From positions 62,001 to 126,000 of the forward strand of contig CAIYLG010000048.1 of assembly GCA_903927025.1 (NCBI GenBank): a stretch of 64,000 bases of DNA. Reading direction: 5' to 3'. Each line of letters starts with the position of its first letter. The first letter of the stretch is position 1. The translations under genes and the position numbers were made by a program. The notes under the pieces were generated by a model. That model searched no databases. It had not been told where the DNA came from and saw only the letters and a list, made by a program, of their open reading frames with translations. The stretch comes from an uncultured Armatimonadota bacterium. GTDB lineage: Bacteria > Armatimonadota > Fimbriimonadia > Fimbriimonadales > Fimbriimonadaceae. Below, in pieces: positions 1 through 64,000 of this stretch.

Positions 1-642
1 CGGGTCGGCCGAGTTCACAGCGGTATAGGCGACGGCACCCAGGACCTTCATCCGAATCGGAGCAGCCTGCTTAATTGCTTTCTCGATTCCAAGATCGGAT
101 CTCCAGTCGATTCCCTCAAGCGCTACTCGAGCAGCTTCGAGATCTTCAACTGAAACCTGGTTCAAAGCGAGCGCACGGGCGTGCACTTCATCGGTTGCTT
201 CAAATCCCCATGCCATGAGGGCGGCTTCATCGTTGGCGGTGAGAACGAAGCGAGGGTCAGTCTTGGCGATTCTGCGAATCACCTCTTCAACCTTCTCTTC
301 CTCCTCGTGCCGAATGCGGGCAATCTCGGTTACCAGCATGGATACCGACATCGGCGCACCGTAGCGGTAGAGAACGATCGCCATAACTTCGGCGAACGGA
401 CGTCCCTGCCCCTGCAGTCGAGATGCGGGAATCCACTTTCTCTCGTGGTAGGCGAACCGCTCCGGATTGGAGGCGAGCAGCGAGCGTACGGTCGAGAGTC
501 CGATTCCCTCAGGGGAGAGCATGTCTGCCAGCTCACCGAGCTTGACGGCAGACTCCATCTCGCTCAACTTCCCCAGGATGAGGCGATCGACATAGGATCT
601 TGCGAATTCTTCTTCAGGCTTAATTGCGATAGGTTTGGCCAA
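1..642 (-). CDS. Tandem winged-helix-like protein (3' end outside window)
   Basis: The frame is open from a TTG at 642 down to base 1, giving 214 residues of a protein that continues beyond the window. A GAGGA motif lies about 8 bases upstream of the TTG, which decides the start. Two stretches, about residues 22-72 and 77-145, each look like a small winged helix: a helical segment followed by a 'DPRFVLT' or 'NPERFAYHERKW' strand. This resembles HARE-HTH-type modules. I do not recognise the full protein, and a role in DNA binding is inference only. It is divergent from the prepilin-like gene at 770, with about 127 bases for both promoters. Confidence 0.6.
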   Translation of the reverse strand, partial: MAKPIAIKPEEEFARSYVDRLILGKLSEMESAVKLGELADMLSPEGIGLSTVRSLLASNPERFAYHERKWIPASRLQGQGRPFAEVMAIVLYRYGAPMSVSMLVTEIARIRHEEEEKVEEVIRRIAKTDPRFVLTANDEAALMAWGFEATDEVHARALALNQVSVEDLEAARVALEGIDWRSDLGIEKAIKQAAPIRMKVLGAVAYTAVNSADP

Positions 643-769
643 CGGGATTCCTCGTCAGTCCCTGGCGGGACGCAACCACCTATTATGGCAGGGTAGATGC
701 CATCTTTTCCACAAAAAGTAGACCTACAAACTGTCTTAGGTTGTCGTACCATAATGAAATCTCGTTCTC

Positions 770-1468
770 ATGAAGGTTTCTGCCGTGCCATTTGACTCTA
801 GGAAGACCGGTTTCACGCTTGTGGAGCTGCTGACAGTTATTGCGATTTTGGCAATATTGGCCGCGCTGCTCTTTCCAGTATTCGCGAAAGCGAAGTCTGC
901 GGCAAAGAAAACACAGTGCATCAGCAACCTCCGTCAAATCGGAAACGCGATCGTTCTGTATATGAACGATTCAGACGGCATCTTCCCCCACGCACTCGAT
1001 GCGTCAGATAAGTACGACCCTCAGATCTGGGCGCAATTTCCCGACTATGCCGCACAGATCCCGAATATGCCTTTTCTCAAGGACGTCCTCCAGCCGTATC
1101 TAAAGGCTAAGGATGTCTTCCGATGCCCCTCCGATTCAGGAACCACGATTCTGGACAGTCACTTCCCTGATTCGTTCGTTTCTGCGCCGAGCATGTATCT
1201 GACTTACGGTTCAAGCTACTTCTTCAGAACCGAAATTGCGTTTCGCTCTTTTGGCGACGCTTCCTTCCAGCTGCCTACGGAGACGAACGTGATGTTTGAT
1301 GGAGCTGGCCACTGGCACGGAGATGGCCCACCACTGACCATCAACGATGATCCGCAGACGGTTTTTGAACTCCTGCATGGATACCGGTACAACTGTCTCT
1401 TTGGAGACATGCACGTAAAGTCACTGACCTACGACCAGCTTCAGACTGCGTGGGCAACCAAGCTTTAG
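770..1468 (+). CDS. Prepilin-type N-terminal cleavage/methylation domain protein
   Basis: A 232-residue secreted or pilin-like protein. Residues about 14-45 form a type IV prepilin signal: a short basic leader, then G-FTLVELLTVIAILAILAA, cleaved after the glycine by a prepilin peptidase. The Glu five residues after the cleavage site is present. The helix continues into FPVFAKAK, a variant typical of Armatimonadota. The C-terminal part ends with a 'LFGDMHVKSL' motif resembling the H-X9-DG signature of DUF1559-type pseudopilins. Its role is probably in a cell-surface filament or a secreted complex. The stop overlaps the convergent nuclease gene by four bases. A second member lies at 21588-22418. 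Confidence 0.85.
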   Translation: MKVSAVPFDSRKTGFTLVELLTVIAILAILAALLFPVFAKAKSAAKKTQCISNLRQIGNAIVLYMNDSDGIFPHALDASDKYDPQIWAQFPDYAAQIPNMPFLKDVLQPYLKAKDVFRCPSDSGTTILDSHFPDSFVSAPSMYLTYGSSYFFRTEIAFRSFGDASFQLPTETNVMFDGAGHWHGDGPPLTINDDPQTVFELLHGYRYNCLFGDMHVKSLTYDQLQTAWATKL

Positions 1469-2853
1469 TAGATCAGATCAAATTCTTCAGCCTGCTGAGG
1501 AATAACTGTGCTCCAGCCCAACTCTTTTTCGATCTTCGCCTGCAATGCCGCCTGGGCATCGGGCTCACCGTGGACGATGAAGGTTCGTTTCGGCGGAGTC
1601 TTGAAGTAGCTCAGCCATCGCATCATCTCGCTCTGGTCAGCATGGGCAGATAGTGCGTTCACTCTTTCAATCTTCGCTCTCACGTCGACTTCTTGGCCAT
1701 GGATTCTTACAACCGGCGCGCCATCGAGGAGTCGACGCCCAAGCGTTCCTTCAGCCTGGTAACCCGTGAAGAGAACGATTGTGGATGGGTCAGGCATCCG
1801 ATGCATCAAGTGGTGGGTGACCCTTCCACCGTTTGCCATGCCGCTGCCGCTGATGATCACCATGGGCCCCTTACGGGAATTGAGTGCCTTGGAGGTTTCG
1901 CGATCTCGAACAAAATTGATGCCAGCCGGCTCTAGCTCACTCCTGCCGTCCTGGACCGATTCCCGCATTTCATCGTCAATGTCTTCAGGCGAATCGGCAT
2001 ACACCCTCGTCACCGAGACGGCCATCGGCGAGTCGATGTATATCGGAATCCGCGGCATCCTACCCTCGTTCTGAAGAACTCGGAAGTAGTAGAGCAGCTC
2101 CTGGGTGCGCCCAATCGCAAAGGATGGAATAACGAGAGTTCCCCCTGTCTCAAACACCGTTCTGAGCACCTCTTCAATCTTTGCGAGGGGATCCTCATGC
2201 GAGTGAATCCTGTCGCCATAGGTGCTTTCAATGACCAAGTAGTCGGCCGACTCCATCACGGTTGGATCCTTAATGATCGGGGTGTTGTATCGTCCCAGGT
2301 CTCCTGACATGAGGATGTTGCCGCTGTCCTTGAACGTGATCATCGCAAACGCAGATCCAAGAATGTGGCCAGCGGGAGAGAAGGTAAACGATGCGCCGCC
2401 AGGAAGTTCATGGGGATTGCCGTAGTGAACCGATTTGAAATACTTCAGCGACTCGTAGGCATCCTTCTCGGTGTACAGCGGTAGCGCCGGTCTATGTTGG
2501 GTGAGCTTATGCTTGTTGGCAAAGTGAGCATCTTCTTCCTGGATGCGTCCGCTGTCTGGCAGGGAAATTCTGCAAAGCTCAATCGTGGCGGGGGTTGCAT
2601 AGATCGGCCCTCTGAAACCTTGAGCGACAAGGCGGGGCAATAGCCCGATGTGATCGGCATGGGCGTGGGTGATGACCACCGCGTCCAATTCGTGGGGAGG
2701 GAGCGGAAATTCTTCCCAGTTGCGCTCGCGCAGATGCTTGTTGCCCTGGAAGAGTCCGCAGTCGACGAGAACCTTTTTGCTTCCAATCGTGAGAAGGTGG
2801 CGGGAGCCCGTCACGGTCTCGGCTGCTCCATAGAAGCCGATGCTTTGTGCCAT
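1465..2853 (-). CDS. MBL-fold beta-CASP RNA-processing exonuclease/endonuclease
   Basis: This 462-residue protein is a metallo-beta-lactamase-fold hydrolase of the beta-CASP group (CPSF73/YSH1-like bacterial RNases). The zinc-binding HAHADH motif is at about residues 63-68. A beta-CASP insert spans roughly 180-360. The C-terminal RMMBL segment carries 'LSAHAD' near residue 408. The likely role is cytoplasmic RNA cleavage or 5'-3' trimming. The exact substrate cannot be read from the sequence. It is a single gene convergent with the prepilin-like gene; the ATG at 2853 begins a clean MBL N-terminus. Confidence 0.88.
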   Translation of the reverse strand: MAQSIGFYGAAETVTGSRHLLTIGSKKVLVDCGLFQGNKHLRERNWEEFPLPPHELDAVVITHAHADHIGLLPRLVAQGFRGPIYATPATIELCRISLPDSGRIQEEDAHFANKHKLTQHRPALPLYTEKDAYESLKYFKSVHYGNPHELPGGASFTFSPAGHILGSAFAMITFKDSGNILMSGDLGRYNTPIIKDPTVMESADYLVIESTYGDRIHSHEDPLAKIEEVLRTVFETGGTLVIPSFAIGRTQELLYYFRVLQNEGRMPRIPIYIDSPMAVSVTRVYADSPEDIDDEMRESVQDGRSELEPAGINFVRDRETSKALNSRKGPMVIISGSGMANGGRVTHHLMHRMPDPSTIVLFTGYQAEGTLGRRLLDGAPVVRIHGQEVDVRAKIERVNALSAHADQSEMMRWLSYFKTPPKRTFIVHGEPDAQAALQAKIEKELGWSTVIPQQAEEFDLIY

Positions 2854-2910
2854 ATCGCCAGTATACGATTAAGGAATCTTCTCGGTTGTGAGGTTAGTTC
2901 CTATAGCAGT

Positions 2911-2940
2911 TTGACTTCAAGGGGCAGCCTTTCGCATAAT
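2911..2940 (+). promoter_or_regulatory. Sigma-70-type promoter for the isocitrate dehydrogenase locus
   Basis: A TTGACT box (2911-2916) and a CATAAT box (2935-2940) are separated by 18 bases. Both are close to the -35 and -10 consensus. They lie 41 bases upstream of the first ATG of the two-gene isocitrate dehydrogenase unit. This is a sequence match only. Confidence 0.55.
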
Positions 2941-2980
2941 CCAAATTGGCATCCACGAGACCGCTAAGGACTAAAAACTG

Positions 2981-3283
2981 ATGATGACTCTGCATGGGGT
3001 GGACGTATACCTACGAACCCCTGAAATTCCGGATATTCCGAAGACGTACGGCGCCTTCACTCTTCAAATGATCTCTAACCGAGGCAGCCGGGTTTATCCA
3101 CCCCCCACACCTGAAATGGAGCTGAGCGACTGGCAGCAGTGCCGCTACCTCAGCGATGCCGAAGTCACCGACGCACAGATCGATGAACTGGTTGGACACC
3201 TCTCCAGCCTGGGATGGCAATGGACCAAGTGCCAGAAGCTGTTCAAGATCGACGGCGACAACGCATTCAGCCAACCGTACTAG
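2981..3283 (+). CDS. Stand-alone isocitrate dehydrogenase C-terminal domain protein
   Basis: A 100-residue protein preceded by AAGGA about 10 bases before the ATG. The segments GVDVYL (about 6-11), 'LQMISNRGSRVYPP' (about 28-41), 'CRYLSD...VT' and 'KLFKIDGDNAFS' match the layout of the small C-terminal domain that is fused to the catalytic domain in Thermus- and Rickettsia-type NADP isocitrate dehydrogenases. I compared these from memory. Here the domain is a separate gene, 31 bases before the dehydrogenase gene, which lacks it. It probably binds the catalytic subunit, as an accessory or oligomerisation module. That interaction is inference. A second in-frame ATG lies at 2984. Confidence 0.7.
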   Translation: MMTLHGVDVYLRTPEIPDIPKTYGAFTLQMISNRGSRVYPPPTPEMELSDWQQCRYLSDAEVTDAQIDELVGHLSSLGWQWTKCQKLFKIDGDNAFSQPY

Positions 3284-3314
3284 ACCCCGGCTAAGAGAGC
3301 CCAAGAGAGAAGAA

Positions 3315-4313
3315 ATGGCACATAAAGTTTGTTTAATTCGAGGAGACGGCGTCGGACCAGAACTGGTCGCTGGCGTCGAAGTGATCTTCAAGGCCGCTAA
3401 GGTAGACATCGACTGGATCGATGTCGAAGCTGGTCTCAAGTGCGTCGAGGCTGGCAAGCCGATCGTTCCAGAAGAGACCGTTGCCAAGATCAAAGAGATC
3501 GGCGTTGGCCTTAAAGCTCCTATGACGACCCCAATCGGCAAGGGATCGGTGAGCCCGAACGTTACGCTCCGCAAGAAGCTGAACCTTTACGCATGCGTCC
3601 GCCCCGTGCGATCGCTGCCCGGCGTTGTAACTCCGTTCACGAATCTTGACATCGTTATTTTCCGTGAGAACACCGAAGACCTGTACACCCAGATCGAGTA
3701 CATGGCCACCGAGACGGTTGCTCACAGCGTGAAGATTATCAGCGAGCAGGCCAGTGAGCAGATCTGCCGAGCCGCTTTTGAGTACGCCCGAGCCAACGGT
3801 CGAAAGAAGGTTGTTGGCGTCCACAAAGCCAACATCATGAAGATCGGCGACGGCCTGTTCCTTCGCACCTTCAAGCGAGTTGCGGCGGAATATCCAGACA
3901 TTGAGAGCTGGGACAACATCGTGGACAACCAGTGCATGCAGCTGGTGACCAAGTGGAACATCTACGACATGCTCGTCATGCCCAACCTGTACGGCGACAT
4001 CGTTTCCGACCTCGCTGCTGGAATGATGGGTGGTCTCGGTGTGGCACCTGGTGCCAACTATGGCAAGAATTGCGCGCTGTTTGAAGCCGTGCACGGTTCT
4101 GCTCCTAAGTACACCGGCATGAACAAGGTGAACCCCACCGCGCTTCTTCTATCGGCAACCCTGATGCTAGATCACCTCGGCGAGCACGAGGCACGAGTGA
4201 ACATCGAAGGCGCCCTCGAAGCAACCCTTGGCAAGGGAATCAAAACCTACGACCTCGGCGGCACCGCCACCACTTCCGGTTTCTCGGAAGCGGTTGCGAG
4301 CGAGTTGAAGTAA
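3315..4313 (+). CDS. icd: Isocitrate/isopropylmalate dehydrogenase family, probably isocitrate dehydrogenase
   Basis: A 332-residue catalytic protein that converts isocitrate to 2-oxoglutarate in the TCA cycle, if the assignment holds. Seen: 'LIRGDGVGPE' at the N-terminus, 'TTPIGKG..S.NV.LRK', 'IFRENTEDLY' and 'NLYGDIVSDLAAG', followed by 'FEAVHGSAP'. The Rickettsia/Thermus isocitrate dehydrogenases share the 'RENxEDLY' and 'TTP.GKG' patterns. Isopropylmalate dehydrogenase remains possible, but the preceding isocitrate-dehydrogenase C-terminal-domain gene argues for isocitrate. The frame opens further upstream; I chose ATG 3315 because AGAGAGAAGA lies directly before it and homology begins there. 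The protein ends at the catalytic domain. Confidence 0.87.
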   Translation: MAHKVCLIRGDGVGPELVAGVEVIFKAAKVDIDWIDVEAGLKCVEAGKPIVPEETVAKIKEIGVGLKAPMTTPIGKGSVSPNVTLRKKLNLYACVRPVRSLPGVVTPFTNLDIVIFRENTEDLYTQIEYMATETVAHSVKIISEQASEQICRAAFEYARANGRKKVVGVHKANIMKIGDGLFLRTFKRVAAEYPDIESWDNIVDNQCMQLVTKWNIYDMLVMPNLYGDIVSDLAAGMMGGLGVAPGANYGKNCALFEAVHGSAPKYTGMNKVNPTALLLSATLMLDHLGEHEARVNIEGALEATLGKGIKTYDLGGTATTSGFSEAVASELK

Positions 4314-4323
4314 GCCTCCAATC

Positions 4324-4358
4324 AAAAAGCCCCCGGCCAATTTGGCCGGGGGCTTTTT
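4324..4358. terminator. Bidirectional intrinsic terminator after icd
   Basis: A perfect hairpin with an A5 tract, GCCCCCGGCC arm, short AT loop, complementary arm and T5 tract. It sits between the convergent icd gene and the gene ending at 4382, so it can serve both strands. Confidence 0.9.
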
Positions 4359-4381
4359 GCGTTAATGGTTCGACTTTGAGA

Positions 4382-5017
4382 TCAGGCGTTTGATGCATCG
4401 GCCAATTGAGCCGCAAACTCAGAAAGCGGGATGACGCCCGGAGGAGCCACGAGCGTTGATTCGAAGGAAAGCTCCCCGAGCCGAGTCATCACGAGGTACT
4501 CGCCGAGGATGTGGTCCAAGAAGATGAACCCGAGTTCCGCGACGGTATTCGGTGGGCAACCCGCGGGTGTCGGAACATACACTTTGAGATCGATCAATCC
4601 CTCTCGGTTCGGGCTAGGTGCAACCTGAACCGTCGTCGCATCGATGGATTCGCCACTGGCTGCCAACTTAGCTGAGAAGTCCGCAGTGGGTTGCTTGAAT
4701 GCGACTATTTTCCAACCATCCATTTGCGGCGCGGCGGTGACAAAGTCCTGAACCGCAGGAATGTTCTTTCGGATGCCTCCGGCGCTGACCTCGAACGACC
4801 GCACTTGGTCAGCACCGATACCCATTCCCCACGCCAGTTCAGAGTTGACTTGCCTGACCATCTTGCCGATTTTTGCTACTGCTGAACTGGCGCTGGGAGA
4901 CTCACCCAGCGCGGTAGATAGCGTTTGCTGGCCTTCCGCACTCTGAAACCACGTCCAGAATTCCTCAGCGCCAAAGGCAGACTTCCCGCCCCACGTCAAT
5001 TTCGACAATAAGCCCAT
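4382..5017 (-). CDS. Hypothetical protein
   Basis: About 211 residues from ATG 5017, which has GAGAG just upstream; an upstream in-frame start at 5056 would add 13 residues. The N-terminus 'MGLLSKLTWGGKSAFGAEEFWTWFQ' is followed by an alpha/beta domain with alternating conserved tryptophans and glycines ('GWKIVAFKQP', 'VPTPAGCPPN', 'LGFIFLDHILGEY'). No signal peptide or membrane helix is visible, so it is probably cytoplasmic. I do not recognise the family. It stands alone, convergent with icd. Confidence 0.7.
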   Translation of the reverse strand: MGLLSKLTWGGKSAFGAEEFWTWFQSAEGQQTLSTALGESPSASSAVAKIGKMVRQVNSELAWGMGIGADQVRSFEVSAGGIRKNIPAVQDFVTAAPQMDGWKIVAFKQPTADFSAKLAASGESIDATTVQVAPSPNREGLIDLKVYVPTPAGCPPNTVAELGFIFLDHILGEYLVMTRLGELSFESTLVAPPGVIPLSEFAAQLADASNA

Positions 5018-5458
5018 TTGTCTCTCATCATACAGTCGAATTACCGGGAGTCGCAACGGCGATCATCAACATGCAGAAACCACCCCTTTGGGGTTTATGC
5101 CCGGGAAAGCCGGAGTGTTTGGCGAAGGAGCGAATTCGATTGACCTTGAAACCCGCCGAAACTGGGCGGACGGGCCCCCAAAGGGGGCGTTTCTGCGAAG
5201 CAAAGGGATGCACTCGTGAAACGAGGGCTTCCCTGGGAATCGCGTTGCACCTCTGATATCAACCGCAACGCGGTTGTTTCTCCGGAAAGGCGTATGGACA
5301 TCCGGTTCATCACATGCACCCACCATGGGTAGCAAATTCAAGGTTCCCAGAGAAACAGCAACGTTGGTGCTGGATATCCTTATCGACTTGTACAACCAGG
5401 GTGGATGCCAAAGGCGTCGACCCTTCGCTCCGCAGCAATTGCCCCTTTGGAGTATCTG
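5018..5458. other. Gene-free GC-rich stretch with small inverted repeats
   Basis: No convincing gene is seen. Several short perfect hairpins occur: ACCCC-TTT-GGGGT (5082-5094), GCCCCC-AAA-GGGGGC (5174-5188) and an AACCGC/GCGGTT pair near 5259-5273. Short open frames on both strands have low-complexity composition and no ribosome binding site. It may be intergenic repeat DNA typical of the genome. Confidence 0.4.
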
Positions 5459-7723
5459 CTATCGCACGACGACGGCTGTGAATACCTTCTCTGCTGGTGC
5501 CAAACATTCCGACTCGGTACACGCTTGGTAACTCACCACCATCTCGAATTCAATGCCACTTTCGCCGGATGGGAGCTGAACCGAGAACACGATTTCGATA
5601 TTCCCGGTGTACTGCTCATCCACCGACGGCGGATAGCTGATTTCGGCTTTGGCGCCTTGGACCTGAATCTTCGTTGGCGTTAGCCAGCGTGCTGGCGGCG
5701 TGTTCGAGTTGATGTGGAAGCCTTCCGGAATGGCGATCGAGATAATTCCATTTCCAACGCCGCTGGCGTTTGCCTGAATTTCCCTCGCTGAAATCTTTAC
5801 GATAACGTCCGCGCTGAGCTTGGTAGGCACTGGAGCCGCGGATGCCACCGTCGCGGGGACTTCAATGACCGGTGCTTCGGCGGCAGAAGCCCCTTCTGAT
5901 TCGGGGTCAACCCCTTCGTACAGCAGGGCAATCGCCGCGGTATAGAGCGCTTCTGTGGCTTGCGGCGCCCTCGCCATCCATCCCTTTAGGCTCTGCAGAC
6001 TCTTGAGCGCACGACCACGGTCGCCCAGTTGGTGCAGACATCGAATCGCAATCGCGTTGGCGCTTGGTGTTGGCTGGTCAAAGACTGGCTTGGTTCGGCC
6101 GAATAGTTGCTCATGATCCGAGGAGGTGGCAAAGAATCCTCCGTTTTCCTCATCGTAAAACTTCGTGATCATCTCTCGGCAAAGCCGAACGGCCTGCCCG
6201 ATAAGCGCCTCGGTGGGAATCCCCTGTTGGGGGAGTTCGCCTTGCTGCTCTAGGTAGGAAACACACACCGCTAGCTTGAGAATGCCCTGAGTGAGGTAGG
6301 CGTAGTCGTCCAGGTACCCATATCCGCTCCCCGATCCCTGGGAGATAAGGTGCGGGAGGTGACCCAGCGACTTTTCGGCAGCCAAGATGCCTACCAACGC
6401 GTTCTGCGCCAACGGCCACATTCCAGCATCTGCGAGTGCTCCAATCGTCAAACCGTTCCAAGAGACAAGTGCCTTGTCGTCTAGGCCGGGAGCCACGCGC
6501 GTTTCGCGCTGGACTCGAAGCATCTCCAGTTCCTGCTCGAACTGGCCGGCGAGGTCCTCTTTGAGGTGAAGGATATTCACACCGGTCTTGAGACCGGTAG
6601 CTTCGTCTTCAAAATTTCCGTCGGCTGTGACCTGGAAGGCATCCATGAACACCGGCGCATGGTGTTTGATCAGCGCCTCGACTTCGTCCGCGCGCCATGT
6701 GTAGAACTTCCCTTCTTCCCCTTCGCTGTCAGCATCCTGAGCCGAATAGAACACCGACTGCTCGCTCAACATCTCTCGCATCAGCCAGTCGATGATGCTC
6801 TGAGCGGCGCGAGCGAACATCTGGGCAAGGGTTGGCTCAATTTCCGCAGCCATCCCCGCCGCCTGAGCAAGGTTGCCAAGGATCAGGGCGTTGTCATACA
6901 ACATCTTCTCAAAGTGAGGAAGAAGCCATTTCTCATCGGTGGAGTAGCGATGGAATCCGCCACCCACGTGATCGTGAATTCCGCCGAGAACCATCGCACG
7001 GAGCGTAAAGAGAGCCATGCTGATCGCCGCTTCCTGAAGGTCCGGCTCCGGGCTTGGGAGCATCGCGTAGCGCAACAGAAACTCAATCGCGGTGTGAGGC
7101 GGGAATTTCGGTGCCGCGCCAAAACCACCATTGAGCTGGTCAAAGCTTTCCGCCAGTGACTGAACCGCGATATCGAGAAATGCCTTGTTGAGTTCAACAT
7201 CAGCTTCTGGGGCAGGCGCTGTGAGTGCTTCCTCAAGCGCAGCCGAGATCTGCGTCGCAGACTCCTCAATGTCCTTTCGGCGTGATTTCCACACGGTTGC
7301 GAGTTGGCCAACCACCGTTAGAAATCCAGGGTGTCCCTCTCGGTCCTCTTTCGGCCAATAGGTACCAGTGAAGAAGGGCCGTCGGTCTGGCGTCATAAAG
7401 ACGCTCATCGGCCAGCCGCCTCGCTGACTCATCAGCTGCACAGCGGTCATATAGACTTCATCAACGTCAGGGCGCTCTTCGCGGTCCACCTTGATGCACA
7501 CGAACTCCGCATTCAGCAGATTGGCCACCTCTGCGTCCTCGAAAGACTCATGGGCCATCACGTGGCACCAGTGACAGGAGGAGTAACCAACGCTCAAGAA
7601 GATCGGGCGATCTAGCTTGCGCGCAAGCTCAAATGCCTCGTCTCCCCAGGGATACCAATCAACGGGATTGTCCTGATGCTGTTTTAAGTAAGGAGACGCG
7701 GAAGACGCAAGTCGATTCGGCAC
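5459..7723 (-). CDS. YyaL/DUF255 thioredoxin-domain protein with DsbD-like C-terminal domain
   Basis: A 754-residue protein of the YyaL/SPATA20 family. The N-terminal thioredoxin-like domain (about 1-180) has the typical 'NPVDWYPWG' and 'GYSSCHWCHVM', with the CHWC redox motif at about residues 50-53. A long alpha/alpha-barrel region resembling the six-hairpin glycosidase fold follows (about 200-610). The last 120 residues are unlike standard YyaL proteins. They form a beta-sandwich resembling the DsbD N-terminal domain, ending in 'YQACTESECLAP' with a spaced cysteine pair. No signal peptide is seen, which is odd for a DsbD-like module. The start is GTG 7723. The biochemical role of the family is unsettled. 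Confidence 0.88.
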   Translation of the reverse strand: MPNRLASSASPYLKQHQDNPVDWYPWGDEAFELARKLDRPIFLSVGYSSCHWCHVMAHESFEDAEVANLLNAEFVCIKVDREERPDVDEVYMTAVQLMSQRGGWPMSVFMTPDRRPFFTGTYWPKEDREGHPGFLTVVGQLATVWKSRRKDIEESATQISAALEEALTAPAPEADVELNKAFLDIAVQSLAESFDQLNGGFGAAPKFPPHTAIEFLLRYAMLPSPEPDLQEAAISMALFTLRAMVLGGIHDHVGGGFHRYSTDEKWLLPHFEKMLYDNALILGNLAQAAGMAAEIEPTLAQMFARAAQSIIDWLMREMLSEQSVFYSAQDADSEGEEGKFYTWRADEVEALIKHHAPVFMDAFQVTADGNFEDEATGLKTGVNILHLKEDLAGQFEQELEMLRVQRETRVAPGLDDKALVSWNGLTIGALADAGMWPLAQNALVGILAAEKSLGHLPHLISQGSGSGYGYLDDYAYLTQGILKLAVCVSYLEQQGELPQQGIPTEALIGQAVRLCREMITKFYDEENGGFFATSSDHEQLFGRTKPVFDQPTPSANAIAIRCLHQLGDRGRALKSLQSLKGWMARAPQATEALYTAAIALLYEGVDPESEGASAAEAPVIEVPATVASAAPVPTKLSADVIVKISAREIQANASGVGNGIISIAIPEGFHINSNTPPARWLTPTKIQVQGAKAEISYPPSVDEQYTGNIEIVFSVQLPSGESGIEFEMVVSYQACTESECLAPAEKVFTAVVVR

Positions 7724-7858
7724 GTACCAGTTTAGCGCCCTGGGACAATGTGGGAACGCAGCACGGTTGTTAGGATTTCGGAAAGAGTGTTCATTGATAG
7801 ATTCCTTACCTATGGGTGTAACCCGTTCACACCATTTCCAGTAATACTGGGAAAAGCT

Positions 7859-8506
7859 GTGTACTTACTGCTGCTGCTTGTTGGATCGCTTGGATTCCTC
7901 GCAATGACGCTGCTTGGTTTTATGCATGGCGGGGGAGCCCGCATGCACCATGCCGCGGTTGGTCACGCCCACGCTGGCTCACATACCGGAGGTGCCCACG
8001 CTGGAACCCACTCGGGCAGCCATTCCGGTGGACGCACATCAGCTCCTTCAGGCAAATCGTCTGGGGGCAGATCGCGGAACTTCCCTGCTTGGCTGATGAT
8101 CTCTCCCATGGATATCTTCGCTTTCTCGCTGGGAGCGGGAGCGGCAGGGCAAATATTCCAGCACATCGTCGGCGCCTCGCTTCTGCCGTTGATCGCTATC
8201 ATCGGTGCGCTCGCCTTCAACCTGGGACTCGTCAAGCCGATGATGTCCTTTATGATGAAGTTCGTCTCCAAGCCGAGCGATGGACTGGAAAGCGTTGTGG
8301 CCCACACCGCTGAAGCGGTGACTCGATTTGACTCCTCAGGACGTGGCCTCGTGCGAATTACGCTCGACGGCCAGGTCATTCAAATTCTGGCTATGCTGGA
8401 AGACGCCGATATCCACCACGGCGTTATCGTTAACAAAGGCGACGAGGTGGTCGTCGTCGAAGTCGACGCGGCTAAGAATGTATGCCGCGTTTCTAAGGAG
8501 CTGTAG
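7859..8506 (+). CDS. NfeD-like membrane protein with His/Gly/Ser-rich segment
   Basis: About 215 residues from GTG 7859, which has GGGAAAA upstream and directly precedes a hydrophobic helix; the frame stays open to 7748, so a longer form is possible. Order: membrane helix (about 1-22), a segment of about 55 residues rich in His, Gly and Ser, two close membrane helices (about 78-125), then a C-terminal OB-fold-like beta domain (about 130-215). NfeD proteins are encoded next to flotillins and are thought to work with them in membrane microdomains. The next gene is a flotillin, 56 bases on. The His-rich segment could bind metal, which is speculation. Confidence 0.7.
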   Translation: MYLLLLLVGSLGFLAMTLLGFMHGGGARMHHAAVGHAHAGSHTGGAHAGTHSGSHSGGRTSAPSGKSSGGRSRNFPAWLMISPMDIFAFSLGAGAAGQIFQHIVGASLLPLIAIIGALAFNLGLVKPMMSFMMKFVSKPSDGLESVVAHTAEAVTRFDSSGRGLVRITLDGQVIQILAMLEDADIHHGVIVNKGDEVVVVEVDAAKNVCRVSKEL

Positions 8507-8562
8507 AACGCACTCCGCGCATTCATCTTCTCGCAGACCCTCAAATCGGGGGGAGCAAACCC

Positions 8563-9945
8563 ATGTCTGAAGGAACTATTACCGCCGCTATTTTGATTGT
8601 TGTCGCACTGCTGTTGTTGCCGATTATCGCGAGTCGCTTCCTGCGCACCGTTGACGCCGGAACCATTCGCCTCGTTAGCTCGATGGGTGGAAACACGAAA
8701 ATCTACAAGGGTCCAGGAAAATCCTTTGAGATCCCTCTTCTGACAACAGGAACGACCATCCCCTCGAAGGCGATCAACATCGACCTCGACATTGCCGACC
8801 AAACTGCGGACGTCGACCGCAATGGGCAACCTCGTCCTATCAAGGTTCGAGTTCTTGCAAGCGCCATCGTCAGCGTTGGAGATTCCAACGAGACGGTAAA
8901 GACCGCCGCGAACCGCTTCTTTGCGAAGCCAGAGAACGAGCAGACGAGCACTCTGACCGACCTGCTGACATCCACAGGCCGCCGTGCTATCAACCTACTG
9001 CACCACGACGAGCTGTTCAACGCGAAGGCGAGCTATCCGATCGATGCGGGAGAGACACCGGTTGCGGTGAAGCCGATCACTTCCAACGTAGTGGGTGCCG
9101 ATGACGATGACCGCCTCGCGATCATTATCAAAAGCGCCTGCTCCCGCGAGCTTCAGGATCTTGGCCTTGTGTTCAATTCCCTGAACATCAAGGAAGTTCA
9201 AAGTGAAGTCGCGGAAGCTCGTCGCCGTCAGTCTGCGGTGGAGGCAAAAGCTAATGCCGACATCGTTCAGGCAGACCAGGAACGACGTTCGAAGGAAGCT
9301 CAGCTCAGTGCCGAGCAGGCTGTTAACGACAAGCAGCGCGACCTCGAACAGAGACGCGCCGAGAACGCCGCCGTCATTGCCAACGCTGAAGCAAAGAAGC
9401 AAGAGGCGCTTGAGTCCCTTCGAACCGCGGAACTTCGTGCCACTCAGATCGCTCAAGCAATTGCTGACGCTGAGAAGATGAAGGTGAATGCAGAGGCTCT
9501 CGCCGATGCCGAAGCGATCAAGCTCCGAAAAGTTGCCGCCGCGCAGGCTGATGCTATTCGCTTGGTCAACCAGGCGATCGCAGATGGAGGCGACTCCTAC
9601 CTGACGCTCCGACAGCTTGAAATGCTGCCCCAGATAGCCCCAGTGATTGCCAACGCGCTGGCTCAGGCTCGCCTGGTCAACATCTCCAGCGATGGCCGCT
9701 CGGCCGCAGGCGGTGCTGCCGACCAGATCACGGGTGTGATTCAAACGGTTCTGGCAGCGCAGCTGGTCACCGGCACGCTGAGGATGGATGGGTCCAATCC
9801 TGCAGCTCCCGTATCCCAAAGCCCAGTCATCACGGCAGACGCCCCTGCTCCTTCCTCGCCTTCCGTGAGCAGCACGACCACCACGCCCGTCAAGCCGATC
9901 ATTACCACTCAGGCCCCAAGACCGCCGATTAAGAAAGACATCTGA
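8563..9945 (+). CDS. Flotillin-like SPFH/Band 7 protein
   Basis: A 460-residue membrane-associated scaffold. An N-terminal membrane helix (about 4-28) is followed by an SPFH/Band 7 domain (about 30-200), a long Ala/Glu-rich coiled coil (about 205-335, with repeated 'ADAEK' and 'AEAKKQ' segments) and a Pro/Thr/Ser-rich tail from about 410. This matches YqiK/FloT-type flotillins, which oligomerise on the inner face of the cytoplasmic membrane. GGGGGGAG lies before the ATG. It is in one transcription unit with the NfeD-like gene and ends at a strong terminator. Confidence 0.88.
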   Translation: MSEGTITAAILIVVALLLLPIIASRFLRTVDAGTIRLVSSMGGNTKIYKGPGKSFEIPLLTTGTTIPSKAINIDLDIADQTADVDRNGQPRPIKVRVLASAIVSVGDSNETVKTAANRFFAKPENEQTSTLTDLLTSTGRRAINLLHHDELFNAKASYPIDAGETPVAVKPITSNVVGADDDDRLAIIIKSACSRELQDLGLVFNSLNIKEVQSEVAEARRRQSAVEAKANADIVQADQERRSKEAQLSAEQAVNDKQRDLEQRRAENAAVIANAEAKKQEALESLRTAELRATQIAQAIADAEKMKVNAEALADAEAIKLRKVAAAQADAIRLVNQAIADGGDSYLTLRQLEMLPQIAPVIANALAQARLVNISSDGRSAAGGAADQITGVIQTVLAAQLVTGTLRMDGSNPAAPVSQSPVITADAPAPSSPSVSSTTTTPVKPIITTQAPRPPIKKDI

Positions 9946-9967
9946 TCGGGTTCATAACGCCCATTCC

Positions 9968-10010
9968 AAACGGCGATTCTCTTCGGAGAGTCGCCGTTTT
10001 CTTTTTGATA
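9968..10010 (+). terminator. Intrinsic terminator after the flotillin gene
   Basis: Arms AAACGGCGATTCTC (9968-9981) and GAGAGTCGCCGTTT (9986-9999) close a TTCG tetraloop with one wobble pair, followed by a T-rich run. Confidence 0.9.
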
Positions 10011-10076
10011 GGTTGAGGGTCCTGTGAGCAACTCAGGTGCTTGTGTACACTTGGCACAGCACGAGGTTATTGATTG

Positions 10077-11087
10077 ATGGCAAGTTCGAAGATGAGCGAA
10101 GTAAGGGCGGCTGTGATTGGCTACGGCGGCGCGTTTGGCATGGGAAAGTACCACGCCGAGATGATGAATGCTGCTGGCATGCGAACGGTGGCGGCGTGTG
10201 ACTTAGACCCTATGCGGGTTGAAGTTGCGGCAACGGACTTTCCGGGAATCCAAACTTACACGAGCTCTGAAGAATTGCTGTCCAACCCGGATATCGACCT
10301 TGTCGTCGTGATCCTTCCCCACAACCTCCACGCGCCAGTCGCTGTTGAAGCGGCAAAGAAGGGCAAGCACGTCATTGTCGAGAAGCCGATGTGCATCAGC
10401 GTTGCGGAGGCGGATGCGATGATCAATGCCGCAAAAGAAAACAGCGTGATGCTCTCCGTTTTCCACAACCGACGTTGGGACGGCGACTTTATGACAATTC
10501 GGGACCTGATCGAGAAGGGAGTCATCGGTGATGTGTTCCACATCGAGGCGATGATGGGCGGCCTTCACCCGCTTGGCAACTGGTGGCGCTCCGACAAGAA
10601 GATTTCGGGAGGCGCGATGTTTGACTGGGGTGCCCATATCATCGACTGGATTCTTCACCTCGTGCCAAAGCACGTGGTAGCCGTCGAGGGCTACTACCAG
10701 AAACTCCGCTGGTTTGAGCACACCAATGAGGACCACACCGATCTCACCATTCGGTTTGAGGGTGGAGCTAAGGCTAGCGTGGAGATCTCAAGTCTCGCCG
10801 CGGCATCCAAGGATCGCTGGCGCATCCTCGGCACCAAGGGATCGATTGTAATGAAGGGTTGGGACAAGATTGAGGTTACCGTCGACCACGATGGCTACCT
10901 CGCCAAGTTCGATGCGCCGATGCAGAAGACCCATCAGCAGGCGTATTACGACAACATCGCGGGTCACCTCATGCGAGGCGAAGAGCTGATCGTCAAAGGT
11001 GAGGAAGCTAGGCGCATCATCAGCATCATTGAGGCGGCCGAGACCTCAAGCGCCGCACAGCACACGGTAAAACCAGCCTACAGCTAA
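10077..11087 (+). CDS. Gfo/Idh/MocA family oxidoreductase
   Basis: A 336-residue NAD(P)-dependent dehydrogenase-like protein. The N-terminal Rossmann segment 'AVIGYGGAFGMGKYH' is followed by 'VVVILPHNLHAPVAVEAAKKGKHVIVEKP', with the family's EKP motif. The C-terminal part has the alpha/beta substrate domain, including 'GGAMFDWGAHIIDW', where His is the likely catalytic position. The substrate, probably a sugar or polyol, cannot be told. GAGG lies about 10 bases before the ATG; a TTG three bases upstream is an alternative start. It overlaps the next gene in TAATG, so the two are translationally coupled. Confidence 0.85.
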   Translation: MASSKMSEVRAAVIGYGGAFGMGKYHAEMMNAAGMRTVAACDLDPMRVEVAATDFPGIQTYTSSEELLSNPDIDLVVVILPHNLHAPVAVEAAKKGKHVIVEKPMCISVAEADAMINAAKENSVMLSVFHNRRWDGDFMTIRDLIEKGVIGDVFHIEAMMGGLHPLGNWWRSDKKISGGAMFDWGAHIIDWILHLVPKHVVAVEGYYQKLRWFEHTNEDHTDLTIRFEGGAKASVEISSLAAASKDRWRILGTKGSIVMKGWDKIEVTVDHDGYLAKFDAPMQKTHQQAYYDNIAGHLMRGEELIVKGEEARRIISIIEAAETSSAAQHTVKPAYS

Positions 11088-12388
11088 TGTCTGATGAGCC
11101 TATTCGGTTGAAGGTGGCCTCCTTCAACATTCGGTACGGAACTGCCAACGACGGAGACAACAGTTGGCCATTCCGCCGAGAGTCGGTGTTTGAATTCCTA
11201 AAGCACTGCGGCTGTGACGTGATTGGCCTTCAGGAGGTGCTGGCGTTTCAGTTAGCCGAAATCCGTGAGGCCGTGCCCTGGTATGACTGGGTTGGCGTCG
11301 GTCGTGAAGATGGGGATGCCGATGGCGAATTTGCCGCCATCCTGTTTGACACACGACGGGTTCATGTCAACTATTCCACGACCTTCTGGTTCTCAGACAC
11401 CCCCGAGGTTATCGCCTCCACAAGTTGGGGGAACGAGCTCACGAGGATCTGCACGATGGGCGAATTCGTCGTGGACGGGGATGTCTTTCATCTATACAAC
11501 CTTCATATCGACCACGAGAGCGGTCCGAGCCGGCTCAAAAGTGTGGAGATGCTGGCCTATCGAATTCACCAGTGTCCCATGCCGAAGCCGGTTATTGTCA
11601 CCGGGGACTTCAACGAGGGCGAGCAGGGTCCAGCGGTTCGGCGGATGCTGGCGGGCGGGTTCATCGATACCTTCCGAGCCATCCACCCTGAGGGTCCAGA
11701 GATGACGACCTTCAACGGCTGGGAGGATCTGACTGAAGGGGAGAAAATCGACTACGTATTCACGTTTGGCGGGTGGAAGATTGTCTCGTCTGAGATCCTC
11801 CGTGAGAAGCCGTTTGGAAAGTTTTTGTCCGACCACTATCCAATCTCGGCGACCCTTCAGTACCCGCAGAATGTCTCATCTTCCGAACTCCATAAGATGT
11901 TCGCGGAGATGGTCTTCCCCGCTCAAAATGCGGAGGAATACGTTCAGTTGCTTAGCCGAACGGCAAATGGCAGTCGCACAAGTCTCACCTGGGCTGACCT
12001 GATTCGATTGTCGCACCCGAGACTCGGTGCGGTCGAGGTGAATCCTCGCGACTTAATTGAAGCAATCGTCGCAACTGGCAATGCCCTCTATGAAGATCGA
12101 GGGGAGGAACCACGTGGCGGACTCAGCAACTTCAATGCGATTTCAGCGATTCTGGACCGCATGAGGCAGATTGTAGTCGCTCCCGACTTTGACCGGAGCC
12201 AGTTCGGCAAGCTAGTTCTGAGTCATATTGAGACCCACCCGGAAGACCTCTCCAACCTTTACATTGTCGAGTTGCTCGCTCCCTTGATTCGTCGCGCCGA
12301 TCTAGCCGAAGCCGAAGCGTTCTTTGCTCGTCTTGGCGATCGCGGGACGGCGTACGTGCAGCTGATCGCGTCAAAGTTTCGGGACTAG
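11087..12388 (+). CDS. Endonuclease/exonuclease/phosphatase (EEP) family protein with extra C-terminal domain
   Basis: 433 residues. Residues about 5-260 form an EEP metal-dependent phosphodiesterase/phosphatase domain: 'ASFNIRYG', 'GLQEVL' (metal-binding Glu), 'GDFNEG' and the terminal 'SDHYPI' are all present. The last 170 residues are a separate helical region that I do not recognise. Its start overlaps the stop of the oxidoreductase gene by one base, so both belong to one operon, perhaps for sugar or inositol-phosphate metabolism. That link is inference. The 3' end overlaps the convergent protease-like gene by four bases. Confidence 0.8.
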   Translation: MSDEPIRLKVASFNIRYGTANDGDNSWPFRRESVFEFLKHCGCDVIGLQEVLAFQLAEIREAVPWYDWVGVGREDGDADGEFAAILFDTRRVHVNYSTTFWFSDTPEVIASTSWGNELTRICTMGEFVVDGDVFHLYNLHIDHESGPSRLKSVEMLAYRIHQCPMPKPVIVTGDFNEGEQGPAVRRMLAGGFIDTFRAIHPEGPEMTTFNGWEDLTEGEKIDYVFTFGGWKIVSSEILREKPFGKFLSDHYPISATLQYPQNVSSSELHKMFAEMVFPAQNAEEYVQLLSRTANGSRTSLTWADLIRLSHPRLGAVEVNPRDLIEAIVATGNALYEDRGEEPRGGLSNFNAISAILDRMRQIVVAPDFDRSQFGKLVLSHIETHPEDLSNLYIVELLAPLIRRADLAEAEAFFARLGDRGTAYVQLIASKFRD

Positions 12389-13350
12389 GTATTTGAGTTG
12401 ACCGATCCGTGGGTGGCGACTAGGCGGGCTTTTGCGCGCTCGAAGAGTTCTTTCTCGCCGAAACCGTAGACTTGTCGAAGCGCTTCGTCGGCGGGGGATT
12501 GGCCGGTTAGGGTCATTTTCAGGTCGGTCCAAGTGCTGTTGTCACCAAAGGCGCGGAGAAGTTCGCCGATCTTTCGCTCTCCGCCGATCGACTTCAAATA
12601 GTAGCCAAGAGCAGATGATTGGCTGTAGGCCAGCGACCTTGCGTGGGCCCGCTCGGGGTCGTGCTGATCGTTGAAGGCATTTGTAAGGGCAATCGGATCC
12701 AGCCACGGCTGTGAGCCCTGGGCGAACTTCACCCAGTCCGCCGTCCTCGGCCAATCCTGGGCCATCATCGTGACGGCCTCGTGAAGATAGGTCGCCGCCT
12801 TCCCTGCCGTCAGGTTGAGCACCATCACGTGCGCGTATTCATGGCGCACCACGCTTTGAAACGTTGTCGAGTCGTGGGTGATGTTCCATGGCAGGCAAAT
12901 CTTGTCGTAGGGGTACTTGTCCATCATGTACCCGGCGCGGCCCACTGTCCAAGGCGCATCGGTGTGCTCGGAGAGCACGCTTACCATCGTCTTTGCTCCC
13001 TCTTGCCAACCAAATCTGGCGCGCACATCCGTGCAGGCGTGGAGGATGTCTGAGATTACATGGGAGACGTGAGGAAGCTGGGCGGGTACGTGTTCAAAAG
13101 AAACCTGGTCCTGCAACTCGGTGATCTCGCTGACTTCTCGAGTGAGTGCCTCCGCTTCAATGAGTCGATACCACCACTCTTGCCACCCAAAGGTGACGCC
13201 TAGCTCGCGGGCGACGTCGTGAGCCTGCTGAAGTTTGTCCCAGTAATAGGCATCGATGGCGACCTTCCAGACGCCGTAGCTGGAAACCCCTCCGTACCTT
13301 GCGATCGTCCCTGCCCAGGCGCTGCGGTCGGGTGCGGAGGGAGTTTGCAT
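12385..13350 (-). CDS. HExxH metalloprotease-like protein
   Basis: About 321 residues starting at ATG 13350, which overlaps or touches the glyA stop (TAA-A-ATG); a GTG nine bases upstream is an alternative. A zinc-protease motif 'VVRHEYAHVM' lies near residue 165, and a downstream Glu in 'YLHEAVTMM' fits the third ligand of a gluzincin (peptidase MA-like) site. The remainder is helical with repeated tetratricopeptide-like features at the N-terminus. No signal peptide is visible, although related proteins are often secreted. It is co-directional and coupled with glyA, with no obvious functional link. Confidence 0.7.
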   Translation of the reverse strand: MQTPSAPDRSAWAGTIARYGGVSSYGVWKVAIDAYYWDKLQQAHDVARELGVTFGWQEWWYRLIEAEALTREVSEITELQDQVSFEHVPAQLPHVSHVISDILHACTDVRARFGWQEGAKTMVSVLSEHTDAPWTVGRAGYMMDKYPYDKICLPWNITHDSTTFQSVVRHEYAHVMVLNLTAGKAATYLHEAVTMMAQDWPRTADWVKFAQGSQPWLDPIALTNAFNDQHDPERAHARSLAYSQSSALGYYLKSIGGERKIGELLRAFGDNSTWTDLKMTLTGQSPADEALRQVYGFGEKELFERAKARLVATHGSVNSNT

Positions 13351-13351
13351 T

Positions 13352-14671
13352 TTAGACACTGTGAATTGGGAATCTCGAACAGAGTTCGATGACTCCTTGT
13401 TTTACGTTGGCAATGTTCTCCGCGTTGTCGATATCGTGGAGAAGCTGTGAGATCAGGTCTGCCACAGTCTTCATCTCCGCCTCACGCATGCCTCGGGTGG
13501 TTAGCGCCGGAGTTCCCAGACGAATGCCGCTGGTGATCAGAGGTGACTTGTCGTCAAACGGCACCGCGTTCTTGTTGCAGGTGATGTTGGCCAGGTCCAG
13601 CCCAAGCTGAGCGGCCTTGCCAGTGAGGTTCTTGTTCCGCAGGTCAATCAGCATCAGGTGGTTGTCCGTGCCGCCGGAGATGATCTTGAATCCGTGCGCC
13701 TGCAGGGCACTGCTGAGCGCTTGAGCGTTTCGAATGATCTGTTTGCCGTACTCGGTGAAATCTTCGGTGAGGTTTTCGCCAAAGCCGACGGCCTTGGCCG
13801 CGATGACATGCATCAGGGGCCCACCCTGGATACCCGGAATCACCATGCTGTCCAGCAGTTCGGACATCCGCTTTATTCGTCCGCTCTTGGGCGCGACGAT
13901 ACCAAATGTGTTGTCGAAGTCCTTACCCATGAGAATCATGCCGCCGCGCGGGCCACGCATGGTCTTGTGGGTTGTCGTAGTGACCACGTGAGCATGAGGG
14001 ATCGGGCTGGGCAGTAATCCCTTCGCAATGAGGCCAGCGGGGTGGGCAATGTCGGCAAACAGGAACGCGCCTACTGAGTCGGCAATCTCTCGAAAAGCTT
14101 TGTAGTCGATGGCTCGCGAATAGGCGCTCGCGCCGACCGTGATCATCTTAGGCTTCACTTTCTTCACCGTATCGGCGACTTGGTTGTAGTCCAGCAGCTC
14201 GGTGGTCGGGTCGATGCCGTAGCTGGTGAAGTTGTACAGTTGCCCGGAGAAGTTCACTGGCGAGCCGTGGGTGAGGTGTCCCCCGTGGGACAGATCCATT
14301 CCCATAACGGAGTCGCCAGGCTTTAGGAACGTGAAGTAGACCGCCATGTTGGCCGTGCTGCCGCTGTGGGCCTGGACATTGGCGTATTCCGCGCCAAACA
14401 GCTCCTTTGCGCGGTCTCGGGCGAGATTCTCGACCTCGTCGACAACTTCGCATCCTCCGTAGTATCGGGCACCCGGATAACCTTCGGCGTACTTGTCGGT
14501 CAGCACGCTCATCATCGCCTCACGAACGGCGAGGCTGGCAATGTTCTCGCTGGCAATCAGCTCAAGGTTGTGCTCTTGTCTGGCCTCTTCCTGACCAATA
14601 AGCGCACTAATAGCAGGGTCGGACTGAGCAAGGTGACTTCGATGGGCAAGAGACGCCGTCGTCGTGGACAT
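13352..14671 (-). CDS. glyA: Serine hydroxymethyltransferase
   Basis: A 439-residue PLP enzyme that interconverts serine and glycine while charging tetrahydrofolate with a one-carbon unit. The sequence shows '[12 protein letters not shown]', '[13 protein letters not shown]', '[16 protein letters not shown]', '[12 protein letters not shown]' and the PLP-lysine motif '[13 protein letters not shown]', all standard. The length is normal for the family. I chose ATG 14671 rather than the longer frame from 14701, because the 10 extra residues look non-conserved. The downstream protease-like gene starts at its stop codon. Confidence 0.96.
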
Positions 14672-14726
14672 GCTTCTATTATGTTCCGCTCCGCAAGGCA
14701 ATCCCTTTGGGATTGGGGGAAGGAGC

Positions 14727-15680
14727 CTACTTCTTGGTCGCCGTGACCTGCGTGGGGGCGACAGGAGTCGTTGCGACCGTCTTAGGCTTCTTCACGGGTA
14801 GGGGCGGGAATTTGGCGAAGGCGTACTGGTCTGTTGCGACCGGGTTTGCCACGATGTGGATGGGCTTGGGGAGCTGCGCCAACATCTCGGAAACGGTTTT
14901 GAACCCGTAGCCTTGCTTCCGTAAGTTCTCCACGATGGTCGGGAGGGCGGCGGCGGTGACTGGGTTGTCGTGGAGGAGGATGATCACACCTGGCTTCACG
15001 TTTTCCAACACTCGCTGAGCGACCTGTGCTGGCGTCGTATTCATGTCATCCAGCATCTCCTGGGTGACCTTGCCAGTGGTTGCGGGGATGAAGTCGTGAG
15101 CACCGACGTTCCAGCCAACAGTGGTGTATCCCATCGACTTGAACAAGAGCATATCGTCGTGGGTGGCGCGCATTCCAGGCGGGCGCAACAGCGACGTTCG
15201 CCGGCCACAGGCTCTCTCCACATTGATTTCGCAGTTTCTAACTTCAGACTTTACGTTCTGAATCTTGAGCGTGTCCAGCCGGTAGTGATCCTGGGTGTGG
15301 TTCCCCACCTCATTCCCCTCGTCAATCATTCGCTTAACGAGTTCAGGATGCTCGCGCACTCGAATGCCGACGACGAAGAATGTGCCGTGGATCTTCTCCT
15401 TCTTAAGCGCATCAAGAATGAGCGGTGCTCCCTTGAGGTGAGGGCCATCATCAAACGTAAAGCAAACGTCGCGGTGCTCGTCGTTGCCTCGTGTGAAGTA
15501 GGCCACCGACGGTCGATACATTTCGAGACCGCTGAAATGATCCTGCCAGTAGCTGAGGCTGAAGACGTTTCGCAGACCGCCCTCCACCTTTCGGAGGTAG
15601 GCCACTGTTCCGACTAGGGCGATCGCGATGACCCCAGTGATGATAATTGCTTTCTGCGTCGACTTTGGTTTTTTGGGCAT
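14727..15680 (-). CDS. Polysaccharide deacetylase (NodB homology domain)
   Basis: A 317-residue membrane-anchored deacetylase. After a basic start, a hydrophobic helix (about 11-29) acts as a signal anchor. The NodB domain spans about 65-265: '[12 protein letters not shown]' (catalytic Asp and metal Asp), 'GNHTQDH' (metal His pair), 'LLRPPGMR' and 'VILLHDN'. The C-terminal tail is rich in Pro, Thr and Lys and is probably disordered. It probably de-N-acetylates peptidoglycan or another envelope polysaccharide outside the cytoplasm. It appears to be a single gene. Confidence 0.88.
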
Positions 15681-15745
15681 TCAGCTTGGGCGCCACGCGC
15701 AACTTAGGAAACGAAAACGAAGAGAGAAGGACGACCTATCAGCAA

Positions 15746-15775
15746 AACAGGAACCCGCGTACGCGAGTTCCTGTT
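15746..15775 (-). terminator. Intrinsic terminator after rpmE2
   Basis: Arms AACAGGAAC and GTTCCTGTT enclose a CGCGTACGCG self-complementary core. Read on the minus strand, the hairpin is followed by TTTTGCT. It lies 21 bases past the rpmE2 stop. Confidence 0.7.
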
Positions 15776-15796
15776 CGTTCAAGCAGCTTCCCGCTT

Positions 15797-16054
15797 TTAC
15801 TTTTTGCCTTGGTTGGCCATTTGCTGACCGTATCGTCGCATAAACTTCTCGACTCGGCCTGCGGTGTCAACGAGCTTCTTCTGGCCAGTGTAGAACGGGT
15901 GGCTGAAAGCGCTGATGTCGACGTTGATGATTGAATACTCGATTCCATCCACAACCTTGGTCTGATTGGTTTTGTGGGTGGATACGCCTGTCCATTCGTT
16001 CTCGCCATCGACGAAAAGAACGGGATAAGTCTTTGGATGGATGCCTGTCTTCAT
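15797..16054 (-). CDS. rpmE2: 50S ribosomal protein L31 type B
   Basis: An 85-residue ribosomal protein. 'MKTGIHPKTYPVLFVDG', 'SHPFYTGQKKLVDTAGRVEKFMRRYG' and the Lys-rich end are characteristic of L31. The zinc-binding CxxC cysteines of the zinc form are absent. This is therefore the zinc-independent type B paralogue, which in other bacteria replaces the zinc form under zinc limitation. A structured hairpin lies in the leader (16088-16132). Confidence 0.95.
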   Translation of the reverse strand: MKTGIHPKTYPVLFVDGENEWTGVSTHKTNQTKVVDGIEYSIINVDISAFSHPFYTGQKKLVDTAGRVEKFMRRYGQQMANQGKK

Positions 16055-16087
16055 AATGCTGCCTGACTCGAACCGTCATTTTGGCAT

Positions 16088-16132
16088 TTTTTAGAGGCTT
16101 GCCGCAACACCTCCCTGCGGCAAACCTAAAAA
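16088..16132 (-). promoter_or_regulatory. Hairpin upstream of rpmE2 / overlapping the stop of the barrel gene
   Basis: An 8-bp perfect core (TTGCCGCA/TGCGGCAA) is extended by AGG/CCT and T/A-rich arms. It lies 34-78 bases before the rpmE2 start and covers the stop codon of the upstream barrel gene. Neither strand shows a T-run after the hairpin, so it is not a classical terminator. It could be an L31 leader element or an mRNA-stabilising hairpin. Confidence 0.4.
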
Positions 16133-16680
16133 CGAAAGCCAAGGTAGACCGAATATCCCTGATAGCCGGCCACTCGAGAGTTCTGCCAACGTGCCTCGAT
16201 GAAGCTCTCGGGGGTGATATCCACGCCTGCCGTCATCGACCAGACCGTCTGCCAAACCGCGGCACCGAAGTTATCGGTGGTGTTCCCTTCCCCATCAAAT
16301 GTGAATGAGGCGGTGGAAGATGCCGTGCCGATTCCGGGTCCGAAATAGAACCGGTCTGCTCGTGCAAATGCATCGAGCGAGATCACGCCAATCTGAACTC
16401 GACCCAGCGACTCATTGTCATTCGAGAAGTAGGCGCGAGCATGGGTGGAGACGACCAAATCAAACCCCTGACCTGCATAGCGCAATCCCGCAAGCAGCTC
16501 TGGACCTATTCCATAGGAGTTATTGGTGTGAGTGACCGTTGGAAAGTATCCGCCGATTCCCAGCATCCAAGGCTTATCGTTGCGGGCATCGGGGCCGAAC
16601 TGAGCCTGGGCATTGGCAATTGAGGCGGAAATGGCCACTGCGGCCAGGGCGGCGAATCTAACTAGAGATGACTTTTTCAT
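16126..16680 (-). CDS. Outer-membrane beta-barrel protein
   Basis: 184 residues. A signal peptide ends with 'IANAQA' at about residue 26. The mature part is a series of alternating amphipathic strands (for example 'WMLGIGGYFPTV', 'LLAGLRYAGQGFDLVVS', 'SFIEARWQN') and ends in 'GYSVYLGFRF', a C-terminal aromatic typical of BAM-dependent barrels, probably with 8-10 strands. It is a paralogue of the next gene upstream, sharing the 'ITPESFIEARWQ..' end pattern. Function unknown; it may be structural or a small pore. Confidence 0.75.
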   Translation of the reverse strand: MKKSSLVRFAALAAVAISASIANAQAQFGPDARNDKPWMLGIGGYFPTVTHTNNSYGIGPELLAGLRYAGQGFDLVVSTHARAYFSNDNESLGRVQIGVISLDAFARADRFYFGPGIGTASSTASFTFDGEGNTTDNFGAAVWQTVWSMTAGVDITPESFIEARWQNSRVAGYQGYSVYLGFRF

Positions 16681-16800
16681 GTTGATCGACCCGAATAGCT
16701 TTGGAAATAAAAATTTCAGAGATGTAACGGGTCCTATCGAACTGCACCTAGGGCCCCAAATGACGACACCTGCTCACTCCGTCCGTATGGTTGCTACGAC

Positions 16801-17436
16801 CTAGAAGCGATAGCCAAGGTTGAGGGAATAGCCCTTATAGGCGTCCACGCCGGCCATTTGGTATCGGGCTTCGATGAATAGTCTCGGGCTGATATCGTAG
16901 CCGAGCGTTGCGGAGAACACAGTCTGGTTGGCGCCGGAGAAGGTGAACCCGTTCGTGGTGCCTGTCACCGATCCGAGTGCGATTCCCGGTCCGGCGTACA
17001 GCCCCTCGAATCGAAACAGGGCGTCGAAAGCGACTTCCGATACGTCGATGGTCGACTGATTGAAGAACGCATCGGTAATGCTGTACTCCTGGCCCCGGAC
17101 GCTGATGCGGTAATCGGCGATATCTGTGGCGTATCGGTATCCAACCGCAATTTCAGCGCCGGCGCTGTTGCTGGTGTTGTCGCCGGTGAAGCTGGGCACA
17201 TAGAGGCCAAGTGAGACGAACCAGGGGAATCGCTGACGGGCTTCGGTTGAGAAATCTGGACTCGAGTCGGAGTGATGCCGCTGCATTACCGAAGGTATCG
17301 ACGGCACCAGGGTGAGCCCGCCTGCGGCGTGGGCTGGAACGGCGAGGGCGGCAGCCAAAATCAGCGGGCAACCAGCTTTTGCCACCAGGCTCCCGTTCAT
17401 TCGTCGAAAAGAAGGCATCTCTAGCTTCAGACTCAC
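16801..17436 (-). CDS. Outer-membrane beta-barrel protein, paralogue of neighbour
   Basis: About 211 residues from GTG 17436, chosen because GGAGGAG lies 9 bases upstream; a TTG at 17454 inside that motif is less likely. A signal peptide runs through 'LILAAALAVPAHA'. The mature part has alternating strands and ends 'GYSLNLGYRF'. It matches the downstream neighbour in length, the 'YAGPGIALGS' segment and the 'ISPRLFIEARYQ' end, so the two arose by tandem duplication. The two are only loosely similar elsewhere. It probably sits in the outer membrane. Confidence 0.75.
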   Translation of the reverse strand: MSLKLEMPSFRRMNGSLVAKAGCPLILAAALAVPAHAAGGLTLVPSIPSVMQRHHSDSSPDFSTEARQRFPWFVSLGLYVPSFTGDNTSNSAGAEIAVGYRYATDIADYRISVRGQEYSITDAFFNQSTIDVSEVAFDALFRFEGLYAGPGIALGSVTGTTNGFTFSGANQTVFSATLGYDISPRLFIEARYQMAGVDAYKGYSLNLGYRF

Positions 17437-17716
17437 AGTCGAATTCTCCTCCAAGGCATGGGAAGGAACCTGAGAGGCTGCACAAATCAGCCCCCAAACG
17501 GCGGTTCACTCACCTTTAATTAGGCTTGTACTGCAGAAAAAACATGGTTGTTCCGGCTCCATTCATTTTTTAAGAGAAATGCAAGGAAGGATTCCGCACT
17601 GCGACGGGGTGTCCGTTGACCCACTACGGCGGTAAACTTGGCCGTTTGTCTCAGCATGCAACCGCCAATGGCGACGGGTCTGCAGCACACCGAACACTTA
17701 GGAGACCCTGATAATA

Positions 17717-20413
17717 ATGAGTAAAAAGCGCGTGTACCTATTCCGTGAAGCGAACGCCACCATGCGAGACCTGCTTGGCGGTAAGGGCGCCAACCTCGCT
17801 GAAATGTCCAATATTGGCCTACCCGTACCTCCTGGCTTCACCATCACCACCGAAGTCTGCACGGAGTACTACGATGAGGGCAAGAAGCTTCCGGAGCCCC
17901 TGCACGCTGAAATCAAGGCGGCGATTACCGACGTTGAGAAGCAGATGGAGCGAACGTTCGGAGGATCTGAGAAGCCCCTTCTCGTCTCCGTTCGAAGCGG
18001 CGCCAAGTTCTCAATGCCCGGCATGATGGACACCGTCCTCAACCTCGGTCTCAACGATGTCACGCTCAAGGCGCTCATCGCTGAAACGGGCAACCCTCGA
18101 TTTGTTTACGACTCCTACCGCCGGTTCATCATGATGTTCTCGGACGTAGCGTTCGGCATCAGCAAGCACGGCTTCGATGAGGAGATTTTCGCGAAGTACA
18201 AGGCAAAGGTTGGAGCAAAGACTGACCTCGACCTGACGGCTGAGCACCTCGAAGAGATTTGCGGCCTGTTCCTCAAGCACGTTCACGACCATGCCGGTCG
18301 AGACTTCCCTTCTGACCCATACGAGCAGCTTGAGCTCTCGGTCGAGGCTGTTTTCCGATCTTGGAACAACGACCGCGCAATTTTCTATCGCCGAACCGAA
18401 AAGATTCCTGACGAGATCGGCACCGCCGTCAACATCCAGTCGATGGTTTATGGAAACGCAGGCGAAGACTGCGGCACCGGCGTCGCCTTCACCCGCGACC
18501 CATCTACCGGCGAGAAGGCCGTGTTTGGCGAGTACCTGATGAATGCACAGGGCGAAGATGTCGTCGCTGGTGTTCGAACTCCAGTGCCCATCTCCGAGCT
18601 CGGCAAGCAGAATCCGGAGGTTTTCCAGCAATTCATGGAGATGTCCACGAAGCTTGAGAACCACTACCGAGACATGCAGGACCTCGAGTTCACCATTGAG
18701 CACGGCAAGCTGTTCATGCTCCAGTGCCGAAGCGGTAAGCGCACCGGCCCTGCGGCAGTGAAGATCGCGGTAGACATGGTCCATGAGGGCCTGATCACCA
18801 CGGACGAGGCTCTCTCCCGCATCACGGGCAGCCACCTCGACCAGCTTCTGCACCCACGAATCAATCCGGATGCTCTCGCAGCCGGTCACCTCCTCGCCAC
18901 CGGTCTCGCCGCATCGCCAGGTGCTGCGGTTGGTAAGGCCGTCTTTGACGCCGACACGGCTGCCGAACTCGGCAAGCATGGCGGACTCGGAGAGAAGGTC
19001 ATCCTCGTTCGCGACGAGACCAACCCCGATGATGTGCATGGCATGATGGCCGCCCAGGGCGTTCTCACCGCACGCGGTGGAAAGACTTCCCACGCTGCCG
19101 TTGTGGCCCGTGGCTTTGGTATCCCCTGCGTTGCCGGCGCTGAGTCGCTTGCAGTGGACACCAACAACAAGAAGTTCAAGATTGGCGACATCACCGTCAG
19201 CGAAGGCGACATCATCACGATGGACGGCTCGACCGGAAAGGTGTATCTCGGCGCGCTCGAACTCATCGCTCCCGAAGTCAGCGGCTCGCTTGGTGAGCTG
19301 ATGTCTTGGGCCGATGCCGCTCGAACGATGAAGGTTCGCACCAACGCGGACAATCCTCGCGACGCTCAGCAGGCAATCGACTTCGGCGCCGAGGGAATCG
19401 GTCTGTGCCGAACCGAGCACATGTTCTTCGAGTCAGACCGACTTCCGATCGTTCAGGAAATGATCCTGACGAAGGACGAGGCCGTTCGACAGGCAGCGCT
19501 CGACAAGCTCCAGATCGTTCAGCAGAGCGACTTCGAGGGCATCTTCGAGGTTATGCAGGGCAAGCCGGTTACGGTCCGCCTCATCGACCCACCTCTCCAC
19601 GAGTTCCTTCCCAACTTCGAGCAGCTGGTCCGCGAGACCACCGAGCTCAAGGTGAAGATCGAGTACGGCGAGAAGGGCCTCGACGAGCAGCTCGCAGAGA
19701 AGACGAAGATGTTGCACGCGGTAGAAGGCATGAAGGAATCGAACCCGATGCTAGGTCTGCGCGGAGTTCGGCTCTCCATCGTGTTCCCTGGCCTCGTGGT
19801 TATGCAGACCCGAGCCATCCTCCAGGCTGCTGCCAAGCTGATCAAGCAGGGCAAGGAAGTCTATCCGGAGATCATGATCCCGCTCGTCAGCACCGTCAAC
19901 GAGCTTCGCGTTGTTCAGATCCAGTTGGAAGCTGAAGCCAAGAAGATTGTTGAGGAGCAGGGCGTCGAGATTCCATACACCTTCGGAACGATGATCGAAA
20001 TCCCACGTGCAGCTCTCACTGCCGGCGAGATCGCTCAGTACGCTCAGTTCTTCTCCTTCGGCACCAACGACTTGACCCAGACGACGTTCGGCTTCAGCCG
20101 AGACGACGCCGAGAGCAAGTTCCTTGGCAAGTACGCCGACCAGAAGATCCTCAGCCGCAACCCATTCGAAACGCTCGACCGAACTGGTGTCGGCCGACTG
20201 ATGCGAATGGCGGTGAAGGAAGGACGAGAGCAGAGAGACGGACTCAAGTGCGGTATCTGTGGCGAGCACGGAGGCGACCCCGAGTCGATCTTCTTCTGCC
20301 ATGAGATCGGCCTCGACTACGTCAGCTGCTCCCCATTCCGAGTCCCCATCGCCCGACTCGCTGCCGCCCAGGCCGCGATTCAGCACAAGGTCAAGGGAAC
20401 GAACGACAAGTAA
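17717..20413 (+). CDS. ppdK: Pyruvate, phosphate dikinase
   Basis: An 898-residue enzyme that interconverts pyruvate, ATP and phosphate with phosphoenolpyruvate, AMP and pyrophosphate. The N-terminal ATP-grasp region has 'GGKGANLAEM' and 'VSVRSGAKFSMPGMMDT'. The phosphohistidine domain carries 'GGKTSHAAVVARGFGIPCVAG' with the swivelling His near residue 457. The C-terminal PEP-binding domain has 'GIGLCRTEHMFF' and 'CGICGEHGGDP'. The length is normal. AGGAGA lies before the ATG. It stands alone, with a strong terminator. Confidence 0.96.
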   Translation: MSKKRVYLFREANATMRDLLGGKGANLAEMSNIGLPVPPGFTITTEVCTEYYDEGKKLPEPLHAEIKAAITDVEKQMERTFGGSEKPLLVSVRSGAKFSMPGMMDTVLNLGLNDVTLKALIAETGNPRFVYDSYRRFIMMFSDVAFGISKHGFDEEIFAKYKAKVGAKTDLDLTAEHLEEICGLFLKHVHDHAGRDFPSDPYEQLELSVEAVFRSWNNDRAIFYRRTEKIPDEIGTAVNIQSMVYGNAGEDCGTGVAFTRDPSTGEKAVFGEYLMNAQGEDVVAGVRTPVPISELGKQNPEVFQQFMEMSTKLENHYRDMQDLEFTIEHGKLFMLQCRSGKRTGPAAVKIAVDMVHEGLITTDEALSRITGSHLDQLLHPRINPDALAAGHLLATGLAASPGAAVGKAVFDADTAAELGKHGGLGEKVILVRDETNPDDVHGMMAAQGVLTARGGKTSHAAVVARGFGIPCVAGAESLAVDTNNKKFKIGDITVSEGDIITMDGSTGKVYLGALELIAPEVSGSLGELMSWADAARTMKVRTNADNPRDAQQAIDFGAEGIGLCRTEHMFFESDRLPIVQEMILTKDEAVRQAALDKLQIVQQSDFEGIFEVMQGKPVTVRLIDPPLHEFLPNFEQLVRETTELKVKIEYGEKGLDEQLAEKTKMLHAVEGMKESNPMLGLRGVRLSIVFPGLVVMQTRAILQAAAKLIKQGKEVYPEIMIPLVSTVNELRVVQIQLEAEAKKIVEEQGVEIPYTFGTMIEIPRAALTAGEIAQYAQFFSFGTNDLTQTTFGFSRDDAESKFLGKYADQKILSRNPFETLDRTGVGRLMRMAVKEGREQRDGLKCGICGEHGGDPESIFFCHEIGLDYVSCSPFRVPIARLAAAQAAIQHKVKGTNDK

Positions 20414-20414
20414 G

Positions 20415-20470
20415 TCAACCGTTCACGGTTGATCCAAGCCCCCTCCGGTCTGTAACCGGAGGGGGCTTTT
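20415..20470 (+). terminator. Double hairpin terminator after ppdK
   Basis: A small TCAACCG/CGGTTGA hairpin (20415-20432) is followed by AAGCCCCCTCCGGT/ACCGGAGGGGGCTT (20436-20468) and a T-run. The second is a strong intrinsic terminator. Confidence 0.92.
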
Positions 20471-20473
20471 TTG

Positions 20474-20741
20474 TTCTTGTTCCAAGTTGTTCACTTGGGG
20501 CGCAATCCGGGTAGCCCAACGAGCTTATCGGATCCAGCGAAGGGCAGCCGCCTTGGCGGATACCCTGGTAACTGCGGTCCCGCCCCGGCATACCGCACCG
20601 CGGTTCCCAGACTGTTCAGCGTCTGTTTCCATATCCACACGCCCTTGAGAACTCCAATGCTTCTGTCGCGGGGTGAACCACCGCTCCGCAGGCCGGGTGA
20701 ACCAAGCGCTCCATTCGTCCTGATACGCTTATAATTTTTCC
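20474..20741. other. Gene-free GC-rich spacer
   Basis: About 270 bases without a credible gene. Open frames on both strands have compositions dominated by Gly, Pro and Arg and lack ribosome binding sites. Similar in character, but not in sequence, to 5018-5458 and 28374-28862. Confidence 0.35.
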
Positions 20742-20957
20742 ATGGAATCTCCGGCAATGCGAACGATCGAGCAACAGCTACCAAAACTCAGCGAGGCGGA
20801 AATCTTGAGTTTAGCGGCGAGGCTGATCGCAGTTGTCCGGGCCCGGGCAAGTGGACATAACGAAACTGACCTTAGCCACTACAGCGGCATTTTGAGTGCC
20901 GGGCCAGATCCTCTAGAGTTCCAGAAACAGATAAGGTCTGAATGGGATCGGGATTGA
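20742..20957 (+). CDS. VapB-like antitoxin
   Basis: A 71-residue protein beginning at ATG 20742 (an ATG at 20757 is also possible). It is mainly helical, with 'TIEQQLPKLSEAEILSLAARLIAVVRARA', and ends in a charged acidic/basic tail ('FQKQIRSEWDRD'), as expected for a small antitoxin whose C-terminus threads into a PIN toxin. The identification rests on the neighbour: its 3' end overlaps the start of the PIN-domain gene by 16 bases, typical of vapBC coupling. The toxin is broken, so this gene may now be an orphan antitoxin. Confidence 0.6.
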   Translation: MESPAMRTIEQQLPKLSEAEILSLAARLIAVVRARASGHNETDLSHYSGILSAGPDPLEFQKQIRSEWDRD

Positions 20958-21307
20958 TCCTCGATACGAATGTGGTGCTCTATCACGTTCTAGGGCGTCT
21001 CGAGACTCCTTTGGCGAAAGGGCACTACATGGTTTCTTGTATCACCGAAATCTAAGTCTTGTCATTTGCCCAGATATCGAAAAGTGATCTCCGTCAAATG
21101 TTTTCGCACGACATTTCAGTCATTGCATTGACCGATGAAATCAAGGAAAGGGCAATCGCAGTTCGCCGCCTGAACAAGCTAAAGTTGCCCGATGCGATCA
21201 TCGTCGCGACCGCACTCGAACTCTCAGCCGAGCTGGTTACGAACGACTTGGACCTGTTCAAGATCTCTGGACTGAGCTGCAGGTCTGTAAGGATTAAGGG
21301 TCAGTAG
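20942..21307 (+). pseudogene. VapC-like PIN-domain toxin interrupted by an in-frame TAA
   Basis: One reading frame runs from ATG 20942 to 21307 (121 residues without the interruption) and shows all PIN-domain landmarks: 'LILDTNVVLYH' (first Asp), 'SCITEI' (Glu), 'LKLPDAIIVATAL' (Asp) and 'LVTNDLDLF' (Asp). A TAA at 21053-21055, codon 38, directly follows the second acidic segment. No frame change is involved, so this is a simple nonsense mutation. A reinitiation product from TTG 21059 would lack the first catalytic residues. The likely state is an inactive ribonuclease toxin. Confidence 0.8.
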
Positions 21308-21317
21308 GGGCAATTAG

Positions 21318-21342
21318 CCAACTCCGGCATTGCCGGAGTTGG
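21318..21342. terminator. Perfect hairpin between convergent genes
   Basis: CCAACTCCGGC / GCCGGAGTTGG with a 3-base loop, 11 bp and perfect, between the toxin remnant and the gene ending at 21348. There is no clear T-run, so it is a weak or factor-assisted terminator. Confidence 0.55.
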
Positions 21343-21347
21343 TCCCG

Positions 21348-21578
21348 TCATGGCTTCTTCAACATCGGATTCCGGTCTCCGCCCGGTGGCGGCGGACCGG
21401 GTGGCGGTCCCTTTGATATCGCGTTACGGACAGAATCGGCACCCATGTGCTTCAAGGCTTCCTGGGGATCAGGACCAGGAGCCGGCGGTGACGCCGACTT
21501 CCAGCTGATGGCGAATAGAACCGCCCCGGCGACGATGACAATTCCTACCGCCACCTGCCACGAGATCGTTTTCTTCAA
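21348..21578 (-). CDS. Small membrane-anchored proline-rich protein
   Basis: 76 residues: a short basic start, a membrane helix (about 8-25, 'VAVGIVIVAGAVLFAIS'), then a Pro/Gly-rich exported tail ('GPPPGPPPPGGDRNPM'). It lies nine bases after the prepilin-like gene at 21588 on the same strand, with GGAGG-like bases in the gap, so the two form an operon. It may be an accessory of that pilin-like protein. No family recognised. Confidence 0.7.
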   Translation of the reverse strand: MKKTISWQVAVGIVIVAGAVLFAISWKSASPPAPGPDPQEALKHMGADSVRNAISKGPPPGPPPPGGDRNPMLKKP

Positions 21579-21587
21579 GCGACCTCC

Positions 21588-22418
21588 TCAGAAACTCGCA
21601 TCCCACCACTTGCCCCAAACCTGTTCGAGGTACAGATCGCCACCTGTCGCCGTCGCCGCGCCGTAGTAGTACGGCGCCCAGTGCTGGTTTTCACAGTCTC
21701 CCATGACGTCCGGCTGGCCGGTGACCATGATCTTTGCGGCCGGAATCGACTTGGCATGGCCATCACCTTCCGCCGTGATCACATTGGTGTTGTGGTAATC
21801 CTTGGCGCCTTGGTAGAGGCGATTGTAGTCATAGGCCCAATAGGGGTTCGCTTCCCTGTAGTTGTTGATGTCCGGACATGCTGAGCGCTGAGCATCGAAC
21901 CAGTGCAGCTGTTCCCAGCCACGCCACCAATCGTACGGCGCGGTCGGGTCGCCACCAACGGCGAAGGCGATGCGATCAGACATGTGGTCGATATTGGTCT
22001 GCGTGTGATCGCCAGCCCACGAGCCGTTTCCGTAATTGTAAACGTTAATGGCGATAGTGGTATTCCAAGCCCAGTTGCCCACCGAGTCGATTGGCACCCA
22101 TGGCACCTGCCTCACCGGGTCGAACACGACGCTGGTGCTCTTCAGATAAGGTTGCATCAGCGCGCCCCATCCGGTCCAATAGTTCCATTCGTTGTTCTGA
22201 TACAGGATGATCTCGTCGTCAAAGTCGGTGGAATACATCACTGACCCGAGTCCGACCTGCTTCAGGTTGGACAGGGTCGACGTGTTTTTGGCGGCTAGCT
22301 TTGCCTGGGCAAAAACGGGAAAGAGGATGGCGGCGAGAATCGCGATGATGGCGATAACAACCAGCAATTCGATGAGCGTAAACGCTCTGGCGAGTGCACG
22401 AGCAGATTTCATTGACAA
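21588..22418 (-). CDS. Prepilin-type protein with H-X9-DG-type C-terminus
   Basis: 276 residues. The N-terminus '[31 protein letters not shown]' is a classical type IV prepilin signal, cleaved before the Phe, followed by '[27 protein letters not shown]', the pattern of DUF1559-like pseudopilins in Armatimonadota. The C-terminal half is rich in Trp, Tyr and Asn and contains '[14 protein letters not shown]', matching the H-X9-DG landmark. It is probably exported and assembled or anchored at the cell surface. GGAGG lies before the start. It is first in an operon with the small membrane protein at 21348. Confidence 0.88.
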
Positions 22419-22916
22419 TTGCCTCCTTTGGCATAATTGCGCGTTGGGTTCCGCTGTAACGAATCACTAGACCCTCGGTCTAACTCAGAAACCTCATCGA
22501 AACCATAACGTTCGATCAGTGTACGATAGTATGCCCTACAGTGCAATACCCAGTATATTCATTGCGCGCTCGATAGGATTGCGCTGTTGGGACGCCGTAT
22601 GTATGGACTTCGCCAACAAAACCCACGATCAACCTTATTGGCGTGTCCATCCAGCAATCCAAACCACGAAAACCGAATTCATGCGTCCCATTCACGTAGG
22701 TCGGTGCTGAATCGCCACAGAAATATTGCCCGAGATTTCCAACTGAACCACCTTCCGAGGGTTCTTTATCAAATCACCGAGGTCCATCGGCCAGAGCTTA
22801 CGTCAGTTCTCGCCAATCCAAACGTAAACGCCTGGTGGGGTGTTATGTGTTTGATCGACGACACTTCTCCTCGGCAGGCATCATCGACCCCGGGCATGGC
22901 CATCCACCCAACGGAT
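22419..22916 (-). other. Degenerate stretch with possible gene remnants
   Basis: No intact gene is clear. On the minus strand, one frame from about 22767 to 22518 has coding-like composition ('DCWMDTPIRLIVGFVGEVH', then 'YTGYCTVGHTIVH' before a TGA) but lacks a good start. Another frame above it ('MDLGDLIKNPRKVV') ends in a stop. This looks like a decayed gene with stops and shifts, though chance open frames cannot be excluded. Confidence 0.3.
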
Positions 22917-23393
22917 TCACACAGATATCGAACGCAGCATAGCGAGTTGCCGCTTCTCAATCACGTCGGTTCGGCGGGCGCGAAGGATGAATGCGAGCCG
23001 GGATCTCACCTCTGAGCTGGACAGCGACTTCCATGATGCTAACAATTTCGGGTCGCTGTCCAATCCAGTTCGAAGCAAATCTGGAGTGGCCGATGGCCAG
23101 TCGATTCTTGCGGTAGCGGGATAATCTCCGTGGGTTGGCACGCCGAACACCTTTGGATTCAGGTCGATACCGGCGCTACAACTGTAGAATTCACCGCCGT
23201 TCCCTAGTTGGCAGGTAAACGTAACTCCGCGCGAGGTGACCACCACCGGGACCCATCGGATGATCGAAATTTTCTTCCATTCGCGAGGATGCACGAACAC
23301 GACGATTGATTCGTTCTGCCAGAGTCTCATCTCACATTGGATGACTGGGTCGTAAGCAGGAGCGTAATCGATGGACAAGCTGCGGATCTCCAC
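22917..23393 (-). CDS. Hypothetical protein, possibly 5'-truncated
   Basis: 158 residues from GTG 23393. The frame stays open upstream for another 30 or so codons without an ATG ('LPFELHRSLHRVRLNIPNF'), so the true N-terminus may have been lost. The sequence has coding character: 'YDPVIQCEMRLWQNESIVVFVHPREWKKI' and 'TARIDWPSATPDLLRTGL'. I do not recognise a family. It lies in a stretch with several broken genes, so a decayed gene is a fair alternative. Confidence 0.42.
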   Translation of the reverse strand: MEIRSLSIDYAPAYDPVIQCEMRLWQNESIVVFVHPREWKKISIIRWVPVVVTSRGVTFTCQLGNGGEFYSCSAGIDLNPKVFGVPTHGDYPATARIDWPSATPDLLRTGLDSDPKLLASWKSLSSSEVRSRLAFILRARRTDVIEKRQLAMLRSISV

Positions 23394-23738
23394 AAAATTT
23401 GGGATATTAAGGCGGACCCTGTGCAGCGAACGGTGCAGTTCGAAGGGTAAATTTCGATGGTCACTATCGGGATCAACCGTGGATCAGCTGCCACTTTATC
23501 CCCGTAACGGTGGTTTCGGCAACCTCTCATCTCTACCACAGAAGAACAACCCCACCGTTGTGACTGGCAGTTTGAGAACGAATCGTGCAGCATGCCAAGC
23601 GTTGACATAGTCAACACAATCAGCTATCCGACTCAAAAGATCGTCACCGCTTACAGACCAGCACCCCTCTTGCGGGCAGCCCACGGCATCCATGTCCAAC
23701 TGATCAAAACACCGCAAAAAGTTAGACAGAAGAGCCCG
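23394..23738. other. Non-coding or decayed stretch
   Basis: Overlapping short frames on the minus strand (for example one starting near 23717 with 'DDLLSRIADCVDYVNAW') switch without a consistent gene. I see no terminator or promoter of note. It may be the lost upstream part of the gene ending at 22917. Confidence 0.3.
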
Positions 23739-23981
23739 TTAAAAACCAGGGTGCCCATTCGGTCTGAAAAGCAAGCATGTCGCAAACACCACCCGGCACA
23801 GCGCCCACCAGTAGCGGATGTTTGCTGAGAACCAACGAAAGTAAACAGCAAAGAACGCCTTCGACTCGGTGTCGCGCTCCGTAGGCATCTTCCAAGTTTG
23901 GATGGTGTTTCTGAGGCAGCGCTTTGCCATGAACACAGCGGTAACGGCGACCACTGCGCTCAGAGCAAAAGGCATAGACAT
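23739..23981 (-). CDS. Small hypothetical membrane protein
   Basis: 80 residues from ATG 23981. A first hydrophobic helix (about 4-20, 'PFALSAVVAVTAVFMA') is followed by a polar loop ('TIQTWKMPTERDTESKAF') and a second hydrophobic segment ('WWALCRVVFATCLLF'). Unknown family. It follows another small two-helix gene (24032-24232) on the same strand by about 50 bases, so the two may be cotranscribed. Confidence 0.5.
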   Translation of the reverse strand: MSMPFALSAVVAVTAVFMAKRCLRNTIQTWKMPTERDTESKAFFAVYFRWFSANIRYWWALCRVVFATCLLFRPNGHPGF

Positions 23982-24031
23982 CTCAAGTTCTCGTGCGTCC
24001 CACCACTGGATGGCGCTTCGTTAGTCTACGT

Positions 24032-24232
24032 TCAGCCCTGGGTCCTCGAACTGATCGAACGCCCCACCACCGCGCCGACCATCAGGGCACCCGTTGCAAA
24101 CCCCGTGAGCATGACAATCTCGACGGGCCATACGGTGTGGTTGCCTTTGTCATGGAGTATCACAAAGGCATCTGCCGCAAAGAAAGCGGCGGCGGCAAGT
24201 GCAAGCCGATGTATCATTTCGGCATGCCGCAT
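24032..24232 (-). CDS. Small hypothetical two-helix membrane protein
   Basis: 66 residues. Two membrane helices ('LALAAAAFFAADAFVIL' and 'VEIVMLTGFATGALMVGAVVG') are joined by 'HDKGNHTVWP'. Unknown family. Its start lies at or overlaps the start of the divergent gene at 24224; an internal Met (24217) would remove that overlap. Confidence 0.5.
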   Translation of the reverse strand: MRHAEMIHRLALAAAAFFAADAFVILHDKGNHTVWPVEIVMLTGFATGALMVGAVVGRSISSRTQG

Positions 24233-24571
24233 CCAGGTCCAGACAGCATAACACGTCTTGTTGGCTCCACTGTAATCGTTTCAGGAACCGTGGTGATGGG
24301 GCCAGACACTGGTCCTTCCGTCGTTCGAGAAGTAAGCGTATTTATTCCATTCCTGTATGCAAGGAGTCCTGCGGTAGCGACAACCGTTTTCAGTCCAAAA
24401 AGCTACGGGGAAGCTTATGCAATATACAATATCCAAGTCATTGAACACCATGCTAGCTCGCATACGCAGATCGCCTTCGCTGCCAGCAACATCCAGAACG
24501 GCATATCGACTGACACTGTTTTCCATCTCAGCTATGTGATTGTGGGAGACAGAATTGAGGCTGAGGATTGA
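24224..24571 (+). CDS. Hypothetical beta-sandwich protein (H-type-lectin-like)
   Basis: 115 residues from ATG 24224; starts at 24209 or at ATG 24296 (with AGGA upstream) are also possible. The body is beta-rich: 'GSTVIVSGTVVMGPDTG', then 'VSVFIPFLYARSPAVATTVFS', 'AYAIYNIQVIEHHASSHTQIAFAA' and 'VFHLSYVIVGD'. The alternation and the 'PF..ARSPAV' turn resemble H-type lectin or phage-tail adhesin domains. That likeness is weak, and no function is claimed. It lacks a signal peptide. Confidence 0.5.
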   Translation: MPHPGPDSITRLVGSTVIVSGTVVMGPDTGPSVVREVSVFIPFLYARSPAVATTVFSPKSYGEAYAIYNIQVIEHHASSHTQIAFAASNIQNGISTDTVFHLSYVIVGDRIEAED

Positions 24572-24619
24572 CGCCAACGTTCTCGCTCGAAGGATCGACC
24601 AGCCTTCTTAACTTTCCGG

Positions 24620-24770
24620 TCATCCCCAACGATGGGGTTTGAGGAACTCTTCTGGAGTCATCGCCTCGATCAGGTTATCAACCAGCATCGTCAGGGATTT
24701 GAACGTCCCCCTTGTACACTCCCCAACCTCCGACGGTGTGATAATCGATGAAGATCAGGTTCCCTTCCAT
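24620..24770 (-). pseudogene. Short gene broken by a frameshift in a G5 run
   Basis: Read on the minus strand from ATG 24770, 'MEGNLIFIDYHTVGGWGVYKG' is coding-like but soon meets a stop. Removing one base from the five-G run at 24707-24711 joins it to 'TFKSLTMLVDNLIEAMTPEE' and an end at TGA 24620-24622. The restored product is about 50 residues. The clean join at a homopolymer suggests a one-base indel, either real or a sequencing error. Family unknown. Confidence 0.45.
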
Positions 24771-24803
24771 GATATGCCCAAGGGAACCGCTTTCATCTAT
24801 CCG

Positions 24804-25301
24804 CTACCTGGCCCACTTCTTAAGGAAGGCGAGGACTTTGGCGGGGTCGTGATGGTCTCCAGCCTCTAGTGCGTCCGTCGGCTGAGATCTCAGGAGCTTC
24901 CCGGTGGCGTCCAGAATGAACAGGTGAGGATAGCCTTCGATCTTTGGGTACTTGGAGAGAACGCTTGTGTTTTGGCTGTCCGGGCTCCAATTGACTTTGA
25001 CCACGACGTATTTGTCCTTTAGCAGCTTCGCGATTGCTTGATCGCCTTCCATGCAGGCATTCAGCTTCTTACACCAAATACACCAGTTGCCCCCGACATC
25101 AAGGAGCACATGTTTGTGCTGGGCCTTGGCTGTCTTGACTGCAACGGCGATATCCTTTGCGGCATTTCGAGACGGGTCGAATCCGCCTTCGGAAACATTG
25201 ATTGCCACTGCAGGGGCGCCCCCTATTTGAGGTGCTTGCACACATCCGAGCAGGGACACGAAACTCGCCAACACAGCCATCCCAACCATCTTCTTCGTCA
25301 T
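24804..25301 (-). CDS. Thioredoxin-fold lipoprotein
   Basis: 165 residues. The N-terminal signal ends in a lipobox 'SLLGC' (Cys about residue 20), so the protein is lipid-anchored outside the cytoplasm. The thioredoxin-like domain spans about 45-165 with the redox motif 'NWCIWCKKL' (CIWC near residues 74-77), followed by 'YVVVKVNWS' and the cis-Pro loop 'IEGYPHLFILD'. This resembles DsbD-gamma or thioredoxin_7 proteins that reduce or isomerise envelope thiols. It is a single gene. Confidence 0.85.
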   Translation of the reverse strand: MTKKMVGMAVLASFVSLLGCVQAPQIGGAPAVAINVSEGGFDPSRNAAKDIAVAVKTAKAQHKHVLLDVGGNWCIWCKKLNACMEGDQAIAKLLKDKYVVVKVNWSPDSQNTSVLSKYPKIEGYPHLFILDATGKLLRSQPTDALEAGDHHDPAKVLAFLKKWAR

Positions 25302-25570
25302 CTTTGTACTCCAGCTTTCAGCTCTGACATTCTAAGCCGTGCTCTGCCGTGTTGTTAGGCGGCGGCACTTAGTTGAGACGAACATCGTCGAAGGTGCGCA
25401 AAGTTCCTCGACGTTACAGTTCAAGCAACAAGCGCTGAGCGGCACCATCTGCAACGCCAGTAATTGAGATTTCAGACCTTATCCACCACCTTCCCCCTTG
25501 ACCTTCACATTCCACATGCACGTCTGACGAACCCAGCCTCGCCTGGACCTCACAAGCTGATAGACTCGGT
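25302..25570. other. Intergenic region with a short inverted repeat
   Basis: No gene is seen. GACGA-ACA-TCGTC (25377-25389) is an interrupted palindrome about 75 bases upstream of the thioredoxin-lipoprotein start. Its AGACGAACATC core also occurs at 57377-57387. Confidence 0.3.
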
Positions 25571-26110
25571 TTGGGCATGATCGAACCTACCGCTTACCAA
25601 AAGGTTAAGACCGAGAGAGCCCTTTTTGCCGTATTCCTGGTGTTGTGTGGTTGCCATCAGTCCAAGGAATCGGCACGTTCAAGAACCGTTGCCAAGGTGG
25701 CAGTTCCGAGAACGCTACATCAGCGGCTAGTCGGAAGTTGGGAAAAGATCAAGGGCGATGATGAGACCTCGATTACCTAAACAAAGGATCATTGCTATTC
25801 CATGAAGGTTGGTCGTCCTGGCTTCCCTACCGGCTCCTATAACGAGTCGGGTGCCTGGGATATCTACGCAGGCAACCGGATTGAATTGACACCCGAACAC
25901 AGGATGAACGGTGTGGCAAAGACAGACCGAAAACTCATGGCGACGGTTAAGGAAGACGAGAAGGCGATGGATGAGGGTGCGTGGAAGCCGCTTCAGGATT
26001 CGCGGACAAACCAAATGTGTATCGGAGGGTGCGGCCGGAACCCTCGCATCCGGAAGCCCACTCGTATAAGAGTCCGAGTTGCCGCTTTTATCGGAATACG
26101 GAGATTCTAA
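25571..26110 (+). pseudogene. Secreted lipoprotein gene split by an in-frame TAA
   Basis: From ATG 25571 the frame encodes a lipoprotein-like signal ('ALFAVFLVLCGCHQ') and the start of a beta-rich domain ('RLVGSWEKIKGDDETSIT'). A TAA follows at 25778-25780. The same frame continues without a gap: 'TKDHCYSMKVGRPGFPTGSYNESGAWDIY' and 'NRIELTPEH'. The pattern GSW..., then a Tyr-rich strand and a GxW turn is that of small lipocalin-like lipoproteins such as the one at 30123. The last 25 residues look out of frame, so the 3' end may be damaged too. Confidence 0.65.
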
Positions 26111-26115
26111 AACCC

Positions 26116-26646
26116 ATGAATGGATGCCCAAATTTTCACACCGCCGACAGAGTGGTCCTGCGTCGCCTTTCGCTTGACGATCTAGCACGCTTTCAGGGGT
26201 ATCGAACCGATCCCGAAGTTGGCAAGTATCAAGGGTGGTCTCCGTTCTCAAATGAAGAAGCCGCCAACTTCCTCAGCGAAATGAACCGCGCGGACCCGTT
26301 CCTCTCGGGCGTGTGGTTTCAACTTGGAATCGCAGATCGCCAGACAAACGACCTTATCGGCGATATTGGCGTCTGCGTGGCACAAGACGAAGAGCATGCA
26401 GAAATTGGCCTTACGCTTGACCCCGGCTCCCAGGGACAGGGCTTGGCAACTGAGGCGATCTGCGCGGCAGCGGAACTACTGTTCGCCTCAACCAAAATCG
26501 AACGGATTGTGGGAATCATAGACGCTCGAAACACTCCCTCTATCCGACTTTTGGAACGACTTGGAATGAGGCGCGTGCAGACGGTGGCCGCCATCTTCCG
26601 AGACCAACCATGTGAGGAGCACTGGTATGAACTGTTGCGGCGGTAG
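26116..26646 (+). CDS. GNAT family N-acetyltransferase (RimJ/RimL type)
   Basis: 176 residues from ATG 26116; the frame opens upstream but that part overlaps the preceding remnant. The pattern 'RVVLRRLSLDDLARFQGYRTDPEVGKYQGW' is typical of the RimJ/RimL-like acetyltransferase_3 group. The acetyl-CoA pyrophosphate loop is 'LDPGSQGQGLATEAI' (Q-x-x-G-x-A/G pattern). 'ARNTPSIRLLERLGMRR' completes motif B. It transfers an acetyl group from acetyl-CoA to an unknown amine, perhaps a protein N-terminus. Confidence 0.86.
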   Translation: MNGCPNFHTADRVVLRRLSLDDLARFQGYRTDPEVGKYQGWSPFSNEEAANFLSEMNRADPFLSGVWFQLGIADRQTNDLIGDIGVCVAQDEEHAEIGLTLDPGSQGQGLATEAICAAAELLFASTKIERIVGIIDARNTPSIRLLERLGMRRVQTVAAIFRDQPCEEHWYELLRR

Positions 26647-26701
26647 GTGGTCAAGCGCTAAGACGGCTACAATCCGCTAGATTATTCCTACGGTAAACAA
26701 A

Positions 26702-28003
26702 ATGAAGCGAAGAGTTCTCCTTGGCTGCACTGCAGTCCTTGTCGTGATCGGGCTGGCGCTGTTTGGCGCGGCAAAGCTACGCGCATTGCGAGAACACGAA
26801 GAGCTTGCTCACGAGTTGGAACTGGCCCATAAAGAAGGAATTCCCGTCACCTGGGAGGAATACGCCGCACGAATCCCCACTGCCAAACCGGAAGAAAACG
26901 CCGCTCCACTTTACAAGTCGCTGTCTAAGCTTCGCGTGAAGGGCAAAGAGGATCCGACCCAGCTTGGAATTGATCTGTATCAACATCCCGGCCCGTCAAC
27001 TATCCTGGCGGCAAAGGAAGGGCTTGGTAAGCATTCGGCGTTCGTTTCTGCCGTAGATCAGGGCGCGAAGCTGCCGAAGTGCTGGTTCAACCGCGAGTGG
27101 ACCAAGGGCCTCGCCGTCTTGATGCCGGAATATGCTGACATGAAGCTTGGCACCAAATGGATCGCCCTCAGGGGCTCCATTGCGGCCGCACAGGGAGATT
27201 CTGCGAGCGCCATCCATGATATCGACGAGGTGTTCGTCGTGGGAAGACATGCAGGAGAAGAGGGAACCCTTATTTCGATCCTCGTCAATGAGGCGATTGA
27301 TGCGATTGGGCTTCACCAACTCGCGCTGTGGGCCTTCTCTCACCGTGATCATCCCGAGTACTTGGCATCGTTCAAGGCTCACCTTAAGGATTGGCCCATG
27401 CCGAATGTGTCCTTTACCAACCGCGGGAGTTTGCTTGAGCTCACTAGCGTCTTGACCTTGTCCACAAATCCAGAGGGTCGCCGAGAACTGGGCCTTAAGG
27501 AGGAAGATGTGCCTGCGATGGAGAAGGTCATTCCTCTACTCGTCAGTCGCTCTAAGGCTGACATCAAAATTGCGAGAGGAATGCGGGAGATCTGTGGTGC
27601 CTATAGCCTTGCACCCAATGAGCGCGTCGCCAAAGTAGATGCCGCTTGGAAATCCCTGTTGCCCTCCTTAGCCGCCTACCCGACCGGTGCGGACATCTAT
27701 GAGAAGCTCAGCGGAGGGAGTGGAGATTCCAACGGCATGATTGACCATAACTTCGTGCTTGCCGATGTCATTGCGGAAGCCCATAAGCAGGGGTTCGAGG
27801 CGCTGGTCTCGATTTTGGAGCGAAGAACCTATCCTAAATCGATTCAGCTCCCCCAATTTCCATCGCCATTCGATGGCTCCCCGGCCACGGCCGAATTCGA
27901 CGGCAAGCAGATCACGATCACGGTCGCCAGCTCAGACAAAGCCATCGAGATTAAGCCGCTCAAACTTCCAAACGACAAGGAGCTTGGCCGGGCCTCCAAG
28001 TAG
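26702..28003 (+). CDS. Membrane-anchored hypothetical protein
   Basis: 433 residues. An N-terminal membrane helix (about 4-25, 'VLLGCTAVLVVIGLALFGA') anchors a large exported or periplasmic domain. The domain is mostly helical, with 'PEENAAPLYKSLSKL' and 'GSIAAAQGDSASAIHDIDEVFVVGRH' suggestive of helical-repeat packing. The C-terminal 50 residues are beta-rich ('TAEFDGKQITITVASSDKAIEIKPL'). I do not recognise a named family. It is a single gene. Confidence 0.75.
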   Translation: MKRRVLLGCTAVLVVIGLALFGAAKLRALREHEELAHELELAHKEGIPVTWEEYAARIPTAKPEENAAPLYKSLSKLRVKGKEDPTQLGIDLYQHPGPSTILAAKEGLGKHSAFVSAVDQGAKLPKCWFNREWTKGLAVLMPEYADMKLGTKWIALRGSIAAAQGDSASAIHDIDEVFVVGRHAGEEGTLISILVNEAIDAIGLHQLALWAFSHRDHPEYLASFKAHLKDWPMPNVSFTNRGSLLELTSVLTLSTNPEGRRELGLKEEDVPAMEKVIPLLVSRSKADIKIARGMREICGAYSLAPNERVAKVDAAWKSLLPSLAAYPTGADIYEKLSGGSGDSNGMIDHNFVLADVIAEAHKQGFEALVSILERRTYPKSIQLPQFPSPFDGSPATAEFDGKQITITVASSDKAIEIKPLKLPNDKELGRASK

Positions 28004-28136
28004 GACTAGGTGCGAGAGGCGCTGAGTTGACGGGGTATTCCTGCAGAAGCTCGCCGCAATGATTCTTCAGTGGGCAGGGTGAAATCACCGTCTTCCGGTA
28101 ATCCCCCGCCGAACTAGCCTAACTCCCCGTGTTCGA

Positions 28137-28373
28137 TTAGTTGCTATCGTTCGTAAATAGTAGCTTTCCTAGAATCGGCAGAGCTCCGAAGAGGGACATC
28201 GAAGCGATAATGTCACCCATCGAACAGCCCCCTTTCCGCTGATCGTGCTGAGCCGTCAGCCAGTTGGGAAACCAATCTGCCAAATGACAACAATTGAAGT
28301 GAACGAGAATGAAGAATCCTCCGACGGCCACAAGGGTGCCGCAAATGAGGATTTCCTTTGCTCGACTTGACAC
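28137..28373 (-). CDS. Small hypothetical two-helix membrane protein
   Basis: 78 residues from GTG 28373. The first helix is 'ILICGTLVAVGGFFILVHF'. A loop with cysteines and 'QHDQRKGGCSMG' follows, then a second helix ('IIASMSLFGALPILGKLLF'). Unknown family. Confidence 0.6.
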   Translation of the reverse strand: MSSRAKEILICGTLVAVGGFFILVHFNCCHLADWFPNWLTAQHDQRKGGCSMGDIIASMSLFGALPILGKLLFTNDSN

Positions 28374-28862
28374 TTCAGCAAGTTCATACGTTGGACAATC
28401 CCGCCGGGGATTCGGGCGAACACCGTTCCGTCAATGCAATCCATGAGGTTTTGCCGCTTATCGTGGGACCGCACTGCGGCCCTCGGACTTTTGAAGCGAC
28501 GAATTCAGATCCACGGGTAGGTGCTTCGTGGCAACCCGTGGCTAGCCTACGAACCCTATCTGAGGTTTTTCGGATCCGGAAGTGAACCGAATTCGGCTTC
28601 GGCCCACCGCCGCGCCTTGCGCGGTTGTGACTCGAGAGTTTGAACCTGCGGGAACCTACAACAACGGGGCTAAAACCTCTCGCTAAAAGCGGGCTAACTG
28701 CCCGCGCTCCCATCGGCCTGACTGCAACGTAGGTCCATTTCGATCCCAAAGGCTCAAATTGGATGGCATGGGGTGAGGAATCATGGGCCCTCATCCCTCA
28801 CTGAAGGAGAGAGACGATGCTTCCGAAAGCTCGGCTATTCGGAAGCATTTGGGCTTGTCAGT
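28374..28862. other. Gene-free repeat-like stretch
   Basis: No convincing gene in about 490 bases. Noted: a GCGGGC-TAACT-GCCCGC hairpin (28689-28705) and an 11-bp perfect stem ATGCTTCCGAA/TTCGGAAGCAT (28817-28848) just past the 3' end of the next gene. The second may stop or protect that transcript, though it has no T-run. Confidence 0.4.
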
Positions 28863-29255
28863 TCAGTCCTTTCGATTGAACTGATGGTACTGCTGGCCGC
28901 CTCTATACACGGTCTTGCGAACGTAGGTGTGACCCTCATGCTGAAATGACGTGTGCCGATCCAACTCGGCTCGTGCCTGCCTGCCGCTATCGCGACTTCG
29001 GCTATCGCTCTGCGCGCGACTGCTTGAATAGAGCGCTCCTGCGATACCGGCGATAGCCAGGGTTTTGTTGTGAGTCAGCAATCCGATTGCGCCAACCACT
29101 CCGCCTGCCACAGCTCGATTCTTCCATTGGTTAGAAGACTGCGACCGACGCTGGCTGCCACCTCGCATTTGCGCGTTCGCAGTCAGAGGTGCAGCGGTGA
29201 ATCCCACAACGGCGCAAAATGCAGCGGCCGTTGAGGCGAATTGTTTTAGGTTCAT
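28863..29255 (-). CDS. Secreted glycine-rich small protein
   Basis: 130 residues from ATG 29255, where a signal peptide begins ('FASTAAAFCAVVGFTAAPLTANA'); the frame extends to 29390, but the extra residues look non-coding. The mature part has a basic, Ser/Gln-rich start, a short hydrophobic Gly/Ala hairpin ('AVAGGVVGAIGLLTHNKTLAIAGIAGALY') and a Tyr/Gln/His-rich end ('TYVRKTVYRGGQQYHQF'). The middle resembles glycine-zipper segments. It is probably envelope-associated. Confidence 0.65.
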   Translation of the reverse strand: MNLKQFASTAAAFCAVVGFTAAPLTANAQMRGGSQRRSQSSNQWKNRAVAGGVVGAIGLLTHNKTLAIAGIAGALYSSSRAQSDSRSRDSGRQARAELDRHTSFQHEGHTYVRKTVYRGGQQYHQFNRKD

Positions 29256-29401
29256 GGTTTGTTTCCATGTCCTCAGACCCGTAAGAGGGCAAGATGTTCG
29301 GGCTTCTAGAAAATCTTCTGGATTCTCCGACGAATCCTGGTCAAGCCAGTTATCAGGCTGGACCGATCCACGTGTGAATCTATCTTTCAAATGTCTGATT
29401 T

Positions 29402-29923
29402 CTAGCTTCCAAGCTTGCTGAGAGATTCGGCCCAGGCGGTGAAGCGTCCGGACGGGTTCCGGTCCACATATTCGGCAAATAGCGCGGCACTCTCTTCACG
29501 CAGAATGCCGCCTTCGATTGCAGGGACTCGATAGCCGGGAAAGTCTTCTTCCTTCCGCTCCCACGTTTGGACCAAAACGGTGGCTCCATCGCTCGGGGAT
29601 TCAAGCCCGAACACCACGCGGCCAATAAAGAAAGACATCGCCGCCCCTAGGCACATAAGGCAGGGCTCAAGGGTGACGTATAAAACTGCGTCCCTCCGCC
29701 GACCAGGAAACGGATCCAACCGGTCGGCCTCCTCCAGCGCAAGCAGGTCGGCGTGGACGAGGAAGCGACGCTGGGCGACTTCCTGGGTGTAGGCAGAGGC
29801 AATCACTTTGCCATCCAAGATCACCACGGCACCAATTGGCAGTTCACCCCGCTCCATCCCTTCTCGTGCAACGGCCAATGCCATCCGCATGATCTCCGTC
29901 GTCTCGTCCTTCATCGGGTTCAT
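29402..29923 (-). CDS. CMP/dCMP-type nucleoside deaminase, HAD variant
   Basis: About 173 residues from ATG 29923 (ATG 29914 and a longer frame to 29974 are alternatives). This is a cytidine-deaminase-fold enzyme: 'PIGAVVILDGKVIA', 'LVHADLLALEEAD', then 'LYVTLEPCLMCLGAAM' with the zinc-binding PCxxC. The canonical catalytic HAE is HAD here. From memory, actinobacterial nucleoside deaminases share 'HADLLAL' and 'LESPSDGA', both present, so this is a subfamily trait rather than a lesion. The substrate is unclear; tRNA adenosine deamination seems less likely. Confidence 0.83.
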   Translation of the reverse strand: MNPMKDETTEIMRMALAVAREGMERGELPIGAVVILDGKVIASAYTQEVAQRRFLVHADLLALEEADRLDPFPGRRRDAVLYVTLEPCLMCLGAAMSFFIGRVVFGLESPSDGATVLVQTWERKEEDFPGYRVPAIEGGILREESAALFAEYVDRNPSGRFTAWAESLSKLGS

Positions 29924-30122
29924 TCTGGACGCCCCGCGCAATGGAGTCCAGCTTCTAGCCGGGTTGTGCGGCAACAGCCCACTGATTCCTCAGATGCTTT
30001 CGTAAGTTTATGGTTTGAGCGCTCATCGTGTAGGTGCTGCGAATGCCGAGAAACTCAAGTGGTCGGACGTCGCAAAGTTTTCAAGTCCCCGGTGAATGAA
30101 TCAGCTACTTTACAATGCAGTG

Positions 30123-30548
30123 ATGAAGCTCCCTTCCGGACTGCAATTTGCGGTTGTGCTTGTGCTTGTCGGGTGTGCCCGTGAGTCAACCGTTATCGGT
30201 AAATGGCAGCTGCAAAAAGGTGCTTCAGATCCGAATTCGGTTGGACAGGACCCCAACCTGGCCAAGAGACTTTATCAGTCTGCCACCTACCCATACGAGT
30301 TCAAAGCTGACGGCACCTTTTCGGGACCGATTGGCAACAGCGGTACCTACACAGTGAGCAGCCACACCGTCACCATGATCTCTACTTCGCTGAAAGTTGG
30401 GGCGGTGATCACGAAGCTTGACAATGTACGACAGACCGCTGACCTGAGCGGAGACGGCAAAACCCTGACAGCCCACTCCATTCAAATCAAGGGGTTCTTT
30501 TATGGCACCGAAGATGTTCCCCTTGAGCGAGTCGATTCGTTCCGATAG
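30123..30548 (+). CDS. Small lipocalin-like lipoprotein
   Basis: 141 residues from ATG 30123. A signal ends in 'VLVLVGC' (lipobox Cys about residue 18). The mature part begins 'STVIGKWQLQKG' and continues as amphipathic strands ('YPYEFKADGTFSGPIGNSGTYTVSSHTVTMIS'). This is the GxW-start, small-barrel layout seen in bacterial lipocalin-like lipoproteins. Ligand unknown. No strong ribosome binding site. It resembles the broken gene at 25571. Confidence 0.65.
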   Translation: MKLPSGLQFAVVLVLVGCARESTVIGKWQLQKGASDPNSVGQDPNLAKRLYQSATYPYEFKADGTFSGPIGNSGTYTVSSHTVTMISTSLKVGAVITKLDNVRQTADLSGDGKTLTAHSIQIKGFFYGTEDVPLERVDSFR

Positions 30549-30616
30549 CTCGACTTGAGCTTCCTAACCAGACTTAAGCAAGGAAACTTAATGGCGACCT
30601 AAGCGTCAGATGGAGC

Positions 30617-31183
30617 GTGACAACCCTTTCGTGGACCTGCGTCTCTATTGCCTCGATCTGGATGGCTGGAACCACTCCCGCAGACTCGCCCAAGGATGCT
30701 TGGCTGATACGTCCCGGTCGCAGCATTGGCACCACGTTCTTGGGAGAGCAGCAGTTAATGGTGTTTGCCAAGTTCGGGATGCAGAGCGCAAAGGCTGGCC
30801 ACGAGGGTGACACCGCGATGGGTCACAGCTGGATCGTTTGGTCTGGAAAGTCTGGACACGAAATCGACGTGTACACCGTGCGCGGACCACATGATTCCAG
30901 CGCCCACCCCGAGCAGTTTGTGCGCCAGATTCGCATTGAATCACCATCCTTTCACACTGCGGGTGGGCTCAGGGTCGGCGCACCGCTGGAATCGATAGGT
31001 CAAGGACTGACAGAGGCAAAGATCCCCTCGAAGACAATTAGGTTGTTCGACAATCGCAAAACCGGCATTGCGTTTGAGATGAGGCTAAACGCCAAGGGTC
31101 GTTGGCGCTGCTTCGCCATCCTCGTGCATCCGAAAGGCAGAGGCGTTCTAGAGGAGTATCTGCAGTACCAAGCCTACGAATAG
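30617..31183 (+). CDS. Hypothetical secreted protein
   Basis: 188 residues from GTG 30617, with GGAG six bases upstream. The first 20 residues could be a weak signal ('LSWTCVSIASIWMAGTTPA'). The remainder contains 'GRSIGTTFLGEQQLMVFAKFG', 'IDVYTVRGPHDSS' and 'IRIESPSFHTAGGLRVGAPLESI', resembling proteins that compute sequence-spaced beta repeats near an acylated or peptide surface. No family recognised. Codon use and the absence of stops make it a believable gene. Confidence 0.6.
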   Translation: MTTLSWTCVSIASIWMAGTTPADSPKDAWLIRPGRSIGTTFLGEQQLMVFAKFGMQSAKAGHEGDTAMGHSWIVWSGKSGHEIDVYTVRGPHDSSAHPEQFVRQIRIESPSFHTAGGLRVGAPLESIGQGLTEAKIPSKTIRLFDNRKTGIAFEMRLNAKGRWRCFAILVHPKGRGVLEEYLQYQAYE

Positions 31184-31286
31184 CTCTGCATTTCGAAAGA
31201 AGCCTGGTCCGATTAAGCCTAGCCTAAAGTGTTGGACCGATTTGCAATTTGGGATTTGGCGAGATCGCCAATATAATTTTGTCGAG

Positions 31287-31766
31287 ATGCAGGAAGTCAA
31301 TCCAAAATCGGTAAGCCCTCGAATGGGGCCAGAACCATTTTTGACTGTGATCAAGGTAGCCGGCTTCACGACGATCTTCACATTTGCTACCGTCGATTGG
31401 ATCTTTTCTCTCCAAGCACCGAATTTCCAACGATGGCGAACTATTCGGACGGAGTTCGCCTTTATTCCACCAAGTCACTGCTGCTTGCCCGTCGCGATCA
31501 TCCTTATTGCCAGCGTGATTGCGTTGCGTGAGAGGAAATGGCACTTGCCCCTTACGGCAGGCGCACTCATCCTACCAACCACTTTGGGTGGCTTCGCCTA
31601 TTTAGGGCCGGGCTACCTTTACACGGCCGTTCAGCCCCTCGTGCATTTGGGCTACGCGATGCTGGCATTTGCACTTCTGATGAACTTTGCAATCGTGATT
31701 TACTGGATTGAGAAATCCAACAGGCGAAGCGCTTCGATCGTGCCTCCGCCAAGAGTCAGCTACTGA
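31287..31766 (+). CDS. Hypothetical membrane protein, four helices
   Basis: 159 residues from ATG 31287 (the frame opens at 31242). Hydrophobic segments lie at about 23-40, 68-88, 95-115 and 122-145, separated by 'RERKWHL' and 'LGPGYLYTAVQPLVHLG'. It ends in a basic, proline-containing tail. Unknown family. Its last seven bases overlap the convergent LamG lipoprotein gene. Confidence 0.6.
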   Translation: MQEVNPKSVSPRMGPEPFLTVIKVAGFTTIFTFATVDWIFSLQAPNFQRWRTIRTEFAFIPPSHCCLPVAIILIASVIALRERKWHLPLTAGALILPTTLGGFAYLGPGYLYTAVQPLVHLGYAMLAFALLMNFAIVIYWIEKSNRRSASIVPPPRVSY

Positions 31767-32536
31767 TAGCGAGGGGCGGTCAGGTTGTAAAGCGCCTGCA
31801 CTTCACCAGCGGATAACGGCCGGTTATAGATTCGCACATCGGAGATGGAACCATTCCAGCCCATGTTATAAAAGTCGTTCGGAAAGTTGTTGTTGGTTCC
31901 GATCCCGATTCCAGGATTCTGGGTTGGGTCGAGGGGAACAACGGGTGTGAGCCCTGGGACCTGAAGCGCCTCGATATCCAGTTTGCCATTGACATACAGG
32001 CTCTCAACCCCCGCCGCTGCGTTATAGGTACCTGTGACGAAAACCCACTTATTGAGCGGGAACTGGGCGGTCGCATTGATCCCCAGACCTCGGGTCGCGC
32101 TGGAGGTAGCGAACTGCAGAGTTCCGTTCGGATCCACCTGTAGGTAGAAAGGATCGAGTCCATTTCGATCATCTCCACAGAAGATAATAGTCGACCAAAG
32201 TTCGGATGGATCAACGAACGCAGTGAGCTTTGCCCAGGCGCTGATGGAGTAGGAACCTTGAAACATCATGTCCCCAGCCGCTGGCAGATTGATTCCAGTG
32301 GTGGTGCCGTTGAACACAATTCCCTGCCCCGGAGCGGCGTTGTACGAAACCGGTCCGATCGGTGTGGTGCTTAGGTTTCCGGCCGAATCACTGGCATCGC
32401 CGGCGAACTTCCACCAATGAATCAATCCCTTCGTGAGTGCATTCGAGGGGGTCGACGAACCACCGCCACCGCATCCAAGCAAGGCGACCGAAAGCGCAGC
32501 TAGGAGGGCAAGCTTCGATTGGGTCCGTCTAACCAT
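31760..32536 (-). CDS. LamG-domain (concanavalin-like) lipoprotein
   Basis: 258 residues. A lipobox 'SVALLGC' precedes a GGGG spacer; the Cys (about residue 22) is the lipidation site. From about residue 40 there is a LamG/jelly-roll domain: 'LIHWWKFAGDASDSAGN', 'GIVFNGTTTGINLPA', 'YSISAWAKL', 'NKWVFVTGTYN...ESLYVNGKL', and the end 'NGSISDVRIYNRPLSAGEVQALYN', the standard LamG signature. It is probably a surface-exposed carbohydrate- or polymer-binding protein. Confidence 0.85.
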   Translation of the reverse strand: MVRRTQSKLALLAALSVALLGCGGGGSSTPSNALTKGLIHWWKFAGDASDSAGNLSTTPIGPVSYNAAPGQGIVFNGTTTGINLPAAGDMMFQGSYSISAWAKLTAFVDPSELWSTIIFCGDDRNGLDPFYLQVDPNGTLQFATSSATRGLGINATAQFPLNKWVFVTGTYNAAAGVESLYVNGKLDIEALQVPGLTPVVPLDPTQNPGIGIGTNNNFPNDFYNMGWNGSISDVRIYNRPLSAGEVQALYNLTAPRYQ

Positions 32537-32623
32537 GCTGGGAGGTTACCAGTGTTGCCTTGGACGGGATCGCCCAGGTATGGCGCCCAGGATATCGTTC
32601 CTATAGGTGCAACCGTTCCAATC

Positions 32624-33118
32624 CTAGGAGCCTCGTTCACGCAAGTTCTTGATTGCTTCAAGTTGCCGAATGTGATCAAGATCTTTGGGCCGATGGGCGG
32701 CTCGCTTCATCGCTATTAAGTCGTCGATGCACGCCACTGAAATTTCCATTTCACCGAGTTGTCGCAACTCCGCGCGACTCCAAAGTGCTTCAAACGATTC
32801 AACTCCGGGCTGGATCAGCAGCAAGTCCACGTGCCCCGCATCGGTCACGAGCTCAAGTACAGCGCCGAGGAAGCTTCGTCTATCCCAGACGAACGACTCA
32901 GGAGTCCCAACTTGAGGAGGAAACGGATGAAAAGGCGCCAGGGCACGGAGTATTGCATCCACATTTTCGCTATCCGTCGCCACAGCGAAATCGACGTCGA
33001 AAGTTACGGTCGTCGCTCCATAGAAGACAAGTGCAAGACCACCGACGACAACAAACCTAACCTTCTCGTTCGTTAGGGCGGTCAATAAACTGTGGAATTC
33101 CGGCACGTTCTGTCGCAC
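32624..33118 (-). CDS. Nucleotidyltransferase-fold protein (AbiEii/MNT-like)
   Basis: 164 residues. The start of a minimal nucleotidyltransferase domain is visible: 'RFVVVGGLALVFYGATTVTFDVDFAVA', with the GG and the paired Asp of the metal site (D-x-D). Further on, 'GHVDLLLIQPG' and 'CIDDLIAMKRAAHRPKDLDHIRQLEAI' match the C-terminal part of the AbiEii/DUF6036-like group. It is encoded after, and overlapping, a 69-residue partner (33057-33266). Such two-gene units can be toxin-antitoxin or tRNA-modifying pairs; function here is inferred. Confidence 0.78.
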   Translation of the reverse strand: MRQNVPEFHSLLTALTNEKVRFVVVGGLALVFYGATTVTFDVDFAVATDSENVDAILRALAPFHPFPPQVGTPESFVWDRRSFLGAVLELVTDAGHVDLLLIQPGVESFEALWSRAELRQLGEMEISVACIDDLIAMKRAAHRPKDLDHIRQLEAIKNLRERGS

Positions 33119-33266
33119 GCATACACTCTAGTACAAACCGAGCTGCGCGCTGGTGTTGGGCGAGGCGTTCCTCATCGGTGAGGGTCAGATTGTAACGCAG
33201 CCGAGCCAAATCGATCCCAGCGGAATCCTGCTCTCCCCACAGTTCGGTCTCGCTCTCACTGCCCAT
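33057..33266 (-). CDS. Small partner of the nucleotidyltransferase
   Basis: 69 residues from ATG 33266. Acidic N-terminus, then a helical body ('LARLRYNLTLTDEERLAQHQRAARFVLECMRA'). Its 3' end overlaps the next gene by 62 bases. The pattern 'RLRYNLTLTDEERL..H' recurs from memory in small proteins next to nucleotidyltransferases. The antitoxin role is a guess. Confidence 0.6.
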   Translation of the reverse strand: MGSESETELWGEQDSAGIDLARLRYNLTLTDEERLAQHQRAARFVLECMRATERAGIPQFIDRPNEREG

Positions 33267-33393
33267 CAATCAAATTATACGGTGAGAATGCCATCAGCCA
33301 AAGGATCCTCACTGGGTCTCGGAGTAGCTCGAGTCGATTTTCAGCTCCTTACTCTTGCGTCAGTCCGTCCTCACCGAAAGGCGGTCTCAACTC

Positions 33394-33774
33394 ATGGCAA
33401 AGCACTTAACCGAAGAATACAAAAAGATTCAAACAATTCAGGACATTGCGGCAAACAAGATCACGGCGTTCTCCGGAAGCATGATGTTCGTTTACCTTCA
33501 CGCGATCATCTTTGCAGTTTGGATCTTCGTCAACCTGTATCAGGACAAGAAGGGATTTGATCCATTTCCATTCGGCCTGCTAACGCTCATCGTCAGCCTG
33601 GAGGCGATCTTCCTATCCACCTTTGTGATGCTCTCGCAGAATATTGAAGCCAAACAGGCTGACTTGCGAGCGCAAATGGACTATGAAGTCAATGTAAAGG
33701 CAGAGAAGGAGGTCGAAGAAATCAAGGCGATGCTGACCGAAATCCGTAACCACCAATTGAACCTGGGCGGCTAG
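33394..33774 (+). CDS. DUF1003-family membrane protein
   Basis: 126 residues from ATG 33394, with AAGG upstream. The sequence matches DUF1003 landmarks: 'IQDIAANKITAFSGSMMFVYLHAIIFAVWI', 'DPFPFGLLTLIVSLEAIFLSTFVMLSQN', and the cytoplasmic 'AKQADLRAQMDYEVNVKAEKEVEEI'. Two membrane helices and a C-terminal coiled-coil segment. Function of the family is unknown. Confidence 0.88.
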   Translation: MAKHLTEEYKKIQTIQDIAANKITAFSGSMMFVYLHAIIFAVWIFVNLYQDKKGFDPFPFGLLTLIVSLEAIFLSTFVMLSQNIEAKQADLRAQMDYEVNVKAEKEVEEIKAMLTEIRNHQLNLGG

Positions 33775-33940
33775 GCAGCAATCCCATTTTTCAACCTCGA
33801 GTCTGACGACGTGAGTTCCCTACCATCAGGCTCACTTCCTAAATGGCGAACCTGTTGACGTAGTTTTCACCAGCAAATAAACTTGGGGTGATGGTCGAAA
33901 CCAATATAAAGGGGCTGGCAAAGCGCCTGACTTCGTAGCC

Positions 33941-34945
33941 ATGAAGTTCTGCATGGGCTACGGGTTCAGCCATCAGCGGGCCCTTTCGGAAGATGAAAGA
34001 GGGTTGCTGGAACGCCGCCTCAATCAGACGCGCATCCGCAGAATTGTCACATTGGTGCTGGCTTGGATCGTCCCATTTTCATTCGTACCCCTCTACGCGG
34101 CTTGTGAGTCATTCCTGCCAGCACATGCCGTGGAGACATGGGCTGGCGTGACTTTCATGGTAGGGATGCTCATTGCACCAAGTTGGGCAATTCTAGTGGT
34201 TAGAGACGCGAAGCGCCGCTATCGATTGGTCAAAGCTTCAACGGAAGCTAACGTAGTAGATGTCTACATTTGGCCCAAATGGCAGGACCACGATCCTTAC
34301 TTCCCAATTGACCTTGAGGGGGTCGCCGAATTTCAAGGCGAACTGATGCGAATCCCAGAGACGGGACTCCTCCTCAACGGTCTTATGATGGCAAAGCCTA
34401 AGTTCATCCAGGCGAATGCCGACAGCGTTGCCCCCCAACCCATGCCTCCGCCGCAGATTGCACCTCCACGGATACCGATCGCGCCGATTGAACTCACGTC
34501 TGGACGGTCAGCTTTAGAAGATGCTCCGCAGCCTGACATGGACATCCCGCCTATGGGCATCGTTGGAGAGCGCATGCTGAGTGCCCCGGAAATTGAGGAG
34601 CTGAAGATGTTTATGCACCGAATCTCATCACCCAAATGGTGGGCATACGCCCTCGCGATCTACCTAACTGTGGGAAGCTTGGCGTTTTTTTGGATTCCCC
34701 ATTCTTTGTTCAATGTGATCAGGAGCGCGGTCCATTTTACTGGTCTAGTAGGGATCCTGATTTATCTTGTTCGCGCATACAGGGATCGAAAGAATTTCAG
34801 GTTGGACTTAATCCAAGGTGTTGTTGAGGAATTGATCTACCAAGAGCATAAACTTGAGATGTTGCCGAATACAGGATATGTGTGGACAAGCGGCGGTCTC
34901 CCGTCACACCATCGACGATTTGGGGCCACCCCTGAGCAGCTCTAG
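33941..34945 (+). CDS. Hypothetical multi-helix membrane protein
   Basis: 334 residues. Two hydrophobic segments near the N-terminus (about 35-55 and 65-85), a middle soluble stretch rich in Pro ('PMPPPQIAPPRIPIAPIE', about 165-190), and two more helices (about 233-255 and 262-280). It ends with a soluble domain ('VEELIYQEHKLEMLPNTGYVW'). No family recognised. Confidence 0.6.
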   Translation: MKFCMGYGFSHQRALSEDERGLLERRLNQTRIRRIVTLVLAWIVPFSFVPLYAACESFLPAHAVETWAGVTFMVGMLIAPSWAILVVRDAKRRYRLVKASTEANVVDVYIWPKWQDHDPYFPIDLEGVAEFQGELMRIPETGLLLNGLMMAKPKFIQANADSVAPQPMPPPQIAPPRIPIAPIELTSGRSALEDAPQPDMDIPPMGIVGERMLSAPEIEELKMFMHRISSPKWWAYALAIYLTVGSLAFFWIPHSLFNVIRSAVHFTGLVGILIYLVRAYRDRKNFRLDLIQGVVEELIYQEHKLEMLPNTGYVWTSGGLPSHHRRFGATPEQL

Positions 34946-35093
34946 CTTCGTTCGCCGGTAGACATCCACAGTCCAACTTTGCCCTTGCACAACCTGACTC
35001 GGGCCGAGCCCAGGTAAGTAAACTCTCAGGTAACGCATCCGCTTCCTTTTTCATCATATTTAGAGCGCCGGGTGCGCGTATTCGAGTTCACAC

Positions 35094-36020
35094 ATGAAAA
35101 TCCCTCTCCTTATTGGATTCGCAGGCATTGCCGCGGCACTTTTGGCCGGGCAGGCTGATTCTCTGTTGGACGGCCATACCAAGGCACTCCAGGGCGCAAC
35201 ATCGCTGGAAGCTGGCTATACCGTTCAAAACCTGCCAGGTGGGCCGGTGGAGTACACACTCAAGCTTGCAAAGCCAGGCAAATTCCGTCTTGAAACGCCT
35301 GACGAGATTGTCGTGGCAAACGGCACCACAGTTTGGACCTTTAAGAAGGCAGCCAATTCCTACACGGAAGTGCCTCAAGAGGCTGGAGACATCAAGAAGT
35401 TTCTCAAGCGAGACACCGTTCTCCCATGGACAGCATTCTTTGACAAGACTCCCTTCAAGGACGCAACCGGCATCAAGGTGGGCACTGCCCGAGTCATCAA
35501 GGGTAAGGCTGTCACCGAAGTTACGGTAACCCTCCCCGGCAAGCCTGACCGAACGGCGACGATTTTCATCGATAAGGAACTGGGTATCGCGCGTGGTCTT
35601 AGCTTGCTGACCGGTACAGACAAGCAGACGATCATCATGGCAAAGGAGCTCTCCGTTGCCAAAGACTCCACCAAGGATGCTGACTTCGAGTTTTCTGCAC
35701 CGGCAAACGCAAAGAAGGTAGACCCAACTGTGGCGTCTGGCGCAGGGTTCGACAAGGTCGCTGCGATCTTCCAGACAAACTGCGGCGGCTGCCATAATGC
35801 AACGCGCCCACGATCGGGACTGGATCTCACCTCATATGCGGGAGCCATGGCTGGTGGACGAGGCGGCAAAGATATCATTGCCGGCAACCCAGATGGCAGC
35901 CCCATCATTGCTTACATGAAGGGGAACGGCAAGCCGGTGATGCCACCGAACGGCGCGCTGTCCGATAGCGACATTGCCGTCGTAGCCGATTGGATTAAGG
36001 CTGGAGCGAACGAAAAGTAA
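35094..36020 (+). CDS. LolA-like domain fused to cytochrome c
   Basis: 308 residues. An N-terminal signal peptide (about 1-20, 'LLIGFAGIAAALLAGQA') is followed by a LolA/LolB-type beta-domain (about 22-205: 'YTVQNLPGGPVEYTLKLAKPGKFRLETPDEIVVANGTTVW', 'ATIFIDKELGIARGL'). Residues about 215-308 form a class I cytochrome c domain with the heme-binding 'NCGGCHN' (CxxCH) and a possible axial Met in 'GKPVMPPNGAL', ending 'ADWIKAGA'. It would be an exported c-type cytochrome. The LolA-like module may sense or bind lipid or a lipoprotein. Fusion seems unusual. Confidence 0.82.
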   Translation: MKIPLLIGFAGIAAALLAGQADSLLDGHTKALQGATSLEAGYTVQNLPGGPVEYTLKLAKPGKFRLETPDEIVVANGTTVWTFKKAANSYTEVPQEAGDIKKFLKRDTVLPWTAFFDKTPFKDATGIKVGTARVIKGKAVTEVTVTLPGKPDRTATIFIDKELGIARGLSLLTGTDKQTIIMAKELSVAKDSTKDADFEFSAPANAKKVDPTVASGAGFDKVAAIFQTNCGGCHNATRPRSGLDLTSYAGAMAGGRGGKDIIAGNPDGSPIIAYMKGNGKPVMPPNGALSDSDIAVVADWIKAGANEK

Positions 36021-36078
36021 GTCGTTCGGAGCAATTTTCAAACACACTGCAACAAAGGATAGATTCGAGGGGTATTTT

Positions 36079-36504
36079 ATGTTTGTGAAGAACATCATTA
36101 GAGTTGGCGTCGCCCTGTCTGCGCTGGCAACACTCGCAGTTTCGGCTATCGCAGCCGGCCCGGTAACGGGAATTTGGCATGGACGAGTCAGCTTCGACAC
36201 TTCGAAGCTCCCTACTCCATCCGATGCTAACCAGAAGAAAGCTATGCTGGACCAGATCAAGGCTCAGCAGCAGGTTAAGATCACCCTGACCCTCAAAGGA
36301 GACGGTACGTTCTCCCTCGTGAGCACAGGTGGTCCGAAGACGGCTGCTCCTGTGTCGGGCACCTACACATCAACCGCTTCCGCGGTAACGATCCAGCCGA
36401 TTAAGGCGGGCAAGCCACAGCCTCCTCGCACTTTCAACCTTTCAAAGGACGGCCATTCGATGGGCTTCGCTCAGGGTCCTGTTTCCGTAAGCTTCAGCAA
36501 GTAA
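36079..36504 (+). CDS. Secreted small beta-rich protein
   Basis: 141 residues. Signal peptide ending 'VSAIAAG' near residue 26. Mature part: 'TGIWHGRVSFDTSKLPTP', 'VKITLTLKGDGTFSLVSTGGP' and 'VSGTYTSTASAVTIQPIKAGK'. The order GxW, then strand pairs, then 'GTY' is that of a small lipocalin-like barrel. GAGGGG precedes the ATG. The next gene (36602) is a clear paralogue. Confidence 0.75.
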   Translation: MFVKNIIRVGVALSALATLAVSAIAAGPVTGIWHGRVSFDTSKLPTPSDANQKKAMLDQIKAQQQVKITLTLKGDGTFSLVSTGGPKTAAPVSGTYTSTASAVTIQPIKAGKPQPPRTFNLSKDGHSMGFAQGPVSVSFSK

Positions 36505-36528
36505 TAGATAATTACCTGCTGATCGAAG

Positions 36529-36562
36529 CGAGCCTGCACCCTAGGGAGCAGGCTCGTTTCTT
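36529..36562 (+). terminator. Intrinsic terminator between the two paralogues
   Basis: CGAGCCTGC/GCAGGCTCG with a 10-base loop, followed by TTTCTTTTT. Ends the first paralogue's transcript about 25 bases after its stop. Confidence 0.85.
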
Positions 36563-36601
36563 TTTGAACTCGCCGCACCCCTGCCAAAAAGGAACACGCT
36601 C

Positions 36602-37018
36602 GTGAATCATCTTTATCGCTTCGGAATCGCTATTGGATTGGTATCCTTCGCTTCTCTTGTCCTGGCAGGCCCAGACCTCACCGGCGCCTGGAATGGCAAG
36701 TTTACATACGATTACTCGAAGCTCCCGACAAGCCTGACCGCCGACCAGAAAAAGTCGGTAATTGAGATGTCCAAAAAACGGACACAGAGCACTGTCAAGC
36801 TAACCCTTCGTGCCAACCACACGTTCACGATGGTCGCTAGCGGGGTTGGAGCAAAGGCACAGCCAGTCACCGGCAAATGGGGTCAGGATGCCAAGACACT
36901 TACGCTTCAGCCGGTGAAGAATGGAATGAAGGACGCAATGGTCACCTTCAATCTTCAAAACCAAGGAAAATCCATGTCCTTTACAAACGGGCCCTTGACG
37001 ATGACTTTCACTAGATAG
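36602..37018 (+). CDS. Secreted small beta-rich protein, paralogue of neighbour
   Basis: 138 residues from GTG 36602, with AAAAAGGA nine bases upstream. Signal peptide up to 'SLVLAG' (about residue 22). Mature part: 'LTGAWNGKFTYDYSKLPT', 'VKLTLRANHTFTMVASGVG', 'VTGKWGQDAKTLTLQPVKNG'. It matches 36079-36504 segment by segment (GxW, SKLPT, VKLTL, TFxxV, QPxK), so the two arose by tandem duplication. Confidence 0.75.
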   Translation: MNHLYRFGIAIGLVSFASLVLAGPDLTGAWNGKFTYDYSKLPTSLTADQKKSVIEMSKKRTQSTVKLTLRANHTFTMVASGVGAKAQPVTGKWGQDAKTLTLQPVKNGMKDAMVTFNLQNQGKSMSFTNGPLTMTFTR

Positions 37019-37056
37019 ATCCGGAATCATCCGCGCAGTATGCGTAAAATGACAGC

Positions 37057-38088
37057 GTGACCCCAGAACTCGACCCGCGCAAAAAGACGATTCTGCAGGC
37101 GATCATTATTGAGTATGTGACCGCGGCTGAGCCCATAGGCAGCGAGGCCCTAGTTCAGAAGTATCAGTTGGGCGTCAAGTCGGCCACCGTCCGGAATGAG
37201 ATGGCGGAAATGTCTGACCTGGGATACCTTGAGCAGCCTCACACCAGCGCAGGAAGGATTCCAAGCGACCTAGGCTACCGCTACTATGTCGATCACCTTA
37301 TCGTTGGCCGTGATATCGACGAACTCTCCAAGAACAAGGTAAAGACCGCGGCGGATGAAGGGGAGGCGCTTCAGATACTGCTCCGAGATACCGTCCGTGC
37401 ACTCAGTCGCGTCACTCGGCTCTTAAGTGTGGCAACCACGGTGAGAGACAGCCACGTCGTTGTTCGCAACGCAGTTGTCAGTGTTCTCGGCCCAACCCAG
37501 GCGCTTATGGTGCTGGTCCTGAGCAACGGACACGTTGAGAACAGAATGATCGAGGTGCCAGTGGGATTAACCCTTGAGGATGTGGGAAGGGCGAATGAGA
37601 CCCTAACCAGTGCCCTCGCCGGCAAAGGTTTGCGCAACCTGGTTCGATCGAAGACCCCTACCGGGGTCGGCAGTCCTGCCGTGGACAAACTCGTCAGCAC
37701 TCTCTGGGCCAATATTCGCTCGATCGCACGTGAACTCACGCGAGGTGTCCTCATCACTGAAGGGGAGGAGTTTATGTACGCCCAGCCAGAGTTCCAGCGC
37801 GACCTAGTGTCCCTCCATAGTCTGTTGGAAGAGCTAACGGAATCCGACGTACTTTTCGAAGCGATTTCCCCATCAGAGCCGGCGCAGCCGGTCACCATCG
37901 GTCGTGAGAATCGTCATGCATCCATGCAGCAGCTCTCGGTCGTCAGGAAGAGTTTCTACATCGGGGGGCAGGAAGCTGGCGTCATTGCCCTGGTCGGGCC
38001 AACTCGAATGAATTATGAGAGGGGGATCCCCCTGGTCAACTACACAGCAAAAGCACTGGGCGATTCCCTCACTCGTTTCTTTGGCTAG
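37057..38088 (+). CDS. hrcA: Heat-inducible transcription repressor HrcA
   Basis: 343 residues from GTG 37057. N-terminal winged helix: 'DPRKKTILQAIIIEYVTAAEPIGSEALVQKYQLGVKSATVRNEMAEMSDLGYLEQPHTSAGRIPS', standard for HrcA. The C-terminal GAF-like effector domain ends with 'GVIALVGPTRMNYERGIPLVNYTAKAL'. HrcA represses groE/dnaK-class heat-shock genes by binding CIRCE inverted repeats. dnaJ here (55674-56786) sits in a separate operon. I did not find a CIRCE repeat in the window. Confidence 0.96.
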   Translation: MTPELDPRKKTILQAIIIEYVTAAEPIGSEALVQKYQLGVKSATVRNEMAEMSDLGYLEQPHTSAGRIPSDLGYRYYVDHLIVGRDIDELSKNKVKTAADEGEALQILLRDTVRALSRVTRLLSVATTVRDSHVVVRNAVVSVLGPTQALMVLVLSNGHVENRMIEVPVGLTLEDVGRANETLTSALAGKGLRNLVRSKTPTGVGSPAVDKLVSTLWANIRSIARELTRGVLITEGEEFMYAQPEFQRDLVSLHSLLEELTESDVLFEAISPSEPAQPVTIGRENRHASMQQLSVVRKSFYIGGQEAGVIALVGPTRMNYERGIPLVNYTAKALGDSLTRFFG

Positions 38089-38136
38089 TGGCAAAAGCCC
38101 TGGGACCTGTCATCCATTGTGTAGCCATAATGAACA

Positions 38137-38892
38137 ATGAGTTCCATATCCCCGCTTCTTGCTGAGGTCGGATCGATCACTAAGAGAGCCGGGGAGATGG
38201 CGCAACTTGCCCGAAAAGAGCTGGTTAGGGAGCTCAAGCCAGACGGATCGATCGTGACTAATGGAGATCGATCCGTCGAAGAATTCCTTCGCCCACTTCT
38301 CACGGACCTCGTTCCCGGTTCCACCGTGTGGGGTGAGGAATTTGGCTATGCCGCAGACGAAGGAAAGGGCTGGTGGCTAATTGATCCCGTGGACGGTACT
38401 ACCAACTATGCATTTGGTGGCCCGTACTGGGGTGTCAGCATCGGCTTCATTCTTGATGATCGGATCCAAATGGGAGCGATTGCCCTGCCGGACCTTGGTG
38501 AGCTCTACCTCGCCGAGCTATCTCAAGGTGCTTACATGAACGGTAATCGGCTCCAGCCTATTCCTGCTGGGCCCGTTCGACAGGAAGAGATCGTTGTCTA
38601 CCCAGAGCGATTGCTCCGCAAGATTCCTGCGACCGGACTCCCTGGTCGTATGCGGATCAGCGGCGCCTTTGTGGTGGACGGCACCTTTACGGCAACGCAG
38701 AGATTTCGAGGAATGGTTGGCATGTCGGAGAGGCTCTACGACATCGCCGCAAGCATCCTCATCAATCAGGAAGTTGGGGCGGAGATTCGCTATACGAGCG
38801 GCGACGCATTCCTGATTTCTGACCTGAAGCGCGATGCCAAGATCGAGTTGCCGTGGATGATGTTCCCACCCGACTCAGGCTTCTTTCTTTAG
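38137..38892 (+). CDS. Inositol monophosphatase family protein
   Basis: 251 residues. Seen: 'GSIVTNGDRSVEEFL' (metal-site region), 'VWGEEFG', 'WWLIDPVDGTTNYAFGGPYWGVSIG' (the family's DPxDGT motif) and 'RLYDIAASILINQEVGA' with the terminal Asp. The sugar or polyol substrate is not determined; histidinol-phosphatase-like or FBPase-IV-like activities are possible. It follows hrcA by 48 bases on the same strand. Confidence 0.88.
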   Translation: MSSISPLLAEVGSITKRAGEMAQLARKELVRELKPDGSIVTNGDRSVEEFLRPLLTDLVPGSTVWGEEFGYAADEGKGWWLIDPVDGTTNYAFGGPYWGVSIGFILDDRIQMGAIALPDLGELYLAELSQGAYMNGNRLQPIPAGPVRQEEIVVYPERLLRKIPATGLPGRMRISGAFVVDGTFTATQRFRGMVGMSERLYDIAASILINQEVGAEIRYTSGDAFLISDLKRDAKIELPWMMFPPDSGFFL

Positions 38893-38919
38893 GAGTCGTC
38901 CTCTAGTCTGGGCATCAAA

Positions 38920-38952
38920 AAGCGGCAGATCCTCATTTTGGATCTGCCGCTT
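38920..38952. terminator. Bidirectional terminator between convergent genes
   Basis: AAGCGGCAGATCC/GGATCTGCCGCTT, 13 bp with a 7-base loop, flanked by an A-run and TTAAGG. Serves both the inositol-phosphatase-like gene and rpoD. Confidence 0.85.
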
Positions 38953-38964
38953 AAGGAATGACTT

Positions 38965-40002
38965 CTATACGAGAAGTTCGCGAAGCGGAGTGGCTCGAGA
39001 TGGGTGCTTCAATTTCTTGAGTGCCTTCTGCTCGATTTGCCGGATGCGCTCTCGCGTTACCTGGAAGCACCTGGCAACCTCTTCGAGCGTGTGCGGCTGA
39101 CCATCCAGAAGCCCATACCGCATTGAGATGACTTCCCTCTCTCGCTCTCCAAGCGTATCGAGAATATCCTCAATCTTCCGGCGCATCACGGACCGAAGGG
39201 CGGCGTCTGCAGGCGTTTCTCCAGAGCGGTCGATGATGAATTCACCAAGCGCTGCATCCTCGCTCTCGCCAACCGGCGAATCGAGTGAAAGCGGCTCTGC
39301 AATGGCGCGATGAAAGTCCTCCACTCTCTCCGCAGCGATATTAAGGCTTCGGCCAACTTCCGCCGGCGTAACCTCTCTACCCAATTCCTGCTGGAGGTGA
39401 CTGGTGGCCTTAATCATTCGATTCACGGCTTCCAGGGTGTGTACCGGAACCCGAATCGTCCTACCATGATCACTGATGGCTCTCGAGATGGCTTGGCGAA
39501 CCCACCAAGTGGCATAGGTGCTAAACCTAAAGCCCTTATCTGGATCGAATTTTTCAACGGCTCGGATGAGCCCCATGTTGCCCTCTTGGATGAGGTCCTG
39601 CATGGAAAGTCCACGACCAATAAATCGCTTAGCAATACTGACTACCAATCGAAGGTTCGCTTCGATGAGCACCATCTTGCAGTCGCTGCACCCCAGGCGG
39701 GAGTGTTTGGCAAGAGCAACCTCTTGATCCGGTGTTAGAAGAGGAATACGTCCAATGCGCTTAAGCCACATTCGAACGGAGTCCTCGATATGCATTCCCT
39801 CTACTTCGAGGATAGCCGGAGCAGCATCCATCTCCAATTCGGATGCTTCTGACTCTTTGAAGACGGGTTTGACAGGTTTGCCATTCCCCTTGGACGATAG
39901 CTGGTTTTTGGCAGGACAGGACGTATCATACGTCTTCGAAAACCCGGCTTCCGAATTGCCCTGCGTCAGCCCTAAAAATTGCGGACGCGATCCTGTAACC
40001 AT
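38965..40002 (-). CDS. rpoD: Primary-type RNA polymerase sigma factor
   Basis: 345 residues of the RpoD/SigA family. No region 1.1 is evident; a poorly conserved start (about 1-60) leads into region 1.2 ('[26 protein letters not shown]'). Region 2 has '[12 protein letters not shown]', '[18 protein letters not shown]' and '[17 protein letters not shown]'. Region 4 carries '[29 protein letters not shown]'. It directs transcription from -35/-10 promoters. It lies downstream of dnaG on the same strand, the classical macromolecular-synthesis arrangement. Whether it is the main housekeeping sigma or a paralogue cannot be told. Confidence 0.93.
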
Positions 40003-40116
40003 ATTGTTTGCTAGGGACCCTCTCCCTGCACTTCAAAGCGTCTTCACTATACAAAACCTTTTCAAAATTCCCAAATTATTTGGGAACTTTTTTGAACGAT
40101 TTGGCATCATTTTGCC

Positions 40117-41892
40117 TCAACTGAAGAGGTTATCTTCATCTTGTTGCTTCTTGGAGTAGTTTGGCTTCTGTTCACGCAGTCTTAGGAGGTATTCCTGGCG
40201 CTTTTGAGTGTCCAGCCCCTCGCTCTTACTCTCGCGCAATTTGCGCTTCTTTTGGTTGAGAGTTAGGAGTTCTACTGTGTCGGCGATGTACGCTTCGTTC
40301 AAATTGTCGGCCCTGGCGTCCAGCAACAAATCCGCCATCTTCTGACGAAGCTGCTCGTCTTCGATTTCATGAAGCCACCTCGACGGTTCGCCTTCGGGCG
40401 GGGCTGCCGCAAAGGCTTCCGCTACTGCGCCACTCAGAGTTTTGCCAAGTTGGGTCGTAAACAGGTCTTGGACTCTTACAAACATCCATCCGATGCGCCG
40501 AAATTCTGCACTCAGAAATGCCCTGAACAGGACGAGTTCTGCGGACGACAAATCCTCAGCAGGAAGCTCAGTACGGATTGTGGTTGGCCGTTCTGGCTGA
40601 TTTCGATTTGCGGCTGCGGCGCGGCGGATCTTGTTGACCTCACGACGAAGGGCCTGCTGCGCTTTTCCAACATCAGATATTCCAGGATATTTCCCAGCCA
40701 ATCTCATCAGGTGACGGTCAAGCTCCATCTCGTTAGGAGAGTTGGCTAGGATAGCTACTGCCTGCACCCAATAGTCTTCAGGAATAAGCGTGCTTTGCTT
40801 TAGATCCAGCGCCTGCATCTTATAGTCAACCGGAGACAATCCAGTTTCTACGGCTTGCTGTACTGCGGCGGGTCCTGCGCTCTTCAGCAGCGTATCTGGA
40901 TCCTCTCCCTGCGGCATCAGAGCAACCCGCACACGGAGCCCCTCGGCGCCAAGAATGGTCACCGCTCGATCTGCCGCCTTTTGCCCAGCTGCGTCGCTAT
41001 CGTAAAGAACCACGACTTCATCAACCCAGCGCTTGAGGAGTTTGGCGTGATCTTCCGAAAGTGCGGTACCCAGCGAAGCAAGGGCGCTTGTGACACCAGC
41101 GCGATGACAGGCAATGACGTCGAGGTAGCCCTCAACAAGCACCGCTCGTCTCTGCTTGCCGAAGCTTGTTCGCGCTCGATTCATCCCATAGAGCACTTTG
41201 CTCTTGCGATACAGCGGGGTGTCGCTGCTGTTGATGTACTTGGGAACACCGTCTCCAAGGAGCCGACCGCCGAAAGCTACAAGTTGGCCGCGCTCATCTC
41301 GGATGGGAAACATGAGACGGCCCTTGAATTTATCGAAATATCCACCTTGGGAATCTTCATCGACCAAAAACAGGGATTTGCACTCAGCCAAGCTAAAGTT
41401 CTTCTTTTTGAGGTGTGCGGCCAAGGCGCTGGACACTTCAGGGGCATATCCTATCTCCCAGTCAGCCAGGACTTGGGCGTCAAGTCCGCGGCGCTCACAG
41501 TACTCACGGGCCACTGTGCTTTTGCCGAGATGCTCACGGAAGAATTGAAGCGCTTCTTCCATCGCTTCTTCTTGAGCCTGCTTGACGGAAGGTGAAACCT
41601 GAGGTCCGCGGGCGTTGATGGTGACCCCCGCCTCTTTCGCTAAGATTCGGATGGCTTCAGCAAAGTCGACGTTCTGCCGCTTCATCACCCAGTTGAAAAT
41701 GTCACCAGCTTCGCCGCATGACCAGCATTTATACCTGCCAGTCTGGGGACTTACAGTAAAAGAAGGGTTTCTGTCCTGGTGAAATGGACAGAGACCCTTC
41801 CAAGTTTTTCCGTGATGAATGAGGTTGACTTCTCGACCTACGAGCTCAACGATGTTGATACGCGACCGTATCTCGTCTCGCTCGTCTGCCAA
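40117..41892 (-). CDS. dnaG: DNA primase
   Basis: 591 residues. Zinc-binding domain at the N-terminus ('GLCPFHQDRNPSFTVSP' and 'RYKCWSCGEAGD', CHC2 pattern). The catalytic TOPRIM core contains 'VLVEGYLDVIACHRAG' and 'EVVVLYDSDAAGQKAA'. The C-terminal part (from about 430) is helicase-interacting and variable. The start is TTG 41892, with GGAAG upstream. It synthesises RNA primers for replication. dnaG is followed by rpoD after 114 bases. Confidence 0.95.
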   Translation of the reverse strand: MADERDEIRSRINIVELVGREVNLIHHGKTWKGLCPFHQDRNPSFTVSPQTGRYKCWSCGEAGDIFNWVMKRQNVDFAEAIRILAKEAGVTINARGPQVSPSVKQAQEEAMEEALQFFREHLGKSTVAREYCERRGLDAQVLADWEIGYAPEVSSALAAHLKKKNFSLAECKSLFLVDEDSQGGYFDKFKGRLMFPIRDERGQLVAFGGRLLGDGVPKYINSSDTPLYRKSKVLYGMNRARTSFGKQRRAVLVEGYLDVIACHRAGVTSALASLGTALSEDHAKLLKRWVDEVVVLYDSDAAGQKAADRAVTILGAEGLRVRVALMPQGEDPDTLLKSAGPAAVQQAVETGLSPVDYKMQALDLKQSTLIPEDYWVQAVAILANSPNEMELDRHLMRLAGKYPGISDVGKAQQALRREVNKIRRAAAANRNQPERPTTIRTELPAEDLSSAELVLFRAFLSAEFRRIGWMFVRVQDLFTTQLGKTLSGAVAEAFAAAPPEGEPSRWLHEIEDEQLRQKMADLLLDARADNLNEAYIADTVELLTLNQKKRKLRESKSEGLDTQKRQEYLLRLREQKPNYSKKQQDEDNLFS

Positions 41893-41901
41893 GGCAGCTT
41901 C

Positions 41902-42864
41902 CTACGACTTACCGGCAGCTACCACGATGCCGGTAACAACCTGAGGCTTCTTCGTGCCAAGGCGCGACAGTCGGAACGCAACGTTGTCGTGAACCAGATA
42001 CTTAATCATGAGGTTCTCCCCACCAATCTCGTATCCATCTGGCTGCGAATAGCTTCGCATGATCGATGCGAAGGTTGCGCCAAAGCCGATGCCTCGCTTT
42101 GTCTTCACACGGCCATTGTCCAATCCGATTGCTTCGATTTGAACCACTCGGCCAGCCTTATCGATGATGAACGCGTACTTGCTTCCATCTCGGTTGTAGA
42201 CCCAGCGAGTAAAGGTGACTCGATCGCTAGCACCGCCGGTAGTACCCGGAACGCCTGCACCGCCACCAGGGCCACCCGCACCTGGGCCACCAGGACCGCC
42301 AGGAACTCCTGGAGGAAATCCGCCGTTTCGTCCTGAACCGCCAGCACCCGAAGGGCCGCCAAATCCTGGAGGAGGTCCGCCAGCTGCACCTGGGCGACCT
42401 CTGCCGCCTGGTCGTCCCGCGCCGACCTGATCGAACACAGTGTCACCAAATTCGAATGGATCGGGAATATTGGACGCTGCTGCAGATCCGCCGCTGCTTC
42501 CTCCGCTACCACCACCGGCTCGACCGGGAGCACCGCCAAATCCTGGAGGAGGACCGCCAGGGCCACCGGCACCGGGACCTCCGCCGCCTGGGGCACCGCC
42601 ACCAGCTGCGCCGGAATAATTGAGTGCCTGGATATCGTCTGGCGTTCCGTAAACTTCAATGACTCGGAGACCCGAATCGTACAGCTTGATGCCAACCAGC
42701 GAATTCTCTGCTCCAGTCCAAGGCTTAGATGCCTTGGCCTTTGCCTTCACGACTGATTTAGCCTTCTTGTGCTTTCTCTGTGCAGCATCTGCACCAGTCG
42801 TTCCCAGCAGCGCCAAGCCGAGCGCTAATGCTATTCCACTCCACCTCATATTCACCGGTTTCAA
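41902..42864 (-). CDS. Secreted Gly/Pro-rich protein with BamE-like segments
   Basis: About 320 residues. I chose TTG 42864 because AGGAGG ends five bases upstream. Signal peptide: 'GIALALGLALLGTTGADA'. Two BamE/SmpA-like pieces ('NSLVGIKLYDSGLRVIEVYGTPDDI' and, near the C-terminus, 'KRGIGFGATFASIMRSYSQPDGYEI') flank a low-complexity middle (about 85-215) of Gly, Pro and Ala with PGGPG repeats. The 'GxxFxxIxxxYxxP' pattern is common in small secreted proteins that track surface or stress state. It ends nine bases before dnaG on the same strand, so the genes are likely cotranscribed. Role unknown. Confidence 0.72.
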   Translation of the reverse strand: MKPVNMRWSGIALALGLALLGTTGADAAQRKHKKAKSVVKAKAKASKPWTGAENSLVGIKLYDSGLRVIEVYGTPDDIQALNYSGAAGGGAPGGGGPGAGGPGGPPPGFGGAPGRAGGGSGGSSGGSAAASNIPDPFEFGDTVFDQVGAGRPGGRGRPGAAGGPPPGFGGPSGAGGSGRNGGFPPGVPGGPGGPGAGGPGGGAGVPGTTGGASDRVTFTRWVYNRDGSKYAFIIDKAGRVVQIEAIGLDNGRVKTKRGIGFGATFASIMRSYSQPDGYEIGGENLMIKYLVHDNVAFRLSRLGTKKPQVVTGIVVAAGKS

Positions 42865-42887
42865 CAAATCCTCCTAAGGCTCGATGT

Positions 42888-42922
42888 GCGTTCGAGATTT
42901 AACAGTAATAGTAGACGAACGC
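42888..42922. promoter_or_regulatory. Inverted repeat in the divergent trxA/dnaG-operon promoter region
   Basis: GCGTTCG (42888-42894) and CGAACGC (42916-42922) form a 7-bp inverted repeat with a 21-base spacer. The right arm overlaps AGTAGACGAAC, an 11-base string also found at 57374-57384 in the imuB promoter region. Confidence 0.3.
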
Positions 42923-43024
42923 AAAACCCGCCGACGTCACACACCGACACGACGATTTCAAAACTCAATCCGACAACGCCTGAGGTATACCCCTCGTAGA
43001 CAAGTCGGAGACTTATTCTTAATT

Positions 43025-43348
43025 ATGGCATCTAACCTAGCAGTGACTTCTTCCAGCTTTGAGGAGAGCGTTCTGAAATCAGACGTTCCTGTTCTCGTTG
43101 ATTTTTGGGCCGAGTGGTGTGGCCCCTGCAAGGCGATTGGACCATCGATCGAGCAGCTCGCAGGCGAATACGCCGGCAAAGCCAAGGTCTTCAAGCTTGA
43201 TGTCGACACCGAGGGAGAAATCGCTCAGCAGTATGGCGTCATGAGCATCCCAGCCCTTCTCGTTTTCAAGGGCGGCAAAGAGATTGACCGCATGGTCGGA
43301 GCCGCACCAAAGGCGACAATCGCCGCTCTGATCGATCGAGCCCTGTAA
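43025..43348 (+). CDS. trxA: Thioredoxin
   Basis: 107 residues from ATG 43025; the frame extends upstream but the homologous part starts here. Classical thioredoxin: 'VLVDFWAEWCGPCKAIGPSIEQLA' with the WCGPC active site near residues 30-34, then 'VFKLDVDTEGEIAQQYGVMSIPALLVFKGG' with the cis-Pro loop. Cytoplasmic disulfide reductase. It is divergent from the Gly-rich/dnaG operon and ends before a structured RNA region. Confidence 0.96.
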   Translation: MASNLAVTSSSFEESVLKSDVPVLVDFWAEWCGPCKAIGPSIEQLAGEYAGKAKVFKLDVDTEGEIAQQYGVMSIPALLVFKGGKEIDRMVGAAPKATIAALIDRAL

Positions 43349-43358
43349 GGTTCCGCAC

Positions 43359-43441
43359 AGCGGAGACTGAGTCCCACCGCATCTTAGCGGCGAGAATCTG
43401 CGTAATGAATTCCATCGCAGATGTTCAGTCTCCGCTTTTTG
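43359..43441 (+). terminator. Three-way-junction terminator after trxA
   Basis: A 12-bp perfect closing stem (AGCGGAGACTGA, 43359-43370, with TCAGTCTCCGCT, 43425-43436) is followed by TTTTT. Inside are two further hairpins: CCGC-ATCTTA-GCGG (43377-43390) and ATCTGCG/CGCAGAT (43396-43422). The outer stem with its T-run fits an intrinsic terminator, but the branched interior is more elaborate than usual. Confidence 0.75.
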
Positions 43442-43511
43442 TTGCCTGCCCCACTCAGGAACGGGCGGGCAATTTCGGGCAGCACTCTTAGTTAAGGTTT
43501 ACTAGAACTCC

Positions 43512-45164
43512 TTGTCGGACACATCCTCGCCCCCCGCCCCAACCAGCAATAGTCGCGGCAGCTCCATTGCCAAGGCCAGCTCCATCATGGTCGCCAGCCT
43601 TCTGGCGAGCCGAATCCTCGGACTTCTTCGGGATACGGTGATGGCAAGCAAGTTCGGCATTCAGCTGGACACAGACTCCTACCGACTGGCGGTCGCGATC
43701 CCTGATACGATTTTCATGCTGATTGCCGGGGGCGGCCTCAGTTCAGCCTTCATCCCTATCTTCAGCGAGTTCATCTACACAGAACGTGAAGAGGATGCCT
43801 GGAAGGTATTCAGCGTCGTCACGACGATATGCGCATTGGCGGTCTCCGGCCTCATCGTGATTGCCTGGATTTTGGCGCCACAGATCGCTTCGTTCATGTG
43901 CGCGGGAAAAACTACGGAAATTCTTGGCATCCCGCTGGAGGTCGACAAGATCATCGCACCCAGCGTAACCCAGCTGGGACGAATCCTGCTGCCGGCTCAA
44001 TTTGCCTTCCTTATCGGATCGATTCTGTTGGGCACTCTATACGCAAGAAAGCAATTCGCTGCGCCTGCCCTTGCCCCCAACGTTTATAACGTCGGGATCA
44101 TCGTGGGCGCCATCGCTGGATCGAGAGCAGGAATCGGGATTGCCGGAATGGCATGGGGTGGACTCATCGGCGCGATGATTGGAAATCTGGTTCTGCCAAC
44201 CTTCTTTATGATTGGCAAAGGGGGATGGCTAAAGCCCTCCTTAGATATCCATGCGCCGGGCGTACGAAAATTCTTCAACCTGCTTTTGCCTGTGATCCTG
44301 GGCTTCTCGCTTCCCAGCGTTTGCGCGCTCATCACGCAAAAGTTTGCTTCAATGTATCCGATGGGGATCAACACGGTGCTCACCCTGTCGAACAACCTGA
44401 TGATGGCGCCGCTGGGAATCTTCGGTCACTCCCTCGCTCTCGCCGTCTTCCCTGTCCTTTCTCAGTTCTTTGCCCAGAACCGCATGGACCTTTATCGTGA
44501 TCAGGTCTCGAAGACACTGAGGACAACCATCTACTTAAGCATGCCCGCGAGCGCAGTCATGCTGGCCCTGGCTCCCCAGATCGTAAACCTGACCGTTGGG
44601 TGGGGCAAGGCAAACGATGCGGACCGCTTGCCAATGACGGTTTCAGCACTCCAGGTTTTCTCCTTGGCCATCTGGGCATGGTGCATGCAGCCGATCTTGA
44701 TGAGGGGATTCTTCTCGATCCATCAAACGGCAAGACCCGTGATTATCGGCACCGTGATGACAGTCGTGTTCATCGCCATGTGCTGGTTGGGAACCAATGC
44801 AAATCTGGGCTACTTGGTGTTGCCGGCGGCAACCAATGTCGCTGCAATCCTGCTGATCATCGCTCTCTTCTTTGCTTTGGAAAAGCAGGTGGGCAAACTG
44901 GACCGCGCAGGAATCGTCCAGACACTCGGCAAGAGCTTCATTGGATCCGTTGTGATGGGTGCGGCAGGCTATGGACTCTTCTACTTCGTTCCACCCCATC
45001 CTTCCAAACTCGTGCTGCTAGTTCTGTTCCTGATCGTCTTCTGCACGATTGGCTGGATCTATTATTTTGTGACGAGGAAGCTGGGCATGCCAGAAACCGA
45101 CTACATTGCACGGGCCATGAACCGCCTTCAACGAAAGCGCCCAGACGCCCCTGCAACACCGTAG
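43512..45164 (+). CDS. murJ: Lipid II flippase MurJ/MviN
   Basis: 550 residues from TTG 43512, with about 14 membrane helices throughout. The family start 'ASSIMVASLLASRILGLLRDTVMASKFG' and 'YRLAVAIPDTIFMLIAGGGLSSAFIPIFSEF' are characteristic. It moves lipid-linked peptidoglycan precursor across the cytoplasmic membrane. The length is normal (about 510-550). It follows trxA after a terminator and is itself followed by atpZ at 31 bases. Confidence 0.93.
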   Translation: MSDTSSPPAPTSNSRGSSIAKASSIMVASLLASRILGLLRDTVMASKFGIQLDTDSYRLAVAIPDTIFMLIAGGGLSSAFIPIFSEFIYTEREEDAWKVFSVVTTICALAVSGLIVIAWILAPQIASFMCAGKTTEILGIPLEVDKIIAPSVTQLGRILLPAQFAFLIGSILLGTLYARKQFAAPALAPNVYNVGIIVGAIAGSRAGIGIAGMAWGGLIGAMIGNLVLPTFFMIGKGGWLKPSLDIHAPGVRKFFNLLLPVILGFSLPSVCALITQKFASMYPMGINTVLTLSNNLMMAPLGIFGHSLALAVFPVLSQFFAQNRMDLYRDQVSKTLRTTIYLSMPASAVMLALAPQIVNLTVGWGKANDADRLPMTVSALQVFSLAIWAWCMQPILMRGFFSIHQTARPVIIGTVMTVVFIAMCWLGTNANLGYLVLPAATNVAAILLIIALFFALEKQVGKLDRAGIVQTLGKSFIGSVVMGAAGYGLFYFVPPHPSKLVLLVLFLIVFCTIGWIYYFVTRKLGMPETDYIARAMNRLQRKRPDAPATP

Positions 45165-45195
45165 CCTGGCGTCCTAAAGGCGGTACCCTGCGACC

Positions 45196-45639
45196 ATGGA
45201 TGAACAGAACAGCCAGCCAGAAAAACCTTCGCTGCCAAGCGATGAGGATATTACGGCGCGGTTCCAGCGCATCCGCGACGAGTTGGAAGCAATGAAGCTG
45301 GCAGACCTCCCAGAAGACCTCGCCACGAAGGCTTCAGAGGCGGGTACAAAGCCGGTGCAGGCGGGAAGAATGCCTGAGGTGCCCAACCTGGAGATTCCAA
45401 AGTCGACAAAGAAGCCCACCAACGGTACGCCCGGGAACTACAACTACAAATCGCTGGGCATAGGGATGAGCGCAGCCTATTCCCTTGTCGGAGCTATGAT
45501 CGTCGGTTTTGGTCTGGGTTGGGTGTATGACCGCTATTTCCACACGATCTATGGCCAGGTCATCGGCGGTCTCTTTGGATCCGTCCTTGGCATCGGCTCT
45601 GCTATTTTCTTGATCAACCGTGACGGAGGAAATCAGTAA
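45196..45639 (+). CDS. atpZ: AtpZ/AtpI family protein
   Basis: 147 residues. A long polar N-terminus (about 1-85) precedes two membrane helices: 'GIGMSAAYSLVGAMIVGFGLGWVYD' and 'GQVIGGLFGSVLGIGSAIFLINRDGG'. This is the two-helix AtpZ pattern, including the 'GxxxGWxxD' turn. AtpZ and AtpI are found at the head of ATP synthase operons and have been linked to assembly or Mg/Ca transport. It heads the atp cluster here. The N-terminal polar extension is longer than in most family members. Confidence 0.78.
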   Translation: MDEQNSQPEKPSLPSDEDITARFQRIRDELEAMKLADLPEDLATKASEAGTKPVQAGRMPEVPNLEIPKSTKKPTNGTPGNYNYKSLGIGMSAAYSLVGAMIVGFGLGWVYDRYFHTIYGQVIGGLFGSVLGIGSAIFLINRDGGNQ

Positions 45640-45656
45640 CTAAGCCTCAGCGCATC

Positions 45657-45995
45657 GTGGTTTGGGTCAATGGGTCGCTACTTGCCGTTGTTGCTGTCGC
45701 CGGAACGGTCCTTGGTGGGATTCAAGGCCCTTTAGGAATTCTTCTTGGAGCTTCGCTCTCTGCATTCAGCATTTGGGCACTTGCATTGGTTACCCGATCT
45801 TTTTTACAGGTTCCAACCGAACGCAAAGAGGGGGTTCAGCGTACTGTCTTAGCAGGGGTGCTCAAATTCCCCTTTGTCGCAGCAATGCTTTTCTTCGGAA
45901 CTCGGCTTTCTAAGGCCGGTTTCGGTTGCTTTATCGCGACAATTCTACTGGTATACTTCGGCTTCGTTGCCTACCAGGCGTTTAGCGACGTCTGA
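45657..45995 (+). CDS. atpI: ATP synthase subunit I-like membrane protein
   Basis: 112 residues from GTG 45657, with membrane helices at about 3-20, 25-45, 66-82 and 87-108. Its size, topology and position between atpZ and atpB fit the AtpI family, which aids c-ring assembly. Sequence identity within this family is low, so the identification rests mainly on topology and position. It begins 17 bases after atpZ. Confidence 0.65.
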   Translation: MVWVNGSLLAVVAVAGTVLGGIQGPLGILLGASLSAFSIWALALVTRSFLQVPTERKEGVQRTVLAGVLKFPFVAAMLFFGTRLSKAGFGCFIATILLVYFGFVAYQAFSDV

Positions 45996-46011
45996 GCAAC
46001 TTGAAGCATCC

Positions 46012-46776
46012 ATGGACTCATTTCTTCACGCAAACCTTCCACTAGCCGAAGCGGCAAAAAGCGAAGGAATCGGCTGGAACATTTTCGTCTACAGCGGTCT
46101 GACGTTTGCGATAGTCTTTGGATTTGTCGCCTTAGCCCGGAAAGGGCTGAAAGGTCGAGTTTACACTTCCCTTCCAACTCGACTCGCAGAGCACCTTTTC
46201 CTGTTCCTTGAAGGAATGACAGTCAACGTCATCGGCCCGCAGGGCCGCAAGTTTGTCCCGTTCCTGCTTGCACTCTGGTCATTCATCTTTGTGGGCAATC
46301 TCATGGGACTGCTTCTCCCTGAGACACCAACCGCAGACTGGAGCCTCAATATCGCCATGGCGGTGATCACTGTGGTTTATGTACAGTGGGAAGGAATCAA
46401 GGCAAACGGCCTCGTCGGCCACATCAAGCACTTTGCTGGACCCAAACTGGGAGGAGCAATGGTGGTGATTAGTGGACTCATCTTTGTCGTGGAAATCATC
46501 TCTGAGCTGATGAAGCTGGTGTCGCTTTCGCTCAGGCTTTACGGAAACATCCACGGCGGCCACCTCGTCCGCGAAAGCTTGGACACACTGATTGCGGGTA
46601 TCCCACTTGGAGGGCTTCTTTTGCCCCTCAAGTTCTTCACCTGCATTATTCAGGCGTTCGTTTGGACGATTCTCACGTGCACGTACCTAGCCATCGCAAC
46701 AGCACATGGCCATGATGACGAGCACGAAGGTGACCACGGCGGTCATGGCCACGAGCCGGAATTGGCACACGCCTAA
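46012..46776 (+). CDS. atpB: ATP synthase subunit a
   Basis: 254 residues from ATG 46012; the frame is open upstream but the homology starts here. The Fo subunit that, with the c-ring, forms the ion path. Diagnostic segments: 'FLALWSFIFVGNLMGLLLP', 'SELMKLVSLSLRLYGNIHGGHLV' with the essential Arg, and 'FVWTILTCTYLAIA'. The last 25 residues are a His/Asp/Glu/Gly-rich tail ('HGHDDEHEGDHGGHGHE'), unusual for subunit a. It follows the atpI-like gene. Confidence 0.93.
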   Translation: MDSFLHANLPLAEAAKSEGIGWNIFVYSGLTFAIVFGFVALARKGLKGRVYTSLPTRLAEHLFLFLEGMTVNVIGPQGRKFVPFLLALWSFIFVGNLMGLLLPETPTADWSLNIAMAVITVVYVQWEGIKANGLVGHIKHFAGPKLGGAMVVISGLIFVVEIISELMKLVSLSLRLYGNIHGGHLVRESLDTLIAGIPLGGLLLPLKFFTCIIQAFVWTILTCTYLAIATAHGHDDEHEGDHGGHGHEPELAHA

Positions 46777-46816
46777 ACACAACGACTTTTACACTCATTA
46801 GGAGGAACTTAAAACA

Positions 46817-47041
46817 ATGGAAAGCATCGCAGTAGGAATTGGTCTCGCAGTTGGCATCGCTGGTCTCGGCGTAGGTATCGGTCAGGGTTTGGCCGCTAAC
46901 GGTGGTCTTCAGGGTATGGCTCGACAGCCAGAAGCAGGCAAGCAGATCAACAATGCCATGCTTCTTGCTCTCGTCTTCCTGGAACTCGTTTTCATTCTCA
47001 CCTTCGTTATCGGCATCCTCCTCGTTGGTAAGATCCACTAA
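46817..47041 (+). CDS. atpE: ATP synthase subunit c
   Basis: 74 residues, two membrane helices. Helix 1 has the G-rich packing motif ending 'GVGIGQGLAANG'. The polar loop is 'ARQPEAGKQ'. The carboxylate of helix 2 is the Glu in 'LVFLELVFIL'. A Gln is present at the position used in sodium-binding c subunits, but the residue after the Glu is Leu rather than Ser/Thr, so proton coupling is more likely. GGAGGAAC gives a strong ribosome binding site, fitting the need for many copies. A hairpin follows the gene. Confidence 0.94.
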   Translation: MESIAVGIGLAVGIAGLGVGIGQGLAANGGLQGMARQPEAGKQINNAMLLALVFLELVFILTFVIGILLVGKIH

Positions 47042-47048
47042 ATTCAAT

Positions 47049-47097
47049 CGCTGGCCAGCCTCACTTTAGAGGTTGGCCAGCGGGTGAAGAATTCTTC
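47049..47097 (+). promoter_or_regulatory. Hairpin in the atpE-atpF gap
   Basis: A 14-bp stem, CGCTGGCCAGCCTC/GAGGTTGGCCAGCG with one wobble, and a 6-base loop (47049-47082). A perfect palindrome GAAGAATTCTTC (47086-47097) follows. There is no T-run, so it is probably not a terminator; it may protect the upstream atpE message. Confidence 0.6.
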
Positions 47098-47158
47098 GAC
47101 AATACGGAATGCATTTTTTGAATCCCATCCACCGAGCTATGGACCTTAAGGTGAAGAT

Positions 47159-47743
47159 TTGAACAAGTACGGCCTCATCGGCCTTGGCGTTGTCCTGGTT
47201 ATCATCGGTTTCGCGGTGAAAGACCAGTCTTGGACTCGACCAGAAATGTTCGCTGGCCTTGAGCTAGACCTGGGCAAGACCATCACCAATATCGGCGTGT
47301 TCCTCGTGTTCATTCCGGTAATCACGATGTACTTCTATGTGCCTCTTAAGGAGGCAATGGATGCTCGCAACAACGAACTCGAAACCACGTTTACAGACGT
47401 TGAGCAGCTTCGCACCCAAATGCAGACAATGAAGTCAGACTATGAGTCTCGCTTGTCTGCTACGGAAGCAGAGGCGCGCACGCAGATTCAGTCGCAGATC
47501 AAGGAAGCTCAGGCTCTCCGACAGCAGCTGGTCAGCGAAGCAACTGAGCGAGCAGACACGATGATCCGACAGGCACAGCTTGAAATCGATCAGGAGAAGG
47601 CTCACGCCATCGCCACGATCCGAACTCATGTTGTTGATCTGTCCCTTGCCGCCGCTGAAAAGGTGATTGGCGAGAACATGGATTCTGCGAAGAATCGCCG
47701 ACTGGTTGAAGAATATATTGACGCCCTCGAGGTGGCTTCCTAA
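47159..47743 (+). CDS. atpF: ATP synthase subunit b
   Basis: 194 residues from TTG 47159, with AAGGTGAAG upstream. Hydrophobic stretches at about 5-20 ('GLIGLGVVLVIIGFAV') and 40-62 ('TNIGVFLVFIPVITMYFYVPL') precede a long charged helix with heptads (about 75-190), the peripheral stalk. The second stretch is the usual membrane anchor. The first, extra hydrophobic stretch is unusual, perhaps a second helix or a signal-like start. Confidence 0.88.
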   Translation: MNKYGLIGLGVVLVIIGFAVKDQSWTRPEMFAGLELDLGKTITNIGVFLVFIPVITMYFYVPLKEAMDARNNELETTFTDVEQLRTQMQTMKSDYESRLSATEAEARTQIQSQIKEAQALRQQLVSEATERADTMIRQAQLEIDQEKAHAIATIRTHVVDLSLAAAEKVIGENMDSAKNRRLVEEYIDALEVAS

Positions 47744-47746
47744 ACC

Positions 47747-48301
47747 ATGACCGATCATCGCGTTTCTAGGCGGTACGCCCAGGCGCTGTTTTCGGCAGCC
47801 GTCAATCAGAACGTCGTCAACGCTGTTGAGGACGATCTGAATGCGATTGCAGGGATGCTCGAAACAAATGAGGAGTTCCGAAACTTCGTCATCGCACCCT
47901 ATACCGGTCGCGAAGAGAAGATTAGAATCTCCGAAAAGCTGTTCTCTGATCGTGTTACCGCTTTGACAATGCAGGTGATTCGTCTCATGCTCGTCAAGCG
48001 ACGCGAAGACGCCATCATAGGCGTTCGAGATGAATTTGTCATTCTGCGAAGAGCACAACAGGGTGTGATCTTCGCTGTGGTCAGCTCTGCTTACGAAATC
48101 GAACCGAAGCAGAAGAAGGCCCTCCTGGCCAAGCTCGAAAAGACTCTCGGTAAAACCGTAGAGGCTGAATTCAAGCTCGAGCCCCAACTCGTCGGCGGAA
48201 TCAAAGTGGCGTACGGAAATTACGTCCTTGATGGAAGCATCCGCGGAACTTTGAGCAACCTCCGCGACAAGCTCAGACATGATCTGCTCAGACAGCAGTA
48301 G
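47747..48301 (+). CDS. atpH: ATP synthase subunit delta
   Basis: 184 residues, three bases after atpF. 'SRRYAQALFSAAVNQNVVNAVEDDLNAIAGML' starts the helical bundle (about 1-110) that caps F1, and the end 'EAEFKLEPQLVGGIKVAYGNYVLDGSIRGTLSNLRDKL' is diagnostic. It ties alpha to the peripheral stalk. The length is normal. Confidence 0.95.
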   Translation: MTDHRVSRRYAQALFSAAVNQNVVNAVEDDLNAIAGMLETNEEFRNFVIAPYTGREEKIRISEKLFSDRVTALTMQVIRLMLVKRREDAIIGVRDEFVILRRAQQGVIFAVVSSAYEIEPKQKKALLAKLEKTLGKTVEAEFKLEPQLVGGIKVAYGNYVLDGSIRGTLSNLRDKLRHDLLRQQ

Positions 48302-48334
48302 CTCGCACCCAATACGGGAAATAAAGAGACCTTA

Positions 48335-49864
48335 ATGGCCAGCATCAGACCAGAAGAGATTACAGACATCCTCCGTCAGGAGCTTGAGCGATTCGAGAAG
48401 ACGGTCGACACCCAGCATGTCGGCACCGTTCTCCAAGTTGGAGACGGCATCGCTCGCGTATACGGCTTGCCCGACTGCCAAATGGGAGAACTTCTTGAGT
48501 TCCCCGGCGGCGTTATGGGATTGGCCCTTAACCTGGAAGAGGACTCCGTTGGCGTCGTTCTAATCGGCGACGACACGAAGATTCAAGAAGGCGACTCCGT
48601 CAAGCAGACTGGCCGAATCATTGAAATCCCCGTCGGCATGGGCATGCTTGGTCGAGTTGTGAACTCACTGGGTCAGCCCTTGGACAATCAGGGTGCCATC
48701 GCCTCTGATTCGTTCAGCCGAATCGAAATGATCGCTCCGGGCGTTGTCGACAGACAGCCAGTTACCCAGCCCCTGCAGACCGGTATCAAGGCTATCGACG
48801 CGATGATTCCGATTGGCCGAGGTCAGAGAGAGCTCGTTATCGGCGACCGACAGACCGGCAAGACTTCGATCTGTATCGACACGATCCTCAACCAGAAGTC
48901 GACTCACGAGCCGGGAGGCGATCCTGTCTACTGCATCTATGTCGCTTGCGGACAGAAGATGGCCAACGTTGCTCGTGTTGTCCAAACGCTGAACGAGTTT
49001 GGAGCAATGTCGTACACCACGATCGTGGTTGCGTCTGCCGCTGACTCGAACGCCATGCAGTATTTGGCTCCGTTCGCCGGTGCAACCATTGGAGAATACT
49101 TCCGAGACAACGGCAAGCACGCTTTGGTTATCTACGATGACCTTTCCAAGCACGCACAGGCTTACCGAGCGCTCTCGCTCCTTCTTCGAAGACCGCCAGG
49201 ACGAGAAGCTTATCCTGGAGACGTTTTCTACCTTCACTCCCGTTTGCTGGAGCGAGCTGCAAAGCTCTCCGACGAGCGAGGCGGCGGTTCGCTGACGGCT
49301 CTGCCGATCATCGAAACCCAGTCGGGAGACGTTTCGGCATATATTCCGACCAACGTTATTTCGATTACAGACGGCCAGATCTACCTTGAGCCAGACCTCT
49401 TCTTTGCCGGCGTCCGACCTGCTATCAACGTAGGTATCTCGGTCAGCCGTGTTGGAGGAAATGCCCAGATCAAGGCAATGAAGAGCGTCGCCGGAAAGCT
49501 GAAGCTAGAAATGGCTCAGTACCGAGATGTTGCCGCATTCAGCCAGTTCGCTTCGGACCTGGACAAGGCCACGCAGATGCAGCTCATCCGAGGCCAGCGC
49601 CTTACTGAGCTCCTCAAGCAGGACCTTGCTAGCCCGATGAACGTTACCGACCAGATCATTTCGATCTTTGCCGGAAGCCAGGGCGTTCTGGACGTCATTC
49701 AGAACAATCAGGTCAAGGACTTCGAGTTGGGACTGCTCAAGTTCGTCAAGGATAAATATCCAGACGTGGTTGAGAGCATCCGAACGACGAAGGCAGTGGG
49801 CAAGGACGTCGAAGAGACGCTCAAGAAGGCGGTTCACGAATTCGCCGGACAGTTCAAGGGTTAA
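48335..49864 (+). CDS. atpA: ATP synthase subunit alpha
   Basis: 509 residues. P-loop '[10 protein letters not shown]' (about residue 170), '[16 protein letters not shown]' and '[24 protein letters not shown]' are all canonical. It forms the non-catalytic nucleotide-binding partners of beta in F1. Length is normal (500-515). Confidence 0.97.
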
Positions 49865-49873
49865 GACCTCAGA

Positions 49874-50728
49874 ATGGCAACACTAAAGGAAATTCGAGCG
49901 CGCATCAAAGCGGCTAAGAACATCCAGCAAATCACGAAAGCGATGAAGTTGGTTGCGGCCGCACGTCTCAAAAAGGCTACTGATCGCGTGCTTGAGGCTC
50001 GTCCCTACGCGGACAAGATGCGAGGACTGATGGAGTCTCTGGCTGGTGCAGGCGAACTGCCTTCGCACCCTTTAATGGAAAAGCGAGAGATCAACAAAGC
50101 CTGCATCCTCCTCCTCACCTCAGATCGAGGATTGGCGGGTGCCTACAACACGGGTCTTATTCGAAAGACTTCCGACTTTATTAAGACTTCTTCGTTCTCA
50201 ACTTCGCTGATCACTGTTGGCAAGAAAGGAACGCAGTTCTTTGGCAAGCGCGGCTACGACATCAAGCATTCGATGACGGTTCCCTCAAGCGGAGCTCGGC
50301 TTCAGGATGCGATCGAGGTCACTCGAACGGCACGCAAACTTTTCGAGTCTGGTGAAGTGGATGCGATCTTCGTTTGCTACTCGAAGTTCTATTCTGCGAT
50401 CAGGCAGGTTCCGCAAATCGTTCAGCTTTTGCCGATTGAGCCTCCAACCTCAGCAGAGCCAGTGAAGTCGGTAGAGTTCGGCTTCGAGCCTTCAGCAGGC
50501 GAGTTGTTGAACAATCTGCTTCCCCGCTACTTCCAAACCCTGGTTTGGCAGTCCTTGCTGGAAGCAACCGCCAGTGAATTTGGCGCACGAATGACTGCAA
50601 TGACCTCCGCGACGGACAATGCAGGCAAGATGATTCAGGGCCTGACCCTGAAGGCAAACCGCGAACGACAGGCAGCGATCACGAAAGAGATCCTCGAAGT
50701 TGTTGGTGGCGCCGAAGCGCTCAAGTAG
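49874..50728 (+). CDS. atpG: ATP synthase subunit gamma
   Basis: 284 residues. The N-terminal coiled-coil helix 'EIRARIKAAKNIQQITKAMKLVAAARLKKA' and the C-terminal 'EFGARMTAMTSATDNAGKMI' are the standard central-stalk signature. It is the last gene of the cluster: atpD and atpC, which usually follow, are absent, and the next gene lies on the other strand. Confidence 0.96.
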   Translation: MATLKEIRARIKAAKNIQQITKAMKLVAAARLKKATDRVLEARPYADKMRGLMESLAGAGELPSHPLMEKREINKACILLLTSDRGLAGAYNTGLIRKTSDFIKTSSFSTSLITVGKKGTQFFGKRGYDIKHSMTVPSSGARLQDAIEVTRTARKLFESGEVDAIFVCYSKFYSAIRQVPQIVQLLPIEPPTSAEPVKSVEFGFEPSAGELLNNLLPRYFQTLVWQSLLEATASEFGARMTAMTSATDNAGKMIQGLTLKANRERQAAITKEILEVVGGAEALK

Positions 50729-51343
50729 TTACCAGCCTCTGGTATCTGCCCGCTTCAGCTCAATCTGGGCGACAAAGTCATGAAACTCCTTCATGGCTTT
50801 GTCGACTTCACCACTCTGCTTTCCTCTGCCCACTAGGCTGATAAGGACGGTGGTGTTTCCCTTCACCGCAAAGGCAGTTACGTTGACCAAGCCGGGCGTT
50901 TCACGTCGAACCAAACGAAAGCTCGCACTGGGAGTGTTCACGAGGTCTTCAATTTTGGCAGTCCAACCCGGCATGTTCGCGCGGGTGTTGTCAATCATCA
51001 GTTGGGCGAGATTGTCGCGGTCCAGATCAGGAGTCGGATTGAAGTCAGCGACGGTCTGATTGACTCCACCTGATAATGTGAGCCCACGGTGCTCGTCCTC
51101 GTAAGCAAAGAGGTCCATGGGGCTATGTGGCTTTGTCTTCCAACCTACAGGGGGCCTTGGGTACTGAAGATTGAAGTTGTCAACCATCTGCTTATTGCCC
51201 CTCGCCCGCATGTACTGGTAGCCCGCGCCAAGAACCAACGCTCCGATGATCAGAGCGGCGACAATGCCGTATGAGAAAGGACGACGCGAGGGTTCCTCAT
51301 CCACGAGTCCATCATACGCTTTATCCGCTGTGGCATCAACCAT
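50729..51343 (-). CDS. Membrane-anchored hypothetical protein
   Basis: 204 residues. A cytoplasmic acidic start, one helix (about 24-45, 'GIVAALIIGALVLGAGYQYM') and an exported domain of about 155 residues ('VGWKTKPHSPMDLFAYEDEHRGLTLSGG', 'FRLVRRETPGLVNVTAFAVKGNTTVLISLVG'), resembling PsbP/LpqT-like beta domains. The start shares one base with the thioesterase stop, so the two are coupled in the tpiA operon. It is convergent with atpG, directly abutting. Confidence 0.65.
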   Translation of the reverse strand: MVDATADKAYDGLVDEEPSRRPFSYGIVAALIIGALVLGAGYQYMRARGNKQMVDNFNLQYPRPPVGWKTKPHSPMDLFAYEDEHRGLTLSGGVNQTVADFNPTPDLDRDNLAQLMIDNTRANMPGWTAKIEDLVNTPSASFRLVRRETPGLVNVTAFAVKGNTTVLISLVGRGKQSGEVDKAMKEFHDFVAQIELKRADTRGW

Positions 51344-51891
51344 TAGGCTAATCGCTCAGCGGCCAGCAGCGCATCCAGCTCATCATCTGTCGAGGAGTTG
51401 AACTTCGCTCCAATTCTTGACCTTTCTTCCTGGTGCTTCGCACGAAGTTCGCGGCGAAGTTTTCCTTCCAGGAAGCGGATCTTATCTTCCCTGCTCTCAC
51501 AAATGAGCCTCGGAACCACCTGAGGCCGCCCATCTTGCAGTGCCACCATGGTTACACGCGCAGTGTTTGTGTGGCGCTTGGTACCAACCAGCACATTCTC
51601 CGCATAGATCTCTATCGTCACTTCAATGCTGGTTCGACCAACATAGCTAACTTGCCCCACAAACGTGACAAGTTCGCCCACCTCAATGGGCTCGTGGAAG
51701 TCGACTTTATCAAAGCTGGCGGTTACGCAGATCGTTCCCGCAAATCGAGAAGACGTCGCGTAGGCGCAAAGGTCTATCTTGGCGAGAATGGCTCCGCCAA
51801 ATACCTTCCCCAGGAAGTTGGCATCCTGGGGCTGCATCACTTCGGACATCTCCGTCCGAGTAGAAGAGACTGTTCTTGGGTCGCTGTTCAA
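51343..51891 (-). CDS. Acyl-CoA thioesterase (hotdog fold)
   Basis: 182 residues. 'DANFLGKVFGGAILAKIDLCAYATSSRFAG' (the catalytic Asn/Asp region) and 'ASFDKVDFHEPIEVGELVTFVGQVSYVGRTSIEVTIEIYAEN' are typical of the YciA/acyl-CoA-thioesterase hotdog family. It cleaves acyl-CoA to free acid and CoA. The C-terminal 40 residues are helical and charged. It begins six bases after tpiA. Confidence 0.85.
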   Translation of the reverse strand: MNSDPRTVSSTRTEMSEVMQPQDANFLGKVFGGAILAKIDLCAYATSSRFAGTICVTASFDKVDFHEPIEVGELVTFVGQVSYVGRTSIEVTIEIYAENVLVGTKRHTNTARVTMVALQDGRPQVVPRLICESREDKIRFLEGKLRRELRAKHQEERSRIGAKFNSSTDDELDALLAAERLA

Positions 51892-51897
51892 CGACTC

Positions 51898-52689
51898 CTA
51901 TGCGCTCCGCACGATCTTGCTGAACTCTTCGGCATCAAGGCTTGCGCCGCCGACCAGTCCACCGTCAATGTCCGATTGCGAAAACAGTTCTGCCGCATTG
52001 CCGGACTTCACGCTTCCGCCGTACAGAATCTGGACGGATTCGGCCGCATCTGCATCAAGAATCTCTGCAACGGCTTTTCGGACCACTCCACAGACTCGAT
52101 TCGCCTCCGCGCTGTCACAGGTCTTACCAGTTCCAATCGCCCACACCGGTTCGTAGGCAACAACACCTGAGTAGTACTCTGCGGGCTCGATGCCCGCCAG
52201 CGCGCCCTTCACCTGATCGTAGATCACCGAGTCAGTGTTCCCGGCCTCTCGCTCGGCAAGAGTCTCTCCAACGCACAGGATCGGTCGAATGGACTGATAC
52301 AGCAGGGACTTAATCTTCAGGTTGATCGTCTCATCGGTTTCCGAGAAATACCCAAGGGTGCTCTCTGGCACTTCGAGCTTTCCGAAGCGACCACGGGTTT
52401 CGCTGTGGCCTACAATGCAGAATGAACATCCGGCATCGGCTAGCATCGTTGCACTGATACTGCCCGTAAAGGCACCGCTGGGCATCCAGAAAACATTCTG
52501 AGCACCATAAAGAAAGTGAGATCTTCGGAGGAGATGGGAAACCGTCTCAATTGTGAGATAGGTTGGGCAAATTGCCACCTCTACTTCCGTGTTGGGATCG
52601 ACGAGGAGAAGAAGGGACTCAATTGCCGCCGAAGCTTGACCGCGGGTCATGTTCATCTTCCAGTTGCCAACAACCAGTTTTTTTCGCAT
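51898..52689 (-). CDS. tpiA: Triosephosphate isomerase
   Basis: 263 residues. 'VVGNWKMN' (catalytic Lys), 'FCIVGHSETR' (catalytic His), 'VAYEPVWAIGTGKT' (catalytic Glu and loop 6) and 'ILYGGSVK...GGLVGGASL' are all present. It interconverts dihydroxyacetone phosphate and glyceraldehyde 3-phosphate. It is a few residues longer than most (about 250). It heads a three-gene operon with the thioesterase and the membrane protein. Confidence 0.96.
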   Translation of the reverse strand: MRKKLVVGNWKMNMTRGQASAAIESLLLLVDPNTEVEVAICPTYLTIETVSHLLRRSHFLYGAQNVFWMPSGAFTGSISATMLADAGCSFCIVGHSETRGRFGKLEVPESTLGYFSETDETINLKIKSLLYQSIRPILCVGETLAEREAGNTDSVIYDQVKGALAGIEPAEYYSGVVAYEPVWAIGTGKTCDSAEANRVCGVVRKAVAEILDADAAESVQILYGGSVKSGNAAELFSQSDIDGGLVGGASLDAEEFSKIVRSA

Positions 52690-52821
52690 CTGAATTCGTT
52701 TTACCCGTGATGGAGTCGCGCCAAGTTGCAGCTGTTACCGGTTCTCTGGAATTGTCGCGAACTCCGAAAATCATGCGGATTCTTTTGCAGGGATATCGAG
52801 CGTTCTAGTAATCTTTCCCGG

Positions 52822-53145
52822 ATGGCATCCTATAAGATCACCGCCGAAGGCTTCGAGCCGTTCGAAGTTGAAGAAGGTACAAAACTCGCACTTGCCCTTG
52901 AGCAGAATGGCGTCGACGTCAGCCACCGATGTGGCGGACAGGCAAAGTGCACCACATGCAGAGTTTCCATTGAGGGCGAAGACCCTGCAATGGGCGACGT
53001 TGAGCGAGATAGCCTCGTGGAAGATGGAGTTCTGGGTCAATTCCGTCTCTCCTGCCAGATCCGTGTCCAATCGGACCTGAATCTTAAGGTTCTGATGCTC
53101 GCCAGCGAGAAAGGCTGGGAGCCAGGCGCCGAACTCGAACCTTAG
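52822..53145 (+). CDS. 2Fe-2S ferredoxin
   Basis: 107 residues from ATG 52822. The cluster ligands are 'RCGGQAKCTTC' (three Cys) and a fourth in 'LSCQIRV', matching plant/adrenodoxin-type 2Fe-2S ferredoxins. The N-terminus 'EGFEPFEVEEGTKLALALEQNG' is typical. Electron carrier in the cytoplasm; its partner is not in the window. Divergent from tpiA. Confidence 0.92.
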   Translation: MASYKITAEGFEPFEVEEGTKLALALEQNGVDVSHRCGGQAKCTTCRVSIEGEDPAMGDVERDSLVEDGVLGQFRLSCQIRVQSDLNLKVLMLASEKGWEPGAELEP

Positions 53146-53200
53146 GACATTCACCGCTCGCAAGAGCTACCGCGAGACTCTCACCAAGTTTCAACTAAGG

Positions 53201-53237
53201 GCCGGCTGTGGCGCGATGCGCCAACACCGGCTTTTTT
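53201..53237 (+). terminator. Intrinsic terminator after the ferredoxin gene
   Basis: GCCGG-tgt-GGCGC / GCGCC-aca-CCGGC hairpin, ending at 53231, followed by TTTTTT. Confidence 0.85.
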
Positions 53238-53336
53238 AATTTTTGAATGGTCAGTCTTATGACTCTAAGCCGACAAGATTTGGTCTTTGTACCGAAATGC
53301 CGTGGCTGTTTGGGACTGGCGACGTCAACCAGAAAG

Positions 53337-53705
53337 CTACTCAAGCCATTCGAATGGCTCGAAATAATAAGCCTCGATGGTTTGCTTCTTGGGGACTGTG
53401 ATCAACATGTCGCCTTGATCTAGGAATGCCTTCATCACTGACTTTCCTTCTGCGTTAAAGAATTCGACAGTGCCTGGTTCTGGCGACTGAACCCTGAATT
53501 GGCGAGCGGCTGGCTTGCCATAGGCTTCGTACTGAAGAATGGTGCCATTGAACACCATTGCTACCTCACCATGCGGGTGGCTTGCCTGGAGACGCTTCAA
53601 CATCTGGGCAGTGAGGTGAGGAGGCTCCTCAACGGCGAAGTGATAAATCACAAACGCGAGGATGCACGCCATTACAAAGGGGATTGCCTTCAATAGCCGC
53701 TGCAT
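53337..53705 (-). CDS. Hypothetical protein with N-terminal helix
   Basis: 122 residues. An N-terminal hydrophobic helix (about 7-24, 'IPFVMACILAFVIYHFA') is followed by a soluble domain of about 95 residues ('GEVAMVFNGTILQYEAYG', 'PGTVEFFNAEGKSVMKAFLDQGDMLITVPKKQTI'), probably exported. Unknown family. Confidence 0.65.
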   Translation of the reverse strand: MQRLLKAIPFVMACILAFVIYHFAVEEPPHLTAQMLKRLQASHPHGEVAMVFNGTILQYEAYGKPAARQFRVQSPEPGTVEFFNAEGKSVMKAFLDQGDMLITVPKKQTIEAYYFEPFEWLE

Positions 53706-53796
53706 AGGACTTAGTCTAACAGCGATTCATTCTCTTTGCCGTCCCCTTTTTGTGTAGGGATAAGCTAGCTAAAGTGGCGTATGGCCGAGTAGGTAC

Positions 53797-54045
53797 CTAT
53801 TCGTGATTGGCGTCGTATCGATTCATAGCCACCTTGCCAGCGAGCCCTGCCGCTACCAAAAGCACGTAAGGCCAGCCAAGCATGAAGGAAATGATTCCGA
53901 GCACAGTAACCGTCGAAAACATCAGGATTTTCTCTGGGGCGGGGGCATCAAGTTCACGACAGATCGGCTCAAGGTCCGAGGTCATGAAGGGGGAGTCTGC
54001 GTGGGTCGAGTTGAATTCTGTGGGGCGGAGAAGGGTTGCGCTCAT
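53797..54045 (-). CDS. Small hypothetical membrane protein
   Basis: 82 residues from ATG 54045, chosen for AAGGAAG nine bases upstream; the frame extends to 54090. A polar start with 'ICRELDAPAPEKI' is followed by two adjacent hydrophobic stretches ('FSTVTVLGIISFMLGWPYVLLVAAGLAGKVAM'). Unknown family. Confidence 0.65.
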   Translation of the reverse strand: MSATLLRPTEFNSTHADSPFMTSDLEPICRELDAPAPEKILMFSTVTVLGIISFMLGWPYVLLVAAGLAGKVAMNRYDANHE

Positions 54046-54157
54046 AGTCCGGTACTTCCTTGCGGGCTTGTACCAAATGTATCGGTGCAACTTCTCGGAG
54101 TCCTAACCCCTAAATGCAATTTATTGAGTCACCGGACTCAATTGGCAGCCATTGTGC

Positions 54158-54850
54158 CTACTGATGGTCCAACAATAAAATCGCAGAAGCAGCGGGTCCA
54201 GCATGATCCACTCGAAGCACACGTGGTCCTAGCGTGACCCCTCGATCTCCAATAAGCTTGAGTTCGAGCTGAGACCATCCACCTTCCGGTCCGACCACGA
54301 TTGTCACATCGCCGCTCGAAGCGGAAAGAGATTTACCGAGGCCCTCAACTTCAGAAAGTACCATCGCGTCAGGATAGTGACGCAAGACGGGAGCAAGGCC
54401 GCTCATTACCGAGAACTCAGGGATTCTGGTGCGAAAGCTCACTTCAGCGGCTTCGCGTGCGATCGTCTGGAGGCGATTCACACGGTCCATCGTCTTCTTT
54501 TCATCCCACTTCACCACGGTTCTGTCGCTAGAGAATAGAACGAAGTGGGCGACTCCGATTTCTGTGCACGCCCTTACGATTTCATCCAGCTTGTCGCCCT
54601 TAGGAAGGGCCTGAGCCAATGTGACTCGACGCTTGGCTTCCGTGTTGGGAGCATGGACGTCCAGCGGCTCTGCGTGATGCGGCAGGAGCTTGCATCGGAT
54701 GAGAGTGCCATTGTCTGGCAACACTGCAATTTCAGCCCCAGGAGATAGCCTTAGAACCTTCCGGAGCTTGTCCAACTCCTCTTTAGGCAACTCAATCAGG
54801 CCATCGGCAGATGCGCCAGGAACAAAGACCCTTGGGAGACTTCTAAGCAT
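54158..54850 (-). CDS. rsmE: 16S rRNA (uracil1498-N3)-methyltransferase
   Basis: 230 residues. SPOUT-family methyltransferase. The N-terminal PUA-like part ('RVFVPGA...LRLSPGAEIAVLPDNG') precedes 'LPKGDKLDEIVRACTEIGV', 'IVVGPEGGWSQLE' and the knot end 'LGPRVLRVDHAGPAA'. It methylates U1498 of 16S rRNA. Its first base is the last base of the prmA stop region, so the genes are coupled. Confidence 0.93.
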   Translation of the reverse strand: MLRSLPRVFVPGASADGLIELPKEELDKLRKVLRLSPGAEIAVLPDNGTLIRCKLLPHHAEPLDVHAPNTEAKRRVTLAQALPKGDKLDEIVRACTEIGVAHFVLFSSDRTVVKWDEKKTMDRVNRLQTIAREAAEVSFRTRIPEFSVMSGLAPVLRHYPDAMVLSEVEGLGKSLSASSGDVTIVVGPEGGWSQLELKLIGDRGVTLGPRVLRVDHAGPAASAILLLDHQ

Positions 54851-55677
54851 CAGCAGCTAAAGGTGGCGGCCACCCAGCCATCCTCTTCACGGCGCTCAAG
54901 CAGGGTAAATCCAGCTTTTTCAGCAGCTAGCTTGACGTCCGGCCAGTTGTCCACGATGATTCCGCTCACGATCCAGCGACTGTCGTCGTTCAAAACGTCT
55001 CGAACATCCCTCGCAATGCGAACCAGGGTTGCGCTGATGATATTGCTGATCGCGACATCCCAGTCTCCCTTAAGACCGCTGAGGCCCTCGCCAGCAATCG
55101 CCTCGAACGTGACTCCATTGAGTTCCCGGTTCTCTTTGGCAACTTCAACGGCAATCGGATCAATGTCGATTGCCAGAACGGTTTTGGCACCCAATAGACA
55201 GGCGCCAATGGACAGGATCCCACTTCCGCAGCCAATGTCCAAAACTGTCTTGCCACTGATGGCCACATTTTCCATCAGTTCTAGGCACAGCCGGGTCGTC
55301 GGATGGTCGCCAGTGCCAAATGCCTGACCGGGATCCAGAACAATGGATAGGTCATCTGGGGAGCTGGCAAATTCTTCCCAAGTGGGTCGAACCACAAACC
55401 GGTTGCCAACTCGGCGCGGTTTGAAGAATTGCCGCCAGGCAATCTCCCAGTTCTCTTCGACGAGATCTCGAACCGCGACCTCAATCGCGCCGGCAGATTC
55501 CAGCGCTTCTTTGAGTTCCAATATCCGTGATGCAGACCCTTCTACGTCCACCAGACATCCGGTGAGCATCCCCTCTTCTTCGAGGGTGTTCTCAATCCCG
55601 AATTCGCCATAAATATCAACGAAGGGAGACAGGTCTGCACCTGATTCAAATTTAGACTTAACCTCGATCCAGCTCAT
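54850..55677 (-). CDS. prmA: Ribosomal protein L11 methyltransferase
   Basis: 275 residues. N-terminal substrate-recognition region (about 1-95), then a class I SAM-binding domain: '[22 protein letters not shown]', '[20 protein letters not shown]' and 'VAISNII', where the NxxI/L motif is present. It trimethylates L11. It overlaps dnaJ by four bases (ATGA) and sits in the rpoZ-dnaJ-prmA-rsmE operon; dnaJ-prmA-rsmE is a common arrangement in bacteria. Confidence 0.95.
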
Positions 55678-56786
55678 CGCTTTTTGTGGAATAGCCCGCC
55701 AAGTATGCCGCCTTTGTCGTCCTCTTTTGGCATGGATTCCCCTCGGAGTTCAGCAAAGTCGCGAATGAGTTTGACCTCGGCCTCGGAGAGCTTTGTTGGC
55801 ACCTTGACGTTGACTTGAACGATAAGGTCGCCACGACGTCCACCGTGAAGAGGAGGCAGGCCCCCATGTCGAATCGCAATTTGAGTGCCCGGTTGTGTTC
55901 CGGGAGGAACCGTCAGTTCGACGGTGTCTTCAACACCATGGATTTCGACTCGATCACCGAGAGCGGCCTGAGCAAAGGTGACGTCTAGAATCGTATAGAG
56001 GGTTTGCCCCTGTCTCTGGAATCTTGAATCGGCTGCGACCTGAATGACCACGTATAGGTCACCTGGTCTGCCTTCACCCACTCCATCGCTGCCCTGGCCA
56101 GGCACATGGAGCGTAGCCCCGTCATCAAATCCTGGTGGGATCGTAATGGGAACCTTCGCCGTCTCGGGGACAACGGCTCTTCCCTTACAGGTTTTGCAGG
56201 GGTCCTTTACGACCGTTCCCGCACCGGAACAGGTGGGACATGTTGTCGACGTTCGGACTTGGCCTATAAAAGTGTTTCTGACGGTGGAAACCTGGCCTTG
56301 GCCACGGCACGTACCGCAGGTTTCAGGCGCTTTGCCTCCCTCGCCACCGGTGCCGCCGCAGGCGGAGCACTCAGTCTTTCGGTTGACGACGACATCGGTT
56401 TGAATACCGTTGATAACGTCTTTAAGAGTGAGTTCTAGGTCAACGCGAATATCTTCGCCGTCTCTTCCGACGCGTCTTCGACCACCGCCCTGATTGCCGG
56501 CGCCAAAGAACACATCAAACAGGTCGGAGATGTTGCCGCCCTGGAAAAACGGATCTTGAGGCGCATCATCGGTTGATCCGGTTTGATCGAATCGTGCGCG
56601 CTTGTTAGGGTCAGAGAGCACCGAATAGGCGGCTCCGACTTCTTTGAACTTCTCTTCCGCAGATGGGTCGTTAGGGTTAACGTCGGGGTGATATCGACGC
56701 GCAAGACGGCGGTATGCGGACTTTATTTCGTCCGCATCCGCACTTCTTGAAACTCCTAGGACCTCGTAGGGATCCTTGCTCGGCAT
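55674..56786 (-). CDS. dnaJ: Chaperone DnaJ
   Basis: 370 residues. J domain ('[32 protein letters not shown]', with HPD), a Gly/Phe-rich linker (about 75-110), four CxxCxGxG-type zinc motifs ('CSACGGTG', 'CGTCRGQG', 'CPTCSGAG', 'CKTCKGRA', the last degenerate), then C-terminal substrate-binding domains. It is a co-chaperone of DnaK. A three-base gap separates it from rpoZ. Confidence 0.96.
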
Positions 56787-56789
56787 AGT

Positions 56790-57278
56790 TTAGGACTCGT
56801 CGGACTCTTCTTCGTCTTCAGCGGTTTCCTGTTCGGCAATATCGCTGAGGGAGAGGGTGTCATCATCGCCAGAAATTGCGGCGACTTCATCTTCGTCCTC
56901 TTCGACGAGATCAGAGAGGCTGAGGACTTCATCCGAATCAAGATCAGACTCGGCATCATCTTCGCCAACGCTGGTAACGAGAGCGGCTTCCGTCTCATCG
57001 AGAGCGGGAAGGAGCATTCCGAGTTCAGCCGGCATGTTCTCATCGATGAGCAGCGGCAGATCGTCCTGCATCGGCAGGGTCTCGGAAAGGCTGGGCATAA
57101 TCGGCTTAATCTTGCCTGCGGCGATTTCGGCCAGAGCGATTGTCAGCGGGTGAGTGGAATCGCACTGGACGAGTTGAGGAGCTCCTTCACGGAGCTGCTT
57201 CGCTCGCTTGGCAGCCAGGTTGGAAAGGACAAACTTTCCGTGCTCGTAATTGTTGAGAATATCTGGACTTGGCAGCAT
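56790..57278 (-). CDS. rpoZ: RNA polymerase omega subunit with acidic tail
   Basis: 162 residues from ATG 57278 (the frame opens at 57338). The first 60 residues fit omega: 'NYEHGKFVLSNLAAKRAKQLREGA' and 'HPLTIALAEIAAGKIKP'. The remaining 100 residues form an acidic tail, including two similar pieces 'LSLSDLVEEDEDE' and 'LSLSDIAEQETAEDEE'. Omega is usually 70-110 residues. It aids folding and assembly of beta-prime. It heads the operon with dnaJ, prmA and rsmE. Confidence 0.85.
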   Translation of the reverse strand: MLPSPDILNNYEHGKFVLSNLAAKRAKQLREGAPQLVQCDSTHPLTIALAEIAAGKIKPIMPSLSETLPMQDDLPLLIDENMPAELGMLLPALDETEAALVTSVGEDDAESDLDSDEVLSLSDLVEEDEDEVAAISGDDDTLSLSDIAEQETAEDEEESDES

Positions 57279-57374
57279 AAGGCATTCTTTCGGAACCTCG
57301 CAGTATACCCGTTCGATTCTATGAGCGGACAGAGGCATTCACTGCAATCAAGGAAATTATCGTCTTGCTTAAAA

Positions 57375-57390
57375 GTAGACGAACATCTAC
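57375..57390. promoter_or_regulatory. Inverted repeat, candidate operator 1 of the imuB cassette
   Basis: GTAGA-CGAACA-TCTAC, a 5-bp perfect inverted repeat with six bases between, in the rpoZ/imuB divergent promoter region. Confidence 0.4.
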
Positions 57391-57443
57391 ATTTTCGTGT
57401 ATTGCCTGATTTGTCGCCGCCTGAGTAATTTCTGATTCAATTT

Positions 57444-57472
57444 ATAGTAGACATATATATACTATTCGTCTA
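57444..57472. promoter_or_regulatory. Inverted repeat, candidate operator 2 overlapping the imuB promoter
   Basis: ATAGTA-N10-TACTAT (57444-57465), partly nested with TAGAC (57448-57452) and GTCTA (57468-57472). A -10-like TATACT (57458-57463) sits inside, 29 bases before the imuB start, so a repressor here would block transcription. The minus strand reads TAGACGAATA, near the TAGACGAACA of operator 1. Confidence 0.45.
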
Positions 57473-57491
57473 ACAGAATCAGGAACTCGCT

Positions 57492-58652
57492 GTGGATTAC
57501 GTTCTCTTTTGCCGCCTGCCTCACTTCTATATCTCTGTCCTTCAGCTGGATGAGTCACGCCCGACTCTCGTTGTCGACCAGGACCGAGTGCTGGACAGCA
57601 ACCGGCATGCCGCTCACCGGGGCATCCAAGCGGGAATGCCACTTTCTCAAGCAAAGACCATTCTTCGTGAGGATGGTGTCTACCGAAATCTACGCGCGGA
57701 AGAGGGCAGGGAGGCGCAGACAGAATGGCTTGAACTCGCCTCGAACTTTACAGGAGTCATCGAGCCTGAACAGCGTCATACCGCCTACCTGGATCTCAGT
57801 TCGCACCCAAGGCCAATTGATGTTGCCCAAAGATTTCTGGAGAGGCTCGCTCGACTGACCGGCTGTGAACCTGTGTTTGGTTCTGGAGCCTCCAAATGGC
57901 TGGCACGCCTTTCCGCCGATACCAACGGAGAGCGGCTGCTGGGCCTGGATGAACAATCTCTGCGACCGCTGGACACCCTTTGTCTCACCCCTGTTTCCAT
58001 CGACCAGAGGGAGAGGCTCCGGTTCTTGGGCTATCACAGCATTGGCGTCGTCGCAGACCTGCCCATGGCTATTTTGAGGAGTCAGTTCGGCGATGGTGCC
58101 CTGCGAATCCTGCTTGCTGCAAGAGGGAGCTGGAAAGATCCTGTCGAGGCGCTCTACCCTCCCGATACCCTCTCGGAAAAGCTCATCTTTGACGGTGCCA
58201 TCAGCAGCACCCTTCAGCTTGATGAGGCCCTGGTATCACTTGGGCATCGCATCGGCCAGCGTCTAGCGGCTAAGGAGCAGCAGGCATCCCAGGCAATTCT
58301 AAGCCTCGAGTTGGAGGAAGGAGAGGTGAAAACCTGTACACGCAGCTTCAGCAAACCGCTGAGCGGGCCAAGGTCCTCGATTGCCGCCCTCCGTCTGCTC
58401 AACCGAGAGGAGCTTCGATCTCCTGTCATTTCGGTCGGTGTTCGGCTTCCCCACCTAGAACGCGCCCGCTCATCTCAACAGCATCTCATCGGAAGCGTGA
58501 GTCGTGTCGAAGCTCAAGACAGCGCTGAGAGTGCCCTCAAGAAAGTGCGCGTGGTGTTTGGAGAAGCCTCGATCCAGGTTGCAGGACACATTGCCCAGCC
58601 CAGAAGAATACGGGTCCTTCAGGAGTGGAAGAACGCTACCGGCTGGCGCTGA
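57492..58652 (+). CDS. imuB: ImuB-like Y-family polymerase homologue
   Basis: 386 residues from GTG 57492, with AGGA eight bases upstream. It is a Y-family (DinB-like) fold protein: 'RHAAHRGIQAGMPLSQAK' matches the fingers region and 'LARLTGCEPVFGSGASKWLARLSAD' the palm/thumb. The metal-binding acidic residues of active Y polymerases are missing: the N-terminal position reads 'CRLPHFYISV' and the second 'AYLDLSSHP'. This fits ImuB, a catalytically dead partner linking DnaE2 to the sliding clamp. Usual ImuB proteins are about 450-550 residues; this one stops short, and its C-terminal type sequence appears in the next frame. Confidence 0.8.
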   Translation: MDYVLFCRLPHFYISVLQLDESRPTLVVDQDRVLDSNRHAAHRGIQAGMPLSQAKTILREDGVYRNLRAEEGREAQTEWLELASNFTGVIEPEQRHTAYLDLSSHPRPIDVAQRFLERLARLTGCEPVFGSGASKWLARLSADTNGERLLGLDEQSLRPLDTLCLTPVSIDQRERLRFLGYHSIGVVADLPMAILRSQFGDGALRILLAARGSWKDPVEALYPPDTLSEKLIFDGAISSTLQLDEALVSLGHRIGQRLAAKEQQASQAILSLELEEGEVKTCTRSFSKPLSGPRSSIAALRLLNREELRSPVISVGVRLPHLERARSSQQHLIGSVSRVEAQDSAESALKKVRVVFGEASIQVAGHIAQPRRIRVLQEWKNATGWR

Positions 58653-58701
58653 TCTCTTGGCGCTCTGGCGTGAAGCTGGAGAGTGGTGGGCGGGCGAGCC
58701 C

Positions 58702-61700
58702 ATGCGTGAAATAAGTCGCTTTGTCGATGCAAAGGGCTGTCGGCGCGAAGTCGAGCGCCTGCTCCCTGCACTTGGGCTGCCACAGCTACAGGAACCAACC
58801 GCTTCGGCCCATGAGAATCATCGCGAAGACTACGACGTCCGTCTCCGGAAGGCTCGCGATGAAAAGGTGGCGCGAGCCTGTGGCCTTTCCAAAGATACGG
58901 CAAGCCTGCGTTCTGCCCCCAGCAGCCCAACAATGGCGCTCCTGCATGCGACCACAGGCTACTCATTTGGGCGAAGCTGCCTGCGATGTGAAGAGACTCC
59001 TGCCTATGCCGCCTATCTTGGCTACAGCTCAGCGCTTCTTGCGGATCGCTTCTCCTTAAGCGGGGTGTACGAATTCACCAAGACCTCTAGGCGTGTAGGG
59101 ATTAAGCCGCTTATAGGCACCACCCTGGAGTTCAGCGAGGGTGGAGACATTGTCCTCGTGGCAAAGAACCGCATCGGGTTTCGGTCGCTATGTCGCCTGA
59201 TTTCGGAGTGCCACCTCGATGAGCCCCGACACTACCCACTGCTGAACTGGGAACGATTGGAAAGGCACTCAGAGGGATTGATCGCCCTTACCGGCGGTCA
59301 CTCCGGCCTGCTCAACCTCCAGCTTCTGCGACGTGGCCTTGAGGCGGCAGGAGACACACTCGATCGACTCATCAGCCTCTATGGCGGCGAAAGCGTGTTC
59401 CTCCAAATCGAACGCACCTTTCTACCCTGGGAGCATTCCCTCAACAAACAGCTCTTGGAGTTAGCACGGCAGAAACATATCCTTGCCGTCGCGGGTGCGC
59501 CTGCAGCCCACTTGGAGCCTGAAGACTTCCCCGCCCAAGACGTTTTGGTCTGCGTCGAGAGCCTCTGTACCATTGAGGAGATCGATGGACGCAAGCCTAG
59601 GCGTGCGGAAGGTCAGCCCGAACCCAAAATGCCACCTAGGCGCGCCCTCAATGCAGAGCGCTTCATCCGATCAGCCAGCTTGATGAGGGAGCTTTATCGC
59701 GATCGCCCCGATCTTCTTGAAAACACCCTGCGCGTCAGTGAGCAGTGTGAGGACAAGCTGCTTCCTGGCATGTCCACCCCTCCTAAGTTCTGTGCGGATG
59801 AGGATGCCGCCCTCCGCGAGGTGGTGCTGGATGGGGCTCGCTATCGATGCAGAGACTTCAGTCTCCAGCGCCGCAAGCGCTTAGATATGGAACTGGATCG
59901 AATCTGTCGTCTAGGCTTTGCCAACCACTTTCTTGTCGCCTGGGATATGTGCCTGTGGGCACGTGAGCAGGAGATCCTGTTCAGTGGCAGGGGCTCTGTT
60001 GTGGATTCGGCGGTGGCCTATTGCCTCGGCATATCAAGGATAGACGCCTACGACCACAACCTGCACTTCGACAGATTCTTGCCCTCGGATGGCAGCAAGC
60101 GGCCGGACATCGATATCGACTTTGAAGCAGACCGTCGCAATGATGTTCGAAACTACATGACCTACAAGTACGGCAGGGAGCATGTGGCCACCGTTGCCGC
60201 CTTTGGCTCCTACCGGTCTCGGGGGATTGTTCGCGATGTCGGCAAGGTCCTTGGCATCCCCCCCGCCGCTCTGGAGTATCTCTCCAAACGACTGCACGGA
60301 AGCGTGACTCCAGAGAAGCTTCGTGAGGCGATCAACACCAAGCCGGAACTTCGTGACAGCGGCATCTCCCCCGAGCGGTTTGAGTGGGTGTTCCGTTTGG
60401 GCGAGCAACTTGCCGATGTGCCGACAAACATTCGGTCCCACTCCTCAGGCGTTGTCATCGCCAGCGAACCGATCCGTGATTTCTGCCCCGTGATGCTTTC
60501 TGCCGATGAGGATGTGCGCATCCTTCAATGGGATAAGCGAAGCGCCAAGTTTGTCTTTGACAAGTTCGATGTGCTTTGCCTTCGCGGAAACGATGTACTC
60601 TCCGGCACCCAGTCCCGAATCCGGGTTCATGATCTCGATTTTCATGTTGAAAAACTGCCCCTAGATGATCCAGAGACTTTCCGGACCATGCGCAGCGGAG
60701 AGCTTATTGGCATCCCTCAATCTGCTTCGCCTGCCATGCGGCAGGCTCACATAAGGTTAAAGACCCAGAATCTCAAAGATGCCAGCCTGGTCCAAGCTGG
60801 CATCCGACCCGGCGTCGGTGGAGCGGTCAAGATCAACGAACTGATCGCCAGACGCAGGGGCAAGCCGTACTCCTTTAATCACCCTCATCTTGCCGAGATC
60901 CTTGAGGCAACCTACGGCATCATCGTCTTTCAGGAGCAGGTGGATCGGCTCCTTCAAACGTTTGGCGGATACACCTCTGATGAGGCTGAAGCGATCCGTG
61001 AGGGGATCCACAAAAAGCGGCGCGACAACTACGTCCGCTCGATTCAAGACGATGTGGTGGACCGAATCATGGGACGGGGCTACACCCGCCAGGTTGCCAA
61101 TGACGTGTATGAACTGGTTGGCGGCTTTCAAGGCTACGGCTTTGCCGAAGGGCACGCGCTTGCGTTTGCCGAAGTCTCGATCCGCTCCGTGTGGTGCCAG
61201 CAGAACTTCCCTTCCCCGTACTTTGCCGCCCTCCTTGATGCCCAGCCAGCCGGCTACTATGGCCCGTGTACGATTGCCAACGAGGCAAGGGTGCGCGGCG
61301 TACAGATACTTCCCCCCGACATCAATCGCAGCGGGCTGAAATTCCAAACGGAAAGCGTCCTCGCCCATCAGGACCCCAACCTCATCGTGCCGGATGGCGG
61401 AATCCGAACTTCGCTGCGGCAGATTGGGGGACTTTCTCGAGAGCTTCTCGCACGCATCTTGGACGCTAGGGAGAGTGGGCCCTTCGAGTCGTTCTATGAT
61501 TTCGTCGCGAAGGCGCGTCCTCACCGCAATGAGCTCGAACTGCTCATCCTGTGCGGGGCATTTGACTCGCTTGAGTCAAATCGACGTCGTCTGCTTTGGG
61601 CGATTCCAGCAGCAATGGATTTCGCTTCGGTATGCGACCTCTCGGGAGCCTGTCTGCCACTTACTCTCCCAGAACCGCCACTTCCAGCCCCCATGGCGGA

Positions 61701-62157
61701 CTTCACTCAGGTCGAAAAGGCGATACGAGAGCGCGCCATTCTAGGGATGGATGTTCAGCACCATCTCATGGCGTTTGAACGTGAGCGTGTCCTCTCAAAA
61801 GGGGGCATCACCGCAGCGGAAGCGGGACGGATGCCGGCAGGAACCCAGATCATCGTGGTAGGCAACCCCATTCGCCTGCGCTTTCCGCCAACAGCCAGCG
61901 GCAGACGCGTGATGTTCTTTGACCTTGAGGATGAAACCGGACTCCTGAATGTGACCTGTTTCGACGAGACTTACCAGCGGGACGGGCATAAGATCATATG
62001 CTCCCCTTACGTCACACTTCGTGGCGTCGCTCAGGATCGTGATGGTCATATCGCTTTCCTTGCTCATCGCGCCTACCCATATCAGCCTCAGCTTCATGTC
62101 GAACTCAGCCAGGCAAACCCGATGCCAATCGTCGTTGCGGATTTCCTCGTCAGTTGA
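58702..62157 (+). CDS. dnaE2: Error-prone DNA polymerase III alpha (DnaE2-type)
   Basis: About 1,151 residues from ATG 58702; the frame is open from 58504, overlapping imuB, so the true start is uncertain (TTG 58657 is another option). DnaE2 is the translesion polymerase of the imuB mutasome. The PHP-domain region begins near 'ALLHATTGYSFGRS', but metal-binding His residues are lost ('HATTG' and 'LADRF' in place of HxH and DHG). Palm residues remain: 'KRPDIDIDFEADRR' and 'VFDKFDVLCLRG'. A helix-hairpin-helix and a C-terminal OB fold ('TQIIVVGNPIRLRFPP', 'MFFDLEDETGLLNVTCFDE') follow. It is coupled to imuB. Confidence 0.88.
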   Translation: MREISRFVDAKGCRREVERLLPALGLPQLQEPTASAHENHREDYDVRLRKARDEKVARACGLSKDTASLRSAPSSPTMALLHATTGYSFGRSCLRCEETPAYAAYLGYSSALLADRFSLSGVYEFTKTSRRVGIKPLIGTTLEFSEGGDIVLVAKNRIGFRSLCRLISECHLDEPRHYPLLNWERLERHSEGLIALTGGHSGLLNLQLLRRGLEAAGDTLDRLISLYGGESVFLQIERTFLPWEHSLNKQLLELARQKHILAVAGAPAAHLEPEDFPAQDVLVCVESLCTIEEIDGRKPRRAEGQPEPKMPPRRALNAERFIRSASLMRELYRDRPDLLENTLRVSEQCEDKLLPGMSTPPKFCADEDAALREVVLDGARYRCRDFSLQRRKRLDMELDRICRLGFANHFLVAWDMCLWAREQEILFSGRGSVVDSAVAYCLGISRIDAYDHNLHFDRFLPSDGSKRPDIDIDFEADRRNDVRNYMTYKYGREHVATVAAFGSYRSRGIVRDVGKVLGIPPAALEYLSKRLHGSVTPEKLREAINTKPELRDSGISPERFEWVFRLGEQLADVPTNIRSHSSGVVIASEPIRDFCPVMLSADEDVRILQWDKRSAKFVFDKFDVLCLRGNDVLSGTQSRIRVHDLDFHVEKLPLDDPETFRTMRSGELIGIPQSASPAMRQAHIRLKTQNLKDASLVQAGIRPGVGGAVKINELIARRRGKPYSFNHPHLAEILEATYGIIVFQEQVDRLLQTFGGYTSDEAEAIREGIHKKRRDNYVRSIQDDVVDRIMGRGYTRQVANDVYELVGGFQGYGFAEGHALAFAEVSIRSVWCQQNFPSPYFAALLDAQPAGYYGPCTIANEARVRGVQILPPDINRSGLKFQTESVLAHQDPNLIVPDGGIRTSLRQIGGLSRELLARILDARESGPFESFYDFVAKARPHRNELELLILCGAFDSLESNRRRLLWAIPAAMDFASVCDLSGACLPLTLPEPPLPAPMADFTQVEKAIRERAILGMDVQHHLMAFERERVLSKGGITAAEAGRMPAGTQIIVVGNPIRLRFPPTASGRRVMFFDLEDETGLLNVTCFDETYQRDGHKIICSPYVTLRGVAQDRDGHIAFLAHRAYPYQPQLHVELSQANPMPIVVADFLVS

Positions 62158-62206
62158 GTCGATCTCCCCGGTATCCTCCAATCAAACAAAGAGGTTTTAA
62201 CCACTC

Positions 62207-63385
62207 ATGCTGGATACTGTCATTCTCTCCGGAGCCCGCACCCCAATCGGCTCATTCTTAGGCTCACTCTCAACATTCTCTGCTCCGCAACTGGGCGCCA
62301 TCGCCATTGGCGAAGCAATCTCAAGGGCAGGTGTTCGCCCCGATGAAGTAGACGAGGTGATCATGGGCTGCGTCCTAACTGGAGGCATCGGCCAAGCGCC
62401 CGCTCGCCAAGCGCTCATTGCTGCCGGACTGCCAACCTCCGTCCCCGCCCTCACCATCAACAAAGTGTGCGGATCGGGAATGAAATCCGTGATGCTGGCT
62501 GCGCAGGCGGTTCAGCTTGGAGACAGCCAGATCGTGGTCGCCGGCGGTATGGAATCCATGAGTTCAGCCCCTTACCTGCTGGATAAGGCACGTACTGGCT
62601 ACCGAATGGGGCATGCCAAGGTCATCGACTCGATGATCCATGATGGCCTCTGGGACCCCTACAACGACTGCCACATGGGAAGTTGCGGAGACAGCACCGC
62701 CAAAGATCTGGGATTTAGCCGAGAGCAACTGGACGAATACTCTGCAGAAAGCTACCGCAGAGCCCTAGACGCACAGCAAAATGGCCGATTTGACGCGGAG
62801 ATTGTGTCGGTTGAAGTTCCTCAGCGAAAGGGCGATCCTATCCTCATCTCCCAGGATGAAGAGCCTGGAAAAGGGAATCCGGCAAAGCTTGCCTCTCTAA
62901 AGCCAGCCTTCAGTAAAGACGGAGTTACTACCGCTGGAAACGCCAGTTCCCTCAATGATGGCGGGGCTGCTCTCGTGGTCACCAACCTCAAACAAGCAGA
63001 AAGGCTCGGTAAAACCCCGCTCGGACGTCTCCGCGGCTACACAACTTACGCTCAAGAACCCACCCAGTTCACCACAGCACCCGGCATTGCGATTGAGCGG
63101 CTTCTCAATCAAGCTGGACTCACAGTTTCAGATATTGATCTCTTCGAAGTAAACGAGGCGTTTGCAGTCGTCGCCATGGCCGCGATGCAGAAGCTGGATA
63201 TTCCTCACGAAAAGGTCAACGTCAACGGCGGTGCGGTTGCCATCGGGCATCCCATCGGCATGACAGGGACACGACTGATTCTCACCGCACTTCTTGAACT
63301 AGAGCGACGCGGCGGTCGCTACGCAATCGCGTCTCCGTGCATTGGCGGAGGAGAGGCAACCGCCGTCCTCCTGGAGCGAATCTAG
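62207..63385 (+). CDS. Acetyl-CoA acetyltransferase (thiolase)
   Basis: 392 residues. 'INKVCGSGMKSVMLAAQ' carries the acyl-binding Cys (about residue 88). The C-terminal 'VNVNGGAVAIGHPIGMTGTR' (His) and 'CIGGGEATAVLLER' (second Cys) complete the active site. It condenses or cleaves acetyl-CoA/acetoacetyl-CoA (biosynthetic or degradative thiolase; not told apart). AGAGG is upstream. It follows dnaE2 by 49 bases, probably with its own promoter. Confidence 0.95.
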   Translation: MLDTVILSGARTPIGSFLGSLSTFSAPQLGAIAIGEAISRAGVRPDEVDEVIMGCVLTGGIGQAPARQALIAAGLPTSVPALTINKVCGSGMKSVMLAAQAVQLGDSQIVVAGGMESMSSAPYLLDKARTGYRMGHAKVIDSMIHDGLWDPYNDCHMGSCGDSTAKDLGFSREQLDEYSAESYRRALDAQQNGRFDAEIVSVEVPQRKGDPILISQDEEPGKGNPAKLASLKPAFSKDGVTTAGNASSLNDGGAALVVTNLKQAERLGKTPLGRLRGYTTYAQEPTQFTTAPGIAIERLLNQAGLTVSDIDLFEVNEAFAVVAMAAMQKLDIPHEKVNVNGGAVAIGHPIGMTGTRLILTALLELERRGGRYAIASPCIGGGEATAVLLERI

Positions 63386-63540
63386 GTTATCCACAACATA
63401 AAGCTTCAGAAAGGACCTAATTTGCATAGGCCACAATCCTCTGCGTGGTCCCACCGTAGATCACATTGAGCCAGGGGTGAGATAATGTCTTGGCTGAGAA
63501 CCCGTATTTCTCACGGAATACGATCTCCCCTGGATTACGA

Positions 63541-64000
63541 ATGAGAATTCTGTTCGTTTCGGTTGAAGTGGCCCCATTCGCCAAAGTAGGAGGACTCGCC
63601 GACGTGGCGGGTGCACTGCCAAAAGCGCTCCGCAGGCTCGGACACGATGCGCGAGTGGTGATGCCGCTCTATCGCATGATTGAGGATGACCCTCGCTGGA
63701 CACTCGTCAACACCCTTGATGAGTTTGACGTGGAGATGAATCCGCACTGGACCAAGACGGCGACCTTCAAGGAAACCGAACTGGACGGATTGCCCGTTGG
63801 CTTCATCGGTACCGATGAATGGTACGGAGCCTCCGTCAACAGCGAAAGCGTTTACCAGCCAGGTGGCACTCAGCACCTATTCTTCTGCCAGGCAGTTATC
63901 GCGGCAATGGAACAGCTGGATTGGATACCGGACGTGATCCACTGCAATGACTGGCACACCGGCTTCCTGCCTGTTCTCCTTCGCGAAAAGGCGAGCCACG
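63541..64000 (+). CDS. glgA: Glycogen synthase (start only)
   Basis: The first 153 residues of a GT5 family enzyme; the rest lies beyond the window. 'ILFVSVEVAPFAKVGGLADVAGALPKALRRLGHDARVVMPLY' contains the KxGGL ADP-glucose-binding motif and is diagnostic. 'PDVIHCNDWHTGFLPVLLREK' also fits. It extends alpha-1,4-glucan from ADP-glucose. No strong ribosome binding site is evident before the ATG. Confidence 0.93.
   Translation, partial: MRILFVSVEVAPFAKVGGLADVAGALPKALRRLGHDARVVMPLYRMIEDDPRWTLVNTLDEFDVEMNPHWTKTATFKETELDGLPVGFIGTDEWYGASVNSESVYQPGGTQHLFFCQAVIAAMEQLDWIPDVIHCNDWHTGFLPVLLREKASH

Follow-up and report, generated by a model that had tools for sequence, protein, structure and literature searches.

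Isocitrate dehydrogenase (IDH) is a textbook enzyme of central metabolism. Near the start of the window, as we call the whole 64,000-nucleotide stretch of DNA from an uncultured Armatimonadota bacterium that was analysed, a gene for a 100-residue protein lies directly upstream of a gene for a 332-residue dehydrogenase of the isocitrate type. The locus raises the question whether both genes together encode one IDH, with the C-terminal domain of the Thermus and Rickettsia enzymes detached and placed first on the chromosome, as was originally proposed from the sequence. The split pair proved to be real and broader than the original prediction stated, and a heteromeric IDH with a detached clasp subunit is its most likely reading. 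Both domains and the fused enzyme are already known; titles and abstract beginnings in the open-access PMC literature yielded no description of a split IDH or of a stand-alone PF18324 domain, and neither the two-subunit form, nor the two gene orders, nor the spread, Nitrospira included, was found described in that literature.

The small gene encodes a free-standing domain

The 100-residue protein matched the Pfam profile PF18324 (Isocitrate_DH_C_bact) over positions 3-106 of 110 with 61.2 bits (curated cut-off 25; E 1.2e-16), and it contains both patterns, MISNRGSRVYPP and LFKIDGDNAFS, that had first drawn attention to it. Among PDB chain sequences, searched up to an E value of 10, it matched only residues 391-491 of Thermus IDH (2D1C; E 5.9e-10). 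It maps to residues 375-478 of the 482-residue NCBIfam model NF006673, far under the whole-protein cut-off of that model, and is far under every other NCBIfam cut-off as well. An AlphaFold2 model built on an alignment of 49 sequences (mean pLDDT 94.6, pTM 0.87) had 2D1C as its single PDB match in Foldseek at E up to 0.001, and VIA-align superposed the model on 2D1C residues 386-493 with Z 15.0 and an rmsd of 1.5 A over 99 residues, the next row having Z 6.8. Profile, sequence and structure agree: the 100-residue protein is a complete, free-standing C-terminal domain of Thermus-type IDH, as had been suspected, and the profile and structural matches on whose absence the original prediction was to fall were both found. 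Given the quality of the model and its fold match to 2D1C, the small protein seems to be a complete domain that folds alone.

The fold is also weakly like S6-like and ACT/ferredoxin-like domains (best Z 6.8). Regulation through ACT-like ligand binding was considered and set aside; this similarity lies at Z 5-7, a range where unrelated folds score too.

When the small gene of the window was compared with those of its three closest relatives, dN/dS was 0.03-0.08, and with two further relatives 0.15-0.16, at dS values of 1.4-2.9, which are saturated. The small gene is under purifying selection, which is also why, together with its position beside the catalytic gene in 32 genomes (see below), it is regarded as a real gene. 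A tyrosine is the last residue of the clasp protein in all 86 distinct split loci outside Bdellovibrionota and in none of the 6 within this phylum.

The catalytic gene encodes a predicted NADP-type enzyme core

The 332-residue protein matched Iso_dh (PF00180) across the whole profile and lacked PF18324 in the Pfam search, in line with the earlier claim that the catalytic protein ends without the C-terminal domain. The mechanical open reading frame (ORF) carries its frame upstream to position 3156; the start given in Table 1 aligns with the starts of relatives. Its best NCBIfam matches were IDH models, all under their cut-offs, including those of the equivalogs NF006673 (382 against 509 bits) and TIGR02924 (320 against 561 bits), and its best PDB sequence matches were IDHs of 335-343 residues.

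Ten substrate, metal and catalytic columns, which we take to be those of S113, N115, R119, R129, R153, Y160, K230, D283, D307 and D311 of Escherichia coli IDH, are all conserved throughout the main domain-first group (51 of 51 rows, the window included) and across all rows of the split groups; duplicates are counted, and rows of fewer than 281 residues are excluded, in these and the following residue counts. With regard to the coenzyme, residues of the K344/Y345 type (K-Y) were assumed to indicate NADP and D-I to indicate NAD. The window has K-Y, within HGSAPKY, and its catalytic protein is predicted from these residues to prefer NADP. K-Y is likewise found in 44 of 51 domain-first rows (the others have RY in 2, PL in 4 and DI in 1) and in all 53 catalytic-first rows that belong to the main split groups (Nitrospirota and a Bacillota class), and D-I is found in 28 of 28 rows of a fused group named fused B (see below) and in the six Bdellovibrionota splits.

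Three split IDHs of one genus (g31; loci L051, L054 and L056 in genomes G147, G149 and G148, respectively) have K-Y replaced by P-L or D-I, so that their coenzyme use may have switched. A further Iso_dh protein, with a frame of 418-474 residues, is encoded in the same three genomes.

Organisation of the locus

The chromosomal order is the reverse of the domain order in the fused enzymes, as the original prediction had it (Table 1). The hairpin downstream of the pair is not on the list of the consensus scanner. No shared gene neighbour was seen in ten loci, a weak test in which mechanical ORFs were judged by eye; the unit therefore seems to be the gene pair alone. Elsewhere in the window, the minus strand carries a 754-residue ORF (5459-7723) that we take to resemble a YyaL/DUF255 protein with a thioredoxin domain, extended at its C-terminus by a domain like the N-terminal one of DsbD, and mutually adjacent plus-strand ORFs at 7748-9945 look like an NfeD-type protein and a flotillin-like protein.

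Table 1. Features of the gene pair and its flanks (window coordinates)
Feature	Coordinates	Strand	Basis
Promoter-like hexamers, end 40 nt upstream of the small gene	2911..2940	+	1 match, compared with 0.8 on average after shuffling; no better than chance
Stand-alone clasp (C-terminal) domain of type IV isocitrate dehydrogenase, proposed small subunit	2981..3283	+	100 aa; PF18324, 2D1C match, AlphaFold model
Intergenic stretch, 31 nt; flanking genes in different phase	3284..3314	+	Coordinates
Catalytic isocitrate dehydrogenase subunit, 332 aa, without C-terminal domain, predicted NADP-type (HGSAPKY)	3315..4313	+	PF00180 E 8.5e-94
Strong hairpin followed by T run, likely terminator of the gene pair	4318..4370	+	RNA fold -33.9 kcal/mol, z -7.3

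Distribution in Armatimonadota

PF18324 was found in 109 of 291 Armatimonadota genomes, and most matches lie in frames of ~500 residues together with the catalytic domain (fused form). In 32 of the 291 genomes, belonging to two families (f1 and f2) of the window's order, a stand-alone copy adjoins a catalytic gene, and a close ortholog of the window's catalytic protein (71-100% identity) is present in exactly those same 32, the next catalytic identity among the matches listed being 57% or less. Ortholog and stand-alone domain thus always occur together, and closest relatives with only the fused form, the other outcome that was to refute the prediction, did not turn up. The small gene is upstream of the catalytic gene and on the same strand in all 32 pairs, with gaps of 1-520 nt (the window's pair being counted by its coordinates). 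The phase difference between the paired genes is 0, 1 and 2 in 11, 11 and 10 pairs, respectively, and the stop codons vary.

Six of the 32 genomes, that of the window included, contain a fused copy in addition. Three Iso_dh proteins are encoded in the window's genome, namely the split one, a fused type IV IDH of 495 residues on contig C19 (G000:C19:95947-97368; minus strand of L033, 4948-6432) and a third on contig C38, which we take as LeuB because of its high score. The fused copy is a member of the NF006673 family (747 bits against a cut-off of 509), is 43% identical to the window's catalytic protein and falls into a different clade in the tree of catalytic parts. The split and the fused IDH may be used under different conditions. 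Elsewhere the split catalytic protein is the sole Iso_dh protein (3 of 32 genomes: G132, G133 and G066), or the sole other one scores like LeuB, as judged by score and not by a family model (five more: G067, G068, G069, G072 and G073). Monomeric IDH was found in none of the 32 genomes, and no other plausible IDH was found in eight of them; if those eight have an IDH, it is therefore most likely the split one. Catalytic-only IDHs, ~50-55% identical to the window's, also exist in the phylum.

Split pairs in other phyla

Scanning contigs beyond the phylum with the alignment of the small protein gave 265 relatives, the best 80 of which were examined; their frames include fused copies as well as splits of both orders, with the domain gene leading in Bipolaricaulota and the catalytic gene in Nitrospira and a small number of others. 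Four taxa were surveyed with PF18324. The 39 matches in Nitrospirota (37 of 245 genomes) are all in short frames of 116-273 residues and none is fused; a catalytic gene adjoins in 16 of the 16 that were read at locus level, and an in-frame stop interrupts one of the 39 (G574). Matches occur in 9 of 100 Bipolaricaulota genomes (3 fused, 6 short), in 20 of 144 Bdellovibrionota genomes (21 matches: 13 fused, 1 frameshifted and 7 short, one of the latter being the decayed fragment L228) and in 9 of 97 genomes of the Bacillota class of a Dethiobacter genome (4 fused, 5 short). The order is catalytic-first, and hence colinear with the fused proteins, in the Nitrospirota and Bacillota loci read, and both orders occur in Bdellovibrionota. 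Just two plasmid records had a match, both fused, and viral contigs gave no confirmed match.

The 206 loci classified, most of them chosen through their C-terminal domain (CTD), comprise 72 fused (the frameshifted L231 included), 113 split, 16 catalytic-only and five without a catalytic gene, the last being three contig ends, the decayed L228 and one stretch without a CTD. The CTD pieces at contig ends (L060, L066 and L204) and the frameshifted fused copy L231 were excluded before splits were counted. Removal of duplicates left 92 distinct split loci, 40 domain-first and 52 catalytic-first (mostly Nitrospirota), and 32 of the 92 are the Armatimonadota pairs; in 92 of 92, both genes are adjacent, on one strand and with frames at most 520 nt apart. 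The split IDH is thus not peculiar to the window's genome or phylum, but occurs also in Nitrospirota, Bipolaricaulota, Bdellovibrionota and a Bacillota class.

Nitrospira moscoviensis (G291), whose record is titled complete genome, has two split pairs (L137 and L190), both catalytic-first, and the Iso_dh proteins found in it are one LeuB-like protein (by score) and the two split catalytic subunits, with no others. Two records titled 'uncultured Nitrosospira' (L127 and L160) carry a Nitrospira-type split pair and are probably mislabelled nitrite oxidisers; L127 groups with Nitrospira in the tree of catalytic parts. The CTD piece L228 (Bdellovibrionota, G689:C3, about 108346-108531) has no catalytic gene on its 7-kb stretch and looks like the decayed fragment of a fused copy.

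Trees and direction of change

The unrooted tree of the catalytic parts (CAT tree; 80 rows, without any Thermus or Rickettsia sequence) places the domain-first splits from two sources, the window's order and Bipolaricaulota, in one clade (100/99) and the catalytic-first splits of Nitrospirota and Bacillota in another (100/100), and both clades lie together with catalytic-only IDHs within a group of 39 rows (89/91). Fused proteins of the NF006673 type (fused A), to which the C19 copy belongs, are separate (97/96), and the window is placed elsewhere. The fused B clade (100/91) has a catalytic-first Bdellovibrionota split group as its sister (joint branch 100/95), and the three domain-first rows from Bdellovibrionota group together (100/100), apart from the other domain-first rows and without a resolved place. 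The main groups were the same in an earlier tree with 84 rows.

The CTD tree, with 69 rows and as few as 101 columns, unites 34 split domains of both gene orders in one clade (100/99), the three domain-first Bdellovibrionota included, and leaves the catalytic-first Bdellovibrionota domains apart from it. Most split clasps thus share ancestry and, as both orders fall into one CTD clade, the order has changed while the partnership was kept. The different placement of the domain-first Bdellovibrionota in the two trees suggests that the histories of their two genes may differ. More than one change between the split and fused states is needed on these unrooted trees, which do not separate fission from fusion. 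The 'ancient split' of the original prediction is therefore upheld in its first word, since Bipolaricaulota and two families of the window's order share the reversed order, and left without a direction in its second.

The two clasps and the putative docking site

Passages of PMC3521221 describe the C-terminus of the Thermus thermophilus enzyme (TtIDH) as making a clasp-like second clasp (C2) over the first clasp, and part of PMC4360740 likewise points out the longer C-terminus of Thermus IDH. All 178 aligned rows that bear a CTD (54 domain-first, 56 catalytic-first and 68 fused; duplicates included) have an internal clasp segment of 28 residues. The same length is found in 13 of 16 catalytic-only rows, on whose stretches no CTD was found, so that the catalytic core can evidently exist without the clasp domain. 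The other three (L211, L215 and L216, from genomes G205, G043 and G046), which group near the split clades, have an internal clasp of 44-45 residues with an insertion of 16-17 residues. Among the aligned rows, the enlarged internal clasp occurs only without the domain, as if it were able to replace it. Two of these three genes adjoin one ORF each, which we take to be malate dehydrogenase-like, and the third sits among ORFs that are presumably aconitase/isopropylmalate isomerase- and fumarase-like.

Pairwise distances of catalytic part and clasp are correlated with r 0.82 over 35 split pairs and r 0.66 over the 23 pairs of the window's order alone, values reached by none of 2000 permutations; among fused B proteins, 17 of which were compared, r is 0.26, a value that 39 of 2000 permutations reach. 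Such a correlation is expected from co-inheritance alone and indicates co-inheritance rather than contact. The rate of evolution is ~2-2.7 times higher in the clasp than in the catalytic part.

Docking was modelled with a Nitrospirota pair that shares a frame and could be read as one chain after replacement of the stop by glycine (alignment of 54 rows, including fused B relatives). The AlphaFold2 model (mean pLDDT 88.3, pTM 0.87) overlays 453 residues of Thermus 2D1C with an rmsd of 2.2 A and a TM score of 0.92, so that both domains of this joined chain are positioned as in Thermus. As the chains were joined, fused relatives were in the alignment and AlphaFold2 may have learned 2D1C, the model speaks for compatibility of the docking site in a relative of the window's pair and is not proof of docking.

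A probable two-subunit isocitrate dehydrogenase

We consider it probable (about 0.8) that the locus encodes a two-subunit IDH in which a subunit of its own supplies the second clasp and docks like the fused domain. The two genes would form a bicistronic unit. The 332-residue catalytic subunit would dimerise, bind metal and isocitrate and, judging from K-Y, prefer NADP; the 100-residue protein would correspond to C2, the fused C-terminal domain of the Thermus and Rickettsia IDHs, would fold alone and would dock non-covalently over the short internal clasp, completing and stabilising the dimer. We infer complex formation and this stabilising role, with a stoichiometry of probably 2+2, and the model of the Nitrospirota relative supports the putative docking site.

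As a special case of this reading, whose odds it overlaps, the clasp might be a dissociable regulatory subunit that switches the enzyme between dimer and tetramer or between activity states. We regard this variant as possible but hold it only tentatively: several phyla encode the domain by a gene of its own and, according to parts of PMC7752914, clasps mediate the dimer-dimer assembly of human IDH3, but nothing was seen that points to ligand binding or regulation, and bicistronic coupling suggests constitutive co-assembly. More speculative, and doubtful in our opinion, is a widespread class of two-subunit IDHs, Nitrospira included, in which an exchangeable regulatory clasp, maybe via its C-terminal tyrosine tail, sets the oligomeric state or the direction between isocitrate and 2-oxoglutarate. 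Nitrospira fixes CO2 through the reductive TCA cycle.

Alternatively, the catalytic protein might be self-sufficient and the small gene a dispensable relict of an earlier fusion, as the related catalytic-only IDHs of the phylum and the same short clasp in 13 of 16 such rows would allow. The retention of the small gene in 32 of 32 genomes with the ortholog, its dN/dS of 0.03-0.08 against the closest relatives and the conserved C-terminal tyrosine (86 of 92 loci) argue against this and make it unlikely. It is very improbable that the small protein has an independent job, such as binding another enzyme or nucleic acid, and is merely co-transcribed with IDH; its weak fold likenesses (Z 6.8 at best) and the CTD fragment without a catalytic gene, L228, decayed as it looks, could be cited in favour, but the Z of 15.0 for 2D1C is far above all others and the small gene adjoins an IDH gene in 92 of 92 distinct split loci and in two gene orders. 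Hardly credible is an artefact, be it a fused gene broken by a sequencing or assembly error or one fused product arising through programmed frameshifting or read-through of a stop. The reading phase is shared in 11 of 32 pairs, as this would require, but random phases (11/11/10), varying stop codons, gaps of 1-520 nt, an order opposite to that of the fused proteins and the split pair L137 in the N. moscoviensis record rule it out.

The two-subunit reading has practical consequences, as both genes of an apparently heteromeric IDH are already in public genomes and, if the pair is one enzyme, a catalytic gene expressed alone misses half of it. The split pair is also a natural test of the role of the type IV clasp domain, because here the domain can be added or omitted.

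Comparison with known isocitrate dehydrogenases

Subfamily IV IDHs are described in passages of PMC3521221 as single chains of 480-500 residues with a C-terminal extension. The window shares the two domains, PF00180 and PF18324, with this type (TtIDH 2D1C, Rickettsia IDH, NF006673 and TIGR02924) but distributes them over two polypeptides of 100 and 332 residues in reversed gene order, and its catalytic part stays under both NCBIfam equivalog cut-offs and does not fall into the fused A clade in the CAT tree. The fused B IDHs of Ignavibacteria, Kapabacteria, Acidobacteria and order mates of the window (family f3) have both domains in one frame and a catalytic part up to 56% identical to the window's. 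They differ from it by their single chain and their NAD-type D-I, against two genes and K-Y, and their CTDs end in AQGE or AQGE plus one residue (25 rows listed), whereas split clasps mostly end in tyrosine.

The subfamily III-like IDHs (human and yeast IDH3 and, as we group it, Xanthomonas 6M3S) have the catalytic fold and length of the window's protein and are its top PDB sequence matches. IDH3 is also hetero-oligomeric, but its partners are full-length paralogs, whereas the partner proposed here is a clasp domain. The split IDHs of Nitrospirota and the Bacillota class resemble the window in having two adjacent genes, CTDs in the window's clade (100/99) and K-Y. They differ in the order, catalytic gene then clasp, in a catalytic part only 50-53% identical to the window's (representatives) and in a clasp protein of mostly 113-119 residues with an N-terminal extension, compared to the 100 residues of the window's.
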